Positions 1 through 64,000 of a DNA stretch of 64,000 nt are shown in pieces. Positions within the stretch are counted from its first letter, which is position 1; each line of letters starts with the position of its first letter. The position numbers and the translations under genes are program-made. The DNA is from Acidobacteriaceae bacterium (GTDB lineage Bacteria > Acidobacteriota > Terriglobia > Terriglobales > Acidobacteriaceae), in assembly GCA_035944135.1 (NCBI GenBank), contig DASZBM010000010.1, forward strand, positions 310,001 through 374,000. Reading direction: 5' to 3'. Below the pieces are notes generated by a model, which worked only from the letters and a program-made list of their open reading frames with translations, had not been told where the DNA came from and did not search any database.

Positions 1-1
1 C

Positions 2-25
2 AGCGACCCCAACGCGCAGCCCTAA
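2..25 (+). CDS. 3' end of an upstream gene (last 7 codons)
   Basis: Reading from base 2 gives Ser-Asp-Pro-Asn-Ala-Gln-Pro and then a TAA stop. A strong intrinsic terminator follows 25 bases later, so this is plausibly the tail of a gene lying outside the window. Seven residues are too few to identify it, and another frame cannot be excluded. Confidence 0.35.
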   Translation, partial: SDPNAQP

Positions 26-49
26 GCTCCACAACTCATCCGAACACTT

Positions 50-82
50 GAAGGCGCGCCTATGCGGCGCGCCTTCGTTTTT
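50..82 (+). terminator. Rho-independent terminator
   Basis: Perfect 11-bp inverted repeat GAAGGCGCGCC / GGCGCGCCTTC (50-60 and 66-76) with a 5-base loop, followed by GTTTTT (77-82). The U-run on the plus strand says it ends transcription of the gene to the left and insulates the ABC exporter operon that begins at 108. Confidence 0.85.
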
Positions 83-107
83 CTGCCTGCGCTACACTTA
101 GCTTTGG

Positions 108-1040
108 ATGCCCATCGTCGAACTCCACAACATCCGCAAGGTCTACGACACAAAGGTCGCCGTCGAAAGTCTTTCCCTCACCATCGAGCCCGGCACCATG
201 TTCGGTTTGCTTGGCCCCAACGGATCCGGGAAGACCAGCTCCATCCGCATGATGATCGGCATGACCGTACCCGACTCGGGCACGGTCCGCCTCTTCGACC
301 GGCCTTTCTCTCGCGCGCTGCTCAATCGCGTCGGCTACCTGCCGGAGGAGCGCGGCCTCTACAAGAAGATGAAGGTGCTCGACCAACTCAGCTTCCTCGG
401 CCAGCTTCACGGCCTCAACGAGACCACGTCACGCAAGCGCGCCGGCGACTGGTGCGAGCGCCTGCAGATCACCGAAGCCGTCGACAAGAAGACGGAAGAG
501 CTTTCCAAGGGAATGCAGCAGAAGATTCAGTTCATCGCTGCGCTCCTGCACGAGCCTGAGCTCGTCATCATGGACGAGCCGTTCAGCGGCCTCGACCCTG
601 TCAACGCCGAGCTGCTCATGAGCACGCTCGTTGAGTTGCGGGCGCAAGGCAAGGCCGTCTTGTTCTCCACGCACCGCATGGACCAGGTCGAGAAGCTCTG
701 CGACGCCATCGCGCTCATCTACCAGGGCAAGCTGGTCCTCTCCGGTTCTATGCGCGAAGTCAAATCGCGCTACCCGCGCAATCATGTGCAGGCCGTCTTC
801 ACCGGCGACGACAGCTTTCTGCGCAGTCGCTTCGTTGCCGAGGCCCGCAACTACGCCGGCGTCGCCGAGATCACTCTCCGCTCACCCGATGACGCCCAGG
901 CGCTGCTCGCCGAAGCCGTAGCGCGCGGTACCAACATCACCCGTTTCGAGGTCATGGAGCCCACGCTCGAAGAGATCTTCATCACCACGGTGAAGGGAAC
1001 ACCTGAGTTCGCCGAAGCCGGAGGCAAGGTCCATGCATAA
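108..1040 (+). CDS. ABC transporter ATP-binding protein (NatA/CcmA type)
   Basis: Cytoplasmic ATPase subunit of an ABC-2 type exporter, 310 aa. Visible motifs: Walker A GPNGSGKT (about 36-43), ABC signature LSKGMQQ (132-138), Walker B LVIMDEP ending in the D156-E157 pair, and the H-loop in FSTHRMDQ. The first 220 residues are the nucleotide-binding domain; the last 90 are the C-terminal extension typical of NatA-like ATPases (ends with LEEIFITTVKG). The permease at 1033 starts inside the last codons, an 8-base overlap, so the two are translationally coupled. NatA/NatB homologues export Na+ or drugs, but the substrate here cannot be told from sequence. Confidence 0.93.
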   Translation: MPIVELHNIRKVYDTKVAVESLSLTIEPGTMFGLLGPNGSGKTSSIRMMIGMTVPDSGTVRLFDRPFSRALLNRVGYLPEERGLYKKMKVLDQLSFLGQLHGLNETTSRKRAGDWCERLQITEAVDKKTEELSKGMQQKIQFIAALLHEPELVIMDEPFSGLDPVNAELLMSTLVELRAQGKAVLFSTHRMDQVEKLCDAIALIYQGKLVLSGSMREVKSRYPRNHVQAVFTGDDSFLRSRFVAEARNYAGVAEITLRSPDDAQALLAEAVARGTNITRFEVMEPTLEEIFITTVKGTPEFAEAGGKVHA

Positions 1041-2268
1041 CATCTGGCTCATCGCCAAGCGCGAGTACATGGAGCGCGTGCGCACCAAGGGCTTCATCCT
1101 CGCCACCGTTCTCATCCCCTGCTTCATGGCCGCGCTCGTGGGCGGCAGTGCGTTTTTCATGACGCGCACCAAGACCAACTCGCATATCGCCGTTGTTACC
1201 TCCGACAGGACGCTCGGTCAGGACATCAAGCACCAGCTTGAGACTGGCAAGAACAGCGATATGACCGTCGACCTTCTTGAACCATCCGAGGCGACCAGGT
1301 CCGGGCTCGATACGCAGTTGCACACGCATTCCTCGCAGCTGGCCGGCTACCTCTGGATTACACCGCCCGCAGATCCGGGCCAGCGTCCGCACTTCGAATA
1401 CCACGCGCGCTCCGCCGGTGATATTTCGACGGAAGACGCAATCGAGAGTGGTGTTCGCGTGGTTCTCACACGTGAGGGTCTTCTGAGTCACGGTCTCACC
1501 AACACGCAGATCGACCAGATCACTGCACCCGTCGACATCGACACCAGCTCCACCGGGAACAGCGCGATAGCCTTCGGCATCGCCTATCTCTTCTTCTTCC
1601 TCATGTACATGGTCATCATGCTGTACGGCATGAACACCGCCCGCAGCATCATCGAGGAGAAGACCAGCCGCGTCTTCGAGGTTCTGCTCGCCACCATCAA
1701 GCCTGACGAACTCCTCGCCGGCAAGATCATCGGCGTGGGTGCCGTTGGCGTCACACAGGTTGCGGTCTGGATGATCGCCGCGGCGTTGCTGGCTTCCAGC
1801 AGCATGGTTGCGCACCTCACCGGCACCACCAGCGTTCACAGTGTTCTCAGCGGCGCACAGATCGGCTTCTTCGTCCTCTATTTCATCTTCGGCTTCCTGC
1901 TCTACTCCTCCATCGCCGCCGCGCTCGGCGCGATGACGAACTCCGAACAGGAGCTGCAGCAGCTGAACATGTTCCTTGTGCTTCCGCTCGCCTTTTGCAT
2001 GGTGATGCTGTTCCCCACGGTTCGCGCGCCGGACTCCACCTTGTCTCAGGTCATCTCGCTCATTCCGTTCTGCTCGCCCCTGCTAATGAACTTCCGCACC
2101 GCGCTCACCAGCGTCCCCGCGTGGCAGATCATCCTCTCCGTCGTGCTGATGTCACTCACGATCGGCGTCGTCATCTGGATCTCCTCGCGCATCTACCGCG
2201 TCGGCATCCTCATGTACGGCAAGCGCCCCAACCTGCCGGAGATCCTGCGCTGGCTGCGGTACAGTTAG
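1033..2268 (+). CDS. ABC-2 type transporter permease (NatB-like)
   Basis: Inner-membrane subunit paired with the ATPase that overlaps its start by 8 bases. Of 411 aa, one N-terminal membrane helix (about 17-40) is followed by a roughly 135-residue external domain and then five more hydrophobic helices between about 177 and 395. This one-plus-five pattern and the segment RSIIEEKTSRVFEVLLATI after the second helix are characteristic of NatB/YhaP permeases of the ABC2_membrane_3 family. The two genes form a complete minimal exporter. The cargo is unknown. Confidence 0.9.
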   Translation: MHNIWLIAKREYMERVRTKGFILATVLIPCFMAALVGGSAFFMTRTKTNSHIAVVTSDRTLGQDIKHQLETGKNSDMTVDLLEPSEATRSGLDTQLHTHSSQLAGYLWITPPADPGQRPHFEYHARSAGDISTEDAIESGVRVVLTREGLLSHGLTNTQIDQITAPVDIDTSSTGNSAIAFGIAYLFFFLMYMVIMLYGMNTARSIIEEKTSRVFEVLLATIKPDELLAGKIIGVGAVGVTQVAVWMIAAALLASSSMVAHLTGTTSVHSVLSGAQIGFFVLYFIFGFLLYSSIAAALGAMTNSEQELQQLNMFLVLPLAFCMVMLFPTVRAPDSTLSQVISLIPFCSPLLMNFRTALTSVPAWQIILSVVLMSLTIGVVIWISSRIYRVGILMYGKRPNLPEILRWLRYS

Positions 2269-2290
2269 CCACACGCATCGCCTGAGCCGC

Positions 2291-3838
2291 ATGGAGATCG
2301 ACCTCGCTCAGCTCGACAGCAGCGCCGCCACAAGCGATCTCCTCCGCGCACCTGTCTGCATCGTCGGCGGCGGAATCGCTGGCCTCACGCTCGCGCACAA
2401 GCTCCTTGCGCTCGGCCACCAGGTCCTTCTCCTTGAATCGGGTGGTCATGACCCTGAAACCTTCAGCCCCGTTGAGCAAGCCGGTCATCCTCATCCCGGC
2501 AGTAGCGAGCCACGGCCACGCGCTCTCGGCGGCACATCACTCACCTGGGGTGGCCAGCTACTCCCGTTCCCGAACGGCAACACCTCCTGGCCCATCTCTT
2601 CCGCCGATCTCGCACAATTCACCAGAGAAGCCGAACATCTGCTCGCCGTAGATTCGCTTCCCTACGATGCCGCGGCATTCTTCGACCAAACTCGCCAGCC
2701 CGCGCCGTCGCTGCTCAATCAACTTCCCCAGATCGAAGCCTCGCTCTCGAAGTTTGCTCCGTTCTCGCATCGCAATCTCGCGCATACCCTCGGACGCAAG
2801 CTCCGCGCACACAGCAAAGCCCGTATCGTACTGCACGCCACCGTCACCGAACTCCTGCTCGCCCCGACCCGCGACCGCATCGAAGCCGTCCTCGTCCGCA
2901 CACCGTCAGGGCACATTCATCGGGTCGAAGCCTCGCAGTTCATTCTGGCTACAGGCACCATCGAGACCGTCCGCTTGCTCCTCGCTTCCTGCTCCGTCGC
3001 TCCCGCAGGCGTGGGCAATCAGCATGATCAGGTCGGCCGCAACTTCCACGACCACCTCACGGTCACGGCCGCCGCTCTTCGCGAGCCCGCACGCACAAAA
3101 CTCCTCGTCGCGCTTCGCCCATGGATTCACGACGGCACATTGCACAGCCTCAAGCTTTCCGCATCACCCGAACTTCAGCGCCAGCTCGACCTTACGCCCA
3201 TCCTCGCGCACCTCACCATCGACGAGCCCGACAACTCCGGCATCGGCGCACTCCGCACTCTCCTTCGAGCTCGTCAGCAAAGCAACTTCGCGTCAACTCT
3301 TCGCACAACACTGCCGCAACTCCCGCGCGCACTCGTCGACGCCGCTCGTCTCACCCTCTCCGCACGCACCCAGCATCGCCGCTACGTCTCACCGCAAGCC
3401 TCCGTCGAGCTTCGCCTCAATGCCGCGCAGCGCACGCACTCCGCCTCGCGCATCACAATCTCGCCCGACCTCAAACCCATCCTCGACTGGCGCATCGCTC
3501 CCGCCGAGCTCGCCGCGCTCCGCGCCTTCACGCAACATCTGCGCACGCATCTCAACCTCAACGGCATGGACTGGAGTCCGGCCCTTGTCACACCCGAGTG
3601 CAACGCACCGTTGTCTAATCTCGACGACGCGCGCCACGCGATGGGCGGCGCCTTGATGGGCGTTGATCCCCATACCAGCGTCGTTGATCCCAACCTCCGC
3701 GTGCACGGCCTGCGCAACCTCTTCATCGCTTCTGCCGCTGTCCTTCCCGACGGCTCACCGCAGCTTCCTACGCTGCCGCTGATGGCGCTCACCTTACGTC
3801 TCGGGCAGCATCTTCACAGCCAGCCCCGCTCCTCATAA
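2291..3838 (+). CDS. GMC-family FAD-dependent oxidoreductase
   Basis: 515 aa. An FAD dinucleotide-binding motif GGGIAG lies at 26-31, followed by LGGTSLTWGG (GMC signature 1 region) near 90-99. The C-terminal block RHAMGGALMG...DPNLRVHGLRNLFIAS is the usual GMC end, which carries the catalytic His and the flavin contacts. GMC enzymes oxidise alcohols, sugars or sterols. No signal peptide is seen, so it is probably cytoplasmic. It starts 22 bases after the permease and may be co-transcribed. Its 3' end overlaps the convergent gene at 3814 by 25 bases. The substrate is not predictable. Confidence 0.88.
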   Translation: MEIDLAQLDSSAATSDLLRAPVCIVGGGIAGLTLAHKLLALGHQVLLLESGGHDPETFSPVEQAGHPHPGSSEPRPRALGGTSLTWGGQLLPFPNGNTSWPISSADLAQFTREAEHLLAVDSLPYDAAAFFDQTRQPAPSLLNQLPQIEASLSKFAPFSHRNLAHTLGRKLRAHSKARIVLHATVTELLLAPTRDRIEAVLVRTPSGHIHRVEASQFILATGTIETVRLLLASCSVAPAGVGNQHDQVGRNFHDHLTVTAAALREPARTKLLVALRPWIHDGTLHSLKLSASPELQRQLDLTPILAHLTIDEPDNSGIGALRTLLRARQQSNFASTLRTTLPQLPRALVDAARLTLSARTQHRRYVSPQASVELRLNAAQRTHSASRITISPDLKPILDWRIAPAELAALRAFTQHLRTHLNLNGMDWSPALVTPECNAPLSNLDDARHAMGGALMGVDPHTSVVDPNLRVHGLRNLFIASAAVLPDGSPQLPTLPLMALTLRLGQHLHSQPRSS

Positions 3839-4191
3839 ACCTCCAGGCCGGCTTTCGTCAGTTTCATCAATTCGCCTAGCAGCTCCGGAGCTGGCACACT
3901 CTTGAAGTTGAAGCAGGTCTTCCCCTGCATCCTTTTTCGCAGTGCCGCGGAAACGCTCGCCGTAAGTCCCGCGTTCATATACAACGGCATCAGATGAAAG
4001 CTCGCGTAAGCCTTCCCCAGCCGCACCTGCGCAAAATACATCGGGTGGCCCTTGTGCTGAGGAAACGGCGACGGCTTCTTCGTTACCAGCGTGTATTCCG
4101 TAACCGTGTCTCTGGAGACTTGTGTACGTCCCTCGACTTTGCGGAGCACGTTACGAAGTGCAGCGAAGGTACCCGTATAGCCGGTGCTCAT
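3814..4191 (-). CDS. Small conserved protein (DUF1801-like fold)
   Basis: 125 aa, no signal peptide. The central segment with YASFHLMPLY, RKRMQGKTCFNF and ELLGELMKLTKAGLEVYEERGW matches the pattern of small DUF1801/YdhG-like proteins common in Acidobacteriota and Proteobacteria. These have an iron-sulfur-scaffold-like (frataxin-like) fold and no settled function. It is convergent with the GMC oxidoreductase, and the coding ends overlap by 25 bases. The family assignment is by recalled pattern only. Confidence 0.72.
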   Translation of the reverse strand: MSTGYTGTFAALRNVLRKVEGRTQVSRDTVTEYTLVTKKPSPFPQHKGHPMYFAQVRLGKAYASFHLMPLYMNAGLTASVSAALRKRMQGKTCFNFKSVPAPELLGELMKLTKAGLEVYEERGWL

Positions 4192-4219
4192 GCCTGCGAA
4201 TTCTACTCGCTTACCGCAA

Positions 4220-4233
4220 CTCTAACCTCTAAT
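4220..4233 (+). repeat. Two-unit heptamer repeat (CTCTAAY)2
   Basis: CTCTAAC followed directly by CTCTAAT in the 68-base gap between two divergent genes. Two units alone could be chance. It is listed because the same CTCTAxx heptamer recurs in longer arrays at 9119 and 55027. Confidence 0.35.
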
Positions 4234-4259
4234 CGATTCGCTAAACTACACTCATCCTC

Positions 4260-4880
4260 GTGCACGCATTCACGCGCAAGCAGCGACTCCTGCTCGCCAT
4301 CCTCCCTCCAATCGCTGCGCTGCTCATCCGTGCGCTCGGCGCCACCCTTCGCTATCGCGATATCACTGCGCCCGGTGTTCCTGTCGGCATCGAGATCCCC
4401 GGCCCGAGCATCTTCGCCTTCTGGCACCGCACGCTGCTCGTCTGCGCACACCGCTTCCGCAATAAGCAGATCGCAATCCTCATCTCTCCCTCATTCGACG
4501 GAGAGCTCATCGCGCGCACGGTCGCTCTGCTCGGCTTTCACCCGGTCCGCGGCTCATCCTCACGCGGCGGCGCCTCCGGTCTTCGCGCGATGGCGCAGGC
4601 CTACGCCGAAGGCCATCGCTGTGCCTTCACCGCCGATGGCCCGCGCGGTCCCAACATGATCGCTAAGCCCGGCCCGGTGCAGCTCGCCCAACTTGCCGAA
4701 GCCAAATGGATCGGCGCTTACTATGCGCTTCCGAGCCGCCGCTGGGAGCTCAACTCCTGGGACCGCTTCATCATTCCGAAACCATTCTCCACCGTCACCT
4801 TCACCTGGCCCGCGCACGTGTCGCCCGAGCTCGCAGCCATGCAGCAGGCGCTCGACGAAGCCGTACGCATGTGTGATTAA
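4260..4880 (+). CDS. Lysophospholipid acyltransferase family protein (DUF374)
   Basis: 206 aa starting at GTG 4260, with a hydrophobic N-terminal helix (about 10-28). The blocks FWHRTLL (W55-H56-R57), SPSFDGELIARTV (78-89), VRGSSSRGG and FTADGPRGP (123-131) are the DUF374 pattern, related to LpxL/LpxM acyltransferases. The family is inferred to acylate lipid A precursors or other lipids at the inner membrane. The usual HX4D box is replaced by the family's own WHR...SxDGE arrangement. It stands alone, divergent from 3814 and convergent with the lipoprotein at 4887. Confidence 0.85.
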   Translation: MHAFTRKQRLLLAILPPIAALLIRALGATLRYRDITAPGVPVGIEIPGPSIFAFWHRTLLVCAHRFRNKQIAILISPSFDGELIARTVALLGFHPVRGSSSRGGASGLRAMAQAYAEGHRCAFTADGPRGPNMIAKPGPVQLAQLAEAKWIGAYYALPSRRWELNSWDRFIIPKPFSTVTFTWPAHVSPELAAMQQALDEAVRMCD

Positions 4881-4886
4881 CCCGCG

Positions 4887-5981
4887 CTACTTCAGATAGA
4901 ACTGCGAGTCGAGCGTCGATCCGCGAGCAGGCGAAAGCGTCGAACTCGGCGCCACGTTTCCGTTCGCTGTTGCGCTGTACACCAGGTAGGCCTGATGCCC
5001 GTCTGCAACCTCCGCGACAAAGATGTTCCCCGCCGAATCTACGTGAATGTTATTGAGATAGATAAACATGCCCGTGCTGGAACCAGTAATCGTCCGGGTC
5101 GGAGTCGCACCCGATGCCGATCCTTTCGGAAACACGTAAACGGCGGCCAGCGATTTTCCATCAGTGCTTTCCGACTGCGTGATGTAGATATTGTCCTGTG
5201 CGTCCAACGTCACGCCGGCAGGCGAGTATGTCGAAGACGTGATCACCGTGGGCGCCACATTCCCATTCGCGCCTGCCGGAAACATGACCACCGCCGCCTT
5301 GGGACCGCCGCCGCCTTCTGCGACGTACAGATTGTCCTTGCTGTCCATCGACATCTGCGCGATTCCGGTCCCACCCGATCCCGCCAACAGCGTGGTCGCC
5401 GAACCGGAAATCGTCCGCAGCGGCGCCGCCGATCCAGTTGCGCCTGGCGAGAACACAAAAATGGAGGCAACACTGCTCGTCACTCCGCTCGTGGTTGCGA
5501 CCGACGATCCCGCAACATACAGGTTGCCCAGCGAATCCGTCGTCATCGACACGACTTGATTGCTGTCTGGATTGCCCGGGTTTGGCAGCGTAATCGTCCT
5601 TGATACCGTCGTGGCTCCGCTCGCGAACGCCAGCACCTGGCCGCCGGTGTTTGTGTCCACGCCCACGTACAGATTGCCGGCAGCATCGCCCGCGATCGCT
5701 GTTGGCAGATCTGCACTACTGATCGGAATCGTTGCCGACGTGCTCACAGCGCCGCTCTGATTCGCTGTATACATATCCACCGTGTAGTTCGCCGAATCCG
5801 CCGAGTAAAGCGTCTTCGCCGTCACGTTCGGATTCGTCGTTATCGTGGGTGTCTGCTGGACAGGTGTAGTCCCGGACCCGCCACCGCTCCCGCCGCATCC
5901 AGATAACACGCACGAGACCACTACCAGAACGATGAATATTGGAAATGTCGTAATGGGACTTGAACCGGCGAAACGATCCAT
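4887..5981 (-). CDS. Lipoprotein with beta-propeller (NHL/SBBP-like repeats)
   Basis: 364 aa from ATG 5981. This start puts a charged residue, a hydrophobic run and a lipobox LSGC (Cys29) at the N-terminus, followed by a Gly/Ser linker. A longer upstream reading frame exists but has no signal character. Recurrent blocks of the form DSxGNLYVAxxx, DAxGNIYVG and DAQDNIYIT indicate six or more propeller blades. Predicted lipid-anchored and exposed in the periplasm or outer membrane. The function is unknown; such proteins are abundant in Acidobacteriota. Confidence 0.82.
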
Positions 5982-6080
5982 CGAAACACTCCTGACCGTG
6001 CAAGATGTGGCCGAGACTTTAACACCGGTGCCGTTGCCGGTAAAGCGAAATTCGCCTCGCCGAACGATAGAGTAAGTGTC

Positions 6081-7253
6081 GTGCTTGTCTCTGACTTCCA
6101 CTACGATCTGCCCGAAGAACTTATCGCGCAGCATCCACCCCGCACACGCGGTGCAAGCCGCATGCTCACGCTTTCCCGCACCACCGGCGACTTCGCCGAT
6201 CATTCCTTCACTGAGCTCCCGGAGCTCCTCGCGCCCGGTGATCTCCTGGTGCTGAACGACTCGCGCGTTCTCCCCGCGCGCCTCTATGCCACGCGCGCCG
6301 GCCTGCACACACAGCACAACTCACCGGAACCAACCGGCCTCATCGAAATCCTCCTGACCGAACATCTGCTCTCGCCCGAAGGTCACAACGACTGGCGCGC
6401 CCTCGTCCGTCCCGCCAAAAAAGTTCAACCCGGCGAAACCCTGCATTTCGCGCCTGGATCCGGTGGCGCTCCGCTGCTGCATGCGACCGTTCTCTCTGCC
6501 GGCGAATTCGGTGAGCGCACGCTCCGCTTCGCTCCCACGCCCGACTTCATCGCAACCGTCGAGCGCATCGGCCACATGCCGCTGCCGCCCTACATCCATC
6601 GCGATAAACACCAGCCCGACTCCCCCGAAGACCGCGAACGCTATCAGACCGTCTACTCGCAGCAGTCAGGCTCCGCCGCCGCGCCCACCGCCGGCCTGCA
6701 CTTCACGCCCGAAATCCTGTCCGCGCTCACCGCACGCGGCGTCGAGCTCGCATACATCACGCTGCACGTCGGCCTCGGCACCTTCCAGCCGGTGCGCGTC
6801 GCCGATACCCGCGACATTCGCCTTCACGCTGAACCCTACACACTCTCTGCCGCAACCGCACAGGCACTCAACGAAGCGCATCGAGCGAATCGCCGCATCA
6901 TCTCTGTCGGCACCACCACCACGCGCACGCTCGAGCATCTCGCCCGCACCTTCGAGTCCACGCACGGCGCTCTTTCGACCAGCAATCCACTCGCACTCAC
7001 GCCGCACTCCGGCAGCACCAGCCTCTTTCTCTCGCCCGCACCGGATGGCGATGCCGATTTCAAGCTCGTCCGCGGTCTCCTCACCAACTTCCACTTGCCC
7101 GAATCCACGCTGCTCATGCTCGTCTCGGCCTTCGCAGGATCCCTCAGCAGAGCTCCTGACAGCGGACGCCAATCCGTGCTGCGCGCCTACGCGCACGCCA
7201 TCTCCGCACGCTATCGCTTCTTCAGCTACGGCGATTGCATGCTGATTACGTAG
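6081..7253 (+). CDS. queA: S-adenosylmethionine:tRNA ribosyltransferase-isomerase
   Basis: QueA transfers the ribosyl moiety of S-adenosylmethionine to preQ1 in tRNA to give epoxyqueuosine at wobble position 34. The 390-aa protein starts at GTG 6081 with [17 protein letters not shown], which matches the family N-terminus. It also contains [23 protein letters not shown], a [21 protein letters not shown] block and [15 protein letters not shown], all QueA hallmarks. Length is slightly above the usual 340-360 aa. It is divergent from the lipoprotein gene. No other queuosine gene is in the window. Confidence 0.97.
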
Positions 7254-7305
7254 TGTCTCTGCACGCAATCTTTGAACTGTTCAATCAGCGCGTTCGCCCC
7301 TGGCT

Positions 7306-7773
7306 CTAATGCGCTTCCCTCGTGCTGTGCATGAAAACAACCTTCCACGTTCCACCATCGCGGTGCAGCACCGCGGACTCCAGCCACTTCATCGGCATCG
7401 CCGGCGCGTCCGCATCCTTCTGCACGGATCCGTCGTTCACATACGCGATCCACGCATCGTCGCAGTGCACATGCACGTCCGGCTCCGTGACGTTCCAGAC
7501 GTACTTCGCGCCTTTCGCGTGGGCCGCCGCGATTAGTTTCATAATGGCGTCTCCCTCAAAGCGCTGTCCGTTGTCGTACATGTAGAACCCCGGCTCAACC
7601 AGTGAATCGAACTTCTTCACGTCATCGGTCGTAGCCGCGCTGAACATCGACTGGATCGTCTGCACCACGGTTACTTCGTCGCCCGGTTGCGACTTACAGC
7701 TCTGCGCCTGGGCCGCACACGTCAACATCGCAGCCGCCGCACACAAAACCGCAAGCCATCCACCTCGCACCAT
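7306..7773 (-). CDS. Secreted NTF2-like (DUF4440/SnoaL) protein
   Basis: 155 aa with a Sec signal peptide of about 24 residues ending in AQAQS. The remainder has the alternation of an NTF2-like cone fold: a first helix (EVTVVQTIQSMFSAATTDDVKKF), then the LVEPGFYMYDNGQRFEGDAIMKLIAAA block and a C-terminal strand pair with WKVVFMHST. DUF4440 proteins are small-molecule binding or uncharacterised. It is probably periplasmic, lies convergent to queA, and reads away from polA. Confidence 0.78.
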   Translation of the reverse strand: MVRGGWLAVLCAAAAMLTCAAQAQSCKSQPGDEVTVVQTIQSMFSAATTDDVKKFDSLVEPGFYMYDNGQRFEGDAIMKLIAAAHAKGAKYVWNVTEPDVHVHCDDAWIAYVNDGSVQKDADAPAMPMKWLESAVLHRDGGTWKVVFMHSTREAH

Positions 7774-7865
7774 CGCTCACCCCATCCAAATTCCGCCCCA
7801 GTATCACACACACTGTACCTGCGGTTTCGTCAACAACGCATTCCCCGCCGTACCATCAAATACAT

Positions 7866-10800
7866 ATGCCTCGCGCGCCGCAGACCCAATCCACCAACCA
7901 GCCCAGCACTGCAGCCACATCCGGCCGCAAGCCGCCCGTCTATCTGCTCGACACCATGGCGTTCATCTTCCGCGCCTATCACGCCATGCAGCGCTCGCGC
8001 CCCATGTCCACGCGCACCGGCATTCCCACCGCGGCAACCTACGTCTTCGTCAACATGCTCAACAAGCTGCGTAAGGACTTCAACCCCGAATACCTCGCAG
8101 CCGTCTACGACGTCGGCGCTCCTCTCCATCGCAACGAGCTCGCCGATCAGCTCAAGGACGTAAAAAAGTTCAACATCAAAACCCAGCAGTTTGAAGCCAC
8201 CGAGTACGCCGGCTACAAGGCCAATCGCACCGAAACACCGCCCGACCTGATCCAACAGCAGCCCTACATCCGCCGCGCGCTCGAAGCCTTCCGCATTCCC
8301 ATCCTCTACTACGAGGGCTTCGAGGCCGACGACGTCATCGGCACGCTCTCATGCCAGCTCTCCGCGCTCGGTCATCACGTCTACGTCGTCTCGTCCGACA
8401 AAGACATGATGCAGCTCGTCAACGAGAACGTCTCCATCCTCAACCCCACCAAGGACAATCTCGTCCTCGATCCCGCAGGTGTCGAACAGACTCTTGGCAT
8501 CCCACCCCGGCAAGTCATCGACGTCATGGCCCTCCGCGGCGACTCCATCGACAACATCCCCGGTGCGCCTGGCATTGGCGACAAAGGGTCCGTCGAACTC
8601 ATCCAGCAGTTCGGCACTGTCGAAGCCGCGATGGACGCCGCCGTCAACACGCCCGACGCCATCAAGCGCAAGACCTACCGCGAGTCGCTCGCCAACAATC
8701 GCGATAACATCCTGCTCTCCAAAGAACTCGTCACCATCCACACCGCCGTGCCTATCCAGGCCGATCTTCACGGCATGCGCACGCAACCCGTCGACGCCGC
8801 AGCCGCGCGCGCACTCTTCACCGAGCTTGAGTTCACCACGCTTCTAAAAGAGCTCGCCCCCGCAGCCGACAGCACGCCTGCCACCTTCACGCTCAACGCC
8901 GACGCAAACGAACTCGCACAACTCCTCGCCGAAGCCCGCAAGGAAAATCACCTCGCGCTCGCTCTCGCCGCGACCGCACAAGCTATTTCCGAGGAATCCG
9001 CCGCCGAGCCCGCCGACCCCAACGCAAACCCCGACATCGAGACAGAACCAGAACCAGAAGCACCGCAGACGCTATCACTCTTCGGTCCCGGAACTTCTGA
9101 AACGACGACCGAAACAAACTCTACCCTCTACCCTCTACCCTCTACCCTCTCTCAACCTGACCCAGCCTGCCGTCTAGGCCTGGCCGTCACATCCACGCAC
9201 GCCATCGAAGTCTCACTCGACACGCCCGGCCTGCGCGAAGCTCTCGCCGACCCCACTCTCCCGAAACAAGTCCACGACCTCAAAGCGGTCCTCCGCGCGC
9301 TCGAGCCGCACAACGTCACGCTCGCGGGCCCCATCACCGACGTGATGCTCGAAAGCTATCTCCTCAACCCCACACACGGCTCGCACACACTCGCCGACAT
9401 CGCCGCGCGCACCACCAGCCGCGCGCTCGTCCACCAACCCACCAAAGACCATCCCAACGACCCGAAGCGTCTCCCCGAAGCTGCATCTGCAATCGTTCGC
9501 CTCGCCACCGTGCTCAGCGAGCAGCTCGCAGAGTCCGCTCCCATTACCCACAACATCCCCAAAGATCAGCCCGAACTCGGGGGCGCCGTCACGCCGGAAA
9601 TGCTCTTCGCCGACGAAGAGAAGCCAGCCAGAAGAGCTGCGAAGAAATCCAAAGCGAAATCCACTCCAACCGAATCACAGCTCAACGAGCACTCCACACT
9701 CACCGACGTCTACACCCACATCGACCTCCCGCTCGTCCCCGTGCTCCTCCGCATGGAGCAGGTCGGTGTGCGCGTCAACCTCGACCTCCTCCGCGAGCAA
9801 TCCACGCGTCTCGGCGTGCAGATCGACGACCTCGCCGAGCGCATCTACACCGCATCCGGCCACCGCTTCAACGTCGCCAGCCCCAAGCAACTCGGCGACG
9901 TCCTCTTCAACAAAATGAACCTCCCCAAGCCGCTCAAGTACGGCAAGGGCAAAGTCGTCTCCACCGCGCAGGACGTCCTCGAAGACCTCGCGCCCGACTT
10001 CCCCATCGTCCGCGACGTCCTCGAGCATCGCCAGCTCTCCAAGCTCAAAGGCACATACCTCGACGCGCTCCCGTCACTCGCCGACAAGGACCAACGCATC
10101 CATACCACCTTCAACCAGGTCGGCACTGCGACAGGTCGTCTCTCCTCAACCAATCCCAATCTTCAGAACATCCCCATCCGCACTGCCGTCGGCCGCGAGA
10201 TCCGCGCAGCATTCATCGCCGCGCCCGGCAACCTGCTCATGTCCGCCGACTACTCGCAGATCGAGCTCCGCCTCATGGCGCACTTCTCGCAGGACCCCCT
10301 ACTCCTCGACGCCTACCGCACCGGCAAAGACATTCACACCCTCACCGCCGCCGAGGTCTTCGAGGTCGACCCCGCCACCATGAGCAAAGAGACACGCGCC
10401 CGCGCCAAGGCCGTCAACTTTGGCATCGTCTACGGCATCTCGCCCTTCGGCCTCGCCGCTCAGCTCAACATCGACCAGCGCACCGCCCGCGAGTACATCG
10501 ACAAATACTTCGACCGCTACAAAGGCGTCGCCACCTTCATTGAGCGCACACTCGATCAGGTACGCAGCACGCAGTCTGTCCGCACCGCCTTCGGACGCGT
10601 CCGCCCCATCCCCGACATCCACTCGCGCAACCCCAACCAGCGGGGCTTCGCAGAACGCACCGCCGTCAACACACCGCTGCAGGGCACCGCCGCCGACCTC
10701 ATCAAGCTCGCCATGATCCGCATCGACGCCGAGATCGCCCGCCGCAATCTCCGCTCGCGCATGACCCTCCAGGTCCACGACGAGCTTCTCTTCGACGTCG

Positions 10801-10922
10801 CCCCCGAAGAAGCCGACGAAATGACCGAGCTCGTCCGCACGCAAATGGAATCCGCCGGCGAATTCTCCGTTCCCATCGTCGCCGAAATCGGCCTCGGCCA
10901 AAACTGGCGCGACATCAAATAG
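7866..10922 (+). CDS. polA: DNA polymerase I
   Basis: 1018 aa. Residues about 20-335 form the 5' nuclease domain (LLDTMAFIFRAYHAM; YEGFEADDVIGTLS; SSDKDMMQLV; GAPGIGDKGS). A low-complexity acidic and proline linker (about 375-430) follows, then a 3'-5' exonuclease-like region without the DxE proofreading pair: the expected position reads LALALAATA. Residues 640-1018 are the polymerase domain, with motif A SADYSQIELR (about 793), motif B KAVNFGIVYG (about 848) and motif C VHDELLF (about 969). It is about 90 residues longer than E. coli Pol I, mainly because of the linker, which also carries a 7-bp tandem repeat. The gene is monocistronic. Confidence 0.97.
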   Translation: MPRAPQTQSTNQPSTAATSGRKPPVYLLDTMAFIFRAYHAMQRSRPMSTRTGIPTAATYVFVNMLNKLRKDFNPEYLAAVYDVGAPLHRNELADQLKDVKKFNIKTQQFEATEYAGYKANRTETPPDLIQQQPYIRRALEAFRIPILYYEGFEADDVIGTLSCQLSALGHHVYVVSSDKDMMQLVNENVSILNPTKDNLVLDPAGVEQTLGIPPRQVIDVMALRGDSIDNIPGAPGIGDKGSVELIQQFGTVEAAMDAAVNTPDAIKRKTYRESLANNRDNILLSKELVTIHTAVPIQADLHGMRTQPVDAAAARALFTELEFTTLLKELAPAADSTPATFTLNADANELAQLLAEARKENHLALALAATAQAISEESAAEPADPNANPDIETEPEPEAPQTLSLFGPGTSETTTETNSTLYPLPSTLSQPDPACRLGLAVTSTHAIEVSLDTPGLREALADPTLPKQVHDLKAVLRALEPHNVTLAGPITDVMLESYLLNPTHGSHTLADIAARTTSRALVHQPTKDHPNDPKRLPEAASAIVRLATVLSEQLAESAPITHNIPKDQPELGGAVTPEMLFADEEKPARRAAKKSKAKSTPTESQLNEHSTLTDVYTHIDLPLVPVLLRMEQVGVRVNLDLLREQSTRLGVQIDDLAERIYTASGHRFNVASPKQLGDVLFNKMNLPKPLKYGKGKVVSTAQDVLEDLAPDFPIVRDVLEHRQLSKLKGTYLDALPSLADKDQRIHTTFNQVGTATGRLSSTNPNLQNIPIRTAVGREIRAAFIAAPGNLLMSADYSQIELRLMAHFSQDPLLLDAYRTGKDIHTLTAAEVFEVDPATMSKETRARAKAVNFGIVYGISPFGLAAQLNIDQRTAREYIDKYFDRYKGVATFIERTLDQVRSTQSVRTAFGRVRPIPDIHSRNPNQRGFAERTAVNTPLQGTAADLIKLAMIRIDAEIARRNLRSRMTLQVHDELLFDVAPEEADEMTELVRTQMESAGEFSVPIVAEIGLGQNWRDIK
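9119..9150 (+). repeat. Heptamer array (CTCTACC)4 inside polA
   Basis: Four perfect copies of CTCTACC plus CTCT, lying within codons 418-428 of polA. Read in frame it gives a 7-residue period, Leu-Tyr-Pro-Leu-Pro-Ser-Thr. It falls in the non-conserved linker between the 5' nuclease and the polymerase domains. Gain or loss of one unit would shift the frame; three units would not. Confidence 0.9.
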
Positions 10923-10945
10923 CATCCGTTCGATTGCCCAAAACA

Positions 10946-10971
10946 GATCGCCGCCAGGTTTGGCGGCGATC
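10946..10971. terminator. Hairpin terminator between polA and the PEP-CTERM gene
   Basis: Perfect 11-bp stem GATCGCCGCCA / TGGCGGCGATC (10946-10956, 10961-10971) with a GGTT loop, 24 bases after the polA stop and 26 bases before the convergent gene's stop. There is no long T-run on either side, so it is a likely shared, moderate terminator. Confidence 0.65.
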
Positions 10972-10996
10972 GTTCACGGCAAGGCAGGCAAGAGAC

Positions 10997-11788
10997 TTAC
11001 CGCATGAAGCGGCGGCGAAGCGTTCCGGCCAGCCCGAGCACACCAGTTCCGAGCAGCGCGAGGCTGCCAGGCTCAGGTGTCGCACTGATCGGCACACTGC
11101 TGGTGAACGCCAGGCTTGCTGCTACCTGGTCCTGGTCTGCGTAGAAGATCTCCACGTTATGCCAGCCCGCGGAGAGCGTCCCCGTATTGACATTAAGCAG
11201 TGAGCCGAGCGCATGGATGCCGCCCAGGCCGCCCACGTACGTCCCATCAACATAGATGAACGCGTCATCATCCTCAGCCACGCCAAAGCTCACGCTGCCA
11301 GGCGAGGACAAATCGAAATCGCCTGAGAGAATTGCCGTCTCCTCCGCATTATTGTTGTTCGTTCCGGTGGAGTCCGGAGGAAACATATTCGTAGGACTGC
11401 TGCTGAGATTCAGAGTGCCTGCGCCCGTTTCCGTAATCACGTTGCCGTTGTACGTACCAGGCGTCCACCACTCCAGAACTCCGCCACCGGAAACATCACC
11501 GGCTCCCGCGGGCGTGCTGTATCCCGCAGCCGCCGTGAACGAAGGGTTATAAACCGGCATACCGCCGCTCAAGCTGCCTGAAACATAGTTTGACGAGCCT
11601 GTTCCCGTGGTAACGCCGCCCGCATGAAAATCCGAACCCGCGTTATTGTTCAAACCGGAAACCGAAAAATAGGTAACGGCGAATTCATCGGCAGACGCAG
11701 GTGTAGACGCCCCGAGAATCACAACACCGATCCCGACCGCAACAAGCAGTTTGCCAGGCAGCAGCCCAGCCAAACGAGCAAAACGCAT
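10997..11788 (-). CDS. PEP-CTERM sorting domain protein
   Basis: 263 aa from ATG 11788, chosen because GGAGAGG lies 5-11 bases upstream. An N-terminal signal peptide (about 1-33, ending STPASADE) leads into a Gly/Ser/Thr/Asn-rich extracellular body containing DLSSPGSVSFGVAEDDDAFIYVDG, a PA14/fibro-slime-like strand pattern. The tail TPEPGSLALLGTGVLGLAG followed by RRR is a canonical PEP-CTERM signal. Such tails are cleaved by an exosortase, and proteins carrying them are usually linked to exopolysaccharide or biofilm. No exosortase gene is in the window. Confidence 0.9.
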   Translation of the reverse strand: MRFARLAGLLPGKLLVAVGIGVVILGASTPASADEFAVTYFSVSGLNNNAGSDFHAGGVTTGTGSSNYVSGSLSGGMPVYNPSFTAAAGYSTPAGAGDVSGGGVLEWWTPGTYNGNVITETGAGTLNLSSSPTNMFPPDSTGTNNNNAEETAILSGDFDLSSPGSVSFGVAEDDDAFIYVDGTYVGGLGGIHALGSLLNVNTGTLSAGWHNVEIFYADQDQVAASLAFTSSVPISATPEPGSLALLGTGVLGLAGTLRRRFMR

Positions 11789-12202
11789 ATAAACCTCTCC
11801 TTGAGAAAGCAGAAATGTGGTGCTCAACATTCGGCACGCAACAGGACCAGGACGGCGTCCTCACAGGCGCCACCACAAGCCCGTACCAGCTGCTCCACGA
11901 GGAGCCGGCAGGCTGAAAAGTGCCGAGGCCCGAACTGCATGACACTCCTCGTCAAAGGAGAGGGGGGAGATACTAGGAATATCTGCATTCCAGGGGCCAA
12001 TTGCGGCCTCGCGGAATCCAGCAGAAAACAAAGGCCATTCGCGCAGACATTGGATATTTGCAGGAGTTTGCGCCACTAAATGGGAAGCAATTTACCCACA
12101 CTCCCACTCATCGGGGCTCCAGCACCAGCGCATTTTCGTTGCATCTCATGATCTTGGTAACCTCACATCACAAAGCACATCACGGACGAAGGAGAAAATT
12201 AC
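11789..12202. other. 414-base intergenic region between divergent genes
   Basis: The region separates the PEP-CTERM gene (minus) from the ferritin-like gene (plus). On the minus side are two small stem-loops, 11892-11905 (GCTCC, tetraloop ACGA, GGAGC) and 11906-11925 (CGGCA/TGCCG), in what would be the 5' leader of the PEP-CTERM mRNA. A purine tract GGAGAGGGGGG lies near 11957-11967. On the plus side, GAAGGAG (12189-12195) is the ribosome site for the GTG start at 12203. I see no convincing coding sequence. Confidence 0.45.
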
Positions 12203-12670
12203 GTGCCTGACAAAAAACAGCCCTCCATCACGCGCCAGCAACTCATCGACGCCCTCAACGAGGATCTCTCGCGCGAGTATCAGGCCATCATCGCCTACGT
12301 GAACTACTCACAGGTGCTCAAAGGCGCCGCCTACATGAGCATCGCCGACCAGCTCGAGATCCACGCCAAGCAGGAGCTCGATCACGCGCTCAAAATCTCC
12401 AAAGCAATTGACTACCTCGGCGGCATGCCCTCCGTCACGCCCAAGCCCGTCAAGACCTCCGAAAAAGCCGAGGACATGCTCAAGTTCGATCTGGAAAACG
12501 AGCGCGTCACCATCGCCAACTATCGCCGCCGCGTCCGTCAGGCCGACGAGCTGAACGAGTTTGCCATCGCCGAAACCGTCCGCCAGATCCTCCTCGACGA
12601 ACAAGACCACCTCAGCGATCTCGCCACCGCCCTCGGCATCGATCCGCCCGACCCCGGCATCGCCGACTAA
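12203..12670 (+). CDS. Ferritin-like di-iron protein
   Basis: 155 aa from GTG 12203, preceded by GAAGGAG. Four helices carry the ligand pattern of a ferritin/bacterioferritin-like di-iron site: E25, then E58-x-x-H61, E98/E100 and E133-x-x-H136. The expected role is iron storage, or oxidation of Fe(II) by O2 or H2O2, in the cytoplasm. No heme-binding Met or Dps N-terminal extension can be assigned. It is monocistronic and followed after 27 bases by a GC-rich hairpin repeat. Confidence 0.85.
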   Translation: MPDKKQPSITRQQLIDALNEDLSREYQAIIAYVNYSQVLKGAAYMSIADQLEIHAKQELDHALKISKAIDYLGGMPSVTPKPVKTSEKAEDMLKFDLENERVTIANYRRRVRQADELNEFAIAETVRQILLDEQDHLSDLATALGIDPPDPGIAD

Positions 12671-12697
12671 TCGCGACCTTTACACACCACAAACCCG

Positions 12698-12738
12698 GGT
12701 GCCCCACCCTCGACTTCCGAAGGAAGACAGGGTGGGGT
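12698..12738. repeat. Dispersed GGGTGCCCCA hairpin element, copy 1
   Basis: Begins GGGTGCCCCA and ends AGGGTGGGGT. The arms CCCCACCCT (12702-12710) and AGGGTGGGG (12729-12737) pair perfectly, and CTTCC-GAA-GGAAG forms an inner stem. A second copy with different loop sequence is at 45343. It stands 27 bases after the ferritin-like gene and may double as its terminator. I recall very similar elements in many acidobacterial intergenic regions. Confidence 0.75.
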
Positions 12739-12779
12739 GTCGCGCGTTAAGTCGCGCGAGTGCCTTTGCCTTTCATTCT

Positions 12780-12850
12780 GTCATTCCGAGCCGCACCGGG
12801 GCACCGACGACCGTTCTTTGCTCGTTGGGGTAGGTGAGGAACCTGCTTCC
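12780..12850 (+). repeat. Dispersed GTCATTCC...GAACCTGCTT element
   Basis: Starts GTCATTCCGAG and ends GAGGAACCTGCTTCC about 70 bases later. The same start and end (GTCATTCC...GATCTGCTT) recur at 36067, and a related GTCATCCTGAGC...GAAGGACCCC element is at 51726. This is intergenic repeat sequence, so the long open frame running through it into the next gene should not be read as coding. Confidence 0.6.
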
Positions 12851-12922
12851 CGCCCGAATCACCACGATCCGGACGACAGATTAGTGATGACGTGTACAGC
12901 ACTTCCAGTACACTGGGCCGCA

Positions 12923-14155
12923 ATGTCTGGCCCTGCTCGTACAACATTTCTCACATTTGTCGTGTTGCTTAGTGCCACGTCTCATGCGCAGAACAATTCC
13001 ACTCCTGGAGCCATCATTGTTCTGGACTCGGTCGTGACCGAGCAGTGGCCTTCCATGCTGCCCACTGTAAACGCACCGGCCGAACCGACTGTCCTCAACC
13101 CCGGCCAATGCGTGCGAGTTGGCGTCGCGGCCAGCGGCCTTAATTCCGAGCACGCCCTCAATCGCGTCTCGATCCATGCCATCATCACCTCTTCTGACAT
13201 ACACGCCGAACTTCCCCTCCAACCCTCCGCCGCATTCAAGCTGCTTCGCCCCGCTGCTGAGAACAAGCTTGACGACGACCTCGCACACGCGGGCGTTAAA
13301 ATTCAATTGCCCGCCGTCGCGGCTCTCGCCGTCTCCGCCTCAAAGTGGTGCGTCCCACCTGACGCCCATGATGGCAAGGTCACCATCTCGGCTGATGTCG
13401 AAGTTAACGGCAAGCACACAAACGCTCAATCTCACACAATCCGCATTGAAAGCATCGCGTCCGCTGCCGCCGCTGACTTCAACGACAAGAAGCAACTCGG
13501 CGACTGGACGATGTCCTACGACGCCCATCCCGAACCGGCTCGTCTACTCGCCGCCCTGCGTTTCGTCGCTTCCCAGCAACAGCCCGACCTGAACGGCATC
13601 CAGTTCCTCATTTCTGCATTCGCGCATGATGCCCCGACAGCAGCTCTTTTCGGCCCCCTCATCGCGCAATTCCAGCCCAGACCAAAGCTTCTCGCCATGG
13701 CCGTTGCAGCGCGCGCCAAAGTGACCTTCACTCATCCACCGATCGTGAACCATGACGACGGGCAGCCCCTCGACCTCTCCGGTTTCCCCGATGCCTACGA
13801 TCTCAAGTCCAGCCCGCAGCCTTGGCAAAACCTCGACCTGCTTTGGGCGGAGTTCCTTGCCACGGGAAGCAGAAAGCCGATCGCCGCCATTGCGCAGGCG
13901 CTCGTGTGGAAGTCCGACTATGACTCCTTTCAGGAGATGAAGAAAGAAGGTAAGAAGGCCACGGAACTGACTCCTTCCATCACCCACGGTGTAACGTACG
14001 GCGCGGCCCAATGGTCGCTCGGCTCGTTCTATAGAGCCGATCCCATCGCCGCCGACTATATCCGCTCCATCCGTGAGGACCCTTCGACGCCGCAGCCCAT
14101 CCGCGATGCGTTGCAGAACCTCAACTCCCCCGGCTCCGCGTCGTTCGGCCAATAG
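12923..14155 (+). CDS. Secreted protein of unknown function
   Basis: 410 aa from ATG 12923. This start gives a clean signal peptide (hydrophobic TFLTFVVLLSAT, cleavage near SHAQ), whereas upstream in-frame codons lie in repeat DNA. The mature protein has a beta-rich N-terminal half (about 30-190) and a more helical C-terminal half (210-400) with no motif I recognise. Two Cys (in NPGQC and SKWC) could pair in the periplasm. The next gene, 14293, is also a signal-peptide protein on the same strand 137 bases on, so the two may share a role. Confidence 0.7.
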   Translation: MSGPARTTFLTFVVLLSATSHAQNNSTPGAIIVLDSVVTEQWPSMLPTVNAPAEPTVLNPGQCVRVGVAASGLNSEHALNRVSIHAIITSSDIHAELPLQPSAAFKLLRPAAENKLDDDLAHAGVKIQLPAVAALAVSASKWCVPPDAHDGKVTISADVEVNGKHTNAQSHTIRIESIASAAAADFNDKKQLGDWTMSYDAHPEPARLLAALRFVASQQQPDLNGIQFLISAFAHDAPTAALFGPLIAQFQPRPKLLAMAVAARAKVTFTHPPIVNHDDGQPLDLSGFPDAYDLKSSPQPWQNLDLLWAEFLATGSRKPIAAIAQALVWKSDYDSFQEMKKEGKKATELTPSITHGVTYGAAQWSLGSFYRADPIAADYIRSIREDPSTPQPIRDALQNLNSPGSASFGQ

Positions 14156-14162
14156 ACACAAC

Positions 14163-14176
14163 AACCGAAAACCGAA
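14163..14176 (+). repeat. Two-unit heptamer repeat (AACCGAA)2
   Basis: AACCGAA twice in tandem, 7 bases after the stop codon of the preceding gene. It is short, but it has the same 7-bp period and the same position just after a stop as the longer arrays. Confidence 0.4.
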
Positions 14177-14292
14177 ACGCCTGGACCACTTCTGTACTCT
14201 GACCGCAACGCGAGGTTGACGATCTTCCGCCCAGGCGTCTACCGTTTTGCGCACCGGGACCCGCTCAAAAATCCATGCTCTGCAGGTGAACC

Positions 14293-15828
14293 ATGGCCAC
14301 CCTCTGGTTTCGCCGTCCCGCTCTCCTGATACTCGCCACACTCGCGCTCTCCGCCTCTGCCCAGACCACCAGCCCTGCTTATCTCGCGGACATGCCCTCC
14401 GTCGACCGCGTCAAAGCCGCGATCCAGGGCACGGACCCCACCGACACGCTCGAGCGCCAGGTCGCCGTTCTCACCTATCTCTCGCAATACATCAACCGCA
14501 TCAAGGATCCACACGCAGCTTTCACGCCGGACGAGTCACGCGTTAAGTTCAGCTACGATTCCGCCGCCTACCAGATCCAGCAGGACTACAACAAAACCCA
14601 CACGCAGGCCGAGAACGGCGCTTTCGACAAGGCACAGTTCAACTACATGCTCAACAACGGTGACCAATGGGCGCGCAAACTCATCGGCCCGCAAAGCGCC
14701 GCTGCCTACCAAAGCACGCTCACTGACATGAATACCCGCCAGCAGGCGCACATCAACTCCATCAACAGTGCCAACGAAGCCGCAAAGAACGCCGCGACAT
14801 CATCGTCCCGCGGAGGCAGCTCCAACGATCCCACCACCCTGGCCGCGCGCCGCTGCGCCGAGCTCGGCGGCACCACCGGCGGCTGCGCCACCAAGGGCCT
14901 GGGGCAGGGTATGCTTGCCCTCATCGGCGGCGACCAGATCGCAGATGAGGCCGATGCGATGCAGACCGTCGGCGTCTACCTCAGCGGCGGCTGGGGAAGC
15001 GGTGGTGGAGCGATCGGTTTCACCCTCAATGCTGCGCAGATCGGCTGCGGCAAGCTTGTGCCGCAACCCTTTTCTTACAAGCTCCAGCGCACAGCCTCCG
15101 GTGTACAGGTCTTCGTCTCCAGCTCTCCAAACATGACCCTCACCCTTCGTCCCGACGGTTCGCTCGTCGGCCCCGGCTTGGTCACCATCTCAGGCAGGAT
15201 CATCGTCGGATACAACACCAGCACCACCACGCTCGTACATCAGGACGGCTCAGAGGCCTCGGGCTGCACCGGCGCGTACGGAAGCTGCAGGACCACCAAC
15301 TCAACTCCGATTTACGCGCCCGCAACGGCACGCTGCAACTTCGCTACTCTCGCCGCGCCCACTCCCACCCATCAGGCAACTGGAGCCGCCGCCGCTGACG
15401 GCAGCTTCGGTGGTGGTCTCTTCAGCTTCATGAGCAGCATAGTGACTGTGGCCGACCCCGGTCTTCGCATGAACGGCAAGTTCTTGAGCCCCACCGGTCT
15501 TATCCTCGACTTCGAAGGCGACGCAGTCACGATGGACTGCGGCCCCGCCCACATCAAAGCCCCATACACCGTTCAGAACGCTGCCGGTGAATTCCGCGTC
15601 AGCGTCAACAATCCCGGCGGTCCGTTCACGCTAGCCCTCGCCTCGGACGGCACGCTCCATGGCTCCGGCTCAACAACCGTCAACGGAAAGCTCTATCAGT
15701 CCATCGGCAGCGATGCCCAGATCAGTTTCCGTCCCGTCTCCACCACCTGTGCCGTCAACACGTTCACCTCGAAATCGCCCACCGAGTACAAGGCCCTTAT
15801 CTCCAACCCGCCTGCTCCCGGTCGGTAG
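14293..15828 (+). CDS. Secreted protein of unknown function
   Basis: 511 aa with a signal peptide (ALLILATLALSASAQ). The N-terminal third (about 25-180) is helical and charged with an Ala/Ser linker. The rest is Gly/Ser/Thr-rich and looks like repeated beta units; compare the two similar stretches around LRPDGSLVGPGLVTISG and LASDGTLHGSGSTTVNG, each followed by a tyrosine-containing strand. Six or more Cys in the C-terminal part suggest disulfides. I do not recognise a family. It follows another secreted unknown on the same strand. Confidence 0.72.
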   Translation: MATLWFRRPALLILATLALSASAQTTSPAYLADMPSVDRVKAAIQGTDPTDTLERQVAVLTYLSQYINRIKDPHAAFTPDESRVKFSYDSAAYQIQQDYNKTHTQAENGAFDKAQFNYMLNNGDQWARKLIGPQSAAAYQSTLTDMNTRQQAHINSINSANEAAKNAATSSSRGGSSNDPTTLAARRCAELGGTTGGCATKGLGQGMLALIGGDQIADEADAMQTVGVYLSGGWGSGGGAIGFTLNAAQIGCGKLVPQPFSYKLQRTASGVQVFVSSSPNMTLTLRPDGSLVGPGLVTISGRIIVGYNTSTTTLVHQDGSEASGCTGAYGSCRTTNSTPIYAPATARCNFATLAAPTPTHQATGAAAADGSFGGGLFSFMSSIVTVADPGLRMNGKFLSPTGLILDFEGDAVTMDCGPAHIKAPYTVQNAAGEFRVSVNNPGGPFTLALASDGTLHGSGSTTVNGKLYQSIGSDAQISFRPVSTTCAVNTFTSKSPTEYKALISNPPAPGR

Positions 15829-15904
15829 GCCCACTTGACAAAACTTTTCCGGAGGAAGGGGGGACGACTGTGTCAGCCCACTTCGCACGCACCTGCCGCC
15901 GAGA

Positions 15905-16027
15905 CCTAAACCACTTGTTTTGAAGATTTTGCAGTATCTCCAAAACCTGCGCCCAATGTTTTCAATACATTGCGAGTCTTCGTACGACTTAGGTCCGAGC
16001 CTAAGTCCAATCTTCTGAAGATTTTGC
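15905..16027. repeat. Paired 28-base repeat with hairpin, upstream of the FecR gene
   Basis: Two direct copies of a 28-base unit, CCTAA...TGAAGATTTTGC, at 15905-15932 and 16000-16027, match at about 20 of 28 positions. Between them GACTTAGG (15986-15993) and CCTAAGTC (16000-16007) form an 8-bp hairpin, and the tract GGGGGGAGGG follows at 16039-16048. On the minus strand the unit reads GCAAAATCTTCA...TTAGG, a repeat type I recall from acidobacterial genomes. It fills most of the 315-base gap before the gene at 16144. Confidence 0.75.
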
Positions 16028-16143
16028 GCAAAAAGTGACGGGGGGAGGGTCCCCTCACTCCTTCATCAAAATTCTCGCCCACCACTTCTGTTCTCCATCT
16101 GCCATAATGATGACCTCATTGAAAGTGAAACCGGAGGAGCTCT

Positions 16144-17697
16144 ATGAAGTTGAGTTCCGGAGCACTCGCCCTCTTCTCTCTTGCGCTTTGTCTCCCTCTC
16201 ACCGCGCAGGACGCTGTCACTCCTTTACCATCCGCGGCTAAACCGGCCAGTGTCGCCGCAGCTTCCACCAACACCGTCGGGCTCTCCGACATCCGCATCG
16301 TGCGCCTCAGCCAGGTACGCGGCAAGGTCTACATCGATCGTCACATCGGCCGCGGCTTTGAAGAGGCCTTCGTCAACATTCCCATCACCGGCGGCGTGCG
16401 GCTGCGCACGGATCTCGGTCTCGCCGAAGTTGAATTTGAGGACAACAGCGCGCTTCGCCTCACACCCGACACTGACGTCGAGTTCACGCTGCTGAAACGC
16501 AACCTCGCCGGCGCCACCATCTCCAATGTGAAGGTCCTGCGCGGAATGGTATACGCCAGCCTGGCAAAGACGAAGGACAGCACCTTCACCATCGCGGCGG
16601 GTGAAACCTCGGTACAGCTCTATCCCGCAAGCCACATCAGGCTCACCGTCGATTCCGCGAAGTCGAACCTGTCGGTGCTTGATGGCAACGTGGACTTCAT
16701 CGACGGCTCAACGACGACCGCTCTCAAGCGTGGCAAGTCACTCGACTTTGACATCATCGGATACAAACCACCGGAACCCGCGAAGCTCGAAGAGACCGCG
16801 TTCGATCAGTGGGACAGGAACGGCGTCGACTATCAGAAGCAGTACTCCTCGCTTCGCTCGTCCGGAGGCACAGGTCTTCTCTACGGCACAAGCGATCTCA
16901 ACTACTACGGTGGTTTCGTCAACATGCCCGGCTGCGGAAATGTGTGGCGGCCATACTTTGCCTCCGCCGCCTGGACACCGTATGACAACGGCACCTGGGC
17001 CTATTACCCGAGCGTTGGCTACTCCTGGGTGTCCCCATATCCTTGGGGCTGGATGCCCTACCACTCCGGCACGTGGATGTCCTGCGGAGCCGCGGGCTGG
17101 GGCTGGATGCCCGGAAGCCAGTTCATGGGTCTGCAGAACACGGCGTTGGTGTCGACCTCGGCAGGCGCGGGTGGCTCGCGTTCTCTCGTAACAGCGCCGC
17201 TTCCGCCTCGTTCGGGTTCGCCGGCGATGGTTCTGGTGAATGCACGTCCGCTTGCAGTATCGAGCGTCTCGGCCCCCGGCACCTTTACCTTCCGCACAAA
17301 CTCGGCAGGTCTGGGTGTGCCGCGCGATGCGTTCGGCGACCTGAAGTCAATCTCGTCCGACGTAGCGCACCACGGCCAGGTGAACACCGAAATCGAGCGC
17401 TCAATGATCGGCCCGTCTCCGGCCTTCGCGAACGGCAACAGGGCAGGCTCAGGTCGTGATGTCTCGTCTGCTTCACGCTCTGTCGCAACCTTCAGCCGTC
17501 CCGGCAATGACGCCCGCAATGGCAATATGAGCTCGCAATCCGGATGGTCGCAACTCTCACGGGACTCGATGACTCGCGACTCGATGAGAGGCGGCGAGCC
17601 GGCAAGTGCGCCGATGTCGCGACAGGCAACGATGACGCAGAGCAGCGGCAACTCGTCGGGGTCCTCGCAGGGAAGCACGGCAGCGAGCAAAAAATAG
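16144..17697 (+). CDS. FecR-domain secreted protein with W/Y/G-rich region
   Basis: 517 aa starting 5 bases after GGAGGAG. A signal peptide (1-21, LCLPLTAQ) precedes a FecR-like beta-domain (about 55-205; LSQVRGKVYIDR, GVRLRTDLGLAEVEFEDNSALRL, VLRGMVYASL, LSVLDGNVDFID). Residues about 255-330 are rich in Trp, Tyr and Pro, with repeated WAYYPSVGYSWV and GWMPYHSGTW patterns seen in DUF6600 proteins. The C-terminus is Ser/Arg/Met-rich and disordered, with RDSM occurring twice. It lacks the N-terminal anti-sigma and membrane part of true FecR and is likely periplasmic or surface-associated. The role is unknown. Confidence 0.85.
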   Translation: MKLSSGALALFSLALCLPLTAQDAVTPLPSAAKPASVAAASTNTVGLSDIRIVRLSQVRGKVYIDRHIGRGFEEAFVNIPITGGVRLRTDLGLAEVEFEDNSALRLTPDTDVEFTLLKRNLAGATISNVKVLRGMVYASLAKTKDSTFTIAAGETSVQLYPASHIRLTVDSAKSNLSVLDGNVDFIDGSTTTALKRGKSLDFDIIGYKPPEPAKLEETAFDQWDRNGVDYQKQYSSLRSSGGTGLLYGTSDLNYYGGFVNMPGCGNVWRPYFASAAWTPYDNGTWAYYPSVGYSWVSPYPWGWMPYHSGTWMSCGAAGWGWMPGSQFMGLQNTALVSTSAGAGGSRSLVTAPLPPRSGSPAMVLVNARPLAVSSVSAPGTFTFRTNSAGLGVPRDAFGDLKSISSDVAHHGQVNTEIERSMIGPSPAFANGNRAGSGRDVSSASRSVATFSRPGNDARNGNMSSQSGWSQLSRDSMTRDSMRGGEPASAPMSRQATMTQSSGNSSGSSQGSTAASKK

Positions 17698-17781
17698 CCT
17701 CCAGCAACTGATGCTGCTCTGGCAGGAATGCGGCTCCGCGGATGATACCCTCACGGCTATCGAATTCTCCGCGGAGCCTGC

Positions 17782-19773
17782 ATGCGTCTATCGCGTTCTG
17801 TACTTTGGCTGTGCCTTGCCCTATTAGCTCCACGAGCTCACGCTCAAGCACCGCAGCTCCCCATGCCGGGCCCGAAGCCCACCAGCTCAACCCCGCCGGT
17901 TCCGCTCCCGCCGCCGAATCCGAAGTCGCCGCCGCAGCTCACGGCGCAGGATGTCACAGCCTTCCTCGACGGCTTTCTTCCGCTGCAGCTTCAGCGCGAT
18001 GACGTCTCCGGCGCAACGATCTCGATTTATCAGAACGGACAGCCGCTGATCCTCAAGGGCTACGGCTACGCAGATTTCAAGAAGAAGACGCCCGTCGACC
18101 CCGTCGTGACGACGTTCCGCCCGGGATCCATCTCCAAGCTTTTCACTTACGTCTCGATGATGCAGCTCGTCGAGCAGGGGAAGTTGAATCTCGACACCAA
18201 CGTTCAGCAGTATCTCGATTTCAAGATCAATCCCGGACCGCGCGGCATTGGCGACGCGCCGATCACGCTGAGGAATCTTGCGACGCACACTGCAGGATTT
18301 GAAGAAGAGCTGCACGACTTCGGCTCCGATAAATCCGGCAAGCTGCCGCTGGACATTCGCACGTTCCTGATCCGCAACCAGCCGCATCGCTTTGCCGCGC
18401 CGGGAAAGGATCTCGCGTACTCCAACTACGGAATAACGCTCATCGGCTACATCGTGCAGCGCGTCTCCGGCGAGCCATATGTGGACTACGTGCAACGTCA
18501 CATCTTCACTCCGCTGGGCATGACGCACTCCACGTTTCAGCAGCCGCTGCCGAAGGGCTTCATCGCGACCAAGGGCTACCTGCATACGTCAGCGGACGAC
18601 ACCGGCTTCGAAGGAGTGACGGAGGTTCCAGCTGGCGGCCTCTCCTCGACCGCTGCAGACATGGCCATCTTCGGCCAGATGTTGCTGGGCAGAGGAACCT
18701 ACAACGGCGTGCAGATCCTGCAGCCAGCCTCTGTAGCGCTGTTGCTGACACCGCAGTTCACGCCCGGGCCCGGCGTCAGTCCGTGGGACCTCGGCTTCTA
18801 TGATGAGGATCGCAACGGCATACGCTTCATCGGCCATGGGGGCGACCTGCTCGCGTGCCACTCGCAGTTCTGGATCGAGCCCACGCATGGGCTCTCGTTC
18901 TTTATCAGCTACAACTCCGCAGGAGCCGCGCAGAAGGCTCGCGGCGAGCTGTTCAACGCCTTTGTCGACCGATATTTTCCGGGAGCGCCGAATGCCCATG
19001 CCGGGTACGTGAAGCTGAGCGCGGAACAACTGCATCCCTACACCGGCTACTTCCTCACCTCGCGACGCGCAGACACGACGATTTTCCGGCTTGTCGGTTT
19101 GCAGCTTAGGCAGATTGAGGCCACAAAAGATGGTAATCTCACGATCTCAACCGCGAAGGACTTTTACGGGCATCCGATCGACTTCCATCCGGTCGGGAAC
19201 GACTCTTTCTATGACGAGACGGACCAGAGCACGATCCATTTCGAACGCAATGCGCATGGACACGTGATTGGCTACGCCACGCCAAGCCATTCAGATCGCG
19301 CACCGCTGCTCGTCTCGGGTGCGTGGCTCAATATCCCGCTCGCAGTTGCGCTCTTGACGATGCTGCTGCTCGTCATCGCGGCGCTTGTTCGCGCCTTTCG
19401 GAGATTCTTTCAGCGGAAGCGTATGAAGCTCGCGCCACAACCAGGTACAGTGTGGGCGACATTCGCGATTCAGCTAGCGTCGTTCGCTGTGCTTGCGCTG
19501 ATGGTTGATTTCGTGGTGATCATCTCTCACGCGTCGGAGGTTTCGAGTTTCTATCAGCTCGGCCATCTCGGCCCGTGGCTGCGCATTGAGGTCCTGCTTG
19601 CCGTGATCGTGTTTGTCACGCTGATCTTTGCGTTCTTCAGCGCATTGCGCGCGCTGCTGCGCCCGCTGCGCGTGATCACGAAGCTGAAGTTTGCCGTAGT
19701 GATGTTCTCCTGCGTTTATCTCGGATGGTTCCTGCTGTTCTTCCATCTGATCGCGTCCCCGACCCGTTATTAG
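17782..19773 (+). CDS. Serine beta-lactamase/penicillin-binding-like hydrolase with membrane tail
   Basis: 663 aa. A signal peptide (cleaved near AHAQ) and a Pro-rich linker precede a class C beta-lactamase fold (about 55-375) with catalytic S116-x-x-K119 (SISK), Y213-S-N and H352-G-G. A beta-rich domain (about 385-505) follows. Four hydrophobic helices lie from about 515 to 655 and should tether the enzyme to the membrane. Such PbpX/EstB-like proteins act as esterases, peptidases or amidases, rarely as real beta-lactamases. The stop is 2 bases before the DUF3179 gene, so the two are almost certainly one operon. Confidence 0.9.
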   Translation: MRLSRSVLWLCLALLAPRAHAQAPQLPMPGPKPTSSTPPVPLPPPNPKSPPQLTAQDVTAFLDGFLPLQLQRDDVSGATISIYQNGQPLILKGYGYADFKKKTPVDPVVTTFRPGSISKLFTYVSMMQLVEQGKLNLDTNVQQYLDFKINPGPRGIGDAPITLRNLATHTAGFEEELHDFGSDKSGKLPLDIRTFLIRNQPHRFAAPGKDLAYSNYGITLIGYIVQRVSGEPYVDYVQRHIFTPLGMTHSTFQQPLPKGFIATKGYLHTSADDTGFEGVTEVPAGGLSSTAADMAIFGQMLLGRGTYNGVQILQPASVALLLTPQFTPGPGVSPWDLGFYDEDRNGIRFIGHGGDLLACHSQFWIEPTHGLSFFISYNSAGAAQKARGELFNAFVDRYFPGAPNAHAGYVKLSAEQLHPYTGYFLTSRRADTTIFRLVGLQLRQIEATKDGNLTISTAKDFYGHPIDFHPVGNDSFYDETDQSTIHFERNAHGHVIGYATPSHSDRAPLLVSGAWLNIPLAVALLTMLLLVIAALVRAFRRFFQRKRMKLAPQPGTVWATFAIQLASFAVLALMVDFVVIISHASEVSSFYQLGHLGPWLRIEVLLAVIVFVTLIFAFFSALRALLRPLRVITKLKFAVVMFSCVYLGWFLLFFHLIASPTRY

Positions 19774-19775
19774 CT

Positions 19776-20984
19776 ATGGCGGAAAATCCAAACACGTTCC
19801 GCTTCACGGCGATTGCAACCGCGATTGCACTCATCGCTGTAGCCAGCGTCGGCATTCCGCTTTATGTGATCCGGCCGTTTGTCCCTGAGAACCCACTTGC
19901 GCTTGCGTTCGCTCTTGAGTTGCGCCGGATAGCTCCCGTACTTACGCTGGTGTGCGTTCTCGGGATTGTTCTGCTCAGTGCTGCAGCATGGAAGCGAATG
20001 CGCCTCATGGCGCGCGCAGGCTGTGTGGTGGCTCTCGCGATTGCCGCACTCAGCGTGGCGGCTTCGCGTATCAACATTTTTGAGCGGATGTTCTATCCGA
20101 ATCCGGAACCCTCGTTTGTAGCGGCGGCGCAGGCCAGCGTTGATAACAGCGATATGGTTCTCGCGGTCGGGCTCGGCGGCGAACGACGCGCTTATCCGAT
20201 TCGCTATCTGGGGTATCACCACATCATCAATGACACTCTTGGCGGCCAGCCAATTGCCATCACGTATTGCACGTTGTGTCACACGGGACTGGTCTGGAGC
20301 CGTGTGCTCGATGGGCGAGCGCTGTACTTTCATCTCGGTGGAATCAACAACGGAAATGCGCTTCTGCGCGACGCCGAAACGTCGAGCATCTGGCAGCAGA
20401 GCACGGGCGAATGCATCTTCGGCCCTCTGCGCGGCAAGCATCTTGCGCTTGTTTCTTCCGAGGAGCTGAGCTTCGCGCTGTGGCGTAAAGAAAATCCGAA
20501 CGGAACCGTCCTGCGGCCCGATCCCGCTGTCGAAGCCGAGTACGATCCTAAGGACTGGGAGCAGCACGTAGCTCGAACGCGGGTTGTCGTGGACGTTTCA
20601 TCGTCGGGCATCAATCCACACGAGATTGTTTTCGGAATTCAAATCGGCGGCACGCATCGCGCATATCTGCTGCGGTCGCTGTATGGTTCGCGCCTCATCG
20701 AAGATGCACCTGCGAACGGTGCCAATCGTGTTCTTTTAGGGCTCGGCCCGGACAACTCGTCCGTCCGTGCCTTCGATCCCGGCCAACTCACGTTCGTTCG
20801 TGCGCAAAGCCCGACGGAAGGAGCCTTTATGACGGATACGGACACGGGAAGCACCTGGAATTTCCAGGGTTGCGCAGTTGCGGGCAAGCTCGCCGGGCAG
20901 TGCCTGAAGACAGTCGACGGCCACAAGTCCTTCTGGTTCGACTGGTGGAACCACTACCGCGATACGACGGTCTATCGCGGTTAG
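19776..20984 (+). CDS. DUF3179 domain membrane protein
   Basis: 402 aa from ATG 19776, two bases after the hydrolase stop; an earlier in-frame start would overlap that gene. Three membrane helices (about 10-31, 53-71, 82-98) precede a DUF3179 domain (about 125-400) with the hallmarks RAYPIRYLGYHHIINDTLGG, TYCTLCHTGLVW (C165 and C168) and a C-terminal FWFDWWNHYRDTTVY. The function of DUF3179 is unknown; the CxxC and extracytoplasmic topology suggest a redox or metal role. The last 4 bases overlap the end of the convergent glmM. Confidence 0.88.
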   Translation: MAENPNTFRFTAIATAIALIAVASVGIPLYVIRPFVPENPLALAFALELRRIAPVLTLVCVLGIVLLSAAAWKRMRLMARAGCVVALAIAALSVAASRINIFERMFYPNPEPSFVAAAQASVDNSDMVLAVGLGGERRAYPIRYLGYHHIINDTLGGQPIAITYCTLCHTGLVWSRVLDGRALYFHLGGINNGNALLRDAETSSIWQQSTGECIFGPLRGKHLALVSSEELSFALWRKENPNGTVLRPDPAVEAEYDPKDWEQHVARTRVVVDVSSSGINPHEIVFGIQIGGTHRAYLLRSLYGSRLIEDAPANGANRVLLGLGPDNSSVRAFDPGQLTFVRAQSPTEGAFMTDTDTGSTWNFQGCAVAGKLAGQCLKTVDGHKSFWFDWWNHYRDTTVYRG

Positions 20985-22330
20985 ACGCCGAGTTCCGCGC
21001 GAATCGCATTGGCAATGGCGTCTGCGTGGCGACGCATCGCGGCTTCACTCTCCGCCTCGATCATCACGCGCGCCAGAGCCTCGGTCCCGGAGTAGCGAAT
21101 GACCACGCGGCCGGAGTCTCTGAGCTCGTCTTCCGCGGAGCGGATAGCGGACGCAACGGACGGGATGGTGTCCAGCGGCCGCTTCTCGCGCACCTTCACG
21201 TTCACGATGACCTGCGGATAGTTCTTGAGGTCTGCGATGAGTGCGCCGAGCGTTTTGCCGGAGCGATGAACCACATCGAGAACGACGAGCGCGGTGAGCA
21301 GGCCGTCGCCGGTGGTCGCGCGGGCAGGGAACAGGATGTGGCCCGATTGCTCGCCGCCCAGGGAAGCGCCGCTCTTCCTCATCTCTTCGAGCACATACTT
21401 GTCGCCGACCGGCGCGCGCAGCATGGAGATGCCGGAGCGTTTCAGCGCGGCTTCGAAGCCCATGTTGGACATGGTGGTCGCGACGACCACGTCATTAGCG
21501 AGTTCGCCGCGCGCCTGCAGGTCGCGCGCGCATGCCAGCATCACGGCGTCGCCGTTGACGACGTTGCCGTGCTCGTCGGCGAAGAGCGCGCGGTCGGCGT
21601 CGCCATCGAAGGTAAAACCAATCGAGGCGCTGCGCTCTTTCACCTCGCGCGCGACGACTTCCGGGTGCAGAGCGCCGCAGTTCGCGTTGATGTTGCGTCC
21701 GTCGGGCGAGGCGTGCGTGACTTCGACTGTGCCTTTGAGCGAGTCGAAGAGCTGCGGGGCAATAACGCTGGCCGCACCGTTGGCGCAATCAATGACGACG
21801 CAGCGGTTATCGAGCGAAATGCCAGGCACGGCGCTGAGGAGAAAGTGGACGTACTCGCGGCGGAATTCTTCGTTTACCGGCGGAAGCTCAGTGCTGCGTT
21901 CGCGGCTTGCGGACGTGGCAGCGAGGACGCTCTCGATCTCGCGTTCGATGTCGAGTTCGACGTCGTCGGGCAGCTTGTAGCCATCGCCGCCAAAGACCTT
22001 GATGCCGTTGTCCTGCCACGGATTGTGCGATGCGGAGATGACGACGCCAGCGCTGAAGCCGTGCTTTCTGGCAAGGAACGCGATGGCGGGAGTTGTGATG
22101 ACGCCGGCGAACTCCGCGGACGCGCCGCCCTCGCGCAGGCCGGCAATCAGCGTGGAGGTGATCCAGGGGCCGCTCTCGCGCGTATCCATCCCGAGCACGA
22201 CGCGCACGGCATGGCCTTGCTGTGCGAGCTTGCGCGCCAGCGCGACACCAACCGCGTGAATTGTCTTCGCATCGAGCGGCGCCTCACCTGCGACCGCGCG
22301 AATTCCATCTGTCCCAAACAGCTTGCGCAT
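20981..22330 (-). CDS. glmM: Phosphoglucosamine mutase
   Basis: GlmM converts glucosamine-6-phosphate to glucosamine-1-phosphate on the way to UDP-GlcNAc for peptidoglycan and lipopolysaccharide. The 449-aa protein opens with RKLFGTDGIRA and carries the phosphoserine loop SASHNP (S101), the metal site FDGDADRA and the phosphate-binding RYSGTEALARVMIE at the C-terminus, all as expected for this length. It lies 65 bases downstream of xseA on the same strand and is probably in one transcript with it. Confidence 0.97.
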   Translation of the reverse strand: MRKLFGTDGIRAVAGEAPLDAKTIHAVGVALARKLAQQGHAVRVVLGMDTRESGPWITSTLIAGLREGGASAEFAGVITTPAIAFLARKHGFSAGVVISASHNPWQDNGIKVFGGDGYKLPDDVELDIEREIESVLAATSASRERSTELPPVNEEFRREYVHFLLSAVPGISLDNRCVVIDCANGAASVIAPQLFDSLKGTVEVTHASPDGRNINANCGALHPEVVAREVKERSASIGFTFDGDADRALFADEHGNVVNGDAVMLACARDLQARGELANDVVVATTMSNMGFEAALKRSGISMLRAPVGDKYVLEEMRKSGASLGGEQSGHILFPARATTGDGLLTALVVLDVVHRSGKTLGALIADLKNYPQVIVNVKVREKRPLDTIPSVASAIRSAEDELRDSGRVVIRYSGTEALARVMIEAESEAAMRRHADAIANAIRAELGV

Positions 22331-22395
22331 CCAAAACTCTCCGATACCTGAAAACTTGTCCGTATTGATGCTAGCGGATTGTGCGGCAGTGCGGG

Positions 22396-23937
22396 TTACG
22401 TCTTCCCGGTTACGGTCGCGCTCAAACTGCCCTCGTGAAGGCGCGCGGTAATCTGCTCGCCCTGCTGGACTTCGGTGCTCGAACGAAGGAGTCTGCCATC
22501 CGGCCCATAAACGAGAGCGTAGCCGCGTTCGAGCACGCGCACGGGGCTAAGGGCCTGGAGCTTCGATCCGGCGCGGTCAATCTGTGACGCGCGAAGGGAG
22601 ACGGTCGTCTTCGCGACAGACGACAGGCGGCCGCGCAGGGCTTCGAGCTTTCGCGTGTTGTCGCGCAGTCGCACGGCTGGATCATGCCGGAGCAGGCGCG
22701 TCTCGATCCTGAAGCTGCGATCGCCGGCGACGCGAAGCCTGCGCGAGAGCGCGTTGTGCATTCGAAGATCCATCTCATCGCAACGTTGCGCCCTGCGATT
22801 CAGAGCATCCTGCACGCGGCGCAGTACCATCTCGGCGCCGAGATGGGAGAGCTGCTGGCGCGCGCGCAGAATCTCATAGCGGCCGGCGCGGATGAGGCCT
22901 GAGTAGAGACGATGAACGCGTTCCTCAATACGATGCTGCGCGGCGGTGACTATCTCGGCAGCCGCCGAGGGCGTCGGTGCGCAGACGTCCGCGGCGGCGT
23001 CAGCGATTGTCGAGTCTGTCGCATGGCCCACGCCGACGATGACGGGCACCGCGCATGCGGCGATCGCGCGTGCAACGCGTTCGTCATCAAAGCCGTGAAG
23101 GTCCTCCCAGCTTCCACCGCCGCGCGCCACGATGACGACATCGGCGCGATCCGGATGCCGGCTGAACCAGCGCACGCCGGCCGCGACCTCGATGGCGCAA
23201 CGTGGACCCTGGACTGCGGCTGGGTAGATCAACAGATTCACGGCAGCATGACGACGGCGGCAGACCTTGACGATGTCGCGCAGCGCGGCGCCCTGCACGC
23301 TGGTGACGACGCCGATGCATTGCGGAAAGGGCGGCAGTGGACGCTTGCGGTCGAAGAGGCCCTCGCGGCGCAGACGCTCTTTGAGCTCGCGCACCGCGGC
23401 CAGCAGCGCTCCCAGCCCGCGCGGCTCCATCCATTCTGCAATGAGCTGCATTTGTCCGCGGCTCTCATAGACGCTGAGCTGGCCGCGCAGGCGAACTGCG
23501 TCGCCGTCCTTCGGCTGGAAGCGGATGAGCGAAACCTGACGCCGGAACATCACGACCGAGAGCTGCGCTGCGCCGTCTTTCAGCGTGAAGTAGCAGTGGC
23601 CCGTTGCCGCAGGGCGCCAGTTGGAGATTTCGCCTTCGATGGTGATCTGGCTGTAGTTGCGCTCAAGCACACCGCGGATTTGCCGGACCAGTTCGCCGAC
23701 GGTCCAGACGCGTGGCTCGGGCGGAGGCTCGCTGATCTTCGCCTCCGGCGGATGTTCGGTGGCTGCCTGCGCTGGTTTCCGTTCAGCCGGACGTGGCTCC
23801 TCGGGCGATGCGGGAGTGTGCTCCTCCGCCGCCGGCAGCGCGTCGAACAGGCCCGGCATCTCCGGACGCAACTCGGTCTTGGATCTGCCTCTTCGCCGCA
23901 GATCGGCGATGCTCGGCAGGGACTCGCGGAAACTCAT
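22396..23937 (-). CDS. xseA: Exodeoxyribonuclease VII large subunit
   Basis: The large subunit of ExoVII, which degrades single-stranded DNA from both ends. An OB-fold (about 78-175; WTVGELVRQIRGVLERNYSQITIEGEISNW) is followed by the catalytic core (GVVTSVQGAALRDIVKVCRRRH; VIVARGGGSWEDLHGFDDE; VIVGVGHATDSTIADAAAD) and a helical C-terminus ending VLERGYALVYGPDG. A 75-residue Pro/Glu/Ala-rich N-terminal extension makes it longer (513 aa) than most homologues at 400-460 aa. No xseB is visible in the window. It is probably co-transcribed with the receiver gene upstream and glmM downstream. Confidence 0.95.
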   Translation of the reverse strand: MSFRESLPSIADLRRRGRSKTELRPEMPGLFDALPAAEEHTPASPEEPRPAERKPAQAATEHPPEAKISEPPPEPRVWTVGELVRQIRGVLERNYSQITIEGEISNWRPAATGHCYFTLKDGAAQLSVVMFRRQVSLIRFQPKDGDAVRLRGQLSVYESRGQMQLIAEWMEPRGLGALLAAVRELKERLRREGLFDRKRPLPPFPQCIGVVTSVQGAALRDIVKVCRRRHAAVNLLIYPAAVQGPRCAIEVAAGVRWFSRHPDRADVVIVARGGGSWEDLHGFDDERVARAIAACAVPVIVGVGHATDSTIADAAADVCAPTPSAAAEIVTAAQHRIEERVHRLYSGLIRAGRYEILRARQQLSHLGAEMVLRRVQDALNRRAQRCDEMDLRMHNALSRRLRVAGDRSFRIETRLLRHDPAVRLRDNTRKLEALRGRLSSVAKTTVSLRASQIDRAGSKLQALSPVRVLERGYALVYGPDGRLLRSSTEVQQGEQITARLHEGSLSATVTGKT

Positions 23938-23988
23938 CGCAAGGTCGAGTTTACGCTGGCCGAGCGCATGGGCTTCCGGCGGCGTTTC

Positions 23989-24381
23989 TCAACTTGCGGC
24001 GCACAGGGGCGGATGCCGCAGCAGCTCGCCAGCTTCCTTCAGCAGCACCTCGGGACGACACGGCTTATTCAGCAACTTCAGCGGGTGATTCATCCGGAGC
24101 GCCTCGAGTTCAACGCTGGCGGTATACGTGAGATAGCCGGTCAGCATGATCATCTGACACTTCGGCATTTCGCGATGGATGGTGGCAGCCAGTTGCAGGC
24201 CGCTCCCTCCAGGCATCGTCACATCGCACAGCAGCAGCTCCGGATCAAAGCTCCTCGCTTTGCGCAGCGCGTCTGCAGCCGAGTAACATGCCTCCGACTC
24301 AAAACCGTTCACCGCAAAGACCAGCCGCAGCGTGTCCGCTACCAGTCGATCGTCATCAACTACAAGCACTCTCTGTCTCAT
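23989..24381 (-). CDS. Single-domain response regulator (receiver only)
   Basis: 130 aa from ATG 24381, chosen because it begins directly with RQRVLVVDDDRLVADTL. Residues D10/D11, phospho-acceptor D53 (LLLCDVTMPGGSG), the switch threonine in IMLTGY and the lysine in LLNKP complete a receiver domain. There is no output domain, so it should act by phosphotransfer or protein-protein contact. No histidine kinase is adjacent. It is 51 bases upstream of xseA on the same strand and divergent from the ion-channel-like gene at 24580. Confidence 0.9.
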   Translation of the reverse strand: MRQRVLVVDDDRLVADTLRLVFAVNGFESEACYSAADALRKARSFDPELLLCDVTMPGGSGLQLAATIHREMPKCQMIMLTGYLTYTASVELEALRMNHPLKLLNKPCRPEVLLKEAGELLRHPPLCAAS

Positions 24382-24579
24382 TTGGAGGTCTCGCCTCCTT
24401 CCTCTCGCCTGGGGAAGCACACAAGATTACAAACGCGCCGAAGGACCGGCGCACAATCGTTGGAGAAAGTCACTGTAGAGTAGACGAACAACCTGCGCTG
24501 TTCCAGCGGAAATCTACGATTTTTTATGTCATTTATTGACTGCTTCGTTTCCGCTCGCGCGACAATCTAAGGTCAAGCG

Positions 24580-25791
24580 ATGCATATCTTCCTGCTGGTG
24601 CTCGGGTTATTCCTGCTCGGAGCGGTGATGCTGGATTCGTTCCAGACGATCATCCTGCCGCGGCGCCCGGTAGTGCGTTTTCGTCTCACGAGAGGTTTTT
24701 TTCTCGCCACGTGGATTCCGTACACCCACATCATGCACATGGTTCGCGACCGCCGCAGGCGCGAGCAGCTCTTTAGCTTCTATGGGCCGCTTTCGCTGCT
24801 ACTGCTGTTTGTCGTATGGGCCTCGGTGCTGCTAACAGGCTTTGCGCTCATCTACTTCGGCCTGCATATGCCGTTTACGGACCCGTGGCATCCTGCCACG
24901 ACCTTCGATCGGCTGCGCAGTTGTTTTTACGTGAGCGGGTCAACGCTCTTTACGCTGGGACTCGGGGATGTGGTTCCGGCAAGCCACGCCGCGCGGCTCC
25001 TGGTTGTGCTGGAGGCAGGCACGGGGCTGGGCTTTGTGGCGCTGGTTATCGGATATGTGCCAGTGCTTTACACAGCGTTTTCCGCGCGTGAGATGACTGT
25101 TGCCCTGCTCGATGCGCGTGCGGGGTCGCCGCCGACGGCCGGCGAACTTCTGCTCCGTCACCGGTTCGAGGGCGGGGACCAGGCGCTTACGGAGCTGCTC
25201 GCGGAGTGGGAGCGCTGGTGCGCGTCGATGCTCGAAACGCACATTTCTTACCCGATCCTTTGCTATTACCGCTCCCAGCATGACAACCAGAGCTGGCTGT
25301 CAGCGCTCACGGCTGTGCTCGATGCGTGCGCGCTGCTGATTACCGCGGTCGAGTGCTCAGCGCAGCGACAGGCTCAGCTAACGTTTGCGACCGGCCGCCA
25401 TGTCCTGGTCGATATCGGGCATGTATTTCATCGTGAAAAGGCTGAGCAACGGCTGCGGGAAGGCGGGTTCACTCGGCTCAACGACGATGAGTTCAGCCGG
25501 CTGTGCGATCTGCTGCGCGGCGAAAACATTGCGCTCTGCGGTGATCTCGATATGCGGGCACGGCTTGATGCTCTGCGCAAGCTGTATGAGCCGCATGCGT
25601 GTGCAATGGCCCACTATCTGCGCCTGGAGCTGCCGCACTGGACGCCGCCTCCGATCAATCCTGCCAAGCCCGACATCTGGGCCTCCATTGCGCGACTCCG
25701 CAGCCCGGCCGGATCGGCAAGTCCGTTGACCACCCACGTCAGCCGGCAGGCTACGGCGTCTCATCTGGGCGACGATGAGGGCTTCCTCTAG
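24580..25791 (+). CDS. Two-TM potassium-channel-like membrane protein
   Basis: 403 aa. Hydrophobic helices lie at about 3-22, 68-93 and 138-164. Between the last two is a pore-loop candidate VSGSTLFTLGLGDVVP, whose T125-L-G-L-G-D130 aligns with the K+ selectivity filter T-x-G-Y-G-D. The C-terminal 235 residues are soluble and mostly helical, with no RCK (TrkA-N) GxGxxG motif. It therefore resembles the Ion_trans_2 family, with an unusual Leu in place of Tyr and an unknown cytoplasmic domain. It is divergent from a lone receiver gene, with about 200 bases between them. Confidence 0.75.
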   Translation: MHIFLLVLGLFLLGAVMLDSFQTIILPRRPVVRFRLTRGFFLATWIPYTHIMHMVRDRRRREQLFSFYGPLSLLLLFVVWASVLLTGFALIYFGLHMPFTDPWHPATTFDRLRSCFYVSGSTLFTLGLGDVVPASHAARLLVVLEAGTGLGFVALVIGYVPVLYTAFSAREMTVALLDARAGSPPTAGELLLRHRFEGGDQALTELLAEWERWCASMLETHISYPILCYYRSQHDNQSWLSALTAVLDACALLITAVECSAQRQAQLTFATGRHVLVDIGHVFHREKAEQRLREGGFTRLNDDEFSRLCDLLRGENIALCGDLDMRARLDALRKLYEPHACAMAHYLRLELPHWTPPPINPAKPDIWASIARLRSPAGSASPLTTHVSRQATASHLGDDEGFL

Positions 25792-25808
25792 CGCGCTGCA
25801 TAGAAGAG

Positions 25809-25834
25809 AAAGGCCGCTCGAGAGAGCGGCCTTT
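25809..25834. terminator. Bidirectional hairpin terminator
   Basis: Perfect 11-bp stem AAAGGCCGCTC / GAGCGGCCTTT with a GAGA tetraloop. It lies 17 bases after the stop of the channel-like gene and 29 bases before the stop of the convergent TPR gene, so it can serve both. Confidence 0.8.
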
Positions 25835-25863
25835 CCTTTGAGTCTTGAGGCTTGTGTCCTGAG

Positions 25864-26622
25864 TTATTGCCCCATGCCCATACCAGGTCCGGCGGGCTGT
25901 GGATTCAGCCTCTCGGAGGCGACCTCCGCGGCGGGGCCGGGATTGCCCTTCGGATCCTTGTCTTTGTCCTTCACCTGGGCCCAGACGCGCTTGGCATCGG
26001 CGGTCTTGCCTTCGGTCTGGTACAGGTCGCCGAGCCGGATCTGCGCAAAGTACGGTGGAACGGTCGTCGCATTGCCCTTCCCAAGCTCCGCGAGCAGCTT
26101 CTCAGCGTCCGCATTGCGCCCCATCTGCTGGTAGAGGCCTGCAAGGGCCGACTTGCCGAGTGCCGCGGTGTCGCCATTCCAGCTGCCGGCTACCTTCTTC
26201 AGCGCGTCCTCGGCCGCCCCGTTGTTCCCCTCGTCCATATAGGTGAGGCCAGCCATATAGAGCGCCATCTTGCCGGGTTCGGTCATCCCGTACTTATCCG
26301 CCACTGCCACGAACTGCGAGTTGGCCGCGGTGGCACGGGCCTTCACGTCTGGGAAGGTCTTGACGCCCGGCGGCAGGTTCGGCGCCTGCGAGGCAAGCGG
26401 CGCCTGATACGTCTGCATCGCTTCACCAAACGCATTGGCCGCGGCGTCACTTCGGTGCTGGAACAGTGTGTATCCGCCAACGATCAGCAGGATAAGCGCA
26501 ACGGCAACCACACCGATGATGATCGCCTGCTGCTGGTTCTCCTTCGCCCAGTCGACACCATGTTCGGTCAGGGTGACAAACTGGTCCTGCTTCTTCAACT
26601 GCCGCTTGGTTTTATTGTCCAC
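25864..26622 (-). CDS. Membrane-anchored TPR protein (YfgM-like)
   Basis: 252 aa. A basic, Gln-rich N-terminus precedes one membrane helix (about 33-54, AIIIGVVAVALILLIVGGYTLF). The periplasmic remainder has TPR-like helical pairs (KMALYMAGLTYMDEGNNGAAEDALKKV; GKSALAGLYQQMGRNADAEKLL; AQIRLGDLYQTEGKTADAKRVW) and a Pro/Gly/Met tail. Topology and repeats fit the YfgM/tetratricopeptide-like family; E. coli YfgM is a SecYEG and chaperone-associated protein. That role is by analogy only. Confidence 0.78.
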   Translation of the reverse strand: MDNKTKRQLKKQDQFVTLTEHGVDWAKENQQQAIIIGVVAVALILLIVGGYTLFQHRSDAAANAFGEAMQTYQAPLASQAPNLPPGVKTFPDVKARATAANSQFVAVADKYGMTEPGKMALYMAGLTYMDEGNNGAAEDALKKVAGSWNGDTAALGKSALAGLYQQMGRNADAEKLLAELGKGNATTVPPYFAQIRLGDLYQTEGKTADAKRVWAQVKDKDKDPKGNPGPAAEVASERLNPQPAGPGMGMGQ

Positions 26623-27023
26623 TCTTCCGCTGTTCCCGTCTTTTCAAGAATTTCTCGTCGCACCGGCCCACCGCAGGCGCAACTTCAAGTGTATCAGCCG
26701 GGCTTTTCACGAGCACTGGCCGTGGTGGTTCGTAAAGCCGCGGAGCTGTCTGAGGACTCAGAAAATTGTTCCGGATTGAAATCTTTTCGGGCGGCAATTT
26801 ATCCGCCAACTGGTTGATCTTTCGAGTTTTTTAAGTCTCTTGCCAATCGTATTGCGACGGGCATAGTATCTGGCTCGCAATCGAAACAGTGCACACGTCC
26901 CGGGGCAGGTGAGACCGGCTGGCAGGCGCTAGTTGCTCGATCGTTCTTTGATGTTGCAGGGTTCAACTTCCCGCGCCCGCTGGTCCAACCCCGGCGCGAC
27001 GAAAGACAGGAGCAACACACGGT
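26623..27023. other. 401-base intergenic region upstream of the GvpL/F gene
   Basis: Lies between the divergent TPR (minus) and GvpL/F (plus) genes. It contains a promoter and inverted-repeat candidate (26840-26881) and a Shine-Dalgarno-like CAGGAGC (27008-27014). A 65-codon minus-strand frame at 26612-26809 overlaps the TPR start, but its composition is unconvincing and I do not call it. I see nothing else in the remainder. Confidence 0.4.
26840..26881 (+). promoter_or_regulatory. Candidate promoter with overlapping inverted repeat
   Basis: TTGCCA (26840-26845) and TAGTAT (26864-26869), 18 bases apart, resemble a sigma-70 promoter facing the GvpL/F gene. An inverted repeat ATTGCGA (26851-26857) / TCGCAAT (26875-26881) with a 17-base spacer straddles the -10 box and could bind a dimeric regulator. 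The match is by eye, with no start-site evidence. Confidence 0.35.
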
Positions 27024-27776
27024 ATGGCCTGGTACGCCTATTGCATTGCTGAGCGCAGCGCTTTCTCTGAGTTAGCTCGTCATCGCCGTCCGATGCCGCT
27101 ATCCGGGGTGACCGGCCTTTTTGGAAACCAGATTTTTCTGTTTCCGGCCGCCGATCTCGCCGTTGTCGTTTCCGAACACCTCGCCGAGGATGGCAGTCGT
27201 CTGATCGGCCCGGAAGCGCAAACCGCGGCCCGCGATCATGCTCGAGTGGTCTCCGGCTGCTTTGACCGCTCCACCGTTCTTCCATTCCGCTTTGGCACCA
27301 CGTTTGAAGATGACGACGCCCTGCGGCGCTCCGTCCGCTCCAATCAGCGTCATTTTATGGCGAATGTCGAGCGCCTGCGCGGGAAGGCGGAGATGCACCT
27401 GAAGCTGGTCGTCGACGACATCTGCCCGGAATCCCGCAACGGCTTCCAGCACCACAACGTCGGGCAGGAGTACCTGTCGCACCTTCGCGAGTCAGCCAGC
27501 CGTCAGCGCGAGCGTCAGTCGCGTGCCCGCGCGCTGTCCGTGCAGATGCATCGCATGTTCCTCCCCTTGGCCGAAGAGATCACCTGCCGCCGTATGGACT
27601 CCGGCAAGATGCTTCTCGATATCGCTCACCTTGTCGACAAGAAGACGGTCGAGCGCTACCAGAACAAGTACAGCTCGGCGACCCTGCAGATGAAAGATTG
27701 TGCGATGCAGCTATCCGGTCCCTGGCCGCCGTATCACTTCGTTCACCGCGAGCCTTCTCACCGCGCACACGCCTAG
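27024..27776 (+). CDS. Orphan GvpL/GvpF family protein
   Basis: 250 aa. It begins MAWYAYCI and shows the GvpL/GvpF landmarks in order: a first ferredoxin-like domain with LAVVVSEH (45-52), TVLPFRFGTTF (84-94), a basic RGKAEMHLKLVV segment (119-130), a YLSHLRES helical start, and the C-terminal LSGPWPPYHF (230-239). GvpF/GvpL are accessory or shell-associated proteins of gas vesicles. No gvpA, gvpN, gvpG, gvpJ or gvpK is in the window, so a gas-vesicle role is unlikely here. It has its own promoter candidate and terminator, so it is probably monocistronic. Confidence 0.85.
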   Translation: MAWYAYCIAERSAFSELARHRRPMPLSGVTGLFGNQIFLFPAADLAVVVSEHLAEDGSRLIGPEAQTAARDHARVVSGCFDRSTVLPFRFGTTFEDDDALRRSVRSNQRHFMANVERLRGKAEMHLKLVVDDICPESRNGFQHHNVGQEYLSHLRESASRQRERQSRARALSVQMHRMFLPLAEEITCRRMDSGKMLLDIAHLVDKKTVERYQNKYSSATLQMKDCAMQLSGPWPPYHFVHREPSHRAHA

Positions 27777-27791
27777 CTCATCGTTTGGATA

Positions 27792-27831
27792 AAACACAGA
27801 GGCCTCGACGTCCGTCGAGGCCTCTGTGTTT
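27792..27831. terminator. Long perfect hairpin terminator
   Basis: 19-bp perfect arms AAACACAGAGGCCTCGACG / CGTCGAGGCCTCTGTGTTT (27792-27810, 27813-27831), 15 bases after the GvpL/F stop and 4 bases before the end of the methyltransferase remnant. The A-run at the left and T-run at the right allow termination in both directions. Confidence 0.85.
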
Positions 27832-27835
27832 CGGG

Positions 27836-28198
27836 CTACTGTTTCTGGATCAGGAACTCGAGGCGGGTGCCGAATAGCCTTGAGAGGGGCGGTAGAGTAA
27901 GCAGACGCGACGGCACATAGAGAAACTCAATCAGCTTCTCGCGCCGCTCGTTCGAGACATCGTGCCTTCTTCGAAACTCAGCGACACGAAACCCTGTGCG
28001 CCGGAAAAGCGCCTCCGCGGTACTGCGTGTGAATTCCCAGGTATGCAAAGGCACATGGCAGTTCTGCCATAGCCAGTCGCGACCGGTCATGCTCGCGAGT
28101 GCATGGAAATAGTGCGATTCCAGCGAGGCAATATCCGGGAACGTAATCAGGCAATAGCCGCCGTCTTCCAGGATCGTGTGAACCCGCTCCAGTGCTGG
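27836..28198 (-). pseudogene. 5'-truncated SAM-dependent methyltransferase
   Basis: The minus strand is open from 28198 to the stop at 27836 (120 codons), with an in-frame TGA immediately upstream at 28201-28199. The translation starts in mid-domain (LERVHTILEDGGYCLITFPD), which is the strand 4 to strand 5 region of a class I methyltransferase. It then continues with HVPLHTWEFT...RRTGFRVAEFRR, the normal C-terminal part. The SAM-binding N-terminal half (about 100 residues with the GxGxG loop) is missing, and the gene butts onto the pgsA 3' end 18 bases away. A short internal ATG at 28090 could still give an 84-aa product. Most likely a remnant. Confidence 0.7.
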
Positions 28199-28216
28199 TC
28201 ACATCGCTGCACGATA

Positions 28217-28930
28217 TTACTGCAGCTTCACATTTGCGCTGTGATCAACGGCAACGCGCTTGCGCCGGCTCAGCACCGAGCTGCGTCTGCGCCGCCGTCC
28301 GCTCGCGTGATCGATCTTCTTCCAGAACGCAGCGAAGTAATCGACGGCGGAGATGATGGAGACGATCGCCATCCAGTAGATCGCTGTCATTGCGATCAGA
28401 TGAACCCCGACGACAAACCAGCCGAAGTTCCAGTAGTCCCACCGATGATTGAGGATGGCCGCAACTACGCTGACGATCTGGATCACGGTCTTCAGCTTGC
28501 CAATCTCGCTCGCCTCGATCGTGAAGCCTTCGCTCGCTGCGATCGAACGCAAACCGCTCACCAGGAACTCGCGTCCGATGACCAGCACGGCAATCCAGGG
28601 CGGAACAATTCGAGGGTTATACGAGACCAGCACAATGTACGCTGCGGTCACCATCAGCTTGTCGGCGAGCGGATCCAGCAGCATGCCGATCGTCGTTATC
28701 TGGCCACGCTTGCGGGCCAGATAACCGTCAAGGCCGTCCGTGATCGATGCAAGGATGAAGACTGCGGAGGCGATGATCTCCTGCTCACCGTGCCCATGCA
28801 ACGGGAACTTCGGGCTCAAGATCCAGATGAGTACCGGAACAGAGGCGATACGGCTCAGCGTTATGGAGTTGGGCAGGTTCACGGGTGCACGCCAATCACG
28901 CGCATCGATGCGGCGTTCGCTGCGCGCCAA
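28217..28930 (-). CDS. pgsA: CDP-diacylglycerol--glycerol-3-phosphate 3-phosphatidyltransferase
   Basis: Makes phosphatidylglycerol phosphate from CDP-diacylglycerol, the committed step to phosphatidylglycerol and cardiolipin, in the inner membrane. The CDP-alcohol phosphotransferase motif is complete: D65-G-x-D68-G...A72-R73...G82...D86...D90. Four to five membrane helices are visible, and the start region VNLPNSITLSRI is typical of PgsA. At 237 aa it is longer than the usual 180-200, through a basic N-terminus and an Arg-rich C-terminal tail. Confidence 0.92.
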   Translation of the reverse strand: MARSERRIDARDWRAPVNLPNSITLSRIASVPVLIWILSPKFPLHGHGEQEIIASAVFILASITDGLDGYLARKRGQITTIGMLLDPLADKLMVTAAYIVLVSYNPRIVPPWIAVLVIGREFLVSGLRSIAASEGFTIEASEIGKLKTVIQIVSVVAAILNHRWDYWNFGWFVVGVHLIAMTAIYWMAIVSIISAVDYFAAFWKKIDHASGRRRRRSSVLSRRKRVAVDHSANVKLQ

Positions 28931-28979
28931 ACACTGTCATTCTCCCACATCCGGTCGTGACCCGGCTGGCTCTGGAATT

Positions 28980-29174
28980 TCAGCTCTGCTCGGTTTCGAC
29001 AGACTCTGTCGGCCGTTCTTTGAAGCGGTACATCTTGCGCCCGCAGTTTCTGCAGACCCACGGGTAAAGCCCGTAGATCGTGAGAATCCAGCGCTCCCAC
29101 AAACCCACTCGATGGATACGCTGGAACCGATGTTGGCCGCAATCAGGACAGGGTCGCAAACTCACCTCAACCAC
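28980..29174 (-). CDS. Small zinc-ribbon protein
   Basis: 64 aa from GTG 29174. Two CxxC knuckles (C9-x-x-C12 in CPDCGQH and C41-x-x-C44 in CRNCGRK) are separated by about 28 residues containing GLWERWILTIYGLYPWV, and a basic segment follows. This is a standard single zinc-ribbon layout. It lies 34 bases downstream of gdhA and 49 bases upstream of pgsA on the same strand. The function is unknown; it may bind nucleic acid or protein. An internal GTG three codons in is an alternative start. Confidence 0.72.
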   Translation of the reverse strand: MVEVSLRPCPDCGQHRFQRIHRVGLWERWILTIYGLYPWVCRNCGRKMYRFKERPTESVETEQS

Positions 29175-29208
29175 GGGTCTCGATTGCGGCTTTGCAGGAA
29201 ACTACGAT

Positions 29209-30600
29209 CTACGCGTACATTCCCCTTTGCTTGGTCGTGTACGCCACGCGATCGATCGCCAGCATATAAGCCGCAATTCGGTTGTTGACGCCGTGCTGTA
29301 CCGCATATTGCAACACGTCGTTGAAGCTGTCCACCATTATTCGGTCGAGCCGCTGGTTGACCTCCTCTTCGCTCCAGAAATAGCCCATGCGGTCCTGCAC
29401 CCACTCGAAGTAGCTGGTAGTCACTCCGCCGGCGTTGGCCAGAATGTCCGGCACCACGAACACGCCCTTGTCCTCGAGGATCTGGTCGGCAACGGTCGTC
29501 GTGGGCCCATTCGCGCCTTCGATGAGGACGCGAGCGCGAACCCTCTCGGCGTTGCGGCTGGTGATGACGTTCTCCGTCGCGGCCGGGATCAGGACGTCGC
29601 ACTCCATCATCAGGAGCTCGTCTTTGTCGGCTGGCTCAGCGCCCTTGAAACCGTGGATCGACCCCTGCCGCGCCTTCCACTCCAGCAGCTCGCTGATGTC
29701 CATCCCGTTCGCGTTGAACAGCGCACCGTCATATTCGCCGATGCCGATAATCTTGTAGCCCTTCTCCCACAGCAGCTTGGCGGAGTTAGAGCCCACATTG
29801 CCGAAGCCCTGCACGATCACCTTGGTCGATTCCGGAGACATGTTCAGGTGCTTCAGCGCCTGGTCGGTTACCACGCTGACGCCGCGGCCTGTCGCCTCTT
29901 TTCTGCCGCGCGATCCGCCCAGGCTCACCGGCTTGCCCGTGACGACACTCGTCACGGTCTGGCGCATGTGCATGGAGTACGTATCCATGATCCACGCCAT
30001 CGTCTGTTCGTTGGTGTTCACGTCGGGTGCGGGCACGTCCTTCTCGGGTCCAATGAATTCGATCAGCTCGGCTGTATAACGGCGGGTCAGCCGCTCCAGC
30101 TCTCCCTGGCTCATGCGGCGCGGATCGCAGATGACTCCGCCTTTTGCGCCGCCGAAGGGAATGTTCACGACTGCGCACTTCCAGGTCATCCAACTGGCCA
30201 GCGCGCGGACTTCGTCCAGGCTCACATCCGGCGAGTAGCGGATACCACCCTTGCATGGCCCGCGCGAGGCCGAGTGCTGCACCCTGTAGCCTGTGAAGAC
30301 CTCTATCGTTCCGTCATCCATCCCAACCGGAATATGCACGATGATCTCGCGCGACGGATACCGCAGAACCTTCCAGATACCAGCATCGAGATTCAACTTC
30401 CTTGCTGCCAAATCAAATCTTGCTGCCTGTGCCTCCCATGGGTTGGTCTCTTGTTCAAGGGAAATAGGAGCCGTCGCCTCTGCTGTTACCATGCCTGCTT
30501 CTTTCTGAGCACCGAGCCTGTTTGCTGCGGTCCTCGCGTTAACGGAATCCGGGCGAGCTGTTAGCGCTGCTCCTCCGGGTACCAGCTTTTCTTCGGCCAT
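29209..30600 (-). CDS. gdhA: Glu/Leu/Phe/Val dehydrogenase (glutamate dehydrogenase)
   Basis: Interconverts glutamate and 2-oxoglutarate with ammonia, using NAD(P)H. The start at ATG 30600 is fixed by AGGAGGAG just upstream and gives 463 aa. Catalytic and substrate lysines are in place: K117 (CKGGIRY), K141 (TWKCAV) and K153 (PFGGAKGG). APDVNT and a C-terminal Rossmann domain ([15 protein letters not shown]) are also present. An unusual 40-50 residue N-terminal tail rich in Ala/Pro/Gly precedes the normal start of homology ([14 protein letters not shown]), which itself has an in-frame ATG at residue 37. It is divergent from trpE. Confidence 0.95.
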
Positions 30601-30804
30601 CGCTCCTCCTGCATGTTGCGGGCCCATGTCTATCTGACGCGACCCACACTCTACAGGAGGCAGAACAATACCGTCTCGGGAGGCCGATTTTCGCCCGGTC
30701 TCCCCTCAAACCCCGCCGATTCTAGGCCCCAATTTGTGGGACTGGCAATGACCCGCGCACCCCCTAAGACACCTCATTTTTGCTACTGCGGTACCCTCGT
30801 ACCC

Positions 30805-32361
30805 ATGCCCTCCGCGCGCACCCCAACTAGCCCGTCCCTCAACGACTTCACCCAGCTCGCGCGCACGCACACCCTCGTTCCGGTCACCCGCACGGTCGCC
30901 GCCGACCTCGAAACACCCGTTTCAGCCTTCCTGCGCGTCGCGGCCCATGAGCCCGAGGCCTTCCTGCTCGAATCCGTCGAGGGCGGCGAAACCATAGGCC
31001 GCTACACCTTCATCGGCATCCGTCCCTTCCGCACCATGACCGCCGCCGGCAGCAGCATCACCGAGGCGACACCCGGCTCCGCTCCGGTCACCCGGACCGG
31101 CGACATCTTCGCCGAGCTCAAATCCGCCCTCGCGGGCCACATCCCGGCCCGGCTGTCCGGCTTGCCGCCCTTCACCTCCGGCGCCGTCGGCTTCTTCGCG
31201 TATGACATCGTCCGCCAGATCGAGAAGCTTCCCACCCTGGCCGCCGACGAACTCCACGTCCCCGACGCCCACCTCATGTTCTTCGACGAGGTCCTCGCCT
31301 TCGACCACGTTCGCAAGGCCATCCACCTCATCGTTACAGCCGGCGCCCGCACGCCGCTGCAGTCCACGAACCCGAACCCCCAGCTAATCGACCTCGAGAC
31401 CCGCGTCCGTGATGCCTACAACGACGCGAACGACCGCCTCGACCGCCTCGAAGCCCTCCTCGAAGCCGCCCTGCACAAGCCCACACACGAGCCGATCAGC
31501 GAACCCCTCGACCTCACCCCGCGCACCAAGCGAGAGGACTTTCTCCAGGCCGTCGAGACCACAAAGGAGTACATTCGCGCTGGCGACGTTTTCCAGTGCG
31601 TGCTCTCGCAGCGCTTCGACTGCACGCCTGGCGTTGACCCCTTCGAAATCTACCGCTCGCTTCGCATCGTCAACCCGTCGCCCTATATGTATTTTCTGCG
31701 CTTCAATCTTCCAGGACAGGGAAGCGAGCGCCGCGCACACATCGTCGGCTCCTCTCCCGAGCTCCTCGTACGCGTCCACGGCCGCAACGTCGAGTACCGG
31801 CCAATCGCCGGCACCCGCCCGCGCGGAGCCGATGAGGTTCACGACCGCACTCTCGAAGCCGACCTCCGCGCCGACGCCAAAGAAGTGGCCGAGCACGTCA
31901 TGCTCGTCGATCTTGGCCGCAACGATCTAGGCCGCGTCTCCGACTACGGCAGCGTGCGCGTGAAGGACCTCATGTTCATCGAGCGCTACTCGCACGTCAT
32001 GCATCTGGTGAGCGCGCTTGAAGGAACGCTTCGCCCCGAGCTCGCACCGATTGACGCGCTTCGCGCCTGCTTCCCCGCCGGCACACTCTCCGGCGCACCA
32101 AAGATCCGCGCCATGGAAATCATCGAGGAGCTCGAGCCCGCACGGCGCGGCGTCTACGGCGGCGCGATTATCTACGCAGATTTTTCCGGTAATCTCGACT
32201 CCTGCATTGCCATCCGCACGCTCTTCATGGACGGCGAGCGTGGATACATACAAGCCGGTGCCGGCATCGTCGCCGACTCGATCCCTGAACGCGAAGACGA
32301 AGAGTGCCGCAACAAAGCGGCCGCCGTTGTGCGTGCGATTGAGCGCGCACGGTCGGCGTAG
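30805..32361 (+). CDS. trpE: Anthranilate synthase component I
   Basis: Converts chorismate to anthranilate using ammonia from TrpG, the first step of tryptophan synthesis. It is 518 aa from ATG 30805; the 64 codons open upstream have no conserved character. Visible blocks are AFLLESVEGGETIGRYTFIG (N-terminal Trp-binding region), VFQCVLSQRF, RPIAGTRPRG, LVDLGRNDLGRVS, ERYSHVMHLVS and PAGTLSGAPKIRAMEII of the chorismate-binding domain. No Trp-rich leader peptide is seen in the 204-base gap to the divergent gdhA. Its glutaminase partner is 7.3 kb away at 39650. PabB activity cannot be excluded. Confidence 0.93.
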   Translation: MPSARTPTSPSLNDFTQLARTHTLVPVTRTVAADLETPVSAFLRVAAHEPEAFLLESVEGGETIGRYTFIGIRPFRTMTAAGSSITEATPGSAPVTRTGDIFAELKSALAGHIPARLSGLPPFTSGAVGFFAYDIVRQIEKLPTLAADELHVPDAHLMFFDEVLAFDHVRKAIHLIVTAGARTPLQSTNPNPQLIDLETRVRDAYNDANDRLDRLEALLEAALHKPTHEPISEPLDLTPRTKREDFLQAVETTKEYIRAGDVFQCVLSQRFDCTPGVDPFEIYRSLRIVNPSPYMYFLRFNLPGQGSERRAHIVGSSPELLVRVHGRNVEYRPIAGTRPRGADEVHDRTLEADLRADAKEVAEHVMLVDLGRNDLGRVSDYGSVRVKDLMFIERYSHVMHLVSALEGTLRPELAPIDALRACFPAGTLSGAPKIRAMEIIEELEPARRGVYGGAIIYADFSGNLDSCIAIRTLFMDGERGYIQAGAGIVADSIPEREDEECRNKAAAVVRAIERARSA

Positions 32362-32472
32362 ACACGGGTCCTCTGTAACCTCTTGACGCCGCAACGGCGC
32401 GGGCCTACATTATGGCCCGCCCCTCCGTATCCTTAGGCCGCGTTGTGAACACTTCACTTCAGGAGTTCGCCT

Positions 32473-33246
32473 ATGCTGCGTGCTATTCATCCGATCTGTC
32501 TTCTCGCCCTCGCATTCAGCGCCATCCCCGCGCTCGCTCAAAGCCCGTGGAACGGGACATGGAAGCTCAACCAGGCCAAGAGCCACATGACCGGTGACAC
32601 GTACACCCTCACAAAATCCGGCGACACGTATCACATGAACGGAGGCAGCTTCCAGTTCGACTATGCCTGCGACGGGAAAGACTACCCGATCTTCGGCGGA
32701 GAGACTGTGAGTTGCAAAGAGACGCCCACCACTGTCGATTCCGTCTACAAACAGAACGGCAAGACGGTCCAGACCACAAAGCACCAGCTGGATGCCAGCG
32801 GCAAATCGTACACAAGCATCAGCACCAACATGCTTGCTGCTGGCGGTACAACCGTCAGCAAGACCACCTTCACTCGGGTGGGGCAGGGAACTGGATTCAC
32901 CGGCACGTGGAAATCCACATCGACCTCCACGAATCATGTAGAGACGTTCACGCTCGCAGTGAACGGAAACTCCCTGCACGTGGACGTTCCCGAGGAGCAT
33001 GTGACATGGGAGGGCAAGCTCGATGGAACTCCGGCGGCCGTGCACGGTCCCAATGTGCCTGACGGGGTGATGATCAGCGAAAAATTGGAAGGGCCTAAAA
33101 AGATGGTCAGTGATGTGACCGTGGACGGCAAACACGTCTCGCACTCCGAGGACACGATGAACGCCGACGGAAAGTCCTATACGGAAATCACGTGGGATCC
33201 TACGAAACCGAACGAGAAGCAAACCTACGTTTACGAGAAACAGTGA
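32473..33246 (+). CDS. Secreted two-repeat protein of unknown function
   Basis: 257 aa preceded by AGGAGTT. The signal peptide (LLALAFSAIPALAQ) is followed by two related beta-rich halves, each opening with a GTWK motif (WNGTWKLNQAKS at about 26 and FTGTWKSTSTST at about 139), so an internal duplication of a lipocalin-like unit is likely. It is probably periplasmic. Codon use is less C-biased than in the neighbouring trpE. No known catalytic motif. A strong hairpin terminator follows. Confidence 0.75.
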   Translation: MLRAIHPICLLALAFSAIPALAQSPWNGTWKLNQAKSHMTGDTYTLTKSGDTYHMNGGSFQFDYACDGKDYPIFGGETVSCKETPTTVDSVYKQNGKTVQTTKHQLDASGKSYTSISTNMLAAGGTTVSKTTFTRVGQGTGFTGTWKSTSTSTNHVETFTLAVNGNSLHVDVPEEHVTWEGKLDGTPAAVHGPNVPDGVMISEKLEGPKKMVSDVTVDGKHVSHSEDTMNADGKSYTEITWDPTKPNEKQTYVYEKQ

Positions 33247-33267
33247 GCTGATCGCCGCCCAAACAAC

Positions 33268-33295
33268 AATGCCGGCCTCCGAAGAGGCCGGCATT
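33268..33295. terminator. Bidirectional hairpin terminator
   Basis: 12-bp perfect stem AATGCCGGCCTC / GAGGCCGGCATT with a CGAA loop, 21 bases after the secreted gene and 27 bases before the stop of the convergent OmpA gene. Confidence 0.8.
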
Positions 33296-33322
33296 CATAT
33301 TTCCGAGCGGGTAGTGCGTCAG

Positions 33323-34372
33323 TTACAGGCCAGTCGGGTTGGGAGCTGCAGAAGCCGATTGCCCACTCTGGTCGCCGCCGCTGATGCCCTGGTTTACGAC
33401 GATCGTCACGACCACGCGCCGGTTCTGCGCCTGTCCGCTGCGTGTGTGATTGCTCGCAACCTGCTCCGTCGTTCCCATCGCCGCCGGTGCGAGAATCCGC
33501 GTCAGCGGAACACCTGCCTGCTGAATGATGGTGAGGACGTTGTCAGCGCGCTCGCTGCTTAGCCGCTGGTTCAGCGACGGGTTTCCAACCTTCGAGGCAT
33601 AACCCTGCACTTCGATCATCGCGCCCGGAGTATCCGCAGCCTGCTTCACGAAGTCCGTCAGCTCATCCTTGTACTTCTTGTTGACCGCAGAACGTCCATT
33701 CGCAAACTGAACCGTGTACGTTCCCTTTGTCGCGTACTGGTCCAGCGTTCCGATACGCGTATTCGTCTGGCCGATAGCCTGCGTGTTCTGGCCGGTGGCC
33801 GCAACATTGGCTGCGAGACCCTGCTTCGTCGCATCGAGGTCCGTCCGCGTGGACGCCAGATCCGACTGACCCTGCTCGATATCCCTGCGATCGCTGCGCA
33901 GTTGATCCTGCTGCGCCGCAACCTTCTCGTTCACGGGATTCAAGCCCGCATCAATCTGCTTCGCCGTGTTGTATGCGCCGCGCGAGAACTCAACCTTCTT
34001 CGCGATCAGCTGGTGATCGGGATCGTAGGTTCCGTCAACCTTAACTTGCAGGCCTGGTACAAGCTGCGTAATGGCCAGGTCCTTGCGGCTCCATCCCAGG
34101 AAGCCGCCTTTTTCGGTTGCCTTGGTGTCGTTCTGCAGAAGCACCGTGACGCGCGGCGAGTCTGCCGTTCTCACCAGCATCGTCGAGCCGTCTCTGCCGA
34201 TCACAAGGCCTTCAACAACCGCATGCTGCCCGCTCGGCACGCCTTGTGCCGTAGTTTGCGGAACGCTTGGTGCACTTCCTGCATCCTGGGCGTTTGCTGC
34301 GACACCCATCGACGCGAACATGGCCAATGACATCGCCAAGCCGGTTGTTCTGATTCCACTCTGAATCTTCAT
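33323..34372 (-). CDS. OmpA-family protein with coiled-coil stalk
   Basis: 349 aa from ATG 34372, 8 bases after AAGGAG. A signal peptide (1-29, ending AANAQ) is followed by a beta domain (about 45-135; AVVEGLVIGRDGSTMLVRT, GLQVKVDGTYDPDHQLIAKKVEF) of DUF5666-like pattern. A predicted coiled coil (about 140-210; repeated DLDATKQGL-type heptads) comes next, then a C-terminal OmpA peptidoglycan-binding domain (about 220-335; VQFANGRSAVNKKYKDEL, EVQGYASKVGNPSLNQRLSSERADNV, AQNRRVVV). It should bridge peptidoglycan and the outer membrane or another partner through the stalk. Confidence 0.87.
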   Translation of the reverse strand: MKIQSGIRTTGLAMSLAMFASMGVAANAQDAGSAPSVPQTTAQGVPSGQHAVVEGLVIGRDGSTMLVRTADSPRVTVLLQNDTKATEKGGFLGWSRKDLAITQLVPGLQVKVDGTYDPDHQLIAKKVEFSRGAYNTAKQIDAGLNPVNEKVAAQQDQLRSDRRDIEQGQSDLASTRTDLDATKQGLAANVAATGQNTQAIGQTNTRIGTLDQYATKGTYTVQFANGRSAVNKKYKDELTDFVKQAADTPGAMIEVQGYASKVGNPSLNQRLSSERADNVLTIIQQAGVPLTRILAPAAMGTTEQVASNHTRSGQAQNRRVVVTIVVNQGISGGDQSGQSASAAPNPTGL

Positions 34373-34660
34373 GAAATTCACTCCTTTTGTTTAGCTGACG
34401 GGCCAGCGGCCTCCGGAATCCCGTTTATCGTGACCGTTCGCCTCGCGCGAAGCCAATCCCAGCCTTGCGGCGGAAGCTTTCGATTGGACGTAGCAATCGC
34501 GAAAAGGGGACCAAAGTGTTATGCGCAGATTTTTTTATTTCATGTAAGCAAATCTGTTTTGAGGCGAGCAGCATGGACGAGGCGCCTCGAACGGCAGCGC
34601 AAACCACGTAAAATGAAGAAATGCACTCAGCTATCTACTGAGTCCAGAGGATTTCTTTAA

Positions 34661-35998
<1,338 letters not shown>

Positions 35999-36014
35999 CG
36001 TCACTCGCGAAAGC

Positions 36015-36044
36015 GCAAAGGCCGGCGACATCGCCGGCCTTTGC
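36015..36044. terminator. Hairpin terminator after argG
   Basis: 14-bp perfect stem GCAAAGGCCGGCGA / TCGCCGGCCTTTGC beginning 17 bases after the argG stop. The trailing sequence has only a short T-run. Confidence 0.75.
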
Positions 36045-36066
36045 TGTTCCCGTTGCTTTCTTGTTT

Positions 36067-36093
36067 GTCATTCCCGAACGGGATCTGCTTTTC
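36067..36093 (+). repeat. Short GTCATTCC...GATCTGCTT repeat copy
   Basis: GTCATTCCCGAACGGGATC then TGCTTTTC matches the two ends of the element at 12780 with almost no middle. It lies between the argG terminator and the end of the convergent OsmC gene. Confidence 0.5.
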
Positions 36094-36111
36094 TGAGCGT
36101 GGTCGCGCTAT

Positions 36112-36519
36112 TCACCCCCACGCGAACTCCACCACCTGTTCCACATCCGAATTCAAACTCCTCGCCACCGGGCACGTATGCGCTGCGCGCTCCAGCTTCA
36201 ACTGATCTTCCTCGCCCAGCGCATGCGGCATCTTGATCCTCACCGTCAGCCGCTGAATTTTCCTCGGCGGCGAACTCGTCATCTCCTTCTCAACCAAGGC
36301 AGTCGCGCCCGCCATATCCACATTCAGCGTCCGCGCCAGGATCCCCATCGTCGTCAGCATGCAACTGCCCAGCGCCGTCGCGCACAAGTCCGTCGGCGAA
36401 AAGCTCTCGCCGCGCCCTTGATTGTCCTTGGGCGCATCGGTGTCGAGTTCTGTTTCCGAAGGCCCGTGCACCGCCTTGCAGTGCAGCTCTCCCTGATATT
36501 CCAATTGAATCGCAACCAT
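36112..36519 (-). CDS. OsmC/Ohr family protein
   Basis: 135 aa. The pattern SPTDLCATALGSCMLTTM with C53, and AHTCPVARSL with C116, gives the redox Cys pair of OsmC-like peroxiredoxins that reduce organic hydroperoxides with lipoyl or thiol donors. It starts VAIQLEYQGELHCKAVHGPSE, closer to the YhfA/OsmC-like branch than to Ohr. A cytoplasmic homodimer is expected. It is divergent from the phosphatase gene at 36586 and convergent with argG. Confidence 0.88.
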   Translation of the reverse strand: MVAIQLEYQGELHCKAVHGPSETELDTDAPKDNQGRGESFSPTDLCATALGSCMLTTMGILARTLNVDMAGATALVEKEMTSSPPRKIQRLTVRIKMPHALGEEDQLKLERAAHTCPVARSLNSDVEQVVEFAWG

Positions 36520-36585
36520 CGTTCTTCCTTGTCAGACGTATTCCTGAGCTAATCTAATCAGAATTCACAGTTTACTCACGCACAT

Positions 36586-37677
36586 GTGGCCATGACGAAG
36601 CGCTACGAACCTCCAAGCATCGACGAATACCTGCGCCAGCGCCTCACGCCGGTAGAAGACGCGATTCCGCAGCTCCGCGGCATTGAGATGTTCGGCAAAT
36701 CAATCCCCGCAGGCATCGTCGGCGGTGATCTCTTCGAGTACATCAACTTCTCACAGCGTTATGACATCGATGCTCGCATCAAGCGCGCGCTGCGCCGCGC
36801 TAAGGAATTCCTCGAGCCGCTCTCGCCCGGCGAACCCATCCGCAATATCGTCGACGACCATATCGAATGGCTGAAGAGCAGGCCCGGCTACCAGCCCCAG
36901 ATGGAAGCCGAATACCGTTTCGCCAAAAGTTCTGAGCAGGTGCGCGTCGCCGAAGCTCTCCCCGAACTCCACACCACCGCCGGCATTCTCATCGTCGATG
37001 CGCAGGGACACGGAATCATATCGGCAAAGATCGCATCCACCGTTCACGACACTTTCCACGCTCTGCTGCTTGATGAGCTCGATCAGTTTGGCAAAACCAC
37101 CCCGGAGCTCTTCGAGAACCTCAACCTCCGGCTCGCGCTCTCCGCCACCGCGCGCAACGAACTCGGCCTCACCGAGAAGGAGCGCTCACGAGAGGTGGCG
37201 ACCTTGCTTTACGGCGAGGTGCACCCGACCAACTCCTTCCGTTTCGCGAACTTTGGTCACCCTCCACCGCTGATCTTCTCGGCGAAGTCTTCCCGCCTGC
37301 TCAACATCGACGATAGCCAGATGGCGCAGTTTTTCGCGCTCGGCCTCGAGCTTCCCGCCGACCACCCCGATCGCAAAAAATATTTCACCCTCAATCTGCG
37401 CAAGCGCGAGTTCAACTCCTCGGACATTGGCGAGATCAGGCTCATCAATCCCGGAGACATCCTCGTCCTCTACACCGACGGCGTCTATGACGGCGCCGAC
37501 GAAGTAGGCCGCGAGCGGCTGCAATCCATTCTGCAATCTAACCAGCACAGATCCGCGCGCGACATCTGCAATGCCATCATGGACTATGCCGTAGAGCAGG
37601 ACGATATACTCCGCCGGAACGGCGACGAAGCCCTGATCGACGACAAGACTGTCTTCATCGTCAAACGCACCGAATAG
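36586..37677 (+). CDS. SpoIIE-type PP2C serine phosphatase with inserted helical segment
   Basis: 363 aa. The PP2C/SpoIIE blocks are VGGDLFEY (D48), VDAQGHGIISAKIA (D138), EVATLLYGEVHP, FANFGHPPPLIF and INPGDILVLYTDGVYDGADEVG. This is a phosphatase core without the usual N-terminal sensor or receiver domain. Between the first two metal-binding blocks lies about 85 residues of charged, helical sequence, where most family members have about 20. Such phosphatases usually act on anti-anti-sigma proteins in partner-switching, but no kinase or STAS protein is adjacent. The start is GTG 36586 or ATG 36592; no clear ribosome site distinguishes them. Confidence 0.87.
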   Translation: MAMTKRYEPPSIDEYLRQRLTPVEDAIPQLRGIEMFGKSIPAGIVGGDLFEYINFSQRYDIDARIKRALRRAKEFLEPLSPGEPIRNIVDDHIEWLKSRPGYQPQMEAEYRFAKSSEQVRVAEALPELHTTAGILIVDAQGHGIISAKIASTVHDTFHALLLDELDQFGKTTPELFENLNLRLALSATARNELGLTEKERSREVATLLYGEVHPTNSFRFANFGHPPPLIFSAKSSRLLNIDDSQMAQFFALGLELPADHPDRKKYFTLNLRKREFNSSDIGEIRLINPGDILVLYTDGVYDGADEVGRERLQSILQSNQHRSARDICNAIMDYAVEQDDILRRNGDEALIDDKTVFIVKRTE

Positions 37678-37712
37678 CTGCTGCATAGCAGCAAACCAAA
37701 AAGGAACGTGCA

Positions 37713-39611
37713 GTGGTTCAACGGAGAGAGTTTCTTAAAGCAGCCGGCGCCTTCGCCGTCACCGCAGCCAGCACGCGCAGCCACCTCATCGCACAATCGA
37801 TCCCCGAAGATGAATTTCATTTCGTCTCCGAAAGCATCGAGGCCCAACTCCTGGCAAGCGCGCCCGAGTTCAAAAGCCTGAACATCGATGGTCTGGGGAA
37901 GGGAAGGCGCGGTGCGAACATCGTTTCGAACACCAACGGAGGCGGCTTTCAGTCATCTGCTTCCACCGTCGGCAGCACTCGCCGCATCGAGTATCGCGTG
38001 GAGCAGGCGGCCAGCAACAGCGCGCCCGCATGGACGATCGAACTCTCTCCCAATCGCATCACGCTCACCTCGCAGTGGTCGCCGGAGTATCAGCCCACGC
38101 GCTTCACCTTCCGCTTCAATCTGAACTCGGTGCACAGCACCGTCCTCGGCCTCTTCCAAAACGACGGCCTTCTCACCACGCCCGCACTCATGCATTTCCC
38201 CGGCCAGGGGTCCATGCGCCTCACGTCCAGCGTTCCCGAGTTCGCACTCACCTACGTCTCCAATCGCCCGCAGCAGACAGCAATGCTCGCTCTGCCCGGC
38301 GCAACCTTCGAGCACAGGCGCATCGTCTACACGCTGGACGTCACCGCCATCTATCCCGCTCTGCCGGGAATCGCAGACGACGAACGCTTCGACGCCTTCC
38401 GCCGCAACTGGCTCGACGCCCTGCAACTCAACCCCGAACTCCAGGCGCTCTCCAACAACACGGCCAGCGATAGCTGCGCGTTCTGCTACTACGAGTTCGC
38501 CGACATCGCGGCACTCACGCCTCCGCTCGCCGAAGATCTCACAGCGCTCGACGTTGTGCGCCAGACGCTCGACCGCATGCTCGCCGGCGGCTACGCCTAC
38601 GGCCTGCCTGCGATTCCGGATCACCCCAGCACCAGCTCGGACACCTACCCCGCCATGGTCATCGCCGCCGCAACTTGCGTGCGCGCAGGGAAGAACGATG
38701 CGTGGCTCGCCGCCAACTATCACGGCATTCGCGACTGGATGGAAACTCTTCTCGCCACCGACATCACCGGCAATGGCCTCGTCAAGTACGGCCTCAGCGG
38801 CAACTCGAACTCCTGGGGTGAGATGGGTTTCCCAAAGCTCCGCCCTTCCAACTGGTGGGACACCATCGGGTTCGGCTACGAAGATGCCTACGCGAACGCG
38901 CTCACCTATCGCGCACTTCACGACATGGTCATGCTCGCCCGCAAGGTTGGTAACTCCGCCGACGCAGCGCGCTACGCCAAAGCCGCAGAGAAGCTCCGCA
39001 GCGTCTTCTATGAGACCTTCTTCAATCCCGCAACCGGCGTTCTCGGTGGCTGGCGCAGCGAAGACGGCGAACTCCACGACTACTACTTCCTCTGGGTCAA
39101 CGGCATCGCCATACACTACGGCCTCGTCGAGAAGCCGCAGGCCAACGCCATCATGGACAAGCTGCTCGCCAAGATGAAAGAGGTTGGCTACGACAAGTTC
39201 AACATGGGCCTGCCCGGCAACCTCATCACCGTAGCGCTCAAGGACTACGTGCACCGCACCAAGGATGCCCGTTACGGCGGCGGCGTTCTTCCCGACAACT
39301 CCGACGGCTTCCAGAACTACGAAAACGCCGGAGCTACCGGCGCTTACGCGTTCTTCACCCTTGCCGCACTCTACGATCTCGGCCGCAAGGAAGAAGCTGA
39401 CCGAATCCTGTTCCCAATGCTCAAAGCCTATGGCGACTGCGGCTTCGAAGGAAAAGACGCGAAAGGCCATTCCAACGACTGGCGCCGCTGGGACGGCACC
39501 GCCGAGGGCTATGAAGGTCTCCTCACCGACGATTACTACGCCCTGCTCGCAGTTCCGCTGCGTCAGACAGAAACCCGATGGAAAAGTGGTTATCGCCCAG
39601 AGATCAGCTGA
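37713..39611 (+). CDS. Tat-exported six-hairpin glycoside hydrolase-like protein
   Basis: 632 aa from GTG 37713, preceded by AAAGGAA. The N-terminus QRREFLKAAGAFAVTAAS is a twin-arginine signal. A beta-sandwich region (about 50-250) precedes an alpha/alpha toroid (about 260-620), with patterns common in GH63/GH15-like enzymes: DTYPAMVIAAATCVRAG, NWWDTIGFGYEDAYANAL and DGTAEGYEGLLTDDYYALLA. Acidic residues in WWDTIGFGYEDAY and RWDGTAEGYEG are catalytic candidates. The likely role is hydrolysis of glycans in the periplasm; family and substrate are uncertain. The 5' end is 35 bases after the phosphatase. Confidence 0.8.
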   Translation: MVQRREFLKAAGAFAVTAASTRSHLIAQSIPEDEFHFVSESIEAQLLASAPEFKSLNIDGLGKGRRGANIVSNTNGGGFQSSASTVGSTRRIEYRVEQAASNSAPAWTIELSPNRITLTSQWSPEYQPTRFTFRFNLNSVHSTVLGLFQNDGLLTTPALMHFPGQGSMRLTSSVPEFALTYVSNRPQQTAMLALPGATFEHRRIVYTLDVTAIYPALPGIADDERFDAFRRNWLDALQLNPELQALSNNTASDSCAFCYYEFADIAALTPPLAEDLTALDVVRQTLDRMLAGGYAYGLPAIPDHPSTSSDTYPAMVIAAATCVRAGKNDAWLAANYHGIRDWMETLLATDITGNGLVKYGLSGNSNSWGEMGFPKLRPSNWWDTIGFGYEDAYANALTYRALHDMVMLARKVGNSADAARYAKAAEKLRSVFYETFFNPATGVLGGWRSEDGELHDYYFLWVNGIAIHYGLVEKPQANAIMDKLLAKMKEVGYDKFNMGLPGNLITVALKDYVHRTKDARYGGGVLPDNSDGFQNYENAGATGAYAFFTLAALYDLGRKEEADRILFPMLKAYGDCGFEGKDAKGHSNDWRRWDGTAEGYEGLLTDDYYALLAVPLRQTETRWKSGYRPEIS

Positions 39612-39649
39612 ACATCAGGACTGAACCGCCGCGTAAAATCAAAGCAGCG

Positions 39650-40252
39650 ATGATCTTCGTCCTCGACAACTACGACTCCTTCACCTACAACCTCGTCCAG
39701 TACATCGGCGAACTCGGTGAAAAAGAAATCGTCGTAAAGCGCAACGACGAGCTCACGCCCGACGAGGTCATCGCTCTGCGCCCCTCACGCATCCTGCTCT
39801 CGCCCGGCCCGTGCACACCGCAGGACGCCGGCATTCTCATCCCGCTCATACAGCGCCTCGCCGCGCTCCCAGCCGACGAGCAGATCCCCACGCTCGGCGT
39901 CTGCCTCGGCCACCAGGCCATCGGCGCGGCCTTCGGCGCCGAGGTCGTCCGCGCCCCGCAGCTCATGCACGGAAAAACCTCCGCCATCGAGCACGACAAT
40001 CGCAGCGTCTTCCGCGATCTCCCGCAGCCCATGACCTGCACGCGCTACCACTCGCTCATCGTGCGCGAGGACTCCATCCCCGCCGAGCTCGAAATCTCCG
40101 CCCGCGTAGCCCCGGGCACCGGCGCTCCTGACCCGGGCACGGTCATGGGCCTCCGCCACAAGACGCTCCCCATCGAAGGCGTCCAGTTCCACCCCGAATC
40201 CGTCCTCACCGACCACGGCAAGCGCCTCATCGCCAACTTCCTGAAGCAGTAG
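39650..40252 (+). CDS. trpG: Anthranilate/aminodeoxychorismate synthase glutaminase component
   Basis: Class I glutamine amidotransferase, 200 aa from ATG 39650. It contains the N-terminal LDNYDSFTYNLVQYIG, the oxyanion LLSPGPCTPQDAG, nucleophile C85 in GVCLGHQAIG and catalytic H181 and E183 in FHPES. It supplies ammonia to TrpE and possibly PabB, since TrpG and PabA are not separable by sequence and one protein often serves both. trpE is 7.3 kb upstream on the same strand, with argG and other genes between, which is an unusual separation. It follows the glycosidase by 38 bases. Confidence 0.93.
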   Translation: MIFVLDNYDSFTYNLVQYIGELGEKEIVVKRNDELTPDEVIALRPSRILLSPGPCTPQDAGILIPLIQRLAALPADEQIPTLGVCLGHQAIGAAFGAEVVRAPQLMHGKTSAIEHDNRSVFRDLPQPMTCTRYHSLIVREDSIPAELEISARVAPGTGAPDPGTVMGLRHKTLPIEGVQFHPESVLTDHGKRLIANFLKQ

Positions 40253-40262
40253 AATTTGCGCG

Positions 40263-40724
40263 ATGAGAATCGATCGACGACAGGTTGAGCGGAAAGCACG
40301 CATTGCCTCTCTATCGTTCTTCGGAGTGCTGTTCGCTTTCTGGATATGGTGGTACTTTGCCTCGAATTACGACTACAGCGCTCTTGCGGGTACTTATGTT
40401 TTTCGCGGCGATGGCGTCACATCGAAACTAGTTCTCAAGTCCGACCAGACTTTTCATCAAGAGGTCACAAAAGATGGTCGAACTTCGACTGCCAATGGCA
40501 CTTGGCATCGGAGCGGCGAGGCCGGCGTCAACTTCTCGATCGAATTTCTGCGAGTTCTGGGAGCGAAGACGTTCGTTGAAGAGTTCGGGAAGGCCTACGG
40601 CTCGGTCGAGGACAACGAATTTTTCGGATACTTCGAGAAGTTCCTCGGGATATATCCGTCGCTTCACCTTTACCGTGTAGGGGAGCTGCAAGGGCCGGTA
40701 TTTCACAAGCAGCTTTTCCGCTGA
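40263..40724 (+). CDS. Small membrane-anchored protein of unknown function
   Basis: 153 aa. A basic N-terminus (RIDRRQVERKAR) is followed by one membrane helix (about 16-34, LSFFGVLFAFWIWWYFAS). The external part is beta-rich (LAGTYVFRGDGVTSKLVLKSDQTFHQEVTKDGRTSTANGTWHRSG), resembling a lipocalin-like strand meander, with an acidic aromatic end. It starts 11 bases after trpG and could be co-transcribed. Codon use is visibly less C-biased than in its neighbours, which may indicate a different history. Confidence 0.62.
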   Translation: MRIDRRQVERKARIASLSFFGVLFAFWIWWYFASNYDYSALAGTYVFRGDGVTSKLVLKSDQTFHQEVTKDGRTSTANGTWHRSGEAGVNFSIEFLRVLGAKTFVEEFGKAYGSVEDNEFFGYFEKFLGIYPSLHLYRVGELQGPVFHKQLFR

Positions 40725-40747
40725 CGCGGTGAGATAGCCTATCCACG

Positions 40748-41749
40748 ATGCCGCGGAGTCTCATTTTCGTGCTGATGTTCGCGGTCGCAACTGCCGCGGC
40801 CCAGCAGCCCGCTGCCCCATCGTCCATGGGCACCGTCCCCACCCACGACGCCCTCGTAACCGGCGGCCTCGAAGTCCACGGCGACTCCGCCCGTCTGCTC
40901 ACCAACACCAGCATCACTGCCTACGACCACTCCGCGGCCATCTCCCTCGCTCGCGGCGGAAACGTCCTTGTGTGCGCCACCACCCAGTTCCACCTCCTCC
41001 ACTCCGGCACGGAGAACTCGCTCCTCTTCGGTCTCGACCGCGGCGCCATCGAGCTCCACACCGACTCCTCGCCGCAGGACGTCATCCTCACTCCTGACAT
41101 CCGCTTCACCCTCGAGCACCCCGGCCGCTACGACCTCCGCCTGCGTGTCACGCCCAACGGCGACACCTGCGTCGACAACGCCGGCGCCTCCGCACCCGTC
41201 CTCACACTCGCTGACCCGTTCTCCGGCGCCAGCTATCGGCTCATACCCGGTCAGCACGTCCTCTTCGAGCACGGCAGCCTTCGCGAGGTCGTCGACAACG
41301 AGCGCTCTCCCTGCGGCTGCCCGCCCGCACCCGCGCCTGTCCAGCAAGTCGCCTCCACACCTGACCTGAATCCCGGCCAGCCCGCCACGCCCGCCGTCGC
41401 CGCCGCCGAACACCCTTTTCCAGCGGCCGCCAGCGAAGGCCTCGCACCCACTCCCGCACCCGCACACGTGCCCGAAACCGCGGGCCAGCCGCACACCCAG
41501 GTCGCCACCGTCCTCAGCTACGATGCCGCCCATCCCGATGCCGTCTCACCCGGCACCGTCGAGCCGCCGGCCCCAGCACCGGCAACCGGCTCGACCACCG
41601 GCTCGCCCACGGGCACCGCCGCCGCCACTTCATCCGCGCCGCCGCCCACCCCGCCCGGCGCTCACGATCTCGTCCACGCCCTCGGCCACTTCTTCCGCAA
41701 GCTCTTCCATCCCCACGCCGGAACCTCGCCGCCGCCGCAGCAGAACTAA
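40748..41749 (+). CDS. Secreted FecR-like protein with Pro/Ala/Thr-rich tail
   Basis: 333 aa with a signal peptide (LIFVLMFAVATAAAQ). Residues about 35-185 form a beta domain with RLLTNTSITAYDHSAAISLARGG, SLLFGLDRGAIELHT and RYDLRLRVTPNGDTC that looks like a degenerate FecR domain. Residues about 190-310 are low-complexity Pro/Ala/Thr and probably disordered. The end HDLVHALGHFFRKLFHPHAGTSPPPQQN is basic and His-rich. The stop codon lies in a 20-base tandem duplication. No operon partner is evident, and the role is unknown. Confidence 0.68.
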   Translation: MPRSLIFVLMFAVATAAAQQPAAPSSMGTVPTHDALVTGGLEVHGDSARLLTNTSITAYDHSAAISLARGGNVLVCATTQFHLLHSGTENSLLFGLDRGAIELHTDSSPQDVILTPDIRFTLEHPGRYDLRLRVTPNGDTCVDNAGASAPVLTLADPFSGASYRLIPGQHVLFEHGSLREVVDNERSPCGCPPAPAPVQQVASTPDLNPGQPATPAVAAAEHPFPAAASEGLAPTPAPAHVPETAGQPHTQVATVLSYDAAHPDAVSPGTVEPPAPAPATGSTTGSPTGTAAATSSAPPPTPPGAHDLVHALGHFFRKLFHPHAGTSPPPQQN

Positions 41750-41784
41750 CGCCGCCGCAGCAGAACTAACGCAGCAGAACTAAC
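41731..41784 (+). repeat. 20-base tandem repeat across a stop codon
   Basis: GCCGCCGCAGCAGAACTAAC occurs twice in tandem (41731-41750, 41751-41770), followed by a 14-base partial copy GCAGCAGAACTAAC (41771-41784). The first copy carries the last codons and the TAA stop of the preceding gene. The other copies are non-coding duplicates of that gene end. Confidence 0.92.
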
Positions 41785-41857
41785 CTAGACAGGTAATTCC
41801 TCTCGGCAGTATGCTCCGAAAGATTCCGAACAAATCCGCCACCAACAGAAGGCGATA

Positions 41858-43219
41858 GTGAACAAGCGCGAATTCTTGAAAGGCACGGGTTCCGCTCTTG
41901 CTGGCGCGGCCATCGCGCGGATCGGTCATGCCCAAATGAGTCACAACACCGCCCCGGCCCAGGGGGCGCGAACCAACTGGTCCGGCAACTACACCTTCAA
42001 GGCCGCCCACATGGACGACGCCGCGAGCCCCGAAGCGGTCCAGAAGCTCGTCTCCGGTCTTTCGCACGCCAAAGCCCTTGGTTCGCGCCACTCTTTCAAT
42101 GACATCGCCGACACCTCCGGAGATCAGATCACCGTCTCTCACCTCAACGGCATGACGATCGACCGCGAGGCCGGGACTGCGACGTTGGGTGGCGGCGTCA
42201 GGTATAGCGACCTCGCGCCCTGGCTCGACGCGCAGGGCTTTGCCTTACCCAATCTCGCTTCGCTGCTCGATATCACCCTTGCCGGCGCCTGCTCCACTGC
42301 AACGCACGGCTCCGGTATCCACAATCGCAATCTCTCGAGCGTCGCCACCGCCATCGACTTCGTCGACGGGACCGGCCAGCTCCGCACGCTGTCGCGCGCC
42401 GCCAATCCGGACGAGTTTCCCGGCGCCGTCGTCGGCCTTGGCGCGCTCGGCATCATCCTCCGCACAACCGTGCACGTCGTCCCGTCCTTCCGGATCGCGC
42501 AGATCGTCTACGAAAACCTCTCCTTCGATCAGCTCGAGCACAATCTCGATGCCATCTTCTCCGCGGGCTACTCCGTCTCACTCTTCACCGACTGGCAGCA
42601 TCACCGAGCTACACAGGCCTGGCTAAAGCAATCCGTCGCTGGCAACACGCGCCCTCAGATGCCGCCGCTCTTTTACGGCGCAACCCTGCAGAAAACCAAG
42701 CTCCATCCGCTCGTCGGCCACTCCACCGAAAACACCACCGAACAGATGGGAGTTCCCGGCCCCTGGTACGACCGTCTTCCGCACTTCCGCCTGAACTTCA
42801 CGCCATCCAGCGGGGCGGAGCTGCAAAGCGAGTACCTCATCCCCCGCAGCCACGCCTTCCAGGCCATCCTGGCCGTTGAAGAGCTGCGCGACCGCATTAC
42901 GCCGCACCTCTTCATCACCGAGCTCCGCACCATCGCTGCCGACGACCTCTGGATGAGCACGGCATACCAGCGCGATTCGTTCGCCATCCACTTCACCTGG
43001 AAGCCTGAGTGGGACGCCGTTCGGTCGCTTCTTCCTCTCATTGAGGCGAAGCTTGAGCCCTTCGACGCTCGCCCGCACTGGGGCAAGCTCAATACCGTGC
43101 CGTCCGCCCGGCTCAAGCAGCTCTATCCGCGCTACGCCGACTTCCAGAGACTTATGACGCGCTACGATCCGCAGGGCAAGTTCCGCAACCAATACCTGGA
43201 CAACGTCTTCCGCGCGTAA
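41858..43219 (+). CDS. Tat-signal FAD-dependent alditol/lactone oxidase
   Basis: 453 aa from GTG 41858. The N-terminus NKREFLKGTGSALAGAAIA is a Tat-like signal with KR rather than RR. A FAD-binding PCMH domain follows: LGSRHSFND with H78, the expected site of covalent flavin attachment in AldO, then LLDITLAGACSTATHGSG. The C-terminal ALO domain ends RLKQLYPRYADFQRLMTRYDPQGKFRNQYL. The architecture matches Streptomyces alditol oxidase and L-gulono/arabinono-lactone oxidases, which make H2O2 from sugar alcohols or lactones. Most of these are cytoplasmic or eukaryotic, so an export signal is noteworthy. Confidence 0.88.
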   Translation: MNKREFLKGTGSALAGAAIARIGHAQMSHNTAPAQGARTNWSGNYTFKAAHMDDAASPEAVQKLVSGLSHAKALGSRHSFNDIADTSGDQITVSHLNGMTIDREAGTATLGGGVRYSDLAPWLDAQGFALPNLASLLDITLAGACSTATHGSGIHNRNLSSVATAIDFVDGTGQLRTLSRAANPDEFPGAVVGLGALGIILRTTVHVVPSFRIAQIVYENLSFDQLEHNLDAIFSAGYSVSLFTDWQHHRATQAWLKQSVAGNTRPQMPPLFYGATLQKTKLHPLVGHSTENTTEQMGVPGPWYDRLPHFRLNFTPSSGAELQSEYLIPRSHAFQAILAVEELRDRITPHLFITELRTIAADDLWMSTAYQRDSFAIHFTWKPEWDAVRSLLPLIEAKLEPFDARPHWGKLNTVPSARLKQLYPRYADFQRLMTRYDPQGKFRNQYLDNVFRA

Positions 43220-43258
43220 CGGGTTTGTTGTCCCCTCCCGATATACTGCCTTCAACCC

Positions 43259-44320
43259 ATGTCTCAGGCTCCGCCGCTGCGCACGCAGCACCGGTATTAC
43301 CCCGAGCTCGACGGCGTTCGTGCCATCGCCGCGCTGCTGGTCATGCTCTTCCATGCGCAGCAGGAAGGCCTATCGCTCCGCTTTTCTCTCGGCTTCGGCC
43401 AGACCGGCGTCGATCTCTTCTTCGTCCTCTCCGGCTTCCTCATCACCTCCATCCTGCTCAAAGCCGCCCCGCGCGACTGGTCGGAGGTCCGCACCTTCTA
43501 CACCCGCCGCGCCCTCCGCATCTTTCCGCTCTACTATGTAACGCTCATCCTCTGCTGGATTCTCCTCAGCAGACCCTCCTGGTTCTTCTGGGTCTACCTG
43601 CAGAACTTCTGGATCTCCTTCGGCAAAATCTCCCACGGCCCCATGCACTTCTGGTCCCTCGCCGTCGAGGAGCAGTTCTACCTCGTCTGGCCCTTCCTAG
43701 TTATCTTTGTTCCGCGCAAACGTCTCCTGCCCATCCTCACCGGAACCATCGTCTTCGCCGCTGTGCTCCGTTTTGTCCTGGCCGCATTCCATCAAAGCGT
43801 CTTCGTCCTCACCTTCACCCGCCTCGACGGCCTCGCCGCCGGCGCCGTCCTCGCCACACTCAACGCCCGCGGCCCGCTCACTCGCTGGGCCCGCCTCATG
43901 CTCTCCATCGCGGGCCTGTCTACGGTTGCTGCGGCCATCCTCGGCCATCTCTTCCGAGATTCGAACAACCCGAGCTTTGTCGCGATCAAATACACGCTCA
44001 TCACCGCGATCTACACCTGCCTGATGGGATCGCTGCTCAGCCGACCCAACTCTCGCGCCGTAAAACTCCTCAGCATGCGCTGGCTACGCTGGATCGGCCG
44101 CATCAGCTACGGCCTTTACGTCTTTCATCCCTTCGTCTTCGCCTGGACCTACCGTCACTTCCCCGGGCAGCCAATGCTCCTTCGCGCCGGCCTCGCCACT
44201 GTCTTCACATTCGCGATCGCCGCCTTTAGCTGGTACAGCTTCGAGCGCTGGTTCATCCGTCTCAAAGAAGTCCTCTCGCCGGAGCGCCGCCCCACTCCCG
44301 CCGAGCCCATCACCGTCTAG
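43259..44320 (+). CDS. Acyltransferase 3 (OafA/YrhL family) membrane protein
   Basis: 353 aa with about ten membrane helices. The start RYYPELDGVRAIAALLVMLFHAQQ includes the catalytic-type His32. GQTGVDLFFVLSGFLIT, FYTRRALRIFPLYYV and HFWSLAVEEQFYLVWPFLV are the family signatures, and the end WISYGLYVFHPF...FEWWF-like block is present as SFERWFIRLKE. Members O-acylate lipopolysaccharide, peptidoglycan or small glycosides from the cytoplasmic acyl-CoA pool. There is no SGNH domain. The gene follows the oxidase by 39 bases; the substrate is unknown. Confidence 0.92.
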   Translation: MSQAPPLRTQHRYYPELDGVRAIAALLVMLFHAQQEGLSLRFSLGFGQTGVDLFFVLSGFLITSILLKAAPRDWSEVRTFYTRRALRIFPLYYVTLILCWILLSRPSWFFWVYLQNFWISFGKISHGPMHFWSLAVEEQFYLVWPFLVIFVPRKRLLPILTGTIVFAAVLRFVLAAFHQSVFVLTFTRLDGLAAGAVLATLNARGPLTRWARLMLSIAGLSTVAAAILGHLFRDSNNPSFVAIKYTLITAIYTCLMGSLLSRPNSRAVKLLSMRWLRWIGRISYGLYVFHPFVFAWTYRHFPGQPMLLRAGLATVFTFAIAAFSWYSFERWFIRLKEVLSPERRPTPAEPITV

Positions 44321-44385
44321 CCGCTACCGGAATCCCTGCGCCCACGCCCTTCCGTCGTATTACACTTTGGCCCGAGGAAGAAACC

Positions 44386-44646
44386 ATGGCCCTTCACGAA
44401 GGCTGTCGCCGTCTCCGGCTGGCAGGCAAGGTTCTCGTAGCCACCGGACTCGCCATCGCTGTTCTGGCCGCGATTCTCCTTTGCTTCGCAGACGGCTTCA
44501 GACTGATACAAGCAGGTGACTTGGTCCCCCCAGTCTTCGCGTTGGTCTTCCTGACTGAAATCTCCGGCGCCACACTCTGGTTTCTTGGTTGGGTCCTCGA
44601 AGGCTTTGCACGGCCACCGTCCGAAAACTCCGACGAAGCTCGTTAA
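44386..44646 (+). CDS. Small two-helix membrane protein
   Basis: 86 aa preceded by GAGGAAG. Two hydrophobic helices (about 13-33, VLVATGLAIAVLAAILLCFA, and 46-68, VFALVFLTEISGATLWFLGWV) have short charged ends. No homologue is recognised. It lies between the acyltransferase (65 bases upstream) and efp (113 bases downstream), with its own ribosome site, so it is probably expressed. The identification rests on start signal, topology and codon use only. Confidence 0.5.
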   Translation: MALHEGCRRLRLAGKVLVATGLAIAVLAAILLCFADGFRLIQAGDLVPPVFALVFLTEISGATLWFLGWVLEGFARPPSENSDEAR

Positions 44647-44759
44647 ATCGCTGACTCGTTGACTGGCTAGCCTGCCGACCCGCTCATTTACAATGGAAAC
44701 TGTAGGGCCGCACGTCTCGTCGCCCCGCCAATCCACCGCTACATTCAGGAGTTCCTTTT

Positions 44760-45320
44760 ATGGCGATTCCCGCCACGCAGATGCGCCCCGGCATGATCAT
44801 CAAATTCAAAGACGACCTGCACCTCGTCTTCTCGGTCGAGCACCGCACCCCAGGCAATCTGCGCGCCTTCATCCAGGCCAAGCTGCGCAACATCCGCACC
44901 GGCTCCATGTTCGTTGAGCGCTTCCGCTCCCCCGACCCCATCGAGCGCGTCATCGTCGACGAAGTCAAAATGGAGTACCTCTACAACGACGGTGACGACT
45001 ACTACTTCATGGACCAGGAGAACTTCGAGCAGACTCACCTCAAGCGCGACACCCTCGGCGACGCCGTCGAATACCTCACGCCGAACCTGCTCATCTCCGT
45101 CTCCTTCCATGACGGCAAGCCCGTCGGCATCGAGCTTCCCACCGTCGTCGAGATGACCGTCGTCGAAACCGAGCCTGGCATCAAGTCCGCCACCGCCAGC
45201 TCAGTCACCAAGCCCGCCAAGACCGAAACCGGCCTCGTCGTCCAGGTCCCTCCCTTCATCAACGAAGGCGAAAAGATCCGCGTCGACACCGCCGAAGGCG
45301 CCTACATGTCCCGCGCCTAA
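44760..45320 (+). CDS. efp: Elongation factor P with Asn at the modification-loop tip
   Basis: EF-P binds between the P and E sites of stalled ribosomes and speeds Pro-Pro bond formation. Its 186 aa show the three beta domains, with EF-P hallmarks KLRNIRTGSMFVERFRS (domain I/II) and VVQVPPFINEGEKIRVDTAEG-YMSR at the C-terminus. The loop that carries modified K34 in E. coli (PGKGQAF) or R32 in Pseudomonas reads P31-G-N-L-R-A-F37, with Asn33 at the tip. It therefore cannot be a substrate of EpmA lysylation at that position and may act unmodified. No modification gene is nearby. Confidence 0.96.
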   Translation: MAIPATQMRPGMIIKFKDDLHLVFSVEHRTPGNLRAFIQAKLRNIRTGSMFVERFRSPDPIERVIVDEVKMEYLYNDGDDYYFMDQENFEQTHLKRDTLGDAVEYLTPNLLISVSFHDGKPVGIELPTVVEMTVVETEPGIKSATASSVTKPAKTETGLVVQVPPFINEGEKIRVDTAEGAYMSRA

Positions 45321-45342
45321 GTTCCTCGACTCACTATCATCT

Positions 45343-45385
45343 GGGTGCCCCATTCATGCGCAGCTTCACCGCGCATGGGTGGGGT
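45343..45385. repeat. Dispersed GGGTGCCCCA hairpin element, copy 2
   Basis: Begins GGGTGCCCCA and ends GGGTGGGGTT, as at 12698. The arms 45348-45361 and 45371-45384 pair over 14 positions with two G-T wobbles and a 9-base loop. It lies 23 bases after the efp stop and could act as its terminator. Confidence 0.75.
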
Positions 45386-45428
45386 TCAACATTTTGGGCG
45401 CCGAACGCAGGGAACCATCTTCACAACT

Positions 45429-45458
45429 GCGTCGTATACGACGTATAGTGTACGACGC
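45429..45458 (+). promoter_or_regulatory. Palindromic operator candidate ahead of ICMT/marR
   Basis: Inverted repeat GCGTCGTATAC (45429-45439) / GTGTACGACGC (45448-45458) with one mismatch and an 8-base AT-rich spacer. The spacer and right arm contain TATAGT-like sequence that could be the -10 box. It sits 21 bases before a very strong Shine-Dalgarno (AAGGAGG) and ATG 45480. The second gene of the operon is a MarR-type repressor, so autoregulation is the simplest reading. Confidence 0.65.
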
Positions 45459-45479
45459 ATCTCCTCCAAGGAGGTTCCC

Positions 45480-46049
45480 ATGTTCCACCTCGACGCCTGG
45501 CACACCGCAATTACCGTCTGGACCGCCATCGGCATCCTCTGGATCATCACCGCGGCCTTCGAGCACTCCACACCGCGACCACCAGCCCAGCGCTCCAGCC
45601 ACAATTACAACTACCTGTTTCTCCTCATACCCGCGGCCCTTCTGCTCTTCGACCCGCAGCTCCGCCTCGGTCCACTCAACCGTGCGCTTTTCCAATCCAG
45701 CGTCCTCGGCCTGGCGCTCGTCTTTGCCGGAGCCGCCTTCACCGGCCTCGCTCGTCTCCGTCTCGGCTCCAACTGGAGCGCCAACCCTCGCATTCGCGAA
45801 GGCCACACGCTCTCCACCTCCGGCCCGTACCGCATCGTGCGCCATCCCATCTACACCGGCATCCTGCTCACGTCCCTCGGCACCGCAGTCATCCTCGGCG
45901 AAACCCGCGGCTACATCGCCATCGTCCTCGCCTTCATCGGCTACCTGATAAAGTCCCGCATGGAAGACCGTCTCCTCGCCGAGCGTTTCGGCCTCGACTT
46001 CGCCGCCTATTGCCGCCGCACCAAAGCCCTGATCCCCGGAATTCTCTAA
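45480..46049 (+). CDS. Isoprenylcysteine carboxyl methyltransferase (ICMT)-family membrane protein
   Basis: 189 aa from ATG 45480, with AAGGAGG 6-7 bases upstream. It has four membrane helices (about 10-27, 42-58, 73-95 and 132-155). The C-terminal SAM-binding block of the ICMT/PEMT superfamily is present: GHTLSTSGPYRIVRHPIYTG (about 104-123) and a late SRMEDRLLAERFGLDFAAYCRRTKALIPGI. The bacterial members methylate unknown small or lipid substrates. The stop is 5 bases before the MarR gene, and a palindromic operator lies upstream, so the pair is a small regulated operon. Confidence 0.85.
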   Translation: MFHLDAWHTAITVWTAIGILWIITAAFEHSTPRPPAQRSSHNYNYLFLLIPAALLLFDPQLRLGPLNRALFQSSVLGLALVFAGAAFTGLARLRLGSNWSANPRIREGHTLSTSGPYRIVRHPIYTGILLTSLGTAVILGETRGYIAIVLAFIGYLIKSRMEDRLLAERFGLDFAAYCRRTKALIPGIL

Positions 46050-46054
46050 CCCAC

Positions 46055-46525
46055 ATGCCAACGAAACCCACTGCCGAGCTCCGCGCCCTGGCCGAACAGG
46101 TCGAGCAGCACCTCGCTGCCATTCGCAAAACCATCCGCCAGCCGCTTGAATCAGAGTTCGCCCGTGGCCACCTCACCGGCCCGCAATCCTCGCTCATGGA
46201 GGCCGTTGTCCGCGTGCCCGGCGGCCTCACGCTCAAACAGATCGCCGCCCAGCTCGGCCTCGCACACTCCACCGTCTCCGTTATGGCCGCGCGTCTCGTT
46301 GAAAAGGGCCTGCTCACGCGCCAGCAACACCCAACCGACGGCCGCGCGACCATCCTCATCGCCTCACCTGCGGTCCGCAGCTTCCTTCGCAACCGCATGC
46401 CGAGCCTCACCCTCAGCCCCCTCCTCACCGCACTCAGCAAAGCCTCCGAGTCCGATCGCCGCCAGATCCTCCGCGCGCTCACCAAACTCCGCTCCCTCGT
46501 CGAAACACACAGTCCACGAACCTAG
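46055..46525 (+). CDS. MarR-family transcriptional regulator
   Basis: 156 aa from ATG 46055. The winged helix-turn-helix is clear: GGLTLKQIAAQLGLAHSTVSVMAARLVEKGLLTRQQHPTDGRATILI (about 55-105), with long N- and C-terminal dimerisation helices. It is probably a ligand-responsive repressor of its own operon through the inverted repeat at 45429. The TAG stop codon (46523-46525) lies inside the first unit of a CCTAGAA array, so the C-terminal residues may have been trimmed or altered by the repeat. Confidence 0.9.
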   Translation: MPTKPTAELRALAEQVEQHLAAIRKTIRQPLESEFARGHLTGPQSSLMEAVVRVPGGLTLKQIAAQLGLAHSTVSVMAARLVEKGLLTRQQHPTDGRATILIASPAVRSFLRNRMPSLTLSPLLTALSKASESDRRQILRALTKLRSLVETHSPRT

Positions 46526-46544
46526 AACCTAGAACCTAGAACCT
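46521..46544 (+). repeat. Heptamer array (CCTAGAA)3 over the marR stop
   Basis: Three perfect CCTAGAA units (46521-46541) plus CCT. The first unit contains the TAG stop of the marR gene. The array fills part of the 66-base gap to the acylphosphatase. Confidence 0.92.
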
Positions 46545-46591
46545 CGCCAGCCTTGCCTCGTCTCGCACGATACGAGACACTTAACCGTCCC

Positions 46592-46873
46592 ATGGTTCTT
46601 CACTTCCTTATCCGTGGCCGAGTCCAGGGAGTCGGCTTCCGCTGGTTCGTCCACCGCGAAGCCTCCGAGCTCGGCCTCCGCGGCTGGGTTCGCAACACCG
46701 ACGACGGCTCCGTCGAGGTCGTCGCCACCGGCCCCCGCGAAGATCTCGACGAACTCCGCGCCGAGCTCAAGAAAGGCTCCCGCGGCAGCCGAGTCGACCA
46801 CGTCATCGAACACGAGCTCGACGAATCCGAAGCCGCCAGCCTCCGCGACTTCGAAATCCAGGGCGCCTGGTGA
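46592..46873 (+). CDS. acyP: Acylphosphatase
   Basis: Hydrolyses acyl phosphates such as acetyl phosphate. 93 aa from ATG 46592; an in-frame TTG 13 codons earlier is a poorer start. The signature [16 protein letters not shown] has the phosphate-binding Arg17, and [13 protein letters not shown] has the catalytic Asn35, both at standard positions for this 90-100 residue fold. It lies between two heptamer arrays and 56 bases before apt on the same strand. Confidence 0.96.
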
Positions 46874-46890
46874 GCTTGCTTTTGCCTTTC

Positions 46891-46918
46891 ACTAACCACT
46901 ACCCACTAACTACTCCCA
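46891..46918 (+). repeat. Heptamer array (ACTAACC-like)4
   Basis: ACTAACC, ACTACCC, ACTAACT and ACTCCCA in tandem, 17 bases after the acyP stop and 11 bases before the apt start. The same ACTAACY unit forms the array at 51826. Confidence 0.85.
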
Positions 46919-46929
46919 ACGAAAGCCCC

Positions 46930-47472
46930 ATGTCCGAAAAACAAATCAACTGCGAGCCGCTCAAAGCGCTCATCCGCTCCGTCCCTGACTTTCCGCGCCC
47001 CGGCATCCTCTTCTACGACATCACCACCGTCCTTAAGGACCGCACCGGCTTCGCGCAGCTCATCGACGCCTTCGCGCAGTACTACATCGGCAAGGACATC
47101 GACCTCGTTCTCGGCATCGAAGCCCGCGGCTTCATCTTCGGCCCCGCGCTCGCCTATCGTCTCAACGCCGGCTTCGTTCCCATCCGCAAGCCCGGCAAGC
47201 TCCCCGCGCCCACCGAAACCGTCAAGTACGACCTCGAGTACGGCTCCGACTCGCTGCAGATCCACAAGGACGCCATCCGCCCCGGCCAGCGCGTCATCAT
47301 CGTCGACGACCTCCTCGCCACCGGCGGCACCATGCAGGCCAGCGTCGACCTCGTCGAAAAACTTGGCGGAGTCGTCGTCTCCCTCGGCGTCGCCATCGAG
47401 CTCGACTTCCTCCGCGGCCGCAACCGCTTCCCGCAATACGACGTCCTCAGCCTCCTCCACTACAACGAGTAA
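46930..47472 (+). CDS. apt: Adenine phosphoribosyltransferase
   Basis: Salvages adenine to AMP with PRPP. 180 aa from ATG 46930; upstream in-frame codons run through repeat DNA and are excluded. Visible features are [21 protein letters not shown] near the N-terminus, the [12 protein letters not shown] block and the PRPP loop [14 protein letters not shown] (123-135). Length and order are normal. The heptamer array ends 11 bases before the ATG, so it occupies the position of the ribosome site and no good Shine-Dalgarno is left. Confidence 0.97.
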
Positions 47473-47534
47473 CTTCTTGTGTGTCCTCTGGAGAGACTCA
47501 GTGGTAAACTCCGCGCTGAAATCATGGAGAAGCT

Positions 47535-48734
47535 ATGCGGGCCAGTATTTCCTGCTCCGCAGAGATCGTACCTGTATCTCTGCTGATTTTTCTGTCTTTC
47601 GTCATTGGTTGCGGCGGCGCCAATCAGGCCGGCACTTCAGACAACAGCGGAGGCGGCACCATAACTGGAACGCCGGCGTTTACTCCGCCATCATCTGGCG
47701 ACTACCTCTTGCAGGCCTCCGATGTGAATGGTGTCTTCGTTTCCACCGTAAACACTAGTACGGGGGCAGTCGGTTCACCGGTTAGTCAAGATACAGCTGA
47801 TCTAGAAGGCGGAATGGTTGTAACTCCCTCCAACTCCTTCATGTACTCCATTTCTTCAGGGTATGAAAGCATCAACGGCTATCGGCTCGTCGGTCCTGGC
47901 CTGCAATTGCAAAACTTAGTACCCGGCGCGCCTTTTTTATTGATCGCCGCTCACTCTATTAGCTCGATGGTGATTCACCCCACGGGGAACTTCCTCTACA
48001 TCATCGAAGCCTTTGGGGACTCGTATATCGAGCAGTACAAACTAGATGCCACCACAGGAGCGTTAACGAGCATCGGAATCGCAACCGTATCCTCGCTGTC
48101 CGAATTCTCCGAAGGCGTATTCGATCCTCAGGGGCACTTCTTGTATGTCTGCGACGGGAACAGCATCTACGTTTATCAAATCAACCAGTCGACTGGAGCG
48201 CTGTCCCCAGCGCAAGGTTCACCGTTCACCGTGCCGGCCGGTGGGCAAGCGACACACCTAGGATTCGATAGCAACGGTAGCTTCCTCTACGCGACTCTAT
48301 TCAGCGGAGGCTTAGCGGCTTTCGCGGTCAATGGCTCGACAGGTGCGCTGACGAATGTTGCGGGGTCACCTTTTCCGACCAGCCAAGATGGCAGCACCAC
48401 CGCCTCAATGGCGATCAATACCGCGACAAATACGATCTATGTCAGCAGCTACCCTGATAGCAAAATCACGGAGTTCTCTATCGATGAAACGACCGGCTTA
48501 CCTTCGCTGATTGCCGGATCGCCAGTTGTGGTGCCGGGCTCCGCGTATCAGGACGGATTGGGAAATCTCGTGGTCGATCCGGACGCCGGTGTCCTCTTCG
48601 CCACGATCGGCCCTGTAAAAAACAACATCGTGGCCATGTCGATTGGCAAAGATACCGGTGCGCTCGCGGTGCTGCCGGGAGCCCCCTTTGCTGGTACTGG
48701 TGGGAGAGACATTGTCCATGTGAAGATTCCTTAG
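47535..48734 (+). CDS. Lipoprotein beta-propeller (lactonase/YVTN-like)
   Basis: 399 aa. The N-terminus ends in a lipobox VIGC (about Cys26) followed by a Gly/Ser-rich linker, so it is lipid-anchored. Blade-like repeats such as TNTSTGAVGSPV, DATTGALTSIG, NQSTGALSPAQGSPFTVP, NGSTGALTNVAGSPFP and DETTGLPSLIAGSPV mark a seven-bladed propeller of the 6-phosphogluconolactonase-like/YVTN type. In Acidobacteriota these are mostly surface proteins without tested activity. The gene is noticeably less GC- and C-biased than apt and the dehydrogenase on either side. Confidence 0.82.
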   Translation: MRASISCSAEIVPVSLLIFLSFVIGCGGANQAGTSDNSGGGTITGTPAFTPPSSGDYLLQASDVNGVFVSTVNTSTGAVGSPVSQDTADLEGGMVVTPSNSFMYSISSGYESINGYRLVGPGLQLQNLVPGAPFLLIAAHSISSMVIHPTGNFLYIIEAFGDSYIEQYKLDATTGALTSIGIATVSSLSEFSEGVFDPQGHFLYVCDGNSIYVYQINQSTGALSPAQGSPFTVPAGGQATHLGFDSNGSFLYATLFSGGLAAFAVNGSTGALTNVAGSPFPTSQDGSTTASMAINTATNTIYVSSYPDSKITEFSIDETTGLPSLIAGSPVVVPGSAYQDGLGNLVVDPDAGVLFATIGPVKNNIVAMSIGKDTGALAVLPGAPFAGTGGRDIVHVKIP

Positions 48735-48812
48735 CGGGTCTTTGCGCCTGAAGCTCCCAGTCCCTTCTGATTCTCTCGCTCGCAATTTGCAAACCTCTCA
48801 GGAGATCCCCTC

Positions 48813-49862
48813 ATGCAATCCTTCGGCTACGCCGCTGCCTCCCAATCCGCGCCTCTCGCTCCCTGGTCCTTCACGCGCCGCGAGCCCAACCCCGACGACG
48901 TCGTCCTCACCATCGACTACTGCGGCATCTGCCACTCCGACATCCACCAGGTCAATGGCGACTGGGGCAACAAGCTCTTCCCCATGGTTCCTGGCCACGA
49001 GATCGTCGGCCGCGTCACCGCCGTCGGCTCCGCCGTCACGCGCTTCAAGCCCGGCGACCTCGCCGCCGTCGGCGTCATCGTCGAAAGCTGCATGCACTGC
49101 GCCAACTGCCGCGCCGACCTCGAAGTCTACTGCTCCGACGGCGGCTGCCGCGACACTTACAATGCCACTCTCCGCGACGGCACCCGCACCTACGGCGGCT
49201 ACTCCGACACCATCGTCACGCCCCAGCACTTCGTCCACACCCTCAAGCCCGGCATCGACCTCGCCGCCACAGCGCCACTCCTCTGCGCCGGCATCACCAC
49301 CTACTCACCGCTCCGCCACTGGGGCGCCGGCCCCAACAAAAAAGTTGGCGTCGTCGGACTCGGCGGCCTCGGCCATCTCGCCCTCAAGTTTGCTCACGCC
49401 TTCGGCGCCCACGTCGTGCAATTCACCACATCCGAATCCAAAATCGCCGACGCCAAGCGCCTCGGCGCCGACGAAGTCGTCCTTAGCAAAGATGCCGGCG
49501 CCATGCAGAAACACGCCGGCACCTTCGACTTCATCCTCGACACCGTCTCTGCCCCGCACGACATCGACGCCCTCCTCGCGCTCCTCAAGCTCGACTCCAC
49601 GCTCTGCTCCGTCGGCCTTCCTGACAAGCCCATCTCCGTGCAGCCGTTCTCGCTCGTCGCGAACCGCCGTTCCCTCGCCGGCTCCGGCATCGGCGGCATG
49701 AAAGAAACCCAGGAGATGCTCGATTTCTGCGCCGACAACAACATCGTCGCCGACATCGAACTCACCACCTACGACAAACTCAACGAAGCCTACGACCGCG
49801 TCCTCAAGAACGACGTCAAATACCGCTTCGTCCTCGACAACAAATCCCTGAGAAAGAGCTGA
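48813..49862 (+). CDS. Zinc-dependent alcohol dehydrogenase (YahK/CAD type)
   Basis: NADP(H)-dependent alcohol/aldehyde reductase of the cinnamyl-alcohol-dehydrogenase branch. Its 349 aa have catalytic zinc ligands C40 (YCGICHSD) and H62-E63 (GHEIVG), structural zinc cysteines C93, C96, C99 and C107, and the NADP-binding GLGGLGHLALKFA. It closely follows the E. coli YahK pattern, which reduces a broad range of aldehydes. Monocistronic between the lipoprotein and TonB-C genes; in vivo substrate unknown. Confidence 0.94.
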   Translation: MQSFGYAAASQSAPLAPWSFTRREPNPDDVVLTIDYCGICHSDIHQVNGDWGNKLFPMVPGHEIVGRVTAVGSAVTRFKPGDLAAVGVIVESCMHCANCRADLEVYCSDGGCRDTYNATLRDGTRTYGGYSDTIVTPQHFVHTLKPGIDLAATAPLLCAGITTYSPLRHWGAGPNKKVGVVGLGGLGHLALKFAHAFGAHVVQFTTSESKIADAKRLGADEVVLSKDAGAMQKHAGTFDFILDTVSAPHDIDALLALLKLDSTLCSVGLPDKPISVQPFSLVANRRSLAGSGIGGMKETQEMLDFCADNNIVADIELTTYDKLNEAYDRVLKNDVKYRFVLDNKSLRKS

Positions 49863-49909
49863 TAGAAAACTCTTGCTCTTCCTTTCTTCGGGTTGCAAAC
49901 TTCACAGGA

Positions 49910-50515
49910 ATGCAAATCCAAAGACTGCTTCCCACACTCACGCTCGCTCTCGCTGCACTCTCTCCGCTCCAAAGTGTGGCATCGCCGGCGTCCGCGTTAC
50001 AAGCGGACTCCCTCGCCAATAAAGCTGTCGAACTGGATCCTGTCCTTATGGATACAGACAGTGCGAATGGCGCTAAAGGAGAGGTCGTGCTCTCCCTCGA
50101 CCTAGACAGCAAGGGAGGCGTCGCGCACGCCAAAGCAATCTCAGGCCCAAAGGATCTCGCCGCTGCCGCGATCGCCGACGCCAAAATGTTTCGCTATCCC
50201 GAACAAGCGAACGCCTCTGGCATTACTCAGCACATCTTGTTTCGCCGTGGCGCCGATGAGGTCCGGATGGTCACTCCCGACTACCTGCCCATGGCAAAAG
50301 CTAAGGCGGCCGGTCTAGTGGAACTCGTTGCTACGGTCGGGCCGGATGGGCACGTCGTAGATGTCACCGTCGCCCGGGGTCATCCACTCCTGCGCAACCA
50401 AGCAGAGAACGCGCTTCGCCAATGGGTCTTCGCGCCTGTGTTGAAAGACGGTGCACCCGTTCAGTGCCATGCAATCGTGAGGTTCAACTTCGACAGCAAC
50501 CGATTCCCGAACTGA
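49910..50515 (+). CDS. Secreted TonB C-terminal-domain protein
   Basis: 201 aa. It has a signal peptide (LTLALAALSPLQSVASPASA) rather than the membrane anchor and proline-rich spacer of true TonB. Two TonB-C-like strand-helix units are visible, about 58-100 (GEVVLSLDLDSKGGVAHAKAISGPKDLAAAAIADAKMFRY) and about 135-200 (GLVELVATVGPDGHVVDVTVARGHPLLRNQAENALRQWVFAPVLKDG). It is likely periplasmic and of unknown function. It ends 1 base before the stop of the convergent lactonase gene. Confidence 0.8.
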   Translation: MQIQRLLPTLTLALAALSPLQSVASPASALQADSLANKAVELDPVLMDTDSANGAKGEVVLSLDLDSKGGVAHAKAISGPKDLAAAAIADAKMFRYPEQANASGITQHILFRRGADEVRMVTPDYLPMAKAKAAGLVELVATVGPDGHVVDVTVARGHPLLRNQAENALRQWVFAPVLKDGAPVQCHAIVRFNFDSNRFPN

Positions 50516-50516
50516 G

Positions 50517-51710
50517 CTATACCCACAACGTAAACATCGGCGTCGTCGCCGCAAACGTCTTCGGCCTCACGCCGAGCCGTCCCGTCGCCGCGTCATGCGA
50601 AAACACCGTCACGTTCCCCGGATCACCGTGAGCACCCTGGTTGCAGCACACCAGCCACTTCTTTGCAGGGTCGAACGCGATATACCGTGGCACCTTCCCT
50701 CCGCTGCTCAGCTTCTGCATCTGCGTCAGGTACCCGCTCTCATCAATCCGCCACACCGTAATCGTGTCTTCGCCCCGCGTGCACGAGTACAAAAACCGCG
50801 CATCCTCGCTGATCACAATCTCGCACGCCGTCTGGCCCTTCGTGCTCATGCCCTTGTCCAGCGTCGACACCACGCTGTTCTCACGCAGCTTCATCACTGG
50901 TGCGCCGCCCTCGACACTCCAGTCATACACATCGATCGTGCAATCGATCTCATGAATGCAGTACACCCACCGTCCATTCGGATGAAACGCCACATGCCGC
51001 GGCCCCGACCCGGCACGCGCCTGCACGCGAATCGGCACGCGCACATAGTCTCCCTCGCCCGGCCCCACAGGAAACACGAGAATCACGTCATCGCCAAGAT
51101 CGCACGCCAACACATATCGATTGCCCGGAGCGATAGTGGCGCAATGAATATGCGCCGCGTCCTGTCTGTCCGTCACCGGCCCGTGCGTCGCCTGCGTGTA
51201 TTTGAAAACCCCAATCGCCTGCGCCAGCGCGCCCACATTTGTCACGCGAAAGGCCGCGAAGCTTCCACCCCCATAGTTCGCCACAAACGCCATCTCGCCC
51301 GTTGGGTCCACCGACACGTAACACGGCCCATTACCCTGTGACCCCACCTTGTTCAGCGGTTGCAGTTCCACCAACCCATCCACCGTAGGGTTCACCTGAA
51401 AGCTCGAGATCGCCGCGCCATCGCCGCTCACGCCATTCACCGCATACACCACGGGCAACGACGGATGCTTCGCCAAAAATGACGGCCGCTCCGCTGCTCC
51501 TGCCAGCTCCACCGCGCCCAGCGTGCCCGTCGCCGCATTCCACGGCGCGCGGTATACGCCTTTGCCGGTGTCCGAGCCCAGCAGCACGCACGAGCCCTTC
51601 CCGCGCGCCACAAACCGACCGGTCGCCTGCGCCGCTGCCATCCCACGCAGCGCAAACGGCAGCGCCACCGCCCGTCCAACAAACTGCCGCCGGCTATATC
51701 CCGCCACCAC
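50517..51710 (-). CDS. Tat-exported lactonase-family beta-propeller
   Basis: 397 aa. Start at GTG 51710 (second choice GTG 51707), just after AAGGGGG, because it gives a Tat signal AGYSRRQFVGRAVALPFALRG. The longer upstream frame is read through a dispersed repeat. The mature protein has the seven-bladed 6-phosphogluconolactonase (YbhE/Pgl) pattern: VLLGSDTGKGVYRAPWNAATGTLG, GPCYVSVDPTGEMAFVANYGGGSFAAF, DLGDDVILVFPV, GPRHVAFHPNGRWVYCIHEID, ISEDARFLYSCTRGEDTITVWRID. Homologues hydrolyse lactones or are uncharacterised; periplasmic location argues against a pentose-phosphate role. Confidence 0.86.
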   Translation of the reverse strand: MVAGYSRRQFVGRAVALPFALRGMAAAQATGRFVARGKGSCVLLGSDTGKGVYRAPWNAATGTLGAVELAGAAERPSFLAKHPSLPVVYAVNGVSGDGAAISSFQVNPTVDGLVELQPLNKVGSQGNGPCYVSVDPTGEMAFVANYGGGSFAAFRVTNVGALAQAIGVFKYTQATHGPVTDRQDAAHIHCATIAPGNRYVLACDLGDDVILVFPVGPGEGDYVRVPIRVQARAGSGPRHVAFHPNGRWVYCIHEIDCTIDVYDWSVEGGAPVMKLRENSVVSTLDKGMSTKGQTACEIVISEDARFLYSCTRGEDTITVWRIDESGYLTQMQKLSSGGKVPRYIAFDPAKKWLVCCNQGAHGDPGNVTVFSHDAATGRLGVRPKTFAATTPMFTLWV

Positions 51711-51725
51711 GCCCCCTTGAGATCC

Positions 51726-51769
51726 GTCATCCTGAGCGTAGCGCCCCAAGCGCGAAGTCGAAGGACCCC
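51726..51769 (+). repeat. Dispersed GTCATCCTGAGC...GAAGGACCCC element
   Basis: Starts GTCATCCTGAGCG, contains GCGCGAAGTCGAAGG and ends GACCCC. I recall this motif as a very common acidobacterial intergenic repeat. It lies 16 bases upstream of the start of the minus-strand lactonase gene, so that gene's promoter must overlap it or lie beyond it. Confidence 0.7.
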
Positions 51770-51825
51770 GAAAACCGCTAGCCTCACCAACACCCTGAAA
51801 CCTTTTCAACCAGGGCCTGTCTTCA

Positions 51826-51856
51826 ACTAACTACTAACCACTAACTACTAACCACT
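51826..51856 (+). repeat. Heptamer array (ACTAACY)4
   Basis: ACTAACT, ACTAACC, ACTAACT, ACTAACC and then ACT, an alternating pair repeated twice (14-bp super-period). It ends 5 bases before the stop of the minus-strand gene at 51862. Same unit as the array at 46891. Confidence 0.92.
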
Positions 51857-51861
51857 CGCTC

Positions 51862-52362
51862 TTACGTCCGCTCGCCTGCTGCGCCCGGCGGCAGATTCTC
51901 GCCAACCGGCAGCCCCATCGTGCTCGCCAGGGTATCCGGCTCGCCCGGCAGTTTGAAGTCCAGCTCCGTCGGATGCGCATCGGAGTTCACCACCGGCAGC
52001 GCCGGCAGCCTCTCCACGCGGCCATCGATCTCCTTCACCACCGCGGCCACATGCTCCAGGACTTCATCCACAGTCATCGTGTAGAACTCGCGGCCGTTGT
52101 CATAGCCGTTTTCAATCGACTGCCTCAGGTACCGCCCCGCCGCCTGCGCTGCGAGATAATCCGTGATCACCTTTCCGTTGCGCCGCTTCTGCTCCACCCA
52201 CGCGTCATTCGGCATGGCAATCCACAGCGGCCGCCCATTCACGGCAAATCGAATATCGGTGGCATCGGCGTGTCGCGTCGCGATTGCGACCACGGTACCC
52301 TTCCACACGCAGTGCTGCGGCTCTTCGGTCCAGCGGTCTGTCGCTACAAAGTCTTCATACAT
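51862..52362 (-). CDS. Conserved hypothetical protein
   Basis: 166 aa from ATG 52362, with a GTG/ATG option 13 codons earlier. No signal peptide. The N-terminal half (about 1-75) is beta-rich, with WKGTVVAIATRHADATDIRFAVNGRPLWIAMPNDAW, and the C-terminal half is helical and acidic (VDEVLEHVAAVVKEIDGRVERL). No motif is recognised. It ends next to a heptamer array and is divergent from the DUF481 gene. It could be in one transcript with the lactonase gene downstream. Confidence 0.6.
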   Translation of the reverse strand: MYEDFVATDRWTEEPQHCVWKGTVVAIATRHADATDIRFAVNGRPLWIAMPNDAWVEQKRRNGKVITDYLAAQAAGRYLRQSIENGYDNGREFYTMTVDEVLEHVAAVVKEIDGRVERLPALPVVNSDAHPTELDFKLPGEPDTLASTMGLPVGENLPPGAAGERT

Positions 52363-52501
52363 GGCACTCTCAAGACTATCGACCCGCTCACCACCACGCA
52401 ACCCGACACGTCCTCATTGTTGAGGGGGCTGCTGTACGATGACATTCTCAGCAAGGGCCATCCAGTCGCATCTATCTAGGTAATCCATTTGGAGGCCAAT
52501 C

Positions 52502-53638
52502 TTGCGTTCCCTGCGAACGATCCCCGCCCTCGCTCTGACCATCCTCTTCGCCGCCACAGCTCTCGCCCAAAAGCCTGCACCACAGCCAGACATCCTCATC
52601 TTCACCAACGGCGACCAGCTCACCGGTCATCTTGAGCGCGCCGCAGGCGGCTCCGTTGTATTCAAAAGCGACATGGCCGGCGAGGTCACCATATCCCTCG
52701 ACAAGGTGAAAGAGATTCGCTCCGCCGGCAGCTTCTCCATGCTCAAGAAAGGCCCGCCCAGCAAGACCAACCTCGTAGGCCAGGGCCAGATCAGCGTAGC
52801 CGAGGGCAACGTCTCCGTTACGCCGCCGGCGCAGCCGCCCGTCACGCTGCCCGTCAAAGACGTCGGCTACCTCATTGACACGCCTACCTACGATCGCGAG
52901 GTCCATAACGAAATCAAACTCACGCAGGGCTGGACCGGAGCCGTCACCGCCGGCGCTACCTTCGTCCGCTCCACGGACAACGACACCGTCTTCACGGCCG
53001 GCCTCGCTCTCGCGCGCCTCATCCCCACGGTCACATTCCTGCCGCCGCGCCAGCGCATGACCCTTAACGTGATCGAAACCTACGGCAAAGCCACCTCCGC
53101 CGTGATCCCCCAGACCGTTCCGCCATCGCCTGCCGCCATTACCAAGACCAGCATCTTTCACGCCGACGGCGAACATGACTGGTACTTCACCCCCCACCTC
53201 TACGGTCTCGCCAACCTCTCCTTCGACCACAACTTCGCCCAGGGCCTCTCGCTCCAGCAACTCTACGGCGGCGGCATCGGCTGGACCCCGTTCGAAACCG
53301 CCCGCCATCAACTCGACCTCAAGGCCGACATTCACTACGAGCGCCAGAACTTCTTCGTCGCCTCCTCGAACGTCGACCTCATCGGCACCATCTTCGGCGA
53401 AGCCTATAGACGCACGCTTCCCCGCAAAATTGCCTTCACCCAGACCGCCGAGTACATCCCCTCCTGGAACCACCCCACCGACTACTCCGCCCTGTTCACC
53501 GCCGGCTTCGTGCTTCCCACCTGGAAGCGCCTCGGCGTCACCTTCAACGCCACCGACAACTACCTCCACAACCCGTCACCCGGCTACAAAGCCAACTCGC
53601 TCCAGTTTGTCGCTGGTGTGAACTACGCTTTCAAGTAA
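52502..53638 (+). CDS. DUF481 outer-membrane protein
   Basis: 378 aa starting at TTG 52502, 6-7 bases after GGAGG. After a signal peptide (IPALALTILFAATALAQ) there is a short beta module (about 30-120; ILIFTNGDQLTGHLERAAGGSVVFKSDMAGEVTISLDKVKEIRS) seen ahead of DUF481 domains. A 12- or 14-strand beta-barrel (about 130-378) follows, with alternating aromatic strands and a terminal FVAGVNYAFK ending in aromatic-basic residues. DUF481 (YdiY-like) proteins are salt- or acid-induced outer-membrane proteins; the function is unresolved. Confidence 0.87.
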   Translation: MRSLRTIPALALTILFAATALAQKPAPQPDILIFTNGDQLTGHLERAAGGSVVFKSDMAGEVTISLDKVKEIRSAGSFSMLKKGPPSKTNLVGQGQISVAEGNVSVTPPAQPPVTLPVKDVGYLIDTPTYDREVHNEIKLTQGWTGAVTAGATFVRSTDNDTVFTAGLALARLIPTVTFLPPRQRMTLNVIETYGKATSAVIPQTVPPSPAAITKTSIFHADGEHDWYFTPHLYGLANLSFDHNFAQGLSLQQLYGGGIGWTPFETARHQLDLKADIHYERQNFFVASSNVDLIGTIFGEAYRRTLPRKIAFTQTAEYIPSWNHPTDYSALFTAGFVLPTWKRLGVTFNATDNYLHNPSPGYKANSLQFVAGVNYAFK

Positions 53639-53769
53639 CGTCGCGCGATAAACGACGAGCCTGTGCGAAATGTTGTCAAGTCCGGAAGCGCTTCAAACCC
53701 GCATAAACACTGGCTCAAAATGAGCGGAATTAATTACCTCCGATTTCGTAAAATAGAGATATAGACAAA

Positions 53770-53818
53770 AAGCTCAAAGCTGAAAGCTCATAGCTCGTAG
53801 CTGACCGCTCCGAGCTCT
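53770..53818 (+). repeat. Degenerate heptamer array (AAGCTSA), about 7 units
   Basis: Consecutive 7-mers AAGCTCA, AAGCTGA, AAGCTCA, TAGCTCG, TAGCTGA, CCGCTCC and GAGCTCT keep the GCT core in register for 49 bases. AGCT is self-complementary, so the array can also fold on itself. Confidence 0.88.
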
Positions 53819-53851
53819 CACGCGCGTGGACCGCACGCACTGCGCAAGTTG

Positions 53852-53891
53852 CTGATTCCAGATATTTTCCCCGCAAAGCCTCTGGAATCAG
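53852..53891. repeat. Inverted repeat upstream of the beta-barrel gene
   Basis: CTGATTCCAGA (53852-53862) and TCTGGAATCAG (53881-53891) are perfect 11-bp inverted repeats with an 18-base loop, followed directly by GATTTTGCA. The order hairpin, GATTTTGC and GGGGGAGGG about 90 bases before the ATG is also seen at 15905-16048 upstream of the FecR gene. Confidence 0.7.
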
Positions 53892-54048
53892 GATTTTGCA
53901 TTGTTGGTCCACTCGCAACTCGCCTGTTTTCAAGAATTTGACACAATACGCAGGGGGAGGGAGATACCTCCCTCGCTCCAATGTTCTAATGGAACGATGC
54001 GAGCACTTTATCGCTCGCCACGTTCTGTACTGCAGGAGTTTGCCCTCG

Positions 54049-54741
54049 ATGGATCTTCGGAAGTTCGCGGCTGGCTGCACCGCCGCACTCGCAGCGGTCC
54101 TCATCTCCACCGCTGCCGCTGCCCAAACCCCCACGACTCGCCACGAAACTAACTCCAGCCGCGAAGCTCGCATCCAGCGCACGATCAAGGACACCTACAC
54201 CCACCGCTGGGAAGTCTTCGGCGGCGGCGCCTACATGCGCTTCCACTCCGGCGAGTACACGCAGAGCAACAACGAGGTCACCTGGAACCTCGCGCCGCAC
54301 TACTACCTGAACCCCAAGCTCGCCATCCTGGTCGACGCCCGCGGCATGTTCGGTAACGGCAAACCCCTCCGCAACGGCAACCAGGTCCTCAACCCGAACC
54401 CGCAGATCAACGAGTACGCCTTCACCGGCGGCGCCAGCTACCGCTTCTACTCCAATCTGCGCTTCGCCCTCAGCGCGGAAGGTGCCGGCGGCATCGTCGA
54501 CGGCAACTTCTCCGGCGCCTCCAAGGGTCTCAACTACACCGAGACTGGCTTCTGGCAGGACGCCGTGCGCCCCGCCGCCGTCTTCAACCTCGCCGCCGAC
54601 ATCAACCTGTTCCCGAACCTCGCGTTCCGCGTGCTGCCCACATACGTCGTGACGACGTTCACCAGTCCCTCTGGCGGCTCTGTGCAGGGCAATCTCGGCG
54701 TCAACGCCGGAATCGTCTACCGCTTCGGCCGCCAGAAGTAA
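54049..54741 (+). CDS. Outer-membrane beta-barrel protein
   Basis: 230 aa from ATG 54049. The start is supported by CAGGAG upstream and a clean signal peptide (LRKFAAGCTAALAAVLISTAAAAQ). The mature chain is an 8-stranded barrel pattern of alternating strands (RWEVFGGGAYMRFHSG, NEVTWNLAPHYYLNPKLAILVDARGMFG, EYAFTGGASYRFYSNLRFALSAEGAGG, LNLAADINLFPNLAFRVLPTYVVTTF) and a final VNAGIVYRFGRQK with the aromatic near the C-terminus. It resembles the OprF/Surface-antigen-like porin-fold families common in Acidobacteriota. Role unknown. Confidence 0.8.
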   Translation: MDLRKFAAGCTAALAAVLISTAAAAQTPTTRHETNSSREARIQRTIKDTYTHRWEVFGGGAYMRFHSGEYTQSNNEVTWNLAPHYYLNPKLAILVDARGMFGNGKPLRNGNQVLNPNPQINEYAFTGGASYRFYSNLRFALSAEGAGGIVDGNFSGASKGLNYTETGFWQDAVRPAAVFNLAADINLFPNLAFRVLPTYVVTTFTSPSGGSVQGNLGVNAGIVYRFGRQK

Positions 54742-54777
54742 CCTTCTCGACTCCCACCCCAGGCGTACCATAGAGGT

Positions 54778-55029
54778 ATGTCGAAGGGCTGGGAGTCTAA
54801 GAACGTCGAAGAACAACAGGCTCAGAGCGCAGCGCCAAAGCCGCAGGGCGACCCTGCCGACGCAGCCTCAGCCGCCGACCGCAAGCGCCGCATCCAGGAC
54901 CTCGAGATGCAGCGTGAGCGCGTTCTCTCCGAGCGCACCTCCAGCCCCCACCGCCGCTCCGCCCTCGAACTCGCCCTCGCCACCATCGAGCGCGAGCTCG
55001 AACAGCTCGGCTGGTCCATCAAGATTTAG
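54778..55029 (+). CDS. Small coiled-coil protein of unknown function
   Basis: 83 aa. The Ala/Pro/Gln-rich N-terminal 30 residues are probably disordered. The rest (about 35-80, DRKRRIQDLEMQRERVLSERTSSPHRRSALELALATIERELEQLGW) is charged and forms two helices likely to pair as a coiled coil. There are 36 bases between it and the beta-barrel gene. Its TAG stop (55027-55029) is the start of a heptamer array. Acceptance rests on codon use and helical pattern. Confidence 0.6.
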   Translation: MSKGWESKNVEEQQAQSAAPKPQGDPADAASAADRKRRIQDLEMQRERVLSERTSSPHRRSALELALATIERELEQLGWSIKI

Positions 55030-55103
55030 AGAGCAGAGGATAGAGCGTAGAGGAGTGGGCGAAGCCGCTTTTACTCTCTACCCTCTACTGTCTACCCTCT
55101 AGC
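55027..55103. repeat. Inverted pair of degenerate CTCTACC heptamer arrays
   Basis: The left arm (55027-55056) is the complement-sense TAGAGNN array. The right arm (55076-55103) is CTCTACC, CTCTACT, GTCTACC, CTCTAGC. The arms are complementary at about 20 of 26 positions and could form a long hairpin between two convergent genes. The left arm includes the stop codon of the 54778 gene. The right arm includes the stop and the last five codons of the SDR gene. Confidence 0.88.
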
Positions 55104-55876
55104 TTTCCCCTCGTCAGCACGAACGGATTCGCCTGCGCCGTCGGCGTCAGCACCACCTGCTGAATCATCACGTGCGGCGGGCGCGTCGCGGTCCACACAA
55201 TCACATCGGCGATGTCTTCCGGTAGTAGCGGCTCGACGTTCTCATACGTCTTGGCCGCGCGCTCCTCGTTGCCGCGGAATCGCACACGGCTGAAGTCCGT
55301 CTTCACCATCCCTGGATCGACCGAGGTCACGCGCACCGGCGTGCCGTTCAGGTCCAGGCGCAACCCGTCGCTGATGAACCGCTCCGCAGCCTTCGTCGCG
55401 CAATACACACCGCCGTTCGGGTACGCGATGTGACCCGCAATCGATCCCAGGTTGATGACGTGCCCACTGCCGCGCTCCACCATGCCCGGCACCACCGCAC
55501 GCGTCACATACAACAGCCCTTTCACGTTGGTGTCGATCATCTCCTCCCAATCCTCGATCGCATCGAGGTACAGCTTCGTGAGGCCGCGGCTCAATCCCGC
55601 GTTGTTCACCAGCACCTCAATCTGCTTCCACGCTTCAGGAAGCGAATTCATCGCGCTCTCGACCTTGCTGTTGTCGCGTACATCCAGTTCGAAGATGTGC
55701 ACATCCTGGGCACCCAGGCTGCGGAGCTCTTCCTGCATCGCGCTCAACTTGTTTAAACGCCGGCCGCACAACAGCAGCTTCGCGCCTTCGCGCGCAAACG
55801 CCTTCGCGGTCGCCTCGCCGATGCCCGCCGTCGCGCCCGTCACAAACACAATCTTGCCTGCCAGAGAGTAGCTCAC
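55085..55876 (-). CDS. SDR-family NAD(P)-dependent oxidoreductase (YdfG-like)
   Basis: 263 aa. Rossmann motif TGATAGIG (13-20), NNAG (91-94), catalytic S145 and Y158-x-x-x-K162 (YCATK). R39-R40 after the second strand favours NADP. The pattern FVTGATAGIGEATAKAFAREGAKLLLCGRR and a late AKTYENVEPLLPEDIADVIVWTATRPPHVMIQQVVLTPTAQA are typical of YdfG, the 3-hydroxy acid/L-allo-threonine dehydrogenase. The last five codons and the stop derive from heptamer repeat DNA, which implies the C-terminus was extended or replaced by the array. Confidence 0.92.
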   Translation of the reverse strand: MSYSLAGKIVFVTGATAGIGEATAKAFAREGAKLLLCGRRLNKLSAMQEELRSLGAQDVHIFELDVRDNSKVESAMNSLPEAWKQIEVLVNNAGLSRGLTKLYLDAIEDWEEMIDTNVKGLLYVTRAVVPGMVERGSGHVINLGSIAGHIAYPNGGVYCATKAAERFISDGLRLDLNGTPVRVTSVDPGMVKTDFSRVRFRGNEERAAKTYENVEPLLPEDIADVIVWTATRPPHVMIQQVVLTPTAQANPFVLTRGKLEGRQ

Positions 55877-55962
55877 TGTTCCTCGCTTTCTCTTTTAGAG
55901 ATACACGAAGACCGCGATGAAGTTCATCGCGCTCTCGTCAAAGCGTTTCGGATGGTTGAAAG

Positions 55963-57627
55963 TTATTGCGGGTTCGCGACGCCGGTAGGATTCTGCGGCG
56001 GCGCCGGAGCAGGATTTGGAGCGGGCGCGGCAGCTGCTCCCGGTTCACCTTCCGGCTGCGTCTGGACACCAATCGCAGCACCCGAGACAACCAGGTTTAC
56101 GCGCCGATTCTGTTGGCGTCCGGCGGCCGTTCCGTTGTCCGCCACGAAGTTCGTCGCTCCGAAGCCTTGCGCGCTCACGCTGGCCTGCGGGACGCCATTC
56201 TGTACGAGGAAGTCGCGTACTGCGTCCGCCCGGTTTTCGCTGAGCGTCTGATTGTAGGCCGGAGCACCGGTCGAATCCGTGTAGCCCTCGATCTGAACCC
56301 GCAGGTTCGGATACAGCGTCAGGATCGTTGCCACCTTGGCAAGGCTTACCTGCGCATTTGGCTTCAGCGTGTACTTGTTCGTGTCGAAGAGCACATCGCC
56401 CATGTGCACGATCAGTCCGCGCGCTGTTTCGGTCGTCTCAAGAACGCTGTTCAGTTGCGTGCGCAGCTTTTCGCGTGCATCGGCGGCACTCTGCTGGCTC
56501 TGCTGAGCCTGGCGCTGGGCCTCGGCTGCCTTGGCGCGTTCATCGGCAGCTTCCGCTTCCGCGCGAGCACGCGCTGCGTCGGCCTCGGCCTTCTGAGCTG
56601 CAGCACGGTCTGCCGCAGCCTGTGCCTGCTGCGCTTCCAGCTGCGACTGCTGCGCCTGCATCTGCGACTGCTGCGCCTGCAACTGGGCCTGCTGTTTGGC
56701 CTCCTCCTGCTGGCGCTGATGCTCCTCATCCTGCTTGCGTAGTGTGGTCAGCCGCGCATCCTCAGCGCGCTGCACGGCCTCACGTGCATCCGTGATCTCC
56801 ATCTGCACATTGCGATGCTTGGAGTCCTGAATCGCCTGCGCGTTCTCGAGGTCGGTGTGAACCTCCTGCATGATGTCCGAAGCGTCCTTATCCGCTCCAA
56901 CCTGCTGCGCGATTCGCTGTGCGTTGTACGCCTCAAACAGCGCCAGAGGCACGTGTTCGCGATCCGTCACAGGCATAGGGTTCGAGTGCGCGCCCTCCGT
57001 GTTCGCATAAAGGCCGCGCGGCAGAAGCTGGTAGTGAACGTTCACTTCTTCCAGCACGCCCTGTGTTTTGTCCGAGAACACGTTCTTCAGCACAACCACA
57101 TCGCTCGGCTGCGAGACGGCGAAGTAGGGCTCGGCAGTCACAATCATTCCAAACGACTGGAAGGAGCTCGTCACATCAAGACTGGCCTTGTCGCCAGCCA
57201 GCTCAAGCTCTCCCAGGTTCTGCGGACGGCCGTCCGCGGAGATTGCCCACAGGACATACGTCAGATACTCTTTCCCGAAGCCGTTCGCCGGTGTGAGCCC
57301 GGCGAAATGAACCGAGACGTGCGTCTTGCCTGTCAGCGAATCCACCTTCGCGTCGCCGTGCGCGTTCGGCATCAACTCCGTGCCGACGAAGTTCACGTGC
57401 GTCGATCCTCTGCGGTTCAGATAGTTCACTGCATCGAGCTCTCTCTGCACCACCTTGACGTGATAGACGTAGACACCGTTCGGTCCCTGCGCCATTACGT
57501 TGGCGCTCTTCGCGCCGGGCGCAACGGTGGTTGGATTCGGCTCCTGCGCACGGACTGTGGAACTCAGGGCACATACCACCGAGAGCGCTGTCGAAGCGAT
57601 TGCAAAAACCTTCAGTTTGCCGGACAT
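55963..57627 (-). CDS. OmpA-family protein with long Gln/Ala coiled coil
   Basis: 554 aa with a signal peptide (KVFAIASTALSVVCALSSTVRAQ). Residues about 45-215 are a beta-rich domain (VYHVKVVQRELDAVNYLNRRGSTHVNF, GKTHVSVHFAGLTPANGFGKEYLTYVLWAI). Residues about 245-395 form a long coiled coil with Gln/Ala repeats (QAQLQAQQSQMQAQQSQ). A C-terminal OmpA domain spans about 400-525 (GDVLFDTNKYTLKPNAQVSLAKVA; IEGYTDSTGAPAYNQTLSENRADAVRDFL; GRQQNRRVNL), then a Pro/Ala tail. It likely projects across the periplasm from peptidoglycan. Same overall plan as the 33323 gene. Confidence 0.88.
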   Translation of the reverse strand: MSGKLKVFAIASTALSVVCALSSTVRAQEPNPTTVAPGAKSANVMAQGPNGVYVYHVKVVQRELDAVNYLNRRGSTHVNFVGTELMPNAHGDAKVDSLTGKTHVSVHFAGLTPANGFGKEYLTYVLWAISADGRPQNLGELELAGDKASLDVTSSFQSFGMIVTAEPYFAVSQPSDVVVLKNVFSDKTQGVLEEVNVHYQLLPRGLYANTEGAHSNPMPVTDREHVPLALFEAYNAQRIAQQVGADKDASDIMQEVHTDLENAQAIQDSKHRNVQMEITDAREAVQRAEDARLTTLRKQDEEHQRQQEEAKQQAQLQAQQSQMQAQQSQLEAQQAQAAADRAAAQKAEADAARARAEAEAADERAKAAEAQRQAQQSQQSAADAREKLRTQLNSVLETTETARGLIVHMGDVLFDTNKYTLKPNAQVSLAKVATILTLYPNLRVQIEGYTDSTGAPAYNQTLSENRADAVRDFLVQNGVPQASVSAQGFGATNFVADNGTAAGRQQNRRVNLVVSGAAIGVQTQPEGEPGAAAAPAPNPAPAPPQNPTGVANPQ

Positions 57628-57785
57628 TTCTTTCGTCTCCTTGCTTGCCCGCCAGACTGCACACGGCAGGCGCGCGCCTCAGCGGGCGCTCCATACAAGT
57701 GCGATGCGCGCAAAATTAGAAAGGGTGGCCCAACCTCGGGATGATGAAACCTATAGAAAAAGTTGCCTTAAACTGTTTAGCGCGA

Positions 57786-59333
57786 TTATTGGCCCAGAAT
57801 CGGCACGCCCGCGACCGCCATGCTGTGCGCGATCTTTTCCTTCCACTCCTCAGGACCGGTAATGTGCACGCTCGTTCCGTTGCTGTCCACGGCAACCGTA
57901 ACGGGCATGTCGACGACTTCGAATTCGTAAATTGCTTCCATGCCAAGGTCTTCGAACGCAACGAGGGTAGATTTCTTTATTGCCTTCGATACTAGATACG
58001 CCGCGCCGCCGATGGCCATCAGGTACACCGCCTTGTTGTCGCGGATCGCATCGATCGCTGCGACGCCGCGTTCCGCTTTACCGATCATGCCGAGAAGGCC
58101 AGTCTGTTCGAGCATCTGACGCGTGAACTTGTCCATGCGCGTTGCGGTAGTTGGTCCAGCGGGGCCGACAACCTCGCCGCGAACGGGATCCACCGGGCCG
58201 ACGTAGTAGATGAAGCGATTGGTGAAATCGACCGGCAGCTTCTCGCCGCGGTTGAGCATGTCGGTCATGCGCTTGTGTGCGGCGTCGCGGCCGGTCAGCA
58301 GCTTGCCATTCAGCAGCAGCACCTCGCCCGGCTTCCAGCTTGCGACTTCCTCGCGTGTGACAGTGTCGAGATTAACGCGCTTGCCGCCATGCGCTTCGTA
58401 GGTCATCTTCGGCCAGTTCTCAAGCGACGGCGGATCGAGATACACCGGGCCGGAACCATCGAGCACGAAGTGCGCGTGCCGCGTTGCAGCGCAGTTGGGG
58501 ATCATTGCGACAGGAAGATTCGCTGCGTGTGTCGGCCAGTCCAGGATCTTCACGTCGAGCACAGTGGTGAGCCCACCCACTCCCTGCGCGCCGATGCCGA
58601 GTGCGTTGATCTTGTCGTAGAGCTCGACGCGCAGCTTTTCGATGTTGGTTTTTGGTCCCCGCGCCTTCAGTTCCTGCATGTCGATCGGGTCCATGAGACT
58701 CTGCTTGGCGAGCAGCATCGCCTTCTCCGCCGTGCCACCGATGCCGATGCCGAGCATGCCGGGCGGGCACCAACCCGCGCCCATCGTAGGAATGGTTTTC
58801 ACCACCCAGTCGACGATGGAGTCACTCGGATTGAGCATCACAAACTTCGATTTCGCCTCGCTGCCGCCCCCCTTCGCAGCGACGGTCACGTCAACCTGGT
58901 CTCCGGGAACGAGCGAGACCTCGACAACGCATGGCGTGTTGTCCTTGGTATTTTTGCGGCTGAAGGCGGGGTCAGCGAGGATGCTCCCGCGCAGCTTGTT
59001 GTCGGGGTCAAGCCACGCCTCACGCACGCCCTCGTCACACATATCCTGCAGCGACATGGTTGCGGGGCCATCGCCTTTCATCAGGTGACACTCGAGCCCC
59101 AGCTTGATAAAGATGGTGACGATGCCGGTGTCCTGGCAGATGGGGCGGTGACCTTCGGCGCACATTCGCGAGTTCACGATGATCTGCTTCATCGCGTCCT
59201 TCGCGGCGGGCGATTGCTCGAGCTCGTAAGCGCGCGCGAGGTTCGTGATGTAGTCGACGGGGTGATAGAAGCTGATGTACTGCAGCGCGGCGCGCACGCT
59301 TTCGATGAGGTCGTCCTGCTGGATCGGTTTCAT
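57786..59333 (-). CDS. fumA: Fumarate hydratase, class I
   Basis: Iron-sulfur fumarase of the TCA cycle (fumarate to malate). 515 aa, with the alpha and beta regions of two-subunit fumarases fused in one chain. Three cysteines sit where the 4Fe-4S ligands are expected: C66 (HRPICQDTG), C189 (AGWCPPGM) and C281 (IPNCAATRH). The C-terminal part contains the swivelling beta domain with GPAGPTTATRMDKFTRQMLEQTGLLGMIGKAERG. The class I type is oxygen-sensitive; whether a class II enzyme also exists cannot be seen here. Monocistronic. Confidence 0.95.
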   Translation of the reverse strand: MKPIQQDDLIESVRAALQYISFYHPVDYITNLARAYELEQSPAAKDAMKQIIVNSRMCAEGHRPICQDTGIVTIFIKLGLECHLMKGDGPATMSLQDMCDEGVREAWLDPDNKLRGSILADPAFSRKNTKDNTPCVVEVSLVPGDQVDVTVAAKGGGSEAKSKFVMLNPSDSIVDWVVKTIPTMGAGWCPPGMLGIGIGGTAEKAMLLAKQSLMDPIDMQELKARGPKTNIEKLRVELYDKINALGIGAQGVGGLTTVLDVKILDWPTHAANLPVAMIPNCAATRHAHFVLDGSGPVYLDPPSLENWPKMTYEAHGGKRVNLDTVTREEVASWKPGEVLLLNGKLLTGRDAAHKRMTDMLNRGEKLPVDFTNRFIYYVGPVDPVRGEVVGPAGPTTATRMDKFTRQMLEQTGLLGMIGKAERGVAAIDAIRDNKAVYLMAIGGAAYLVSKAIKKSTLVAFEDLGMEAIYEFEVVDMPVTVAVDSNGTSVHITGPEEWKEKIAHSMAVAGVPILGQ

Positions 59334-59420
59334 AAGTCCACCAAAACTCTATTGTATTCGCGGGTTGCAGGACATTGCTGGGGCAGGTGGGGCTTGTAAA
59401 ATCGGGCTCTGGACGAAACC

Positions 59421-60371
59421 GTGAGCGACGCTATTGTAGACATCCGCGGGCTGCGCAAGGTGTACACCGGCAAAGTGCCGGTCACTGCTATCGACGGCAT
59501 CGACCTGCAGGTGCGGCCGGGCGAGCTGTACGGTCTGCTCGGACCAAACGGTGCAGGGAAGACGACGACGATTTCGATTGCGACGACGCGCGCTGTCCCG
59601 ACCGCGGGCGAGGTGCGGATTGCGGGGGTGGATGTCGTGAAGCATCCGGCGATATCGCGGCGCGCGATTGGCGTTGTGCCGCAGTACAACACGCTGGATC
59701 GGTCGTGCACGGTCGCGGAGAACATCCGGTTTCATTGCCTTTATTTCGGCATGAGCGGGCTTGAGGCACGAAGACGTACCGCCGAGCTGCTGGAGCAGTT
59801 CCGCCTGCATGACCGCGCCTCTGCGTATCCGCAGCAATTGAGTGGCGGCCTGGCCCAGCGGCTGCAGATTGCGCGCGCGATCGCACACCATCCGCGCGTT
59901 CTGTTTCTGGATGAGCCGAGCGCAGGCCTCGATCCGCAGAGCAGGATTGCGATGTGGGATGCGGTGCGTGCGCTGCGCGCTGAGGACATCACGGTGGTGC
60001 TCACGACGCATTACATGGAGGAGGCGGATGCGTTGTGTGATCGCGTGGCGATCATCGATCACGGCAGGATTCTGGTGGAGGATACGCCGGCGGCGCTGAA
60101 GGCGAGTGTTGGCGGCGACAAGCTTTACGATCTACGGCTGGCGCAGACCGCCGATCGCACGCGCCTCGCGGAACAGATACGTCAGTTGGCGGGTGTGACG
60201 GGTGTCGAGCCGACCGAGAGCGGGCTGCGAGTGTTGGCGCAGACGCGCGAGGGCCTGCTGCCGCAGGTGATTACGACCGCGAATAAGTACGGGCTGCATG
60301 ATGTGACGACAGCCGAACCAACGCTGGAGACGGTATTCATTCGGTTGACGGGGCGCGATCTGCGTGAGTAG
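59421..60371 (+). CDS. ABC transporter ATP-binding protein (DrrA type)
   Basis: 316 aa from GTG 59421. Walker A GPNGAGKT (41-48), signature LSGGLAQRLQIARA, Walker B VLFLDEPSAGLD, and TTHYMEEADALCDRVAIIDHG form a standard ABC-2 exporter ATPase. A C-terminal extension of about 90 residues ends TLETVFIRLTGRDLRE, as in daunorubicin-resistance-like ATPases. The permease gene starts within its last codons (8-base overlap), so the two are translationally coupled. Substrate unknown. Confidence 0.94.
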   Translation: MSDAIVDIRGLRKVYTGKVPVTAIDGIDLQVRPGELYGLLGPNGAGKTTTISIATTRAVPTAGEVRIAGVDVVKHPAISRRAIGVVPQYNTLDRSCTVAENIRFHCLYFGMSGLEARRRTAELLEQFRLHDRASAYPQQLSGGLAQRLQIARAIAHHPRVLFLDEPSAGLDPQSRIAMWDAVRALRAEDITVVLTTHYMEEADALCDRVAIIDHGRILVEDTPAALKASVGGDKLYDLRLAQTADRTRLAEQIRQLAGVTGVEPTESGLRVLAQTREGLLPQVITTANKYGLHDVTTAEPTLETVFIRLTGRDLRE

Positions 60372-61245
60372 GGAGAGTGGCACAGTGGCAATCGCTGTAG
60401 CAGCACGAAGCGCGAAGACGGTTGGACGGCGCGGAAGCTACACGCGCGCGTTCCTCGGTCTGATGCTGCGTGACGTCTTCGTGCTGCGGCGCGAGGTTGG
60501 ACCGTTCCTGGTTCGCGTGGGAATGAATCCGCTGCTGTTTCTATTTGTTTTTACGTACGTGATGCCGCACATGTCGGGGGGCGCCGCGCTGAATCCGACG
60601 GCAAACATGGCCGCGGCTGGCGGCGGGAGTTTCGGTACGGTCCTCCTGCCCGGACTCATGGCGGTTGCGATTATGTTTTCCGGAATCGCCGCGGTTGCGC
60701 TACCGCTCGCGCAGGAGTTCGGTGTTACGCGCGAGATTGACGATCGCGTCATGTGCCCGTTGCCGATTGGCGCGGTCGCGATCGAGAAGATTGTCTTTTC
60801 AGCGTTGCAAAGCATCGTCGCGGCCGCGATAGTATTCCCGCTTGCGTACTACGTTCCGAGCACGCCGGTGGCGGCGCATGTTTCGAGCTGGCCGTTTTTG
60901 ATTGCGGTGCTGATTCTTGCGAGTCTGCTCTCGGGCGCGCTCGGATTGACCATCGGCACGTCAGTGCAGCCGAAACAGATCGGCCTGGTGTTTGGCATCG
61001 TCGTGGTACCGATCACGTTTCTTGGTTGCGTGTACTACCCGTGGGCCGCGCTCGGGCCTTTGAAGTGGCTGCAGTATGGCGTGCTCGTGAATCCGATCGT
61101 GTACATCAGCGAAGGCCTGCGCGCCGCGCTGACGCCGACGATGCATCACATGCCGGATTGGATGATTCTGGTGCTGCTGATCCTGTTTCTCGTGCTGCTG
61201 ACGTGGCTCGGAATGCGCGGATTCCGGCGGCGCGTCGTCAGCTAG
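60364..61245 (+). CDS. ABC-2 type transporter permease (DrrB type)
   Basis: 293 aa from GTG 60364, overlapping the ATPase gene by 8 bases. A cytoplasmic N-terminal tail of about 35 residues precedes six membrane helices. The layout, including the short loop after helix 1 and the segment QEFGVTREIDDRVMCPLPIGAVAIEKIVFSALQSIVAAAIVFPLAYY, is typical of ABC2_membrane permeases. With the preceding ATPase it makes a complete exporter, distinct from the NatAB-like one at 108-2268. Confidence 0.92.
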   Translation: MSRESGTVAIAVAARSAKTVGRRGSYTRAFLGLMLRDVFVLRREVGPFLVRVGMNPLLFLFVFTYVMPHMSGGAALNPTANMAAAGGGSFGTVLLPGLMAVAIMFSGIAAVALPLAQEFGVTREIDDRVMCPLPIGAVAIEKIVFSALQSIVAAAIVFPLAYYVPSTPVAAHVSSWPFLIAVLILASLLSGALGLTIGTSVQPKQIGLVFGIVVVPITFLGCVYYPWAALGPLKWLQYGVLVNPIVYISEGLRAALTPTMHHMPDWMILVLLILFLVLLTWLGMRGFRRRVVS

Positions 61246-61253
61246 CGGAACGA

Positions 61254-62297
61254 CTATTCCGCGGCGTAGGTATGCTCGGGAGCAACAGGCGACCCGACCT
61301 CGCCCTTGCTCAGCTTTTCGGCGAGGTCCTTGGCAATGAGTGCGCCGTGGAAGCGGCCGTTCTCGATGAAGATTTCATTGGTGCGCTCTCCCGCGACGAC
61401 GACACCCGCGACGTAGATGCCGGGCACGTTGGATTCGAGGGTCTGCCGGTTGCAGATGGGGCAGCGCGAATTCTTCGCATCCAGCTTGATGCCAAGAGAC
61501 TCGATGAAGGTGAAGTCGGGACGATAGCCCGTGAGCGCAAAGACGTGATGGTTCGGGATTGTTTTGGTGCCAAGTGGAGTCTTCAGGACTACATCATCGA
61601 GCCCGATGCGCTCAACTGTTGTGTTGAAATGCGCGGTGATCTCGCCTCTCTTGATGCGGTTTTCGATGTCCGGCTTGATCCAGTACTTGATGTGCCGGTG
61701 CAGTTCGGCGCCGCGGTGGACGAGCGTGACGTGCGCTCCATGACGATAAAGCTCCAGCGCGGCGATCGCGGCGGAGTTCTTGCCGCCCACAACGATCACA
61801 TCGCGGCTGAAATATGGATGCGGCTCGTCGTAATAGTGCGAGACCTTCGGCAGTTCCTCGCCGGGGACGTTGAGGTGGTTCGGCAGATCGTAGTAGCCCG
61901 TGGAGACGATCAGCTTCCGCGCGCGGTGCTGGAGGGGCCGGCCGAAGCGGTCTTCGGTGTGCACGGTGAAGTCGCCGTCGCCGCCCGTGACGCTAGTGAC
62001 GAGCTCATACGGCCGCACGTCGAGCCGATAATGCGCGGTCACCTTGCGGTAGTACTCGAGCGCTTCGCTGCGGCTGGGCTTCTGGTTCGGTGAAGGGAAT
62101 GGGATGTTGCCGATCTCCAGCAGCTCCGGCGTGGTGAAGAAGGTCATGTTCGCCGGGTAATGGAAGAGCGAGTTCGTCAGGCAGCCCTTGTCGACGAGCA
62201 CAACGTTGCAGCCGACGTTCTGCGCGTCAATGGCGCACGCGAGACCTGTGGGGCCGGCGCCGATGACGAGCACGTCGTGGATGGCTTGTTCGCTCAT
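61254..62297 (-). CDS. ypdA: Bacillithiol disulfide reductase-like flavoprotein (YpdA family)
   Basis: 347 aa. FAD motif VIGAGPTGLACAID (11-24), NADPH motif VVGGKNSAAIAALEL (about 168-182), and the conserved FHYPANMTFFTTPELLEIG block together identify the YpdA/Bdr family. YpdA reduces bacillithiol disulfide with NADPH and lacks the CxxC pair of thioredoxin reductase; the only CxxC here is the late CPIC. Its presence implies a bacillithiol-based thiol buffer, consistent with Acidobacteriota and Bacteroidota as well as Firmicutes. The bshA-C genes are not in the window. It is convergent with the exporter, 8 bases away. Confidence 0.9.
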   Translation of the reverse strand: MSEQAIHDVLVIGAGPTGLACAIDAQNVGCNVVLVDKGCLTNSLFHYPANMTFFTTPELLEIGNIPFPSPNQKPSRSEALEYYRKVTAHYRLDVRPYELVTSVTGGDGDFTVHTEDRFGRPLQHRARKLIVSTGYYDLPNHLNVPGEELPKVSHYYDEPHPYFSRDVIVVGGKNSAAIAALELYRHGAHVTLVHRGAELHRHIKYWIKPDIENRIKRGEITAHFNTTVERIGLDDVVLKTPLGTKTIPNHHVFALTGYRPDFTFIESLGIKLDAKNSRCPICNRQTLESNVPGIYVAGVVVAGERTNEIFIENGRFHGALIAKDLAEKLSKGEVGSPVAPEHTYAAE

Positions 62298-62318
62298 AAA
62301 TCAGATTGTATGGAACGA

Positions 62319-62342
62319 AAGGGCCGCAAGGATGCGGCCCTT
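62319..62342 (-). terminator. Hairpin downstream of the NarL-type regulator
   Basis: 9-bp stem AAGGGCCGC / GCGGCCCTT with a 6-base loop, 24 bases beyond the stop of the minus-strand response regulator and 22 bases upstream of the ypdA start. The U-run is weak, so it may only partly terminate. Confidence 0.6.
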
Positions 62343-62366
62343 CCTTCGATCTATTGAAGCCAGAGT

Positions 62367-63110
62367 TTATGCGTCGATGTCGACCAGCTTGTGGCTGATG
62401 GCGAACAGCGCAAGCTCGAGACGCGTGCTGACGCCCGTCTTGTCGAAGATGTTCGACAGATGGCGCTTCACGGTCTCTTCACTGATTGTGAACTGCTTCG
62501 CGATGTCCTTGTTCGAGCAGCCTTCAACGATGCAGGTAACGACTTCGAGCTCGCGCGGTGTGAGACCGTAGGTCTTCTTCTCCGGCACGGCGGCGGCCTG
62601 CTGCATGAGGTCGTGCAACGCAGAGAGAAGATTGACGACGCGCTTGCCGCCGATCCAGTAGTCGCCAGAAAGCACCGCGCGCAGGCTCTCGCCGAGATCG
62701 CTGGCGACGGAGTCTTTGAGCACGATGCCGCGTGCGCCGATCTGCAGCGCCTCGATGATCTGCTGGGTGGAAATGAGACTGGTGAGCAGAACGATCTTTA
62801 CGCGCGGCGAGCGATTCATGATGGCGCGCATCGCTTCGAGGCCCGGAAGTTTAGGCATCGCGAGGTCGAGCAGAAGAATGTCCGGCTCGAGCTCAAGCGT
62901 CTGGGTGATGGCTTCGTCGCCGTCGTTGGCTTCGCCGACCACCTCAAAGCCGGGTTCGCTGGTCAGCATGTTCTTCACGCCAAAGCGGACAACGGGATGG
63001 TCATCGGCAACGACGATGCGAATCGTCTGGTGACCTGGAACTCCGGTGACCTGGGGTCCCGAAGCGGGTTTGCGAAGTACAGGTGTGGGCATCTTGTGTG
63101 GGCTCTCCAT
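62367..63110 (-). CDS. NarL/FixJ-type LuxR response regulator
   Basis: 247 aa. After a 28-residue flexible N-terminus, the receiver domain (about 29-150) has D36-D37, phospho-acceptor D82 (ILLLDLAMPKLPG), the switch Thr in VLLTSL and Lys in VLKDS. The C-terminal GerE helix-turn-helix (about 178-240) is LTPRELEVVTCIVEGCSNKDIAKQFTISEETVKRHLSNIFDKTGVSTRLELALFAI. It should bind DNA as a phosphorylated dimer. It lies 19 bases downstream of the HPt-containing gene, so the two likely form one phosphorelay operon. Confidence 0.94.
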   Translation of the reverse strand: MESPHKMPTPVLRKPASGPQVTGVPGHQTIRIVVADDHPVVRFGVKNMLTSEPGFEVVGEANDGDEAITQTLELEPDILLLDLAMPKLPGLEAMRAIMNRSPRVKIVLLTSLISTQQIIEALQIGARGIVLKDSVASDLGESLRAVLSGDYWIGGKRVVNLLSALHDLMQQAAAVPEKKTYGLTPRELEVVTCIVEGCSNKDIAKQFTISEETVKRHLSNIFDKTGVSTRLELALFAISHKLVDIDA

Positions 63111-63129
63111 AGGGCCTAATTATTCAATC

Positions 63130-63897
63130 CTACAATTTCTCGTTCAGCATACGCTCCAGCCGCTTACACGCCGAATCGAAATCCGCAAGGGCGGAGGTAT
63201 CCACCGGGGAACCCCCTTCCGCGGCGGCGGCGAGCGCCTGTAACTCCAACGCTCCCACCATCCCGCAGCTTCCCTTGATGGTGTGGGCCTCCTGACGGAC
63301 TGTGGCCAGATCGCCACGCTCCACGGCGGCGGCGATGAGGGCGAGCCGGCTCCGGACGTCGTCCAAGGTCATGTCATAGAGCTGCCGCAGCGAGTCACTG
63401 CCGATTTTTGATTTCATTTGCGTAAAAATCGTGTCATCGAGCGGCGGCCGAATGTTGCTGCCTTCGTCTCTGTGAGGACGCTCAGCGATGCTCGTTGTAA
63501 CGTCCGCAGTGCGTGCGCGGGCTTGCTCAATTGCGTGCGCGAAGTCAACGACGGAGAAGGGCTTGCGCAAGAATCCGTCGAAGTCTTGCAACTCATCCTC
63601 ACGCGGTCCACTGCCGCTCATCGCGAGGATCACGGTGTCTGCGGGCAGCCGGGCGGCGTCGCGTTCTGCGGCCAGGGCGCTGGCGAGTTCACCGCCGCGC
63701 ATGCCGGGCATCTGGATGTCGCAAAGGATGACGCTCGGCTTCGGCGTGCCCTCGCGTGCGACTTGGAGGGCCTCGTCGCCGGAGAGTGCGCGGGTGACGC
63801 GATACCCCTCGACGGTAAGCAGCGCGTCGAGCAGCTCACCCATGATCGGGTCGTCATCGACGATCAACACTTGTGTCTCTAGATTTGGTTCGGTCAT
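63130..63897 (-). CDS. Receiver-HPt phosphorelay protein
   Basis: 255 aa. The N-terminal receiver (about 8-128) has D14-D15-D16, phospho-acceptor D60 (ILCDIQMPGMRGGE), Ser/Gly switch region LAMSGSG and K112 in FLRKPF. A linker leads to an HPt four-helix domain (about 155-250) with phospho-accepting H205 in EAHTIKGSCGMVGALEL. Receiver plus HPt without a kinase core means it relays phosphate, plausibly onto the adjacent NarL-type regulator. The cognate sensor kinase is not in the window. Confidence 0.92.
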   Translation of the reverse strand: MTEPNLETQVLIVDDDPIMGELLDALLTVEGYRVTRALSGDEALQVAREGTPKPSVILCDIQMPGMRGGELASALAAERDAARLPADTVILAMSGSGPREDELQDFDGFLRKPFSVVDFAHAIEQARARTADVTTSIAERPHRDEGSNIRPPLDDTIFTQMKSKIGSDSLRQLYDMTLDDVRSRLALIAAAVERGDLATVRQEAHTIKGSCGMVGALELQALAAAAEGGSPVDTSALADFDSACKRLERMLNEKL

Positions 63898-63955
63898 GCC
63901 AGATCAGATTAGCCCAGGCGAAGCGCGGCACGCCCGAGGGGCATCTGCTGAGGTA

Positions 63956-64000
63956 TGACCCCCGCAATCTTCTTTCGCCCGAAGCGACAAAGGGACACGA
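63956..64000 (+). CDS. Possible 5' end of a gene running off the window
   Basis: An ATG at 63956, preceded by CTGAGG, opens a frame of 15 codons (Met-Thr-Pro-Ala-Ile-Phe-Phe-Arg-Pro-Lys...) that stays open to the window end, divergent from the receiver-HPt gene 58 bases away. Too short to identify or confirm. Confidence 0.25.

Follow-up and report, generated by a model that had tools for sequence, protein, structure and literature searches.

Tandem arrays of 7-bp units (heptads) are confirmed as a real component of the genome of this soil bacterium, where they are spread between the genes. Across 33 stretches of 20 kb whose placement ignored arrays (660 kb, ~15% of the genome), the spacers contain 16 tolerant arrays with period 7, versus 0.3 in shuffles, and 3, 4, 3, 3, 3, and 1 arrays with periods 5, 6, 8, 9, 10, and 11, respectively. 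This bears out the original prediction, made from a single window (the whole 64,000-nucleotide stretch analyzed here), of an excess of period 7 over periods 5, 6, 8, and 9. In the non-coding DNA of the same stretches, perfect heptamers in at least 2 copies occur 20 times (7.2 expected) and those in at least 3 copies occur 3 times (0 expected). Periods other than 7 also somewhat exceed the shuffles; G001, for example, has 12 hexamer arrays.

Array length corresponds, after rounding, to 4 or 5 units in 104 of the 144 collected arrays, a set that is not fully independent, as it counts both arms of inverted pairs and two orthologous G002/G022 duplicates, and that takes in 8 sources from this genome and 9 related-genome loci picked for TAGAGGG hits. 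Non-coding location is seen for 46 of 52 arrays from 41 own-genome sources, with polA arrays among the exceptions.

Arrays in the window

All arrays of the window (Table 1) have period 7 or 14, and their units differ, which agrees with the proposal of different words in one design. Lag-7 matching runs of at least 8 bases number 4, versus 1.6 in order-2 Markov shuffles, and those of at least 17 bases number 2, versus 0. Two-copy traces had also been listed; the one at 14163 is no more than chance, and the one at 4220 falls below every threshold used.

Table 1. Heptad arrays of the window, with the word read on the AG strand and the neighboring genes
Array	Position	Strand	AG strand and gene context
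CTCTACC, 4.6 copies	9119..9150	-	TAGAGGG (minus strand); within polA, in frame
GAACCTA	46514..46546	-	TAGGTTC; MarR-family gene 46055-46525 ends within it (TAG stop)
CACTAAC	46890..46917	-	TAGTGGT; acylphosphatase-apt spacer, apt start 12 bp further on
ACTAACY	51824..51860	-	TAGTNGT; stop of the minus-strand gene 51862-52362 at 1 bp
AAAGCTC, degenerate	53769..53802	+	AG strand ambiguous; long spacer, stop 130 bp to the left
TAGAGNN, left arm of inverted pair	55027..55054	+	Gene 54778-55029 terminates at its first TAG
CTCTACC, right arm of inverted pair	55070..55101	-	Extends over the final codons and the stop of short-chain dehydrogenase gene 55085-55876

The predicted location near stop codons holds for five of the seven arrays (46514, 46890, 51824, 55027, and 55070), which overlap a stop codon or lie within 20 bp of one, but not for the array at 53769, 130 bp away, nor for the one at 9119, which had been placed at a gene end and lies inside the coding gene polA (7866-10922). 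Gene ends are also not the only edges occupied, as 35 of the 93 gene-edge arrays are at starts. Gene edges are the output of a simple purpose-made gene caller, so that distances to starts are approximate.

Orientation and unit structure

The AG strand (e.g., TAGAGGG) runs into the spacer in 81 of the 93 arrays located no more than 30 bp from a gene edge, including 35 of 35 at starts; arrays adjoin starts as well as stops. This polarity is kept by 60 of 71 lone arms and by all 30 lone arms near starts. A general purine skew at spacer edges is ruled out, since array-free edges have purine contents of 0.51 and 0.50. An inverted partner is found within the same spacer for 35 of 144 arrays, against background rates of 2.3% in unrelated spacers and 4% in same-genome spacers, leaving about three quarters of the arrays with no detected partner.

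Variation among units is confined to fixed wobble positions, which are common to different loci, and the first and last units of an arm tend to differ. A general role as a stop-codon cassette (TAG in every frame) is rejected because, in G001, arrays of the CAGTTCT type located after stops (e.g., L228) contain no stop on that strand. Judging from the consensus units, quadruplex formation would not serve as a general explanation either, because three consecutive G's are absent from the TAGTGGT, CAGTTNT, and CAGAGAT families. Shine-Dalgarno-like words are found at 13 of 38 starts near arrays and at 719 of 1,924 others; there is no difference, and the idea that ribosome sites are missing near arrays is rejected.

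Turnover of units between species

Several unit families coexist in one genome. Like units make up 27% of 600 array pairs within genomes and 5.8% of 5,062 pairs between genomes, and none of 500 label shuffles reaches the within-genome sharing at unlinked loci; this test excludes both groups of loci chosen for TAGAGGG hits. Orthologous spacers carry other units or no array, though some sites are kept. The acylphosphatase-apt spacer contains heptads in G000, G015, and G007, with three different units among them, and is at most 5 bp long in seven other members of the genus. The convergent spacer at 55029-55085 is at most 10 bp long in 9 of the 13 relatives compared. At L036, TAGAG arrays are present in both G000 and G002. 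At the five sites where copy number was compared between G002 and G022, three arrays match unit for unit, one (L248/L290) shows a one-unit 7-bp indel, and the remaining one retains its left arm, with the rest rearranged. Some array sites (L036 and the three matching G002/G022 sites) are therefore old.

The CTCTACC array of polA is located between the part encoding the 5'-3' exonuclease and the exonuclease/polymerase part. Of 26 polA loci, 5 have heptads within the linker, and the units differ between species. The loop after LLAEAR comprises 9 nucleotides in 13 of 18 loci; heptads are inserted there in G007, in G017, and, as a longer insert, in G025. Around the array of this genome, linker length differs from one species to another, and this particular array is accordingly not a clean insert. 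The species-specific words in a common layout and the presence of some runs inside polA make the arrays look more like small DNA inserts than like ordinary stutter repeats.

Possible origin of the arrays

Our preferred explanation, held tentatively, is that the arrays were dispersed as tiny, often paired inserts, with 7-bp slippage as a secondary process; the mobile satellite, one of the options in the original prediction, gains support. In its favor are the units shared by unlinked loci of a genome, the excess of inverted partners, the spacers (acylphosphatase-apt and 55029-55085) that are almost empty in most relatives, and the heptads of different units in polA. The element would be an arm of ~4 to 5 head-to-tail heptads (~30 to 38 bp), either lone or facing an inverted partner. 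Such arms would have been inserted at many places in the genome and retained where they do little harm, i.e., in short spacers beside starts and stops and in disordered protein linkers. The copying of the arms, perhaps in the form of an inverted pair, is presumably the work of some enzyme or of a process coupled to replication, and slippage in 7-bp steps would merely tune the copy number. The polarity might then be the footprint of inverted pairs combined with selection against the AG strand ahead of starts. Two features look like recognition or selection and count against the insert reading, namely, the wobble positions and the polarity that 60 of 71 lone arms obey. The old sites and the variable linker around the polA array of this genome also count against it.

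A profile search for reverse transcriptases (PF00078) finds no match in this genome (the control matched in 3 of 14 named genomes), which speaks against the suggested RNA-templated expansion and leaves other polymerases as candidates. The Y1_Tnp profile has two matches in this genome; the 3.3-kb loci around them are free of heptad arrays (within ~1.5 kb), and RAYT-driven movement is rejected on this ground. No target-site duplication was found at the arrays, nor any transposase tied to them, which likewise weighs against the insert reading.

The strongest alternative, still unlikely, is that the arrays are sites for a putative heptad-reading protein, by analogy with the omega repressor of pSM19035, which reads unspaced heptads. 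The fixed wobble positions common to different loci, the usual size of 4 to 5 units, the polarity at gene edges (lone arms included), and the unit-for-unit conservation of three of the five G002/G022 sites would all fit such a protein. Differences between species would then arise because its specificity drifts and its sites turn over jointly. Heptads inside polA, with units differing between species, and the coexistence of several unit families per genome argue against it.

Rather improbable as the main process is replication slippage that prefers 7-bp steps and acts on local seeds, the shared units reflecting mutational bias. Slippage, which had been proposed for bacterial heptamers in 2007 (as cited in PMC4692102) and also appeared in the original prediction, accounts for the one-unit indel at L248/L290, and the slight excess of other periods (the hexamer arrays of G001) is in its favor. 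However, it can be at most a partial explanation, because slippage alone does not produce one genome-specific unit at unlinked loci, inverted partners, or mismatches restricted to fixed positions.

Very improbable is the view that inverted pairs are hairpins marking transcript ends or protecting mRNA, lone arrays being their decayed halves: six folds from five inverted-pair sites do have z values of -2.8 to -9.2, but most arrays have no detected partner, and lone arms near starts keep their polarity without exception. Some arms flank GC-rich hairpins, a point in favor of this view. The inner side carries a strong hairpin in 15 of 134 arrays (11.2%), a rate hardly above that after array-free stops (9.4%; 5.0% in all array-free spacers), and a terminator association is rejected.

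Comparison with known repeats

The preferred reading, that of small dispersed inserts, recalls the REP/BIME palindromes, which are moved by RAYT transposases and are short, dispersed, species specific, mostly intergenic, and often arranged as inverted pairs. The arrays are alike in size, dispersal, species specificity, and pairing, whereas their arms consist of heptads and, in contrast to REP with RAYT, both Y1_Tnp loci of this genome are free of them. The STRR repeats of filamentous cyanobacteria are dispersed and intergenic and have a heptamer period, as here, with unit sequences that probably differ.

A resemblance to heptad repeats of other bacteria is supported: the arrays belong with the repeats described for Xanthomonas, Nostoc, and Beggiatoaceae, and show turnover of units between species and dispensability of G-tracts. 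No paper on heptads in Acidobacteria was found in the open-licence PMC literature. According to PMC4692102, the Xanthomonas GGGAATC and Nostoc GGGGA(C/T)T repeats are tandem heptads, mostly intergenic and usually of four units, heterogeneous at fixed positions, with convergent pairs in 70 and 75 cases and an open reading frame (ORF) closer on the 5' side (28 versus 160 nucleotides); each is one G-rich word, interpreted as quadruplex forming. On that description, the 7-bp excess, non-coding bias, convergent pairs, fixed variable positions, and ORF polarity are shared. Several words per genome, differing in sister species and in part devoid of G-tracts, and the polA arrays set the present repeats apart.

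The TAACTGA heptads of Beggiatoaceae, Cyanobacteria, and Bacteroidetes are described, in PMC4679880, as located beside start codons and showing 7-nucleotide indels between close strains. This unit is absent among the consensus units listed for G000, G007, and G001, the nearest being AACTGAG and AACTGAC in G001. In Flexibacter litoralis, 12 of 14 sets are forward to the start and one is reversed after a stop (PMC4679880), the same orientation relative to starts and stops as here; a Microcystis sample (n = 22) is mixed, with 6 forward, 8 reverse, and 8 between stops (PMC4679880), unlike the polarity seen here. That account concerns one word, and canonical ribosome sites are rare in the adjacent genes (PMC4679880), in contrast to the starts near the present arrays, where such words are no different.

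An unlikely but broader possibility is that some DNA-writing or transposition process lays down 4 to 5 heptads, often as inverted pairs, sensing the geometry of an array rather than one sequence, and the words of each lineage drift jointly; one kind of process would then underlie the heptads seen in Acidobacteriaceae, Xanthomonas, Nostoc, and Beggiatoaceae. PMC4692102 and PMC4679880 each treat one word at a time and give word-specific accounts (a quadruplex, a regulator site). In the present arrays, one word can stand in for another, but the layout is constant. Units change from species to species, sometimes even at one site, and yet the period, the number of copies, the polarity, and the pairing are retained. 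The question accordingly becomes how heptads are made rather than what each word binds, and loci for testing it are available: spacers, plus a loop of polA, that are empty in some related genomes and filled in others.

Heptad arrays in the window and in related genomes

Both Tandem Repeats Finder and a count of lagged matches recovered the arrays previously noted in the window, apart from two two-copy traces. In a comparison of apt that may omit records very close to the window, the top-scoring named genomes belong to Acidobacteriaceae and include Edaphobacter and Granulicella, so the genus is probably Edaphobacter. Counts by period support a peak at 7 bp. In the spacers of 33 stretches of G000, the genome containing the window as C10:310001-374000 (4.43 Mb, 10 contigs), 16 arrays have period 7, compared to 0.3 expected from order-3 Markov shuffles; periods 5, 6, 8, 9, 10, and 11 yield 3, 4, 3, 3, 3, and 1 arrays, respectively. 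Scaling from 16 per 660 kb, G000 would contain approximately 100 arrays. Period-7 arrays are also found in G007 (26 versus 0.8 expected), G001 (16 versus 0.5, plus 12 hexamer arrays), samples pooled from five further members of the genus (16 versus 0.8), and 67 loci from other named Acidobacteriaceae (31 versus 1.8); at 13 Edaphobacter-like named loci, the excess is not clear (2 versus 0.4). These counts show that the heptads are widespread and patchy. Degenerate 6-bp arrays share some spacers with them.

Positions of individual features in the window and at other loci
Feature	Position	Remark
Heptad array	window 9119	polA residues 417-428 of 1018
Two-copy trace	window 14163	chance level only
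Two-copy trace	window 4220	below every threshold
Degenerate 6-bp arrays	L040 ~1340-1440; L043 ~1890-1990	AAAGGC / TTGCCN type
Direct repeat, 20 bp + 14 bp	window 41730-41788	CGCAGCAGAACTAA; covers and doubles stop of gene ending at 41749
Recurring spacer stretch	window ~51700-51770; L043 ~1770; L049 ~9430	GTCATCCTGAGCG...GAAGTCGAAGGA; REP-like by eye
Dispersed repeats, ~50-90 bp	L252 ~2841-2940; L248 ~1600-1690

Array structure and polarity

Among 144 non-coding arrays with called genes on both sides, 56 have a length closest to 4 units and 48 a length closest to 5. The consensus unit contains [TCG]AG on one strand (the AG strand) in 120 of 136 arrays, compared to 57% of shuffled units; this set omits 8 arrays from G002, G022, and G010 loci that were chosen for their TAGAGGG matches. 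On the AG strand, many arms (arrays, lone or facing an inverted partner) open with a CAG or GAG unit followed by TAG units, and their final words are of the type TAGAGAA, TAGAAAG, or TAGTGAA. Mismatches between adjacent units sit at fixed positions within families (chi-square P < 1e-9 for each of the four).

Adjacent-unit mismatches by position within the unit
Family	Genome	Arrays	1	2	3	4	5	6	7
TAGAGNN	G000	15	6	0	0	3	6	21	23
TAGTNGT	G000	10	2	0	0	0	14	0	5
TAGGGAR	G007	16	13	10	0	7	4	1	27
CAGTTNT	G001	8	10	2	0	0	2	18	1

In 81 of the 93 strand-assigned arrays located ≤30 bp from a gene edge, the AG strand runs from the gene into the spacer, regardless of gene direction (starts, 35/35; stops, 46/58; Fisher, 1.5e-13). 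Edges of array-free spacers show no purine skew. Lone arms have the same polarity (60/71; starts, 30/30; stops, 30/41 with P = 0.004). A heptad-reading protein, which we consider unlikely, would explain this lone-arm polarity and the wobble pattern better than dispersal of arms.

A reverse-complement partner (score ≥10) is found within the same spacer for 35 of the 144 arrays, versus 2.3% in unrelated spacers and 4% in same-genome spacers. The inverted pair in the window folds with z scores of -2.8 and -5.7, one per strand, and four further inverted-pair sites with -4.0 to -9.2. Arrays occupy 17/268 convergent, 67/1094 tandem, and 15/319 divergent spacers of 40 to 400 bp. Window spacers also contain a REP-like stretch, and a direct repeat overlaps one stop codon.

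Genome-specific units and orthologous spacers

With the chosen loci omitted, units within one change of each other are found in 27% of 600 within-genome pairs of arrays from different sites, versus 5.8% of 5062 between-genome pairs and 1.9% of random units; 0 of 500 label shuffles reached the within-genome sharing. Common units are TAGAGGG and TAGTGGT in G000 (plus several minor families), CTACTCC/CTATTCC in G007, CAGTTCT/CAGTTGT in G001, and GTTGTTGGGTGTT-like in G027. A TAGAGGG 19-mer (≤1 mismatch) is present in 15 of the 28 members of the genus and absent from all 33 genomes outside it. The stretches at L252 and L248, with dozens of matches per genome in G002, G010, and G022, are dispersed repeats unrelated to the heptads.

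Among 54 syntenic spacers, arrays were detected in both species in 3, in only one in 4 and 4, and in neither in 43 (Fisher, 0.039). The units differ in all three shared cases; in a fourth pair, L239/L263, visual inspection shows a single family on both sides, with one copy under the threshold. The acylphosphatase-apt spacer, compared among plus-strand loci, contains ACTAACC in G000, CTAGCCC in G015 (L076), and TCTACTG-type heptads in G007 (L078); it is ≤5 bp in G002, G003, G010, G012, G021, G023, and G025, and at L101, where G015 carries another copy of apt, the spacer is 102 bp and free of heptads. Upstream of apt, heptads of several units were detected at 11 of 80 named loci.

The L036 spacer, between genes that are presumably recR and ybaB, has TAGAG arrays in G000 and G002 alike, with flanks 80 to 86% identical. 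At the convergent spacer of the window, in 13 relatives read, the right arm is retained in G018, and the spacer is ≤10 bp in 9 and long without detected heptads in 3; beyond these 13, a sequence matching the left arm in reverse orientation lies there in G025. The L036 arrays and, at the convergent spacer, the G018 arm and the G025 match count against pure turnover.

Heptads inside polA

The array at 9119 is located inside polA rather than at a gene end, with the 5'-3' exonuclease domains on one side and the exo domain on the other. Linker heptads are found in 5 of 26 polA loci read (G000 included, one locus truncated): CTCTACC in G000, CAGGGCT in G022, AACTCAA and CTCTATC in G025, CCCGCAA in G007, and an inverted CAGGGCC pair and CCCTAAT in G017. 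The other 21 have none at the threshold used. Local repeat growth would not produce an inverted pair.

The loop after LLAEAR measures 9 nt in 13 of the 18 loci with both anchors found; it is 24 nt in one, 63 in three (G002, G007, and G022), 96 in one (G017), and far longer in G025, where the insert is bounded by an 8-bp direct repeat, GAAGCCCG (L327), resembling a target duplication. Inserts in this loop contain detected heptads in G007, G017, and G025. Because the linker's second part, which holds the G000 array, varies in length, insertion there is not clean. A regulatory site within polA is unlikely.

Proposed dispersal of arms

In the favored explanation, putative machinery would disperse short arms, or inverted pairs of arms, which might be retained at places where they are harmless; slippage is secondary. 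Of five aligned G022/G002 sites, three are identical unit for unit, a fourth shows a difference of one 7-bp unit plus substitutions, and the fifth keeps its left arm with the remainder rearranged. Of two Y1_Tnp transposase matches in G000, one has an internal TGA (L301).

Comparison with other heptad repeats

Xanthomonas heptads, as described in PMC4692102, comprise four units with conserved positions and 70 to 75 convergent pairs, and were interpreted there as quadruplex formers with no demonstrated role. Families without G-tracts are found here, so the layout does not depend on quadruplexes. In polarity, the Xanthomonas heptads and the present arrays are alike. The TAACTGA heptads of PMC4679880 match, in Flexibacter, the orientation seen here, whereas those of a Microcystis sample have mixed orientation. 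Judging from the text of PMC4692102 and PMC4679880, the Xanthomonas, TAACTGA, and present heptads appear to be of one kind.
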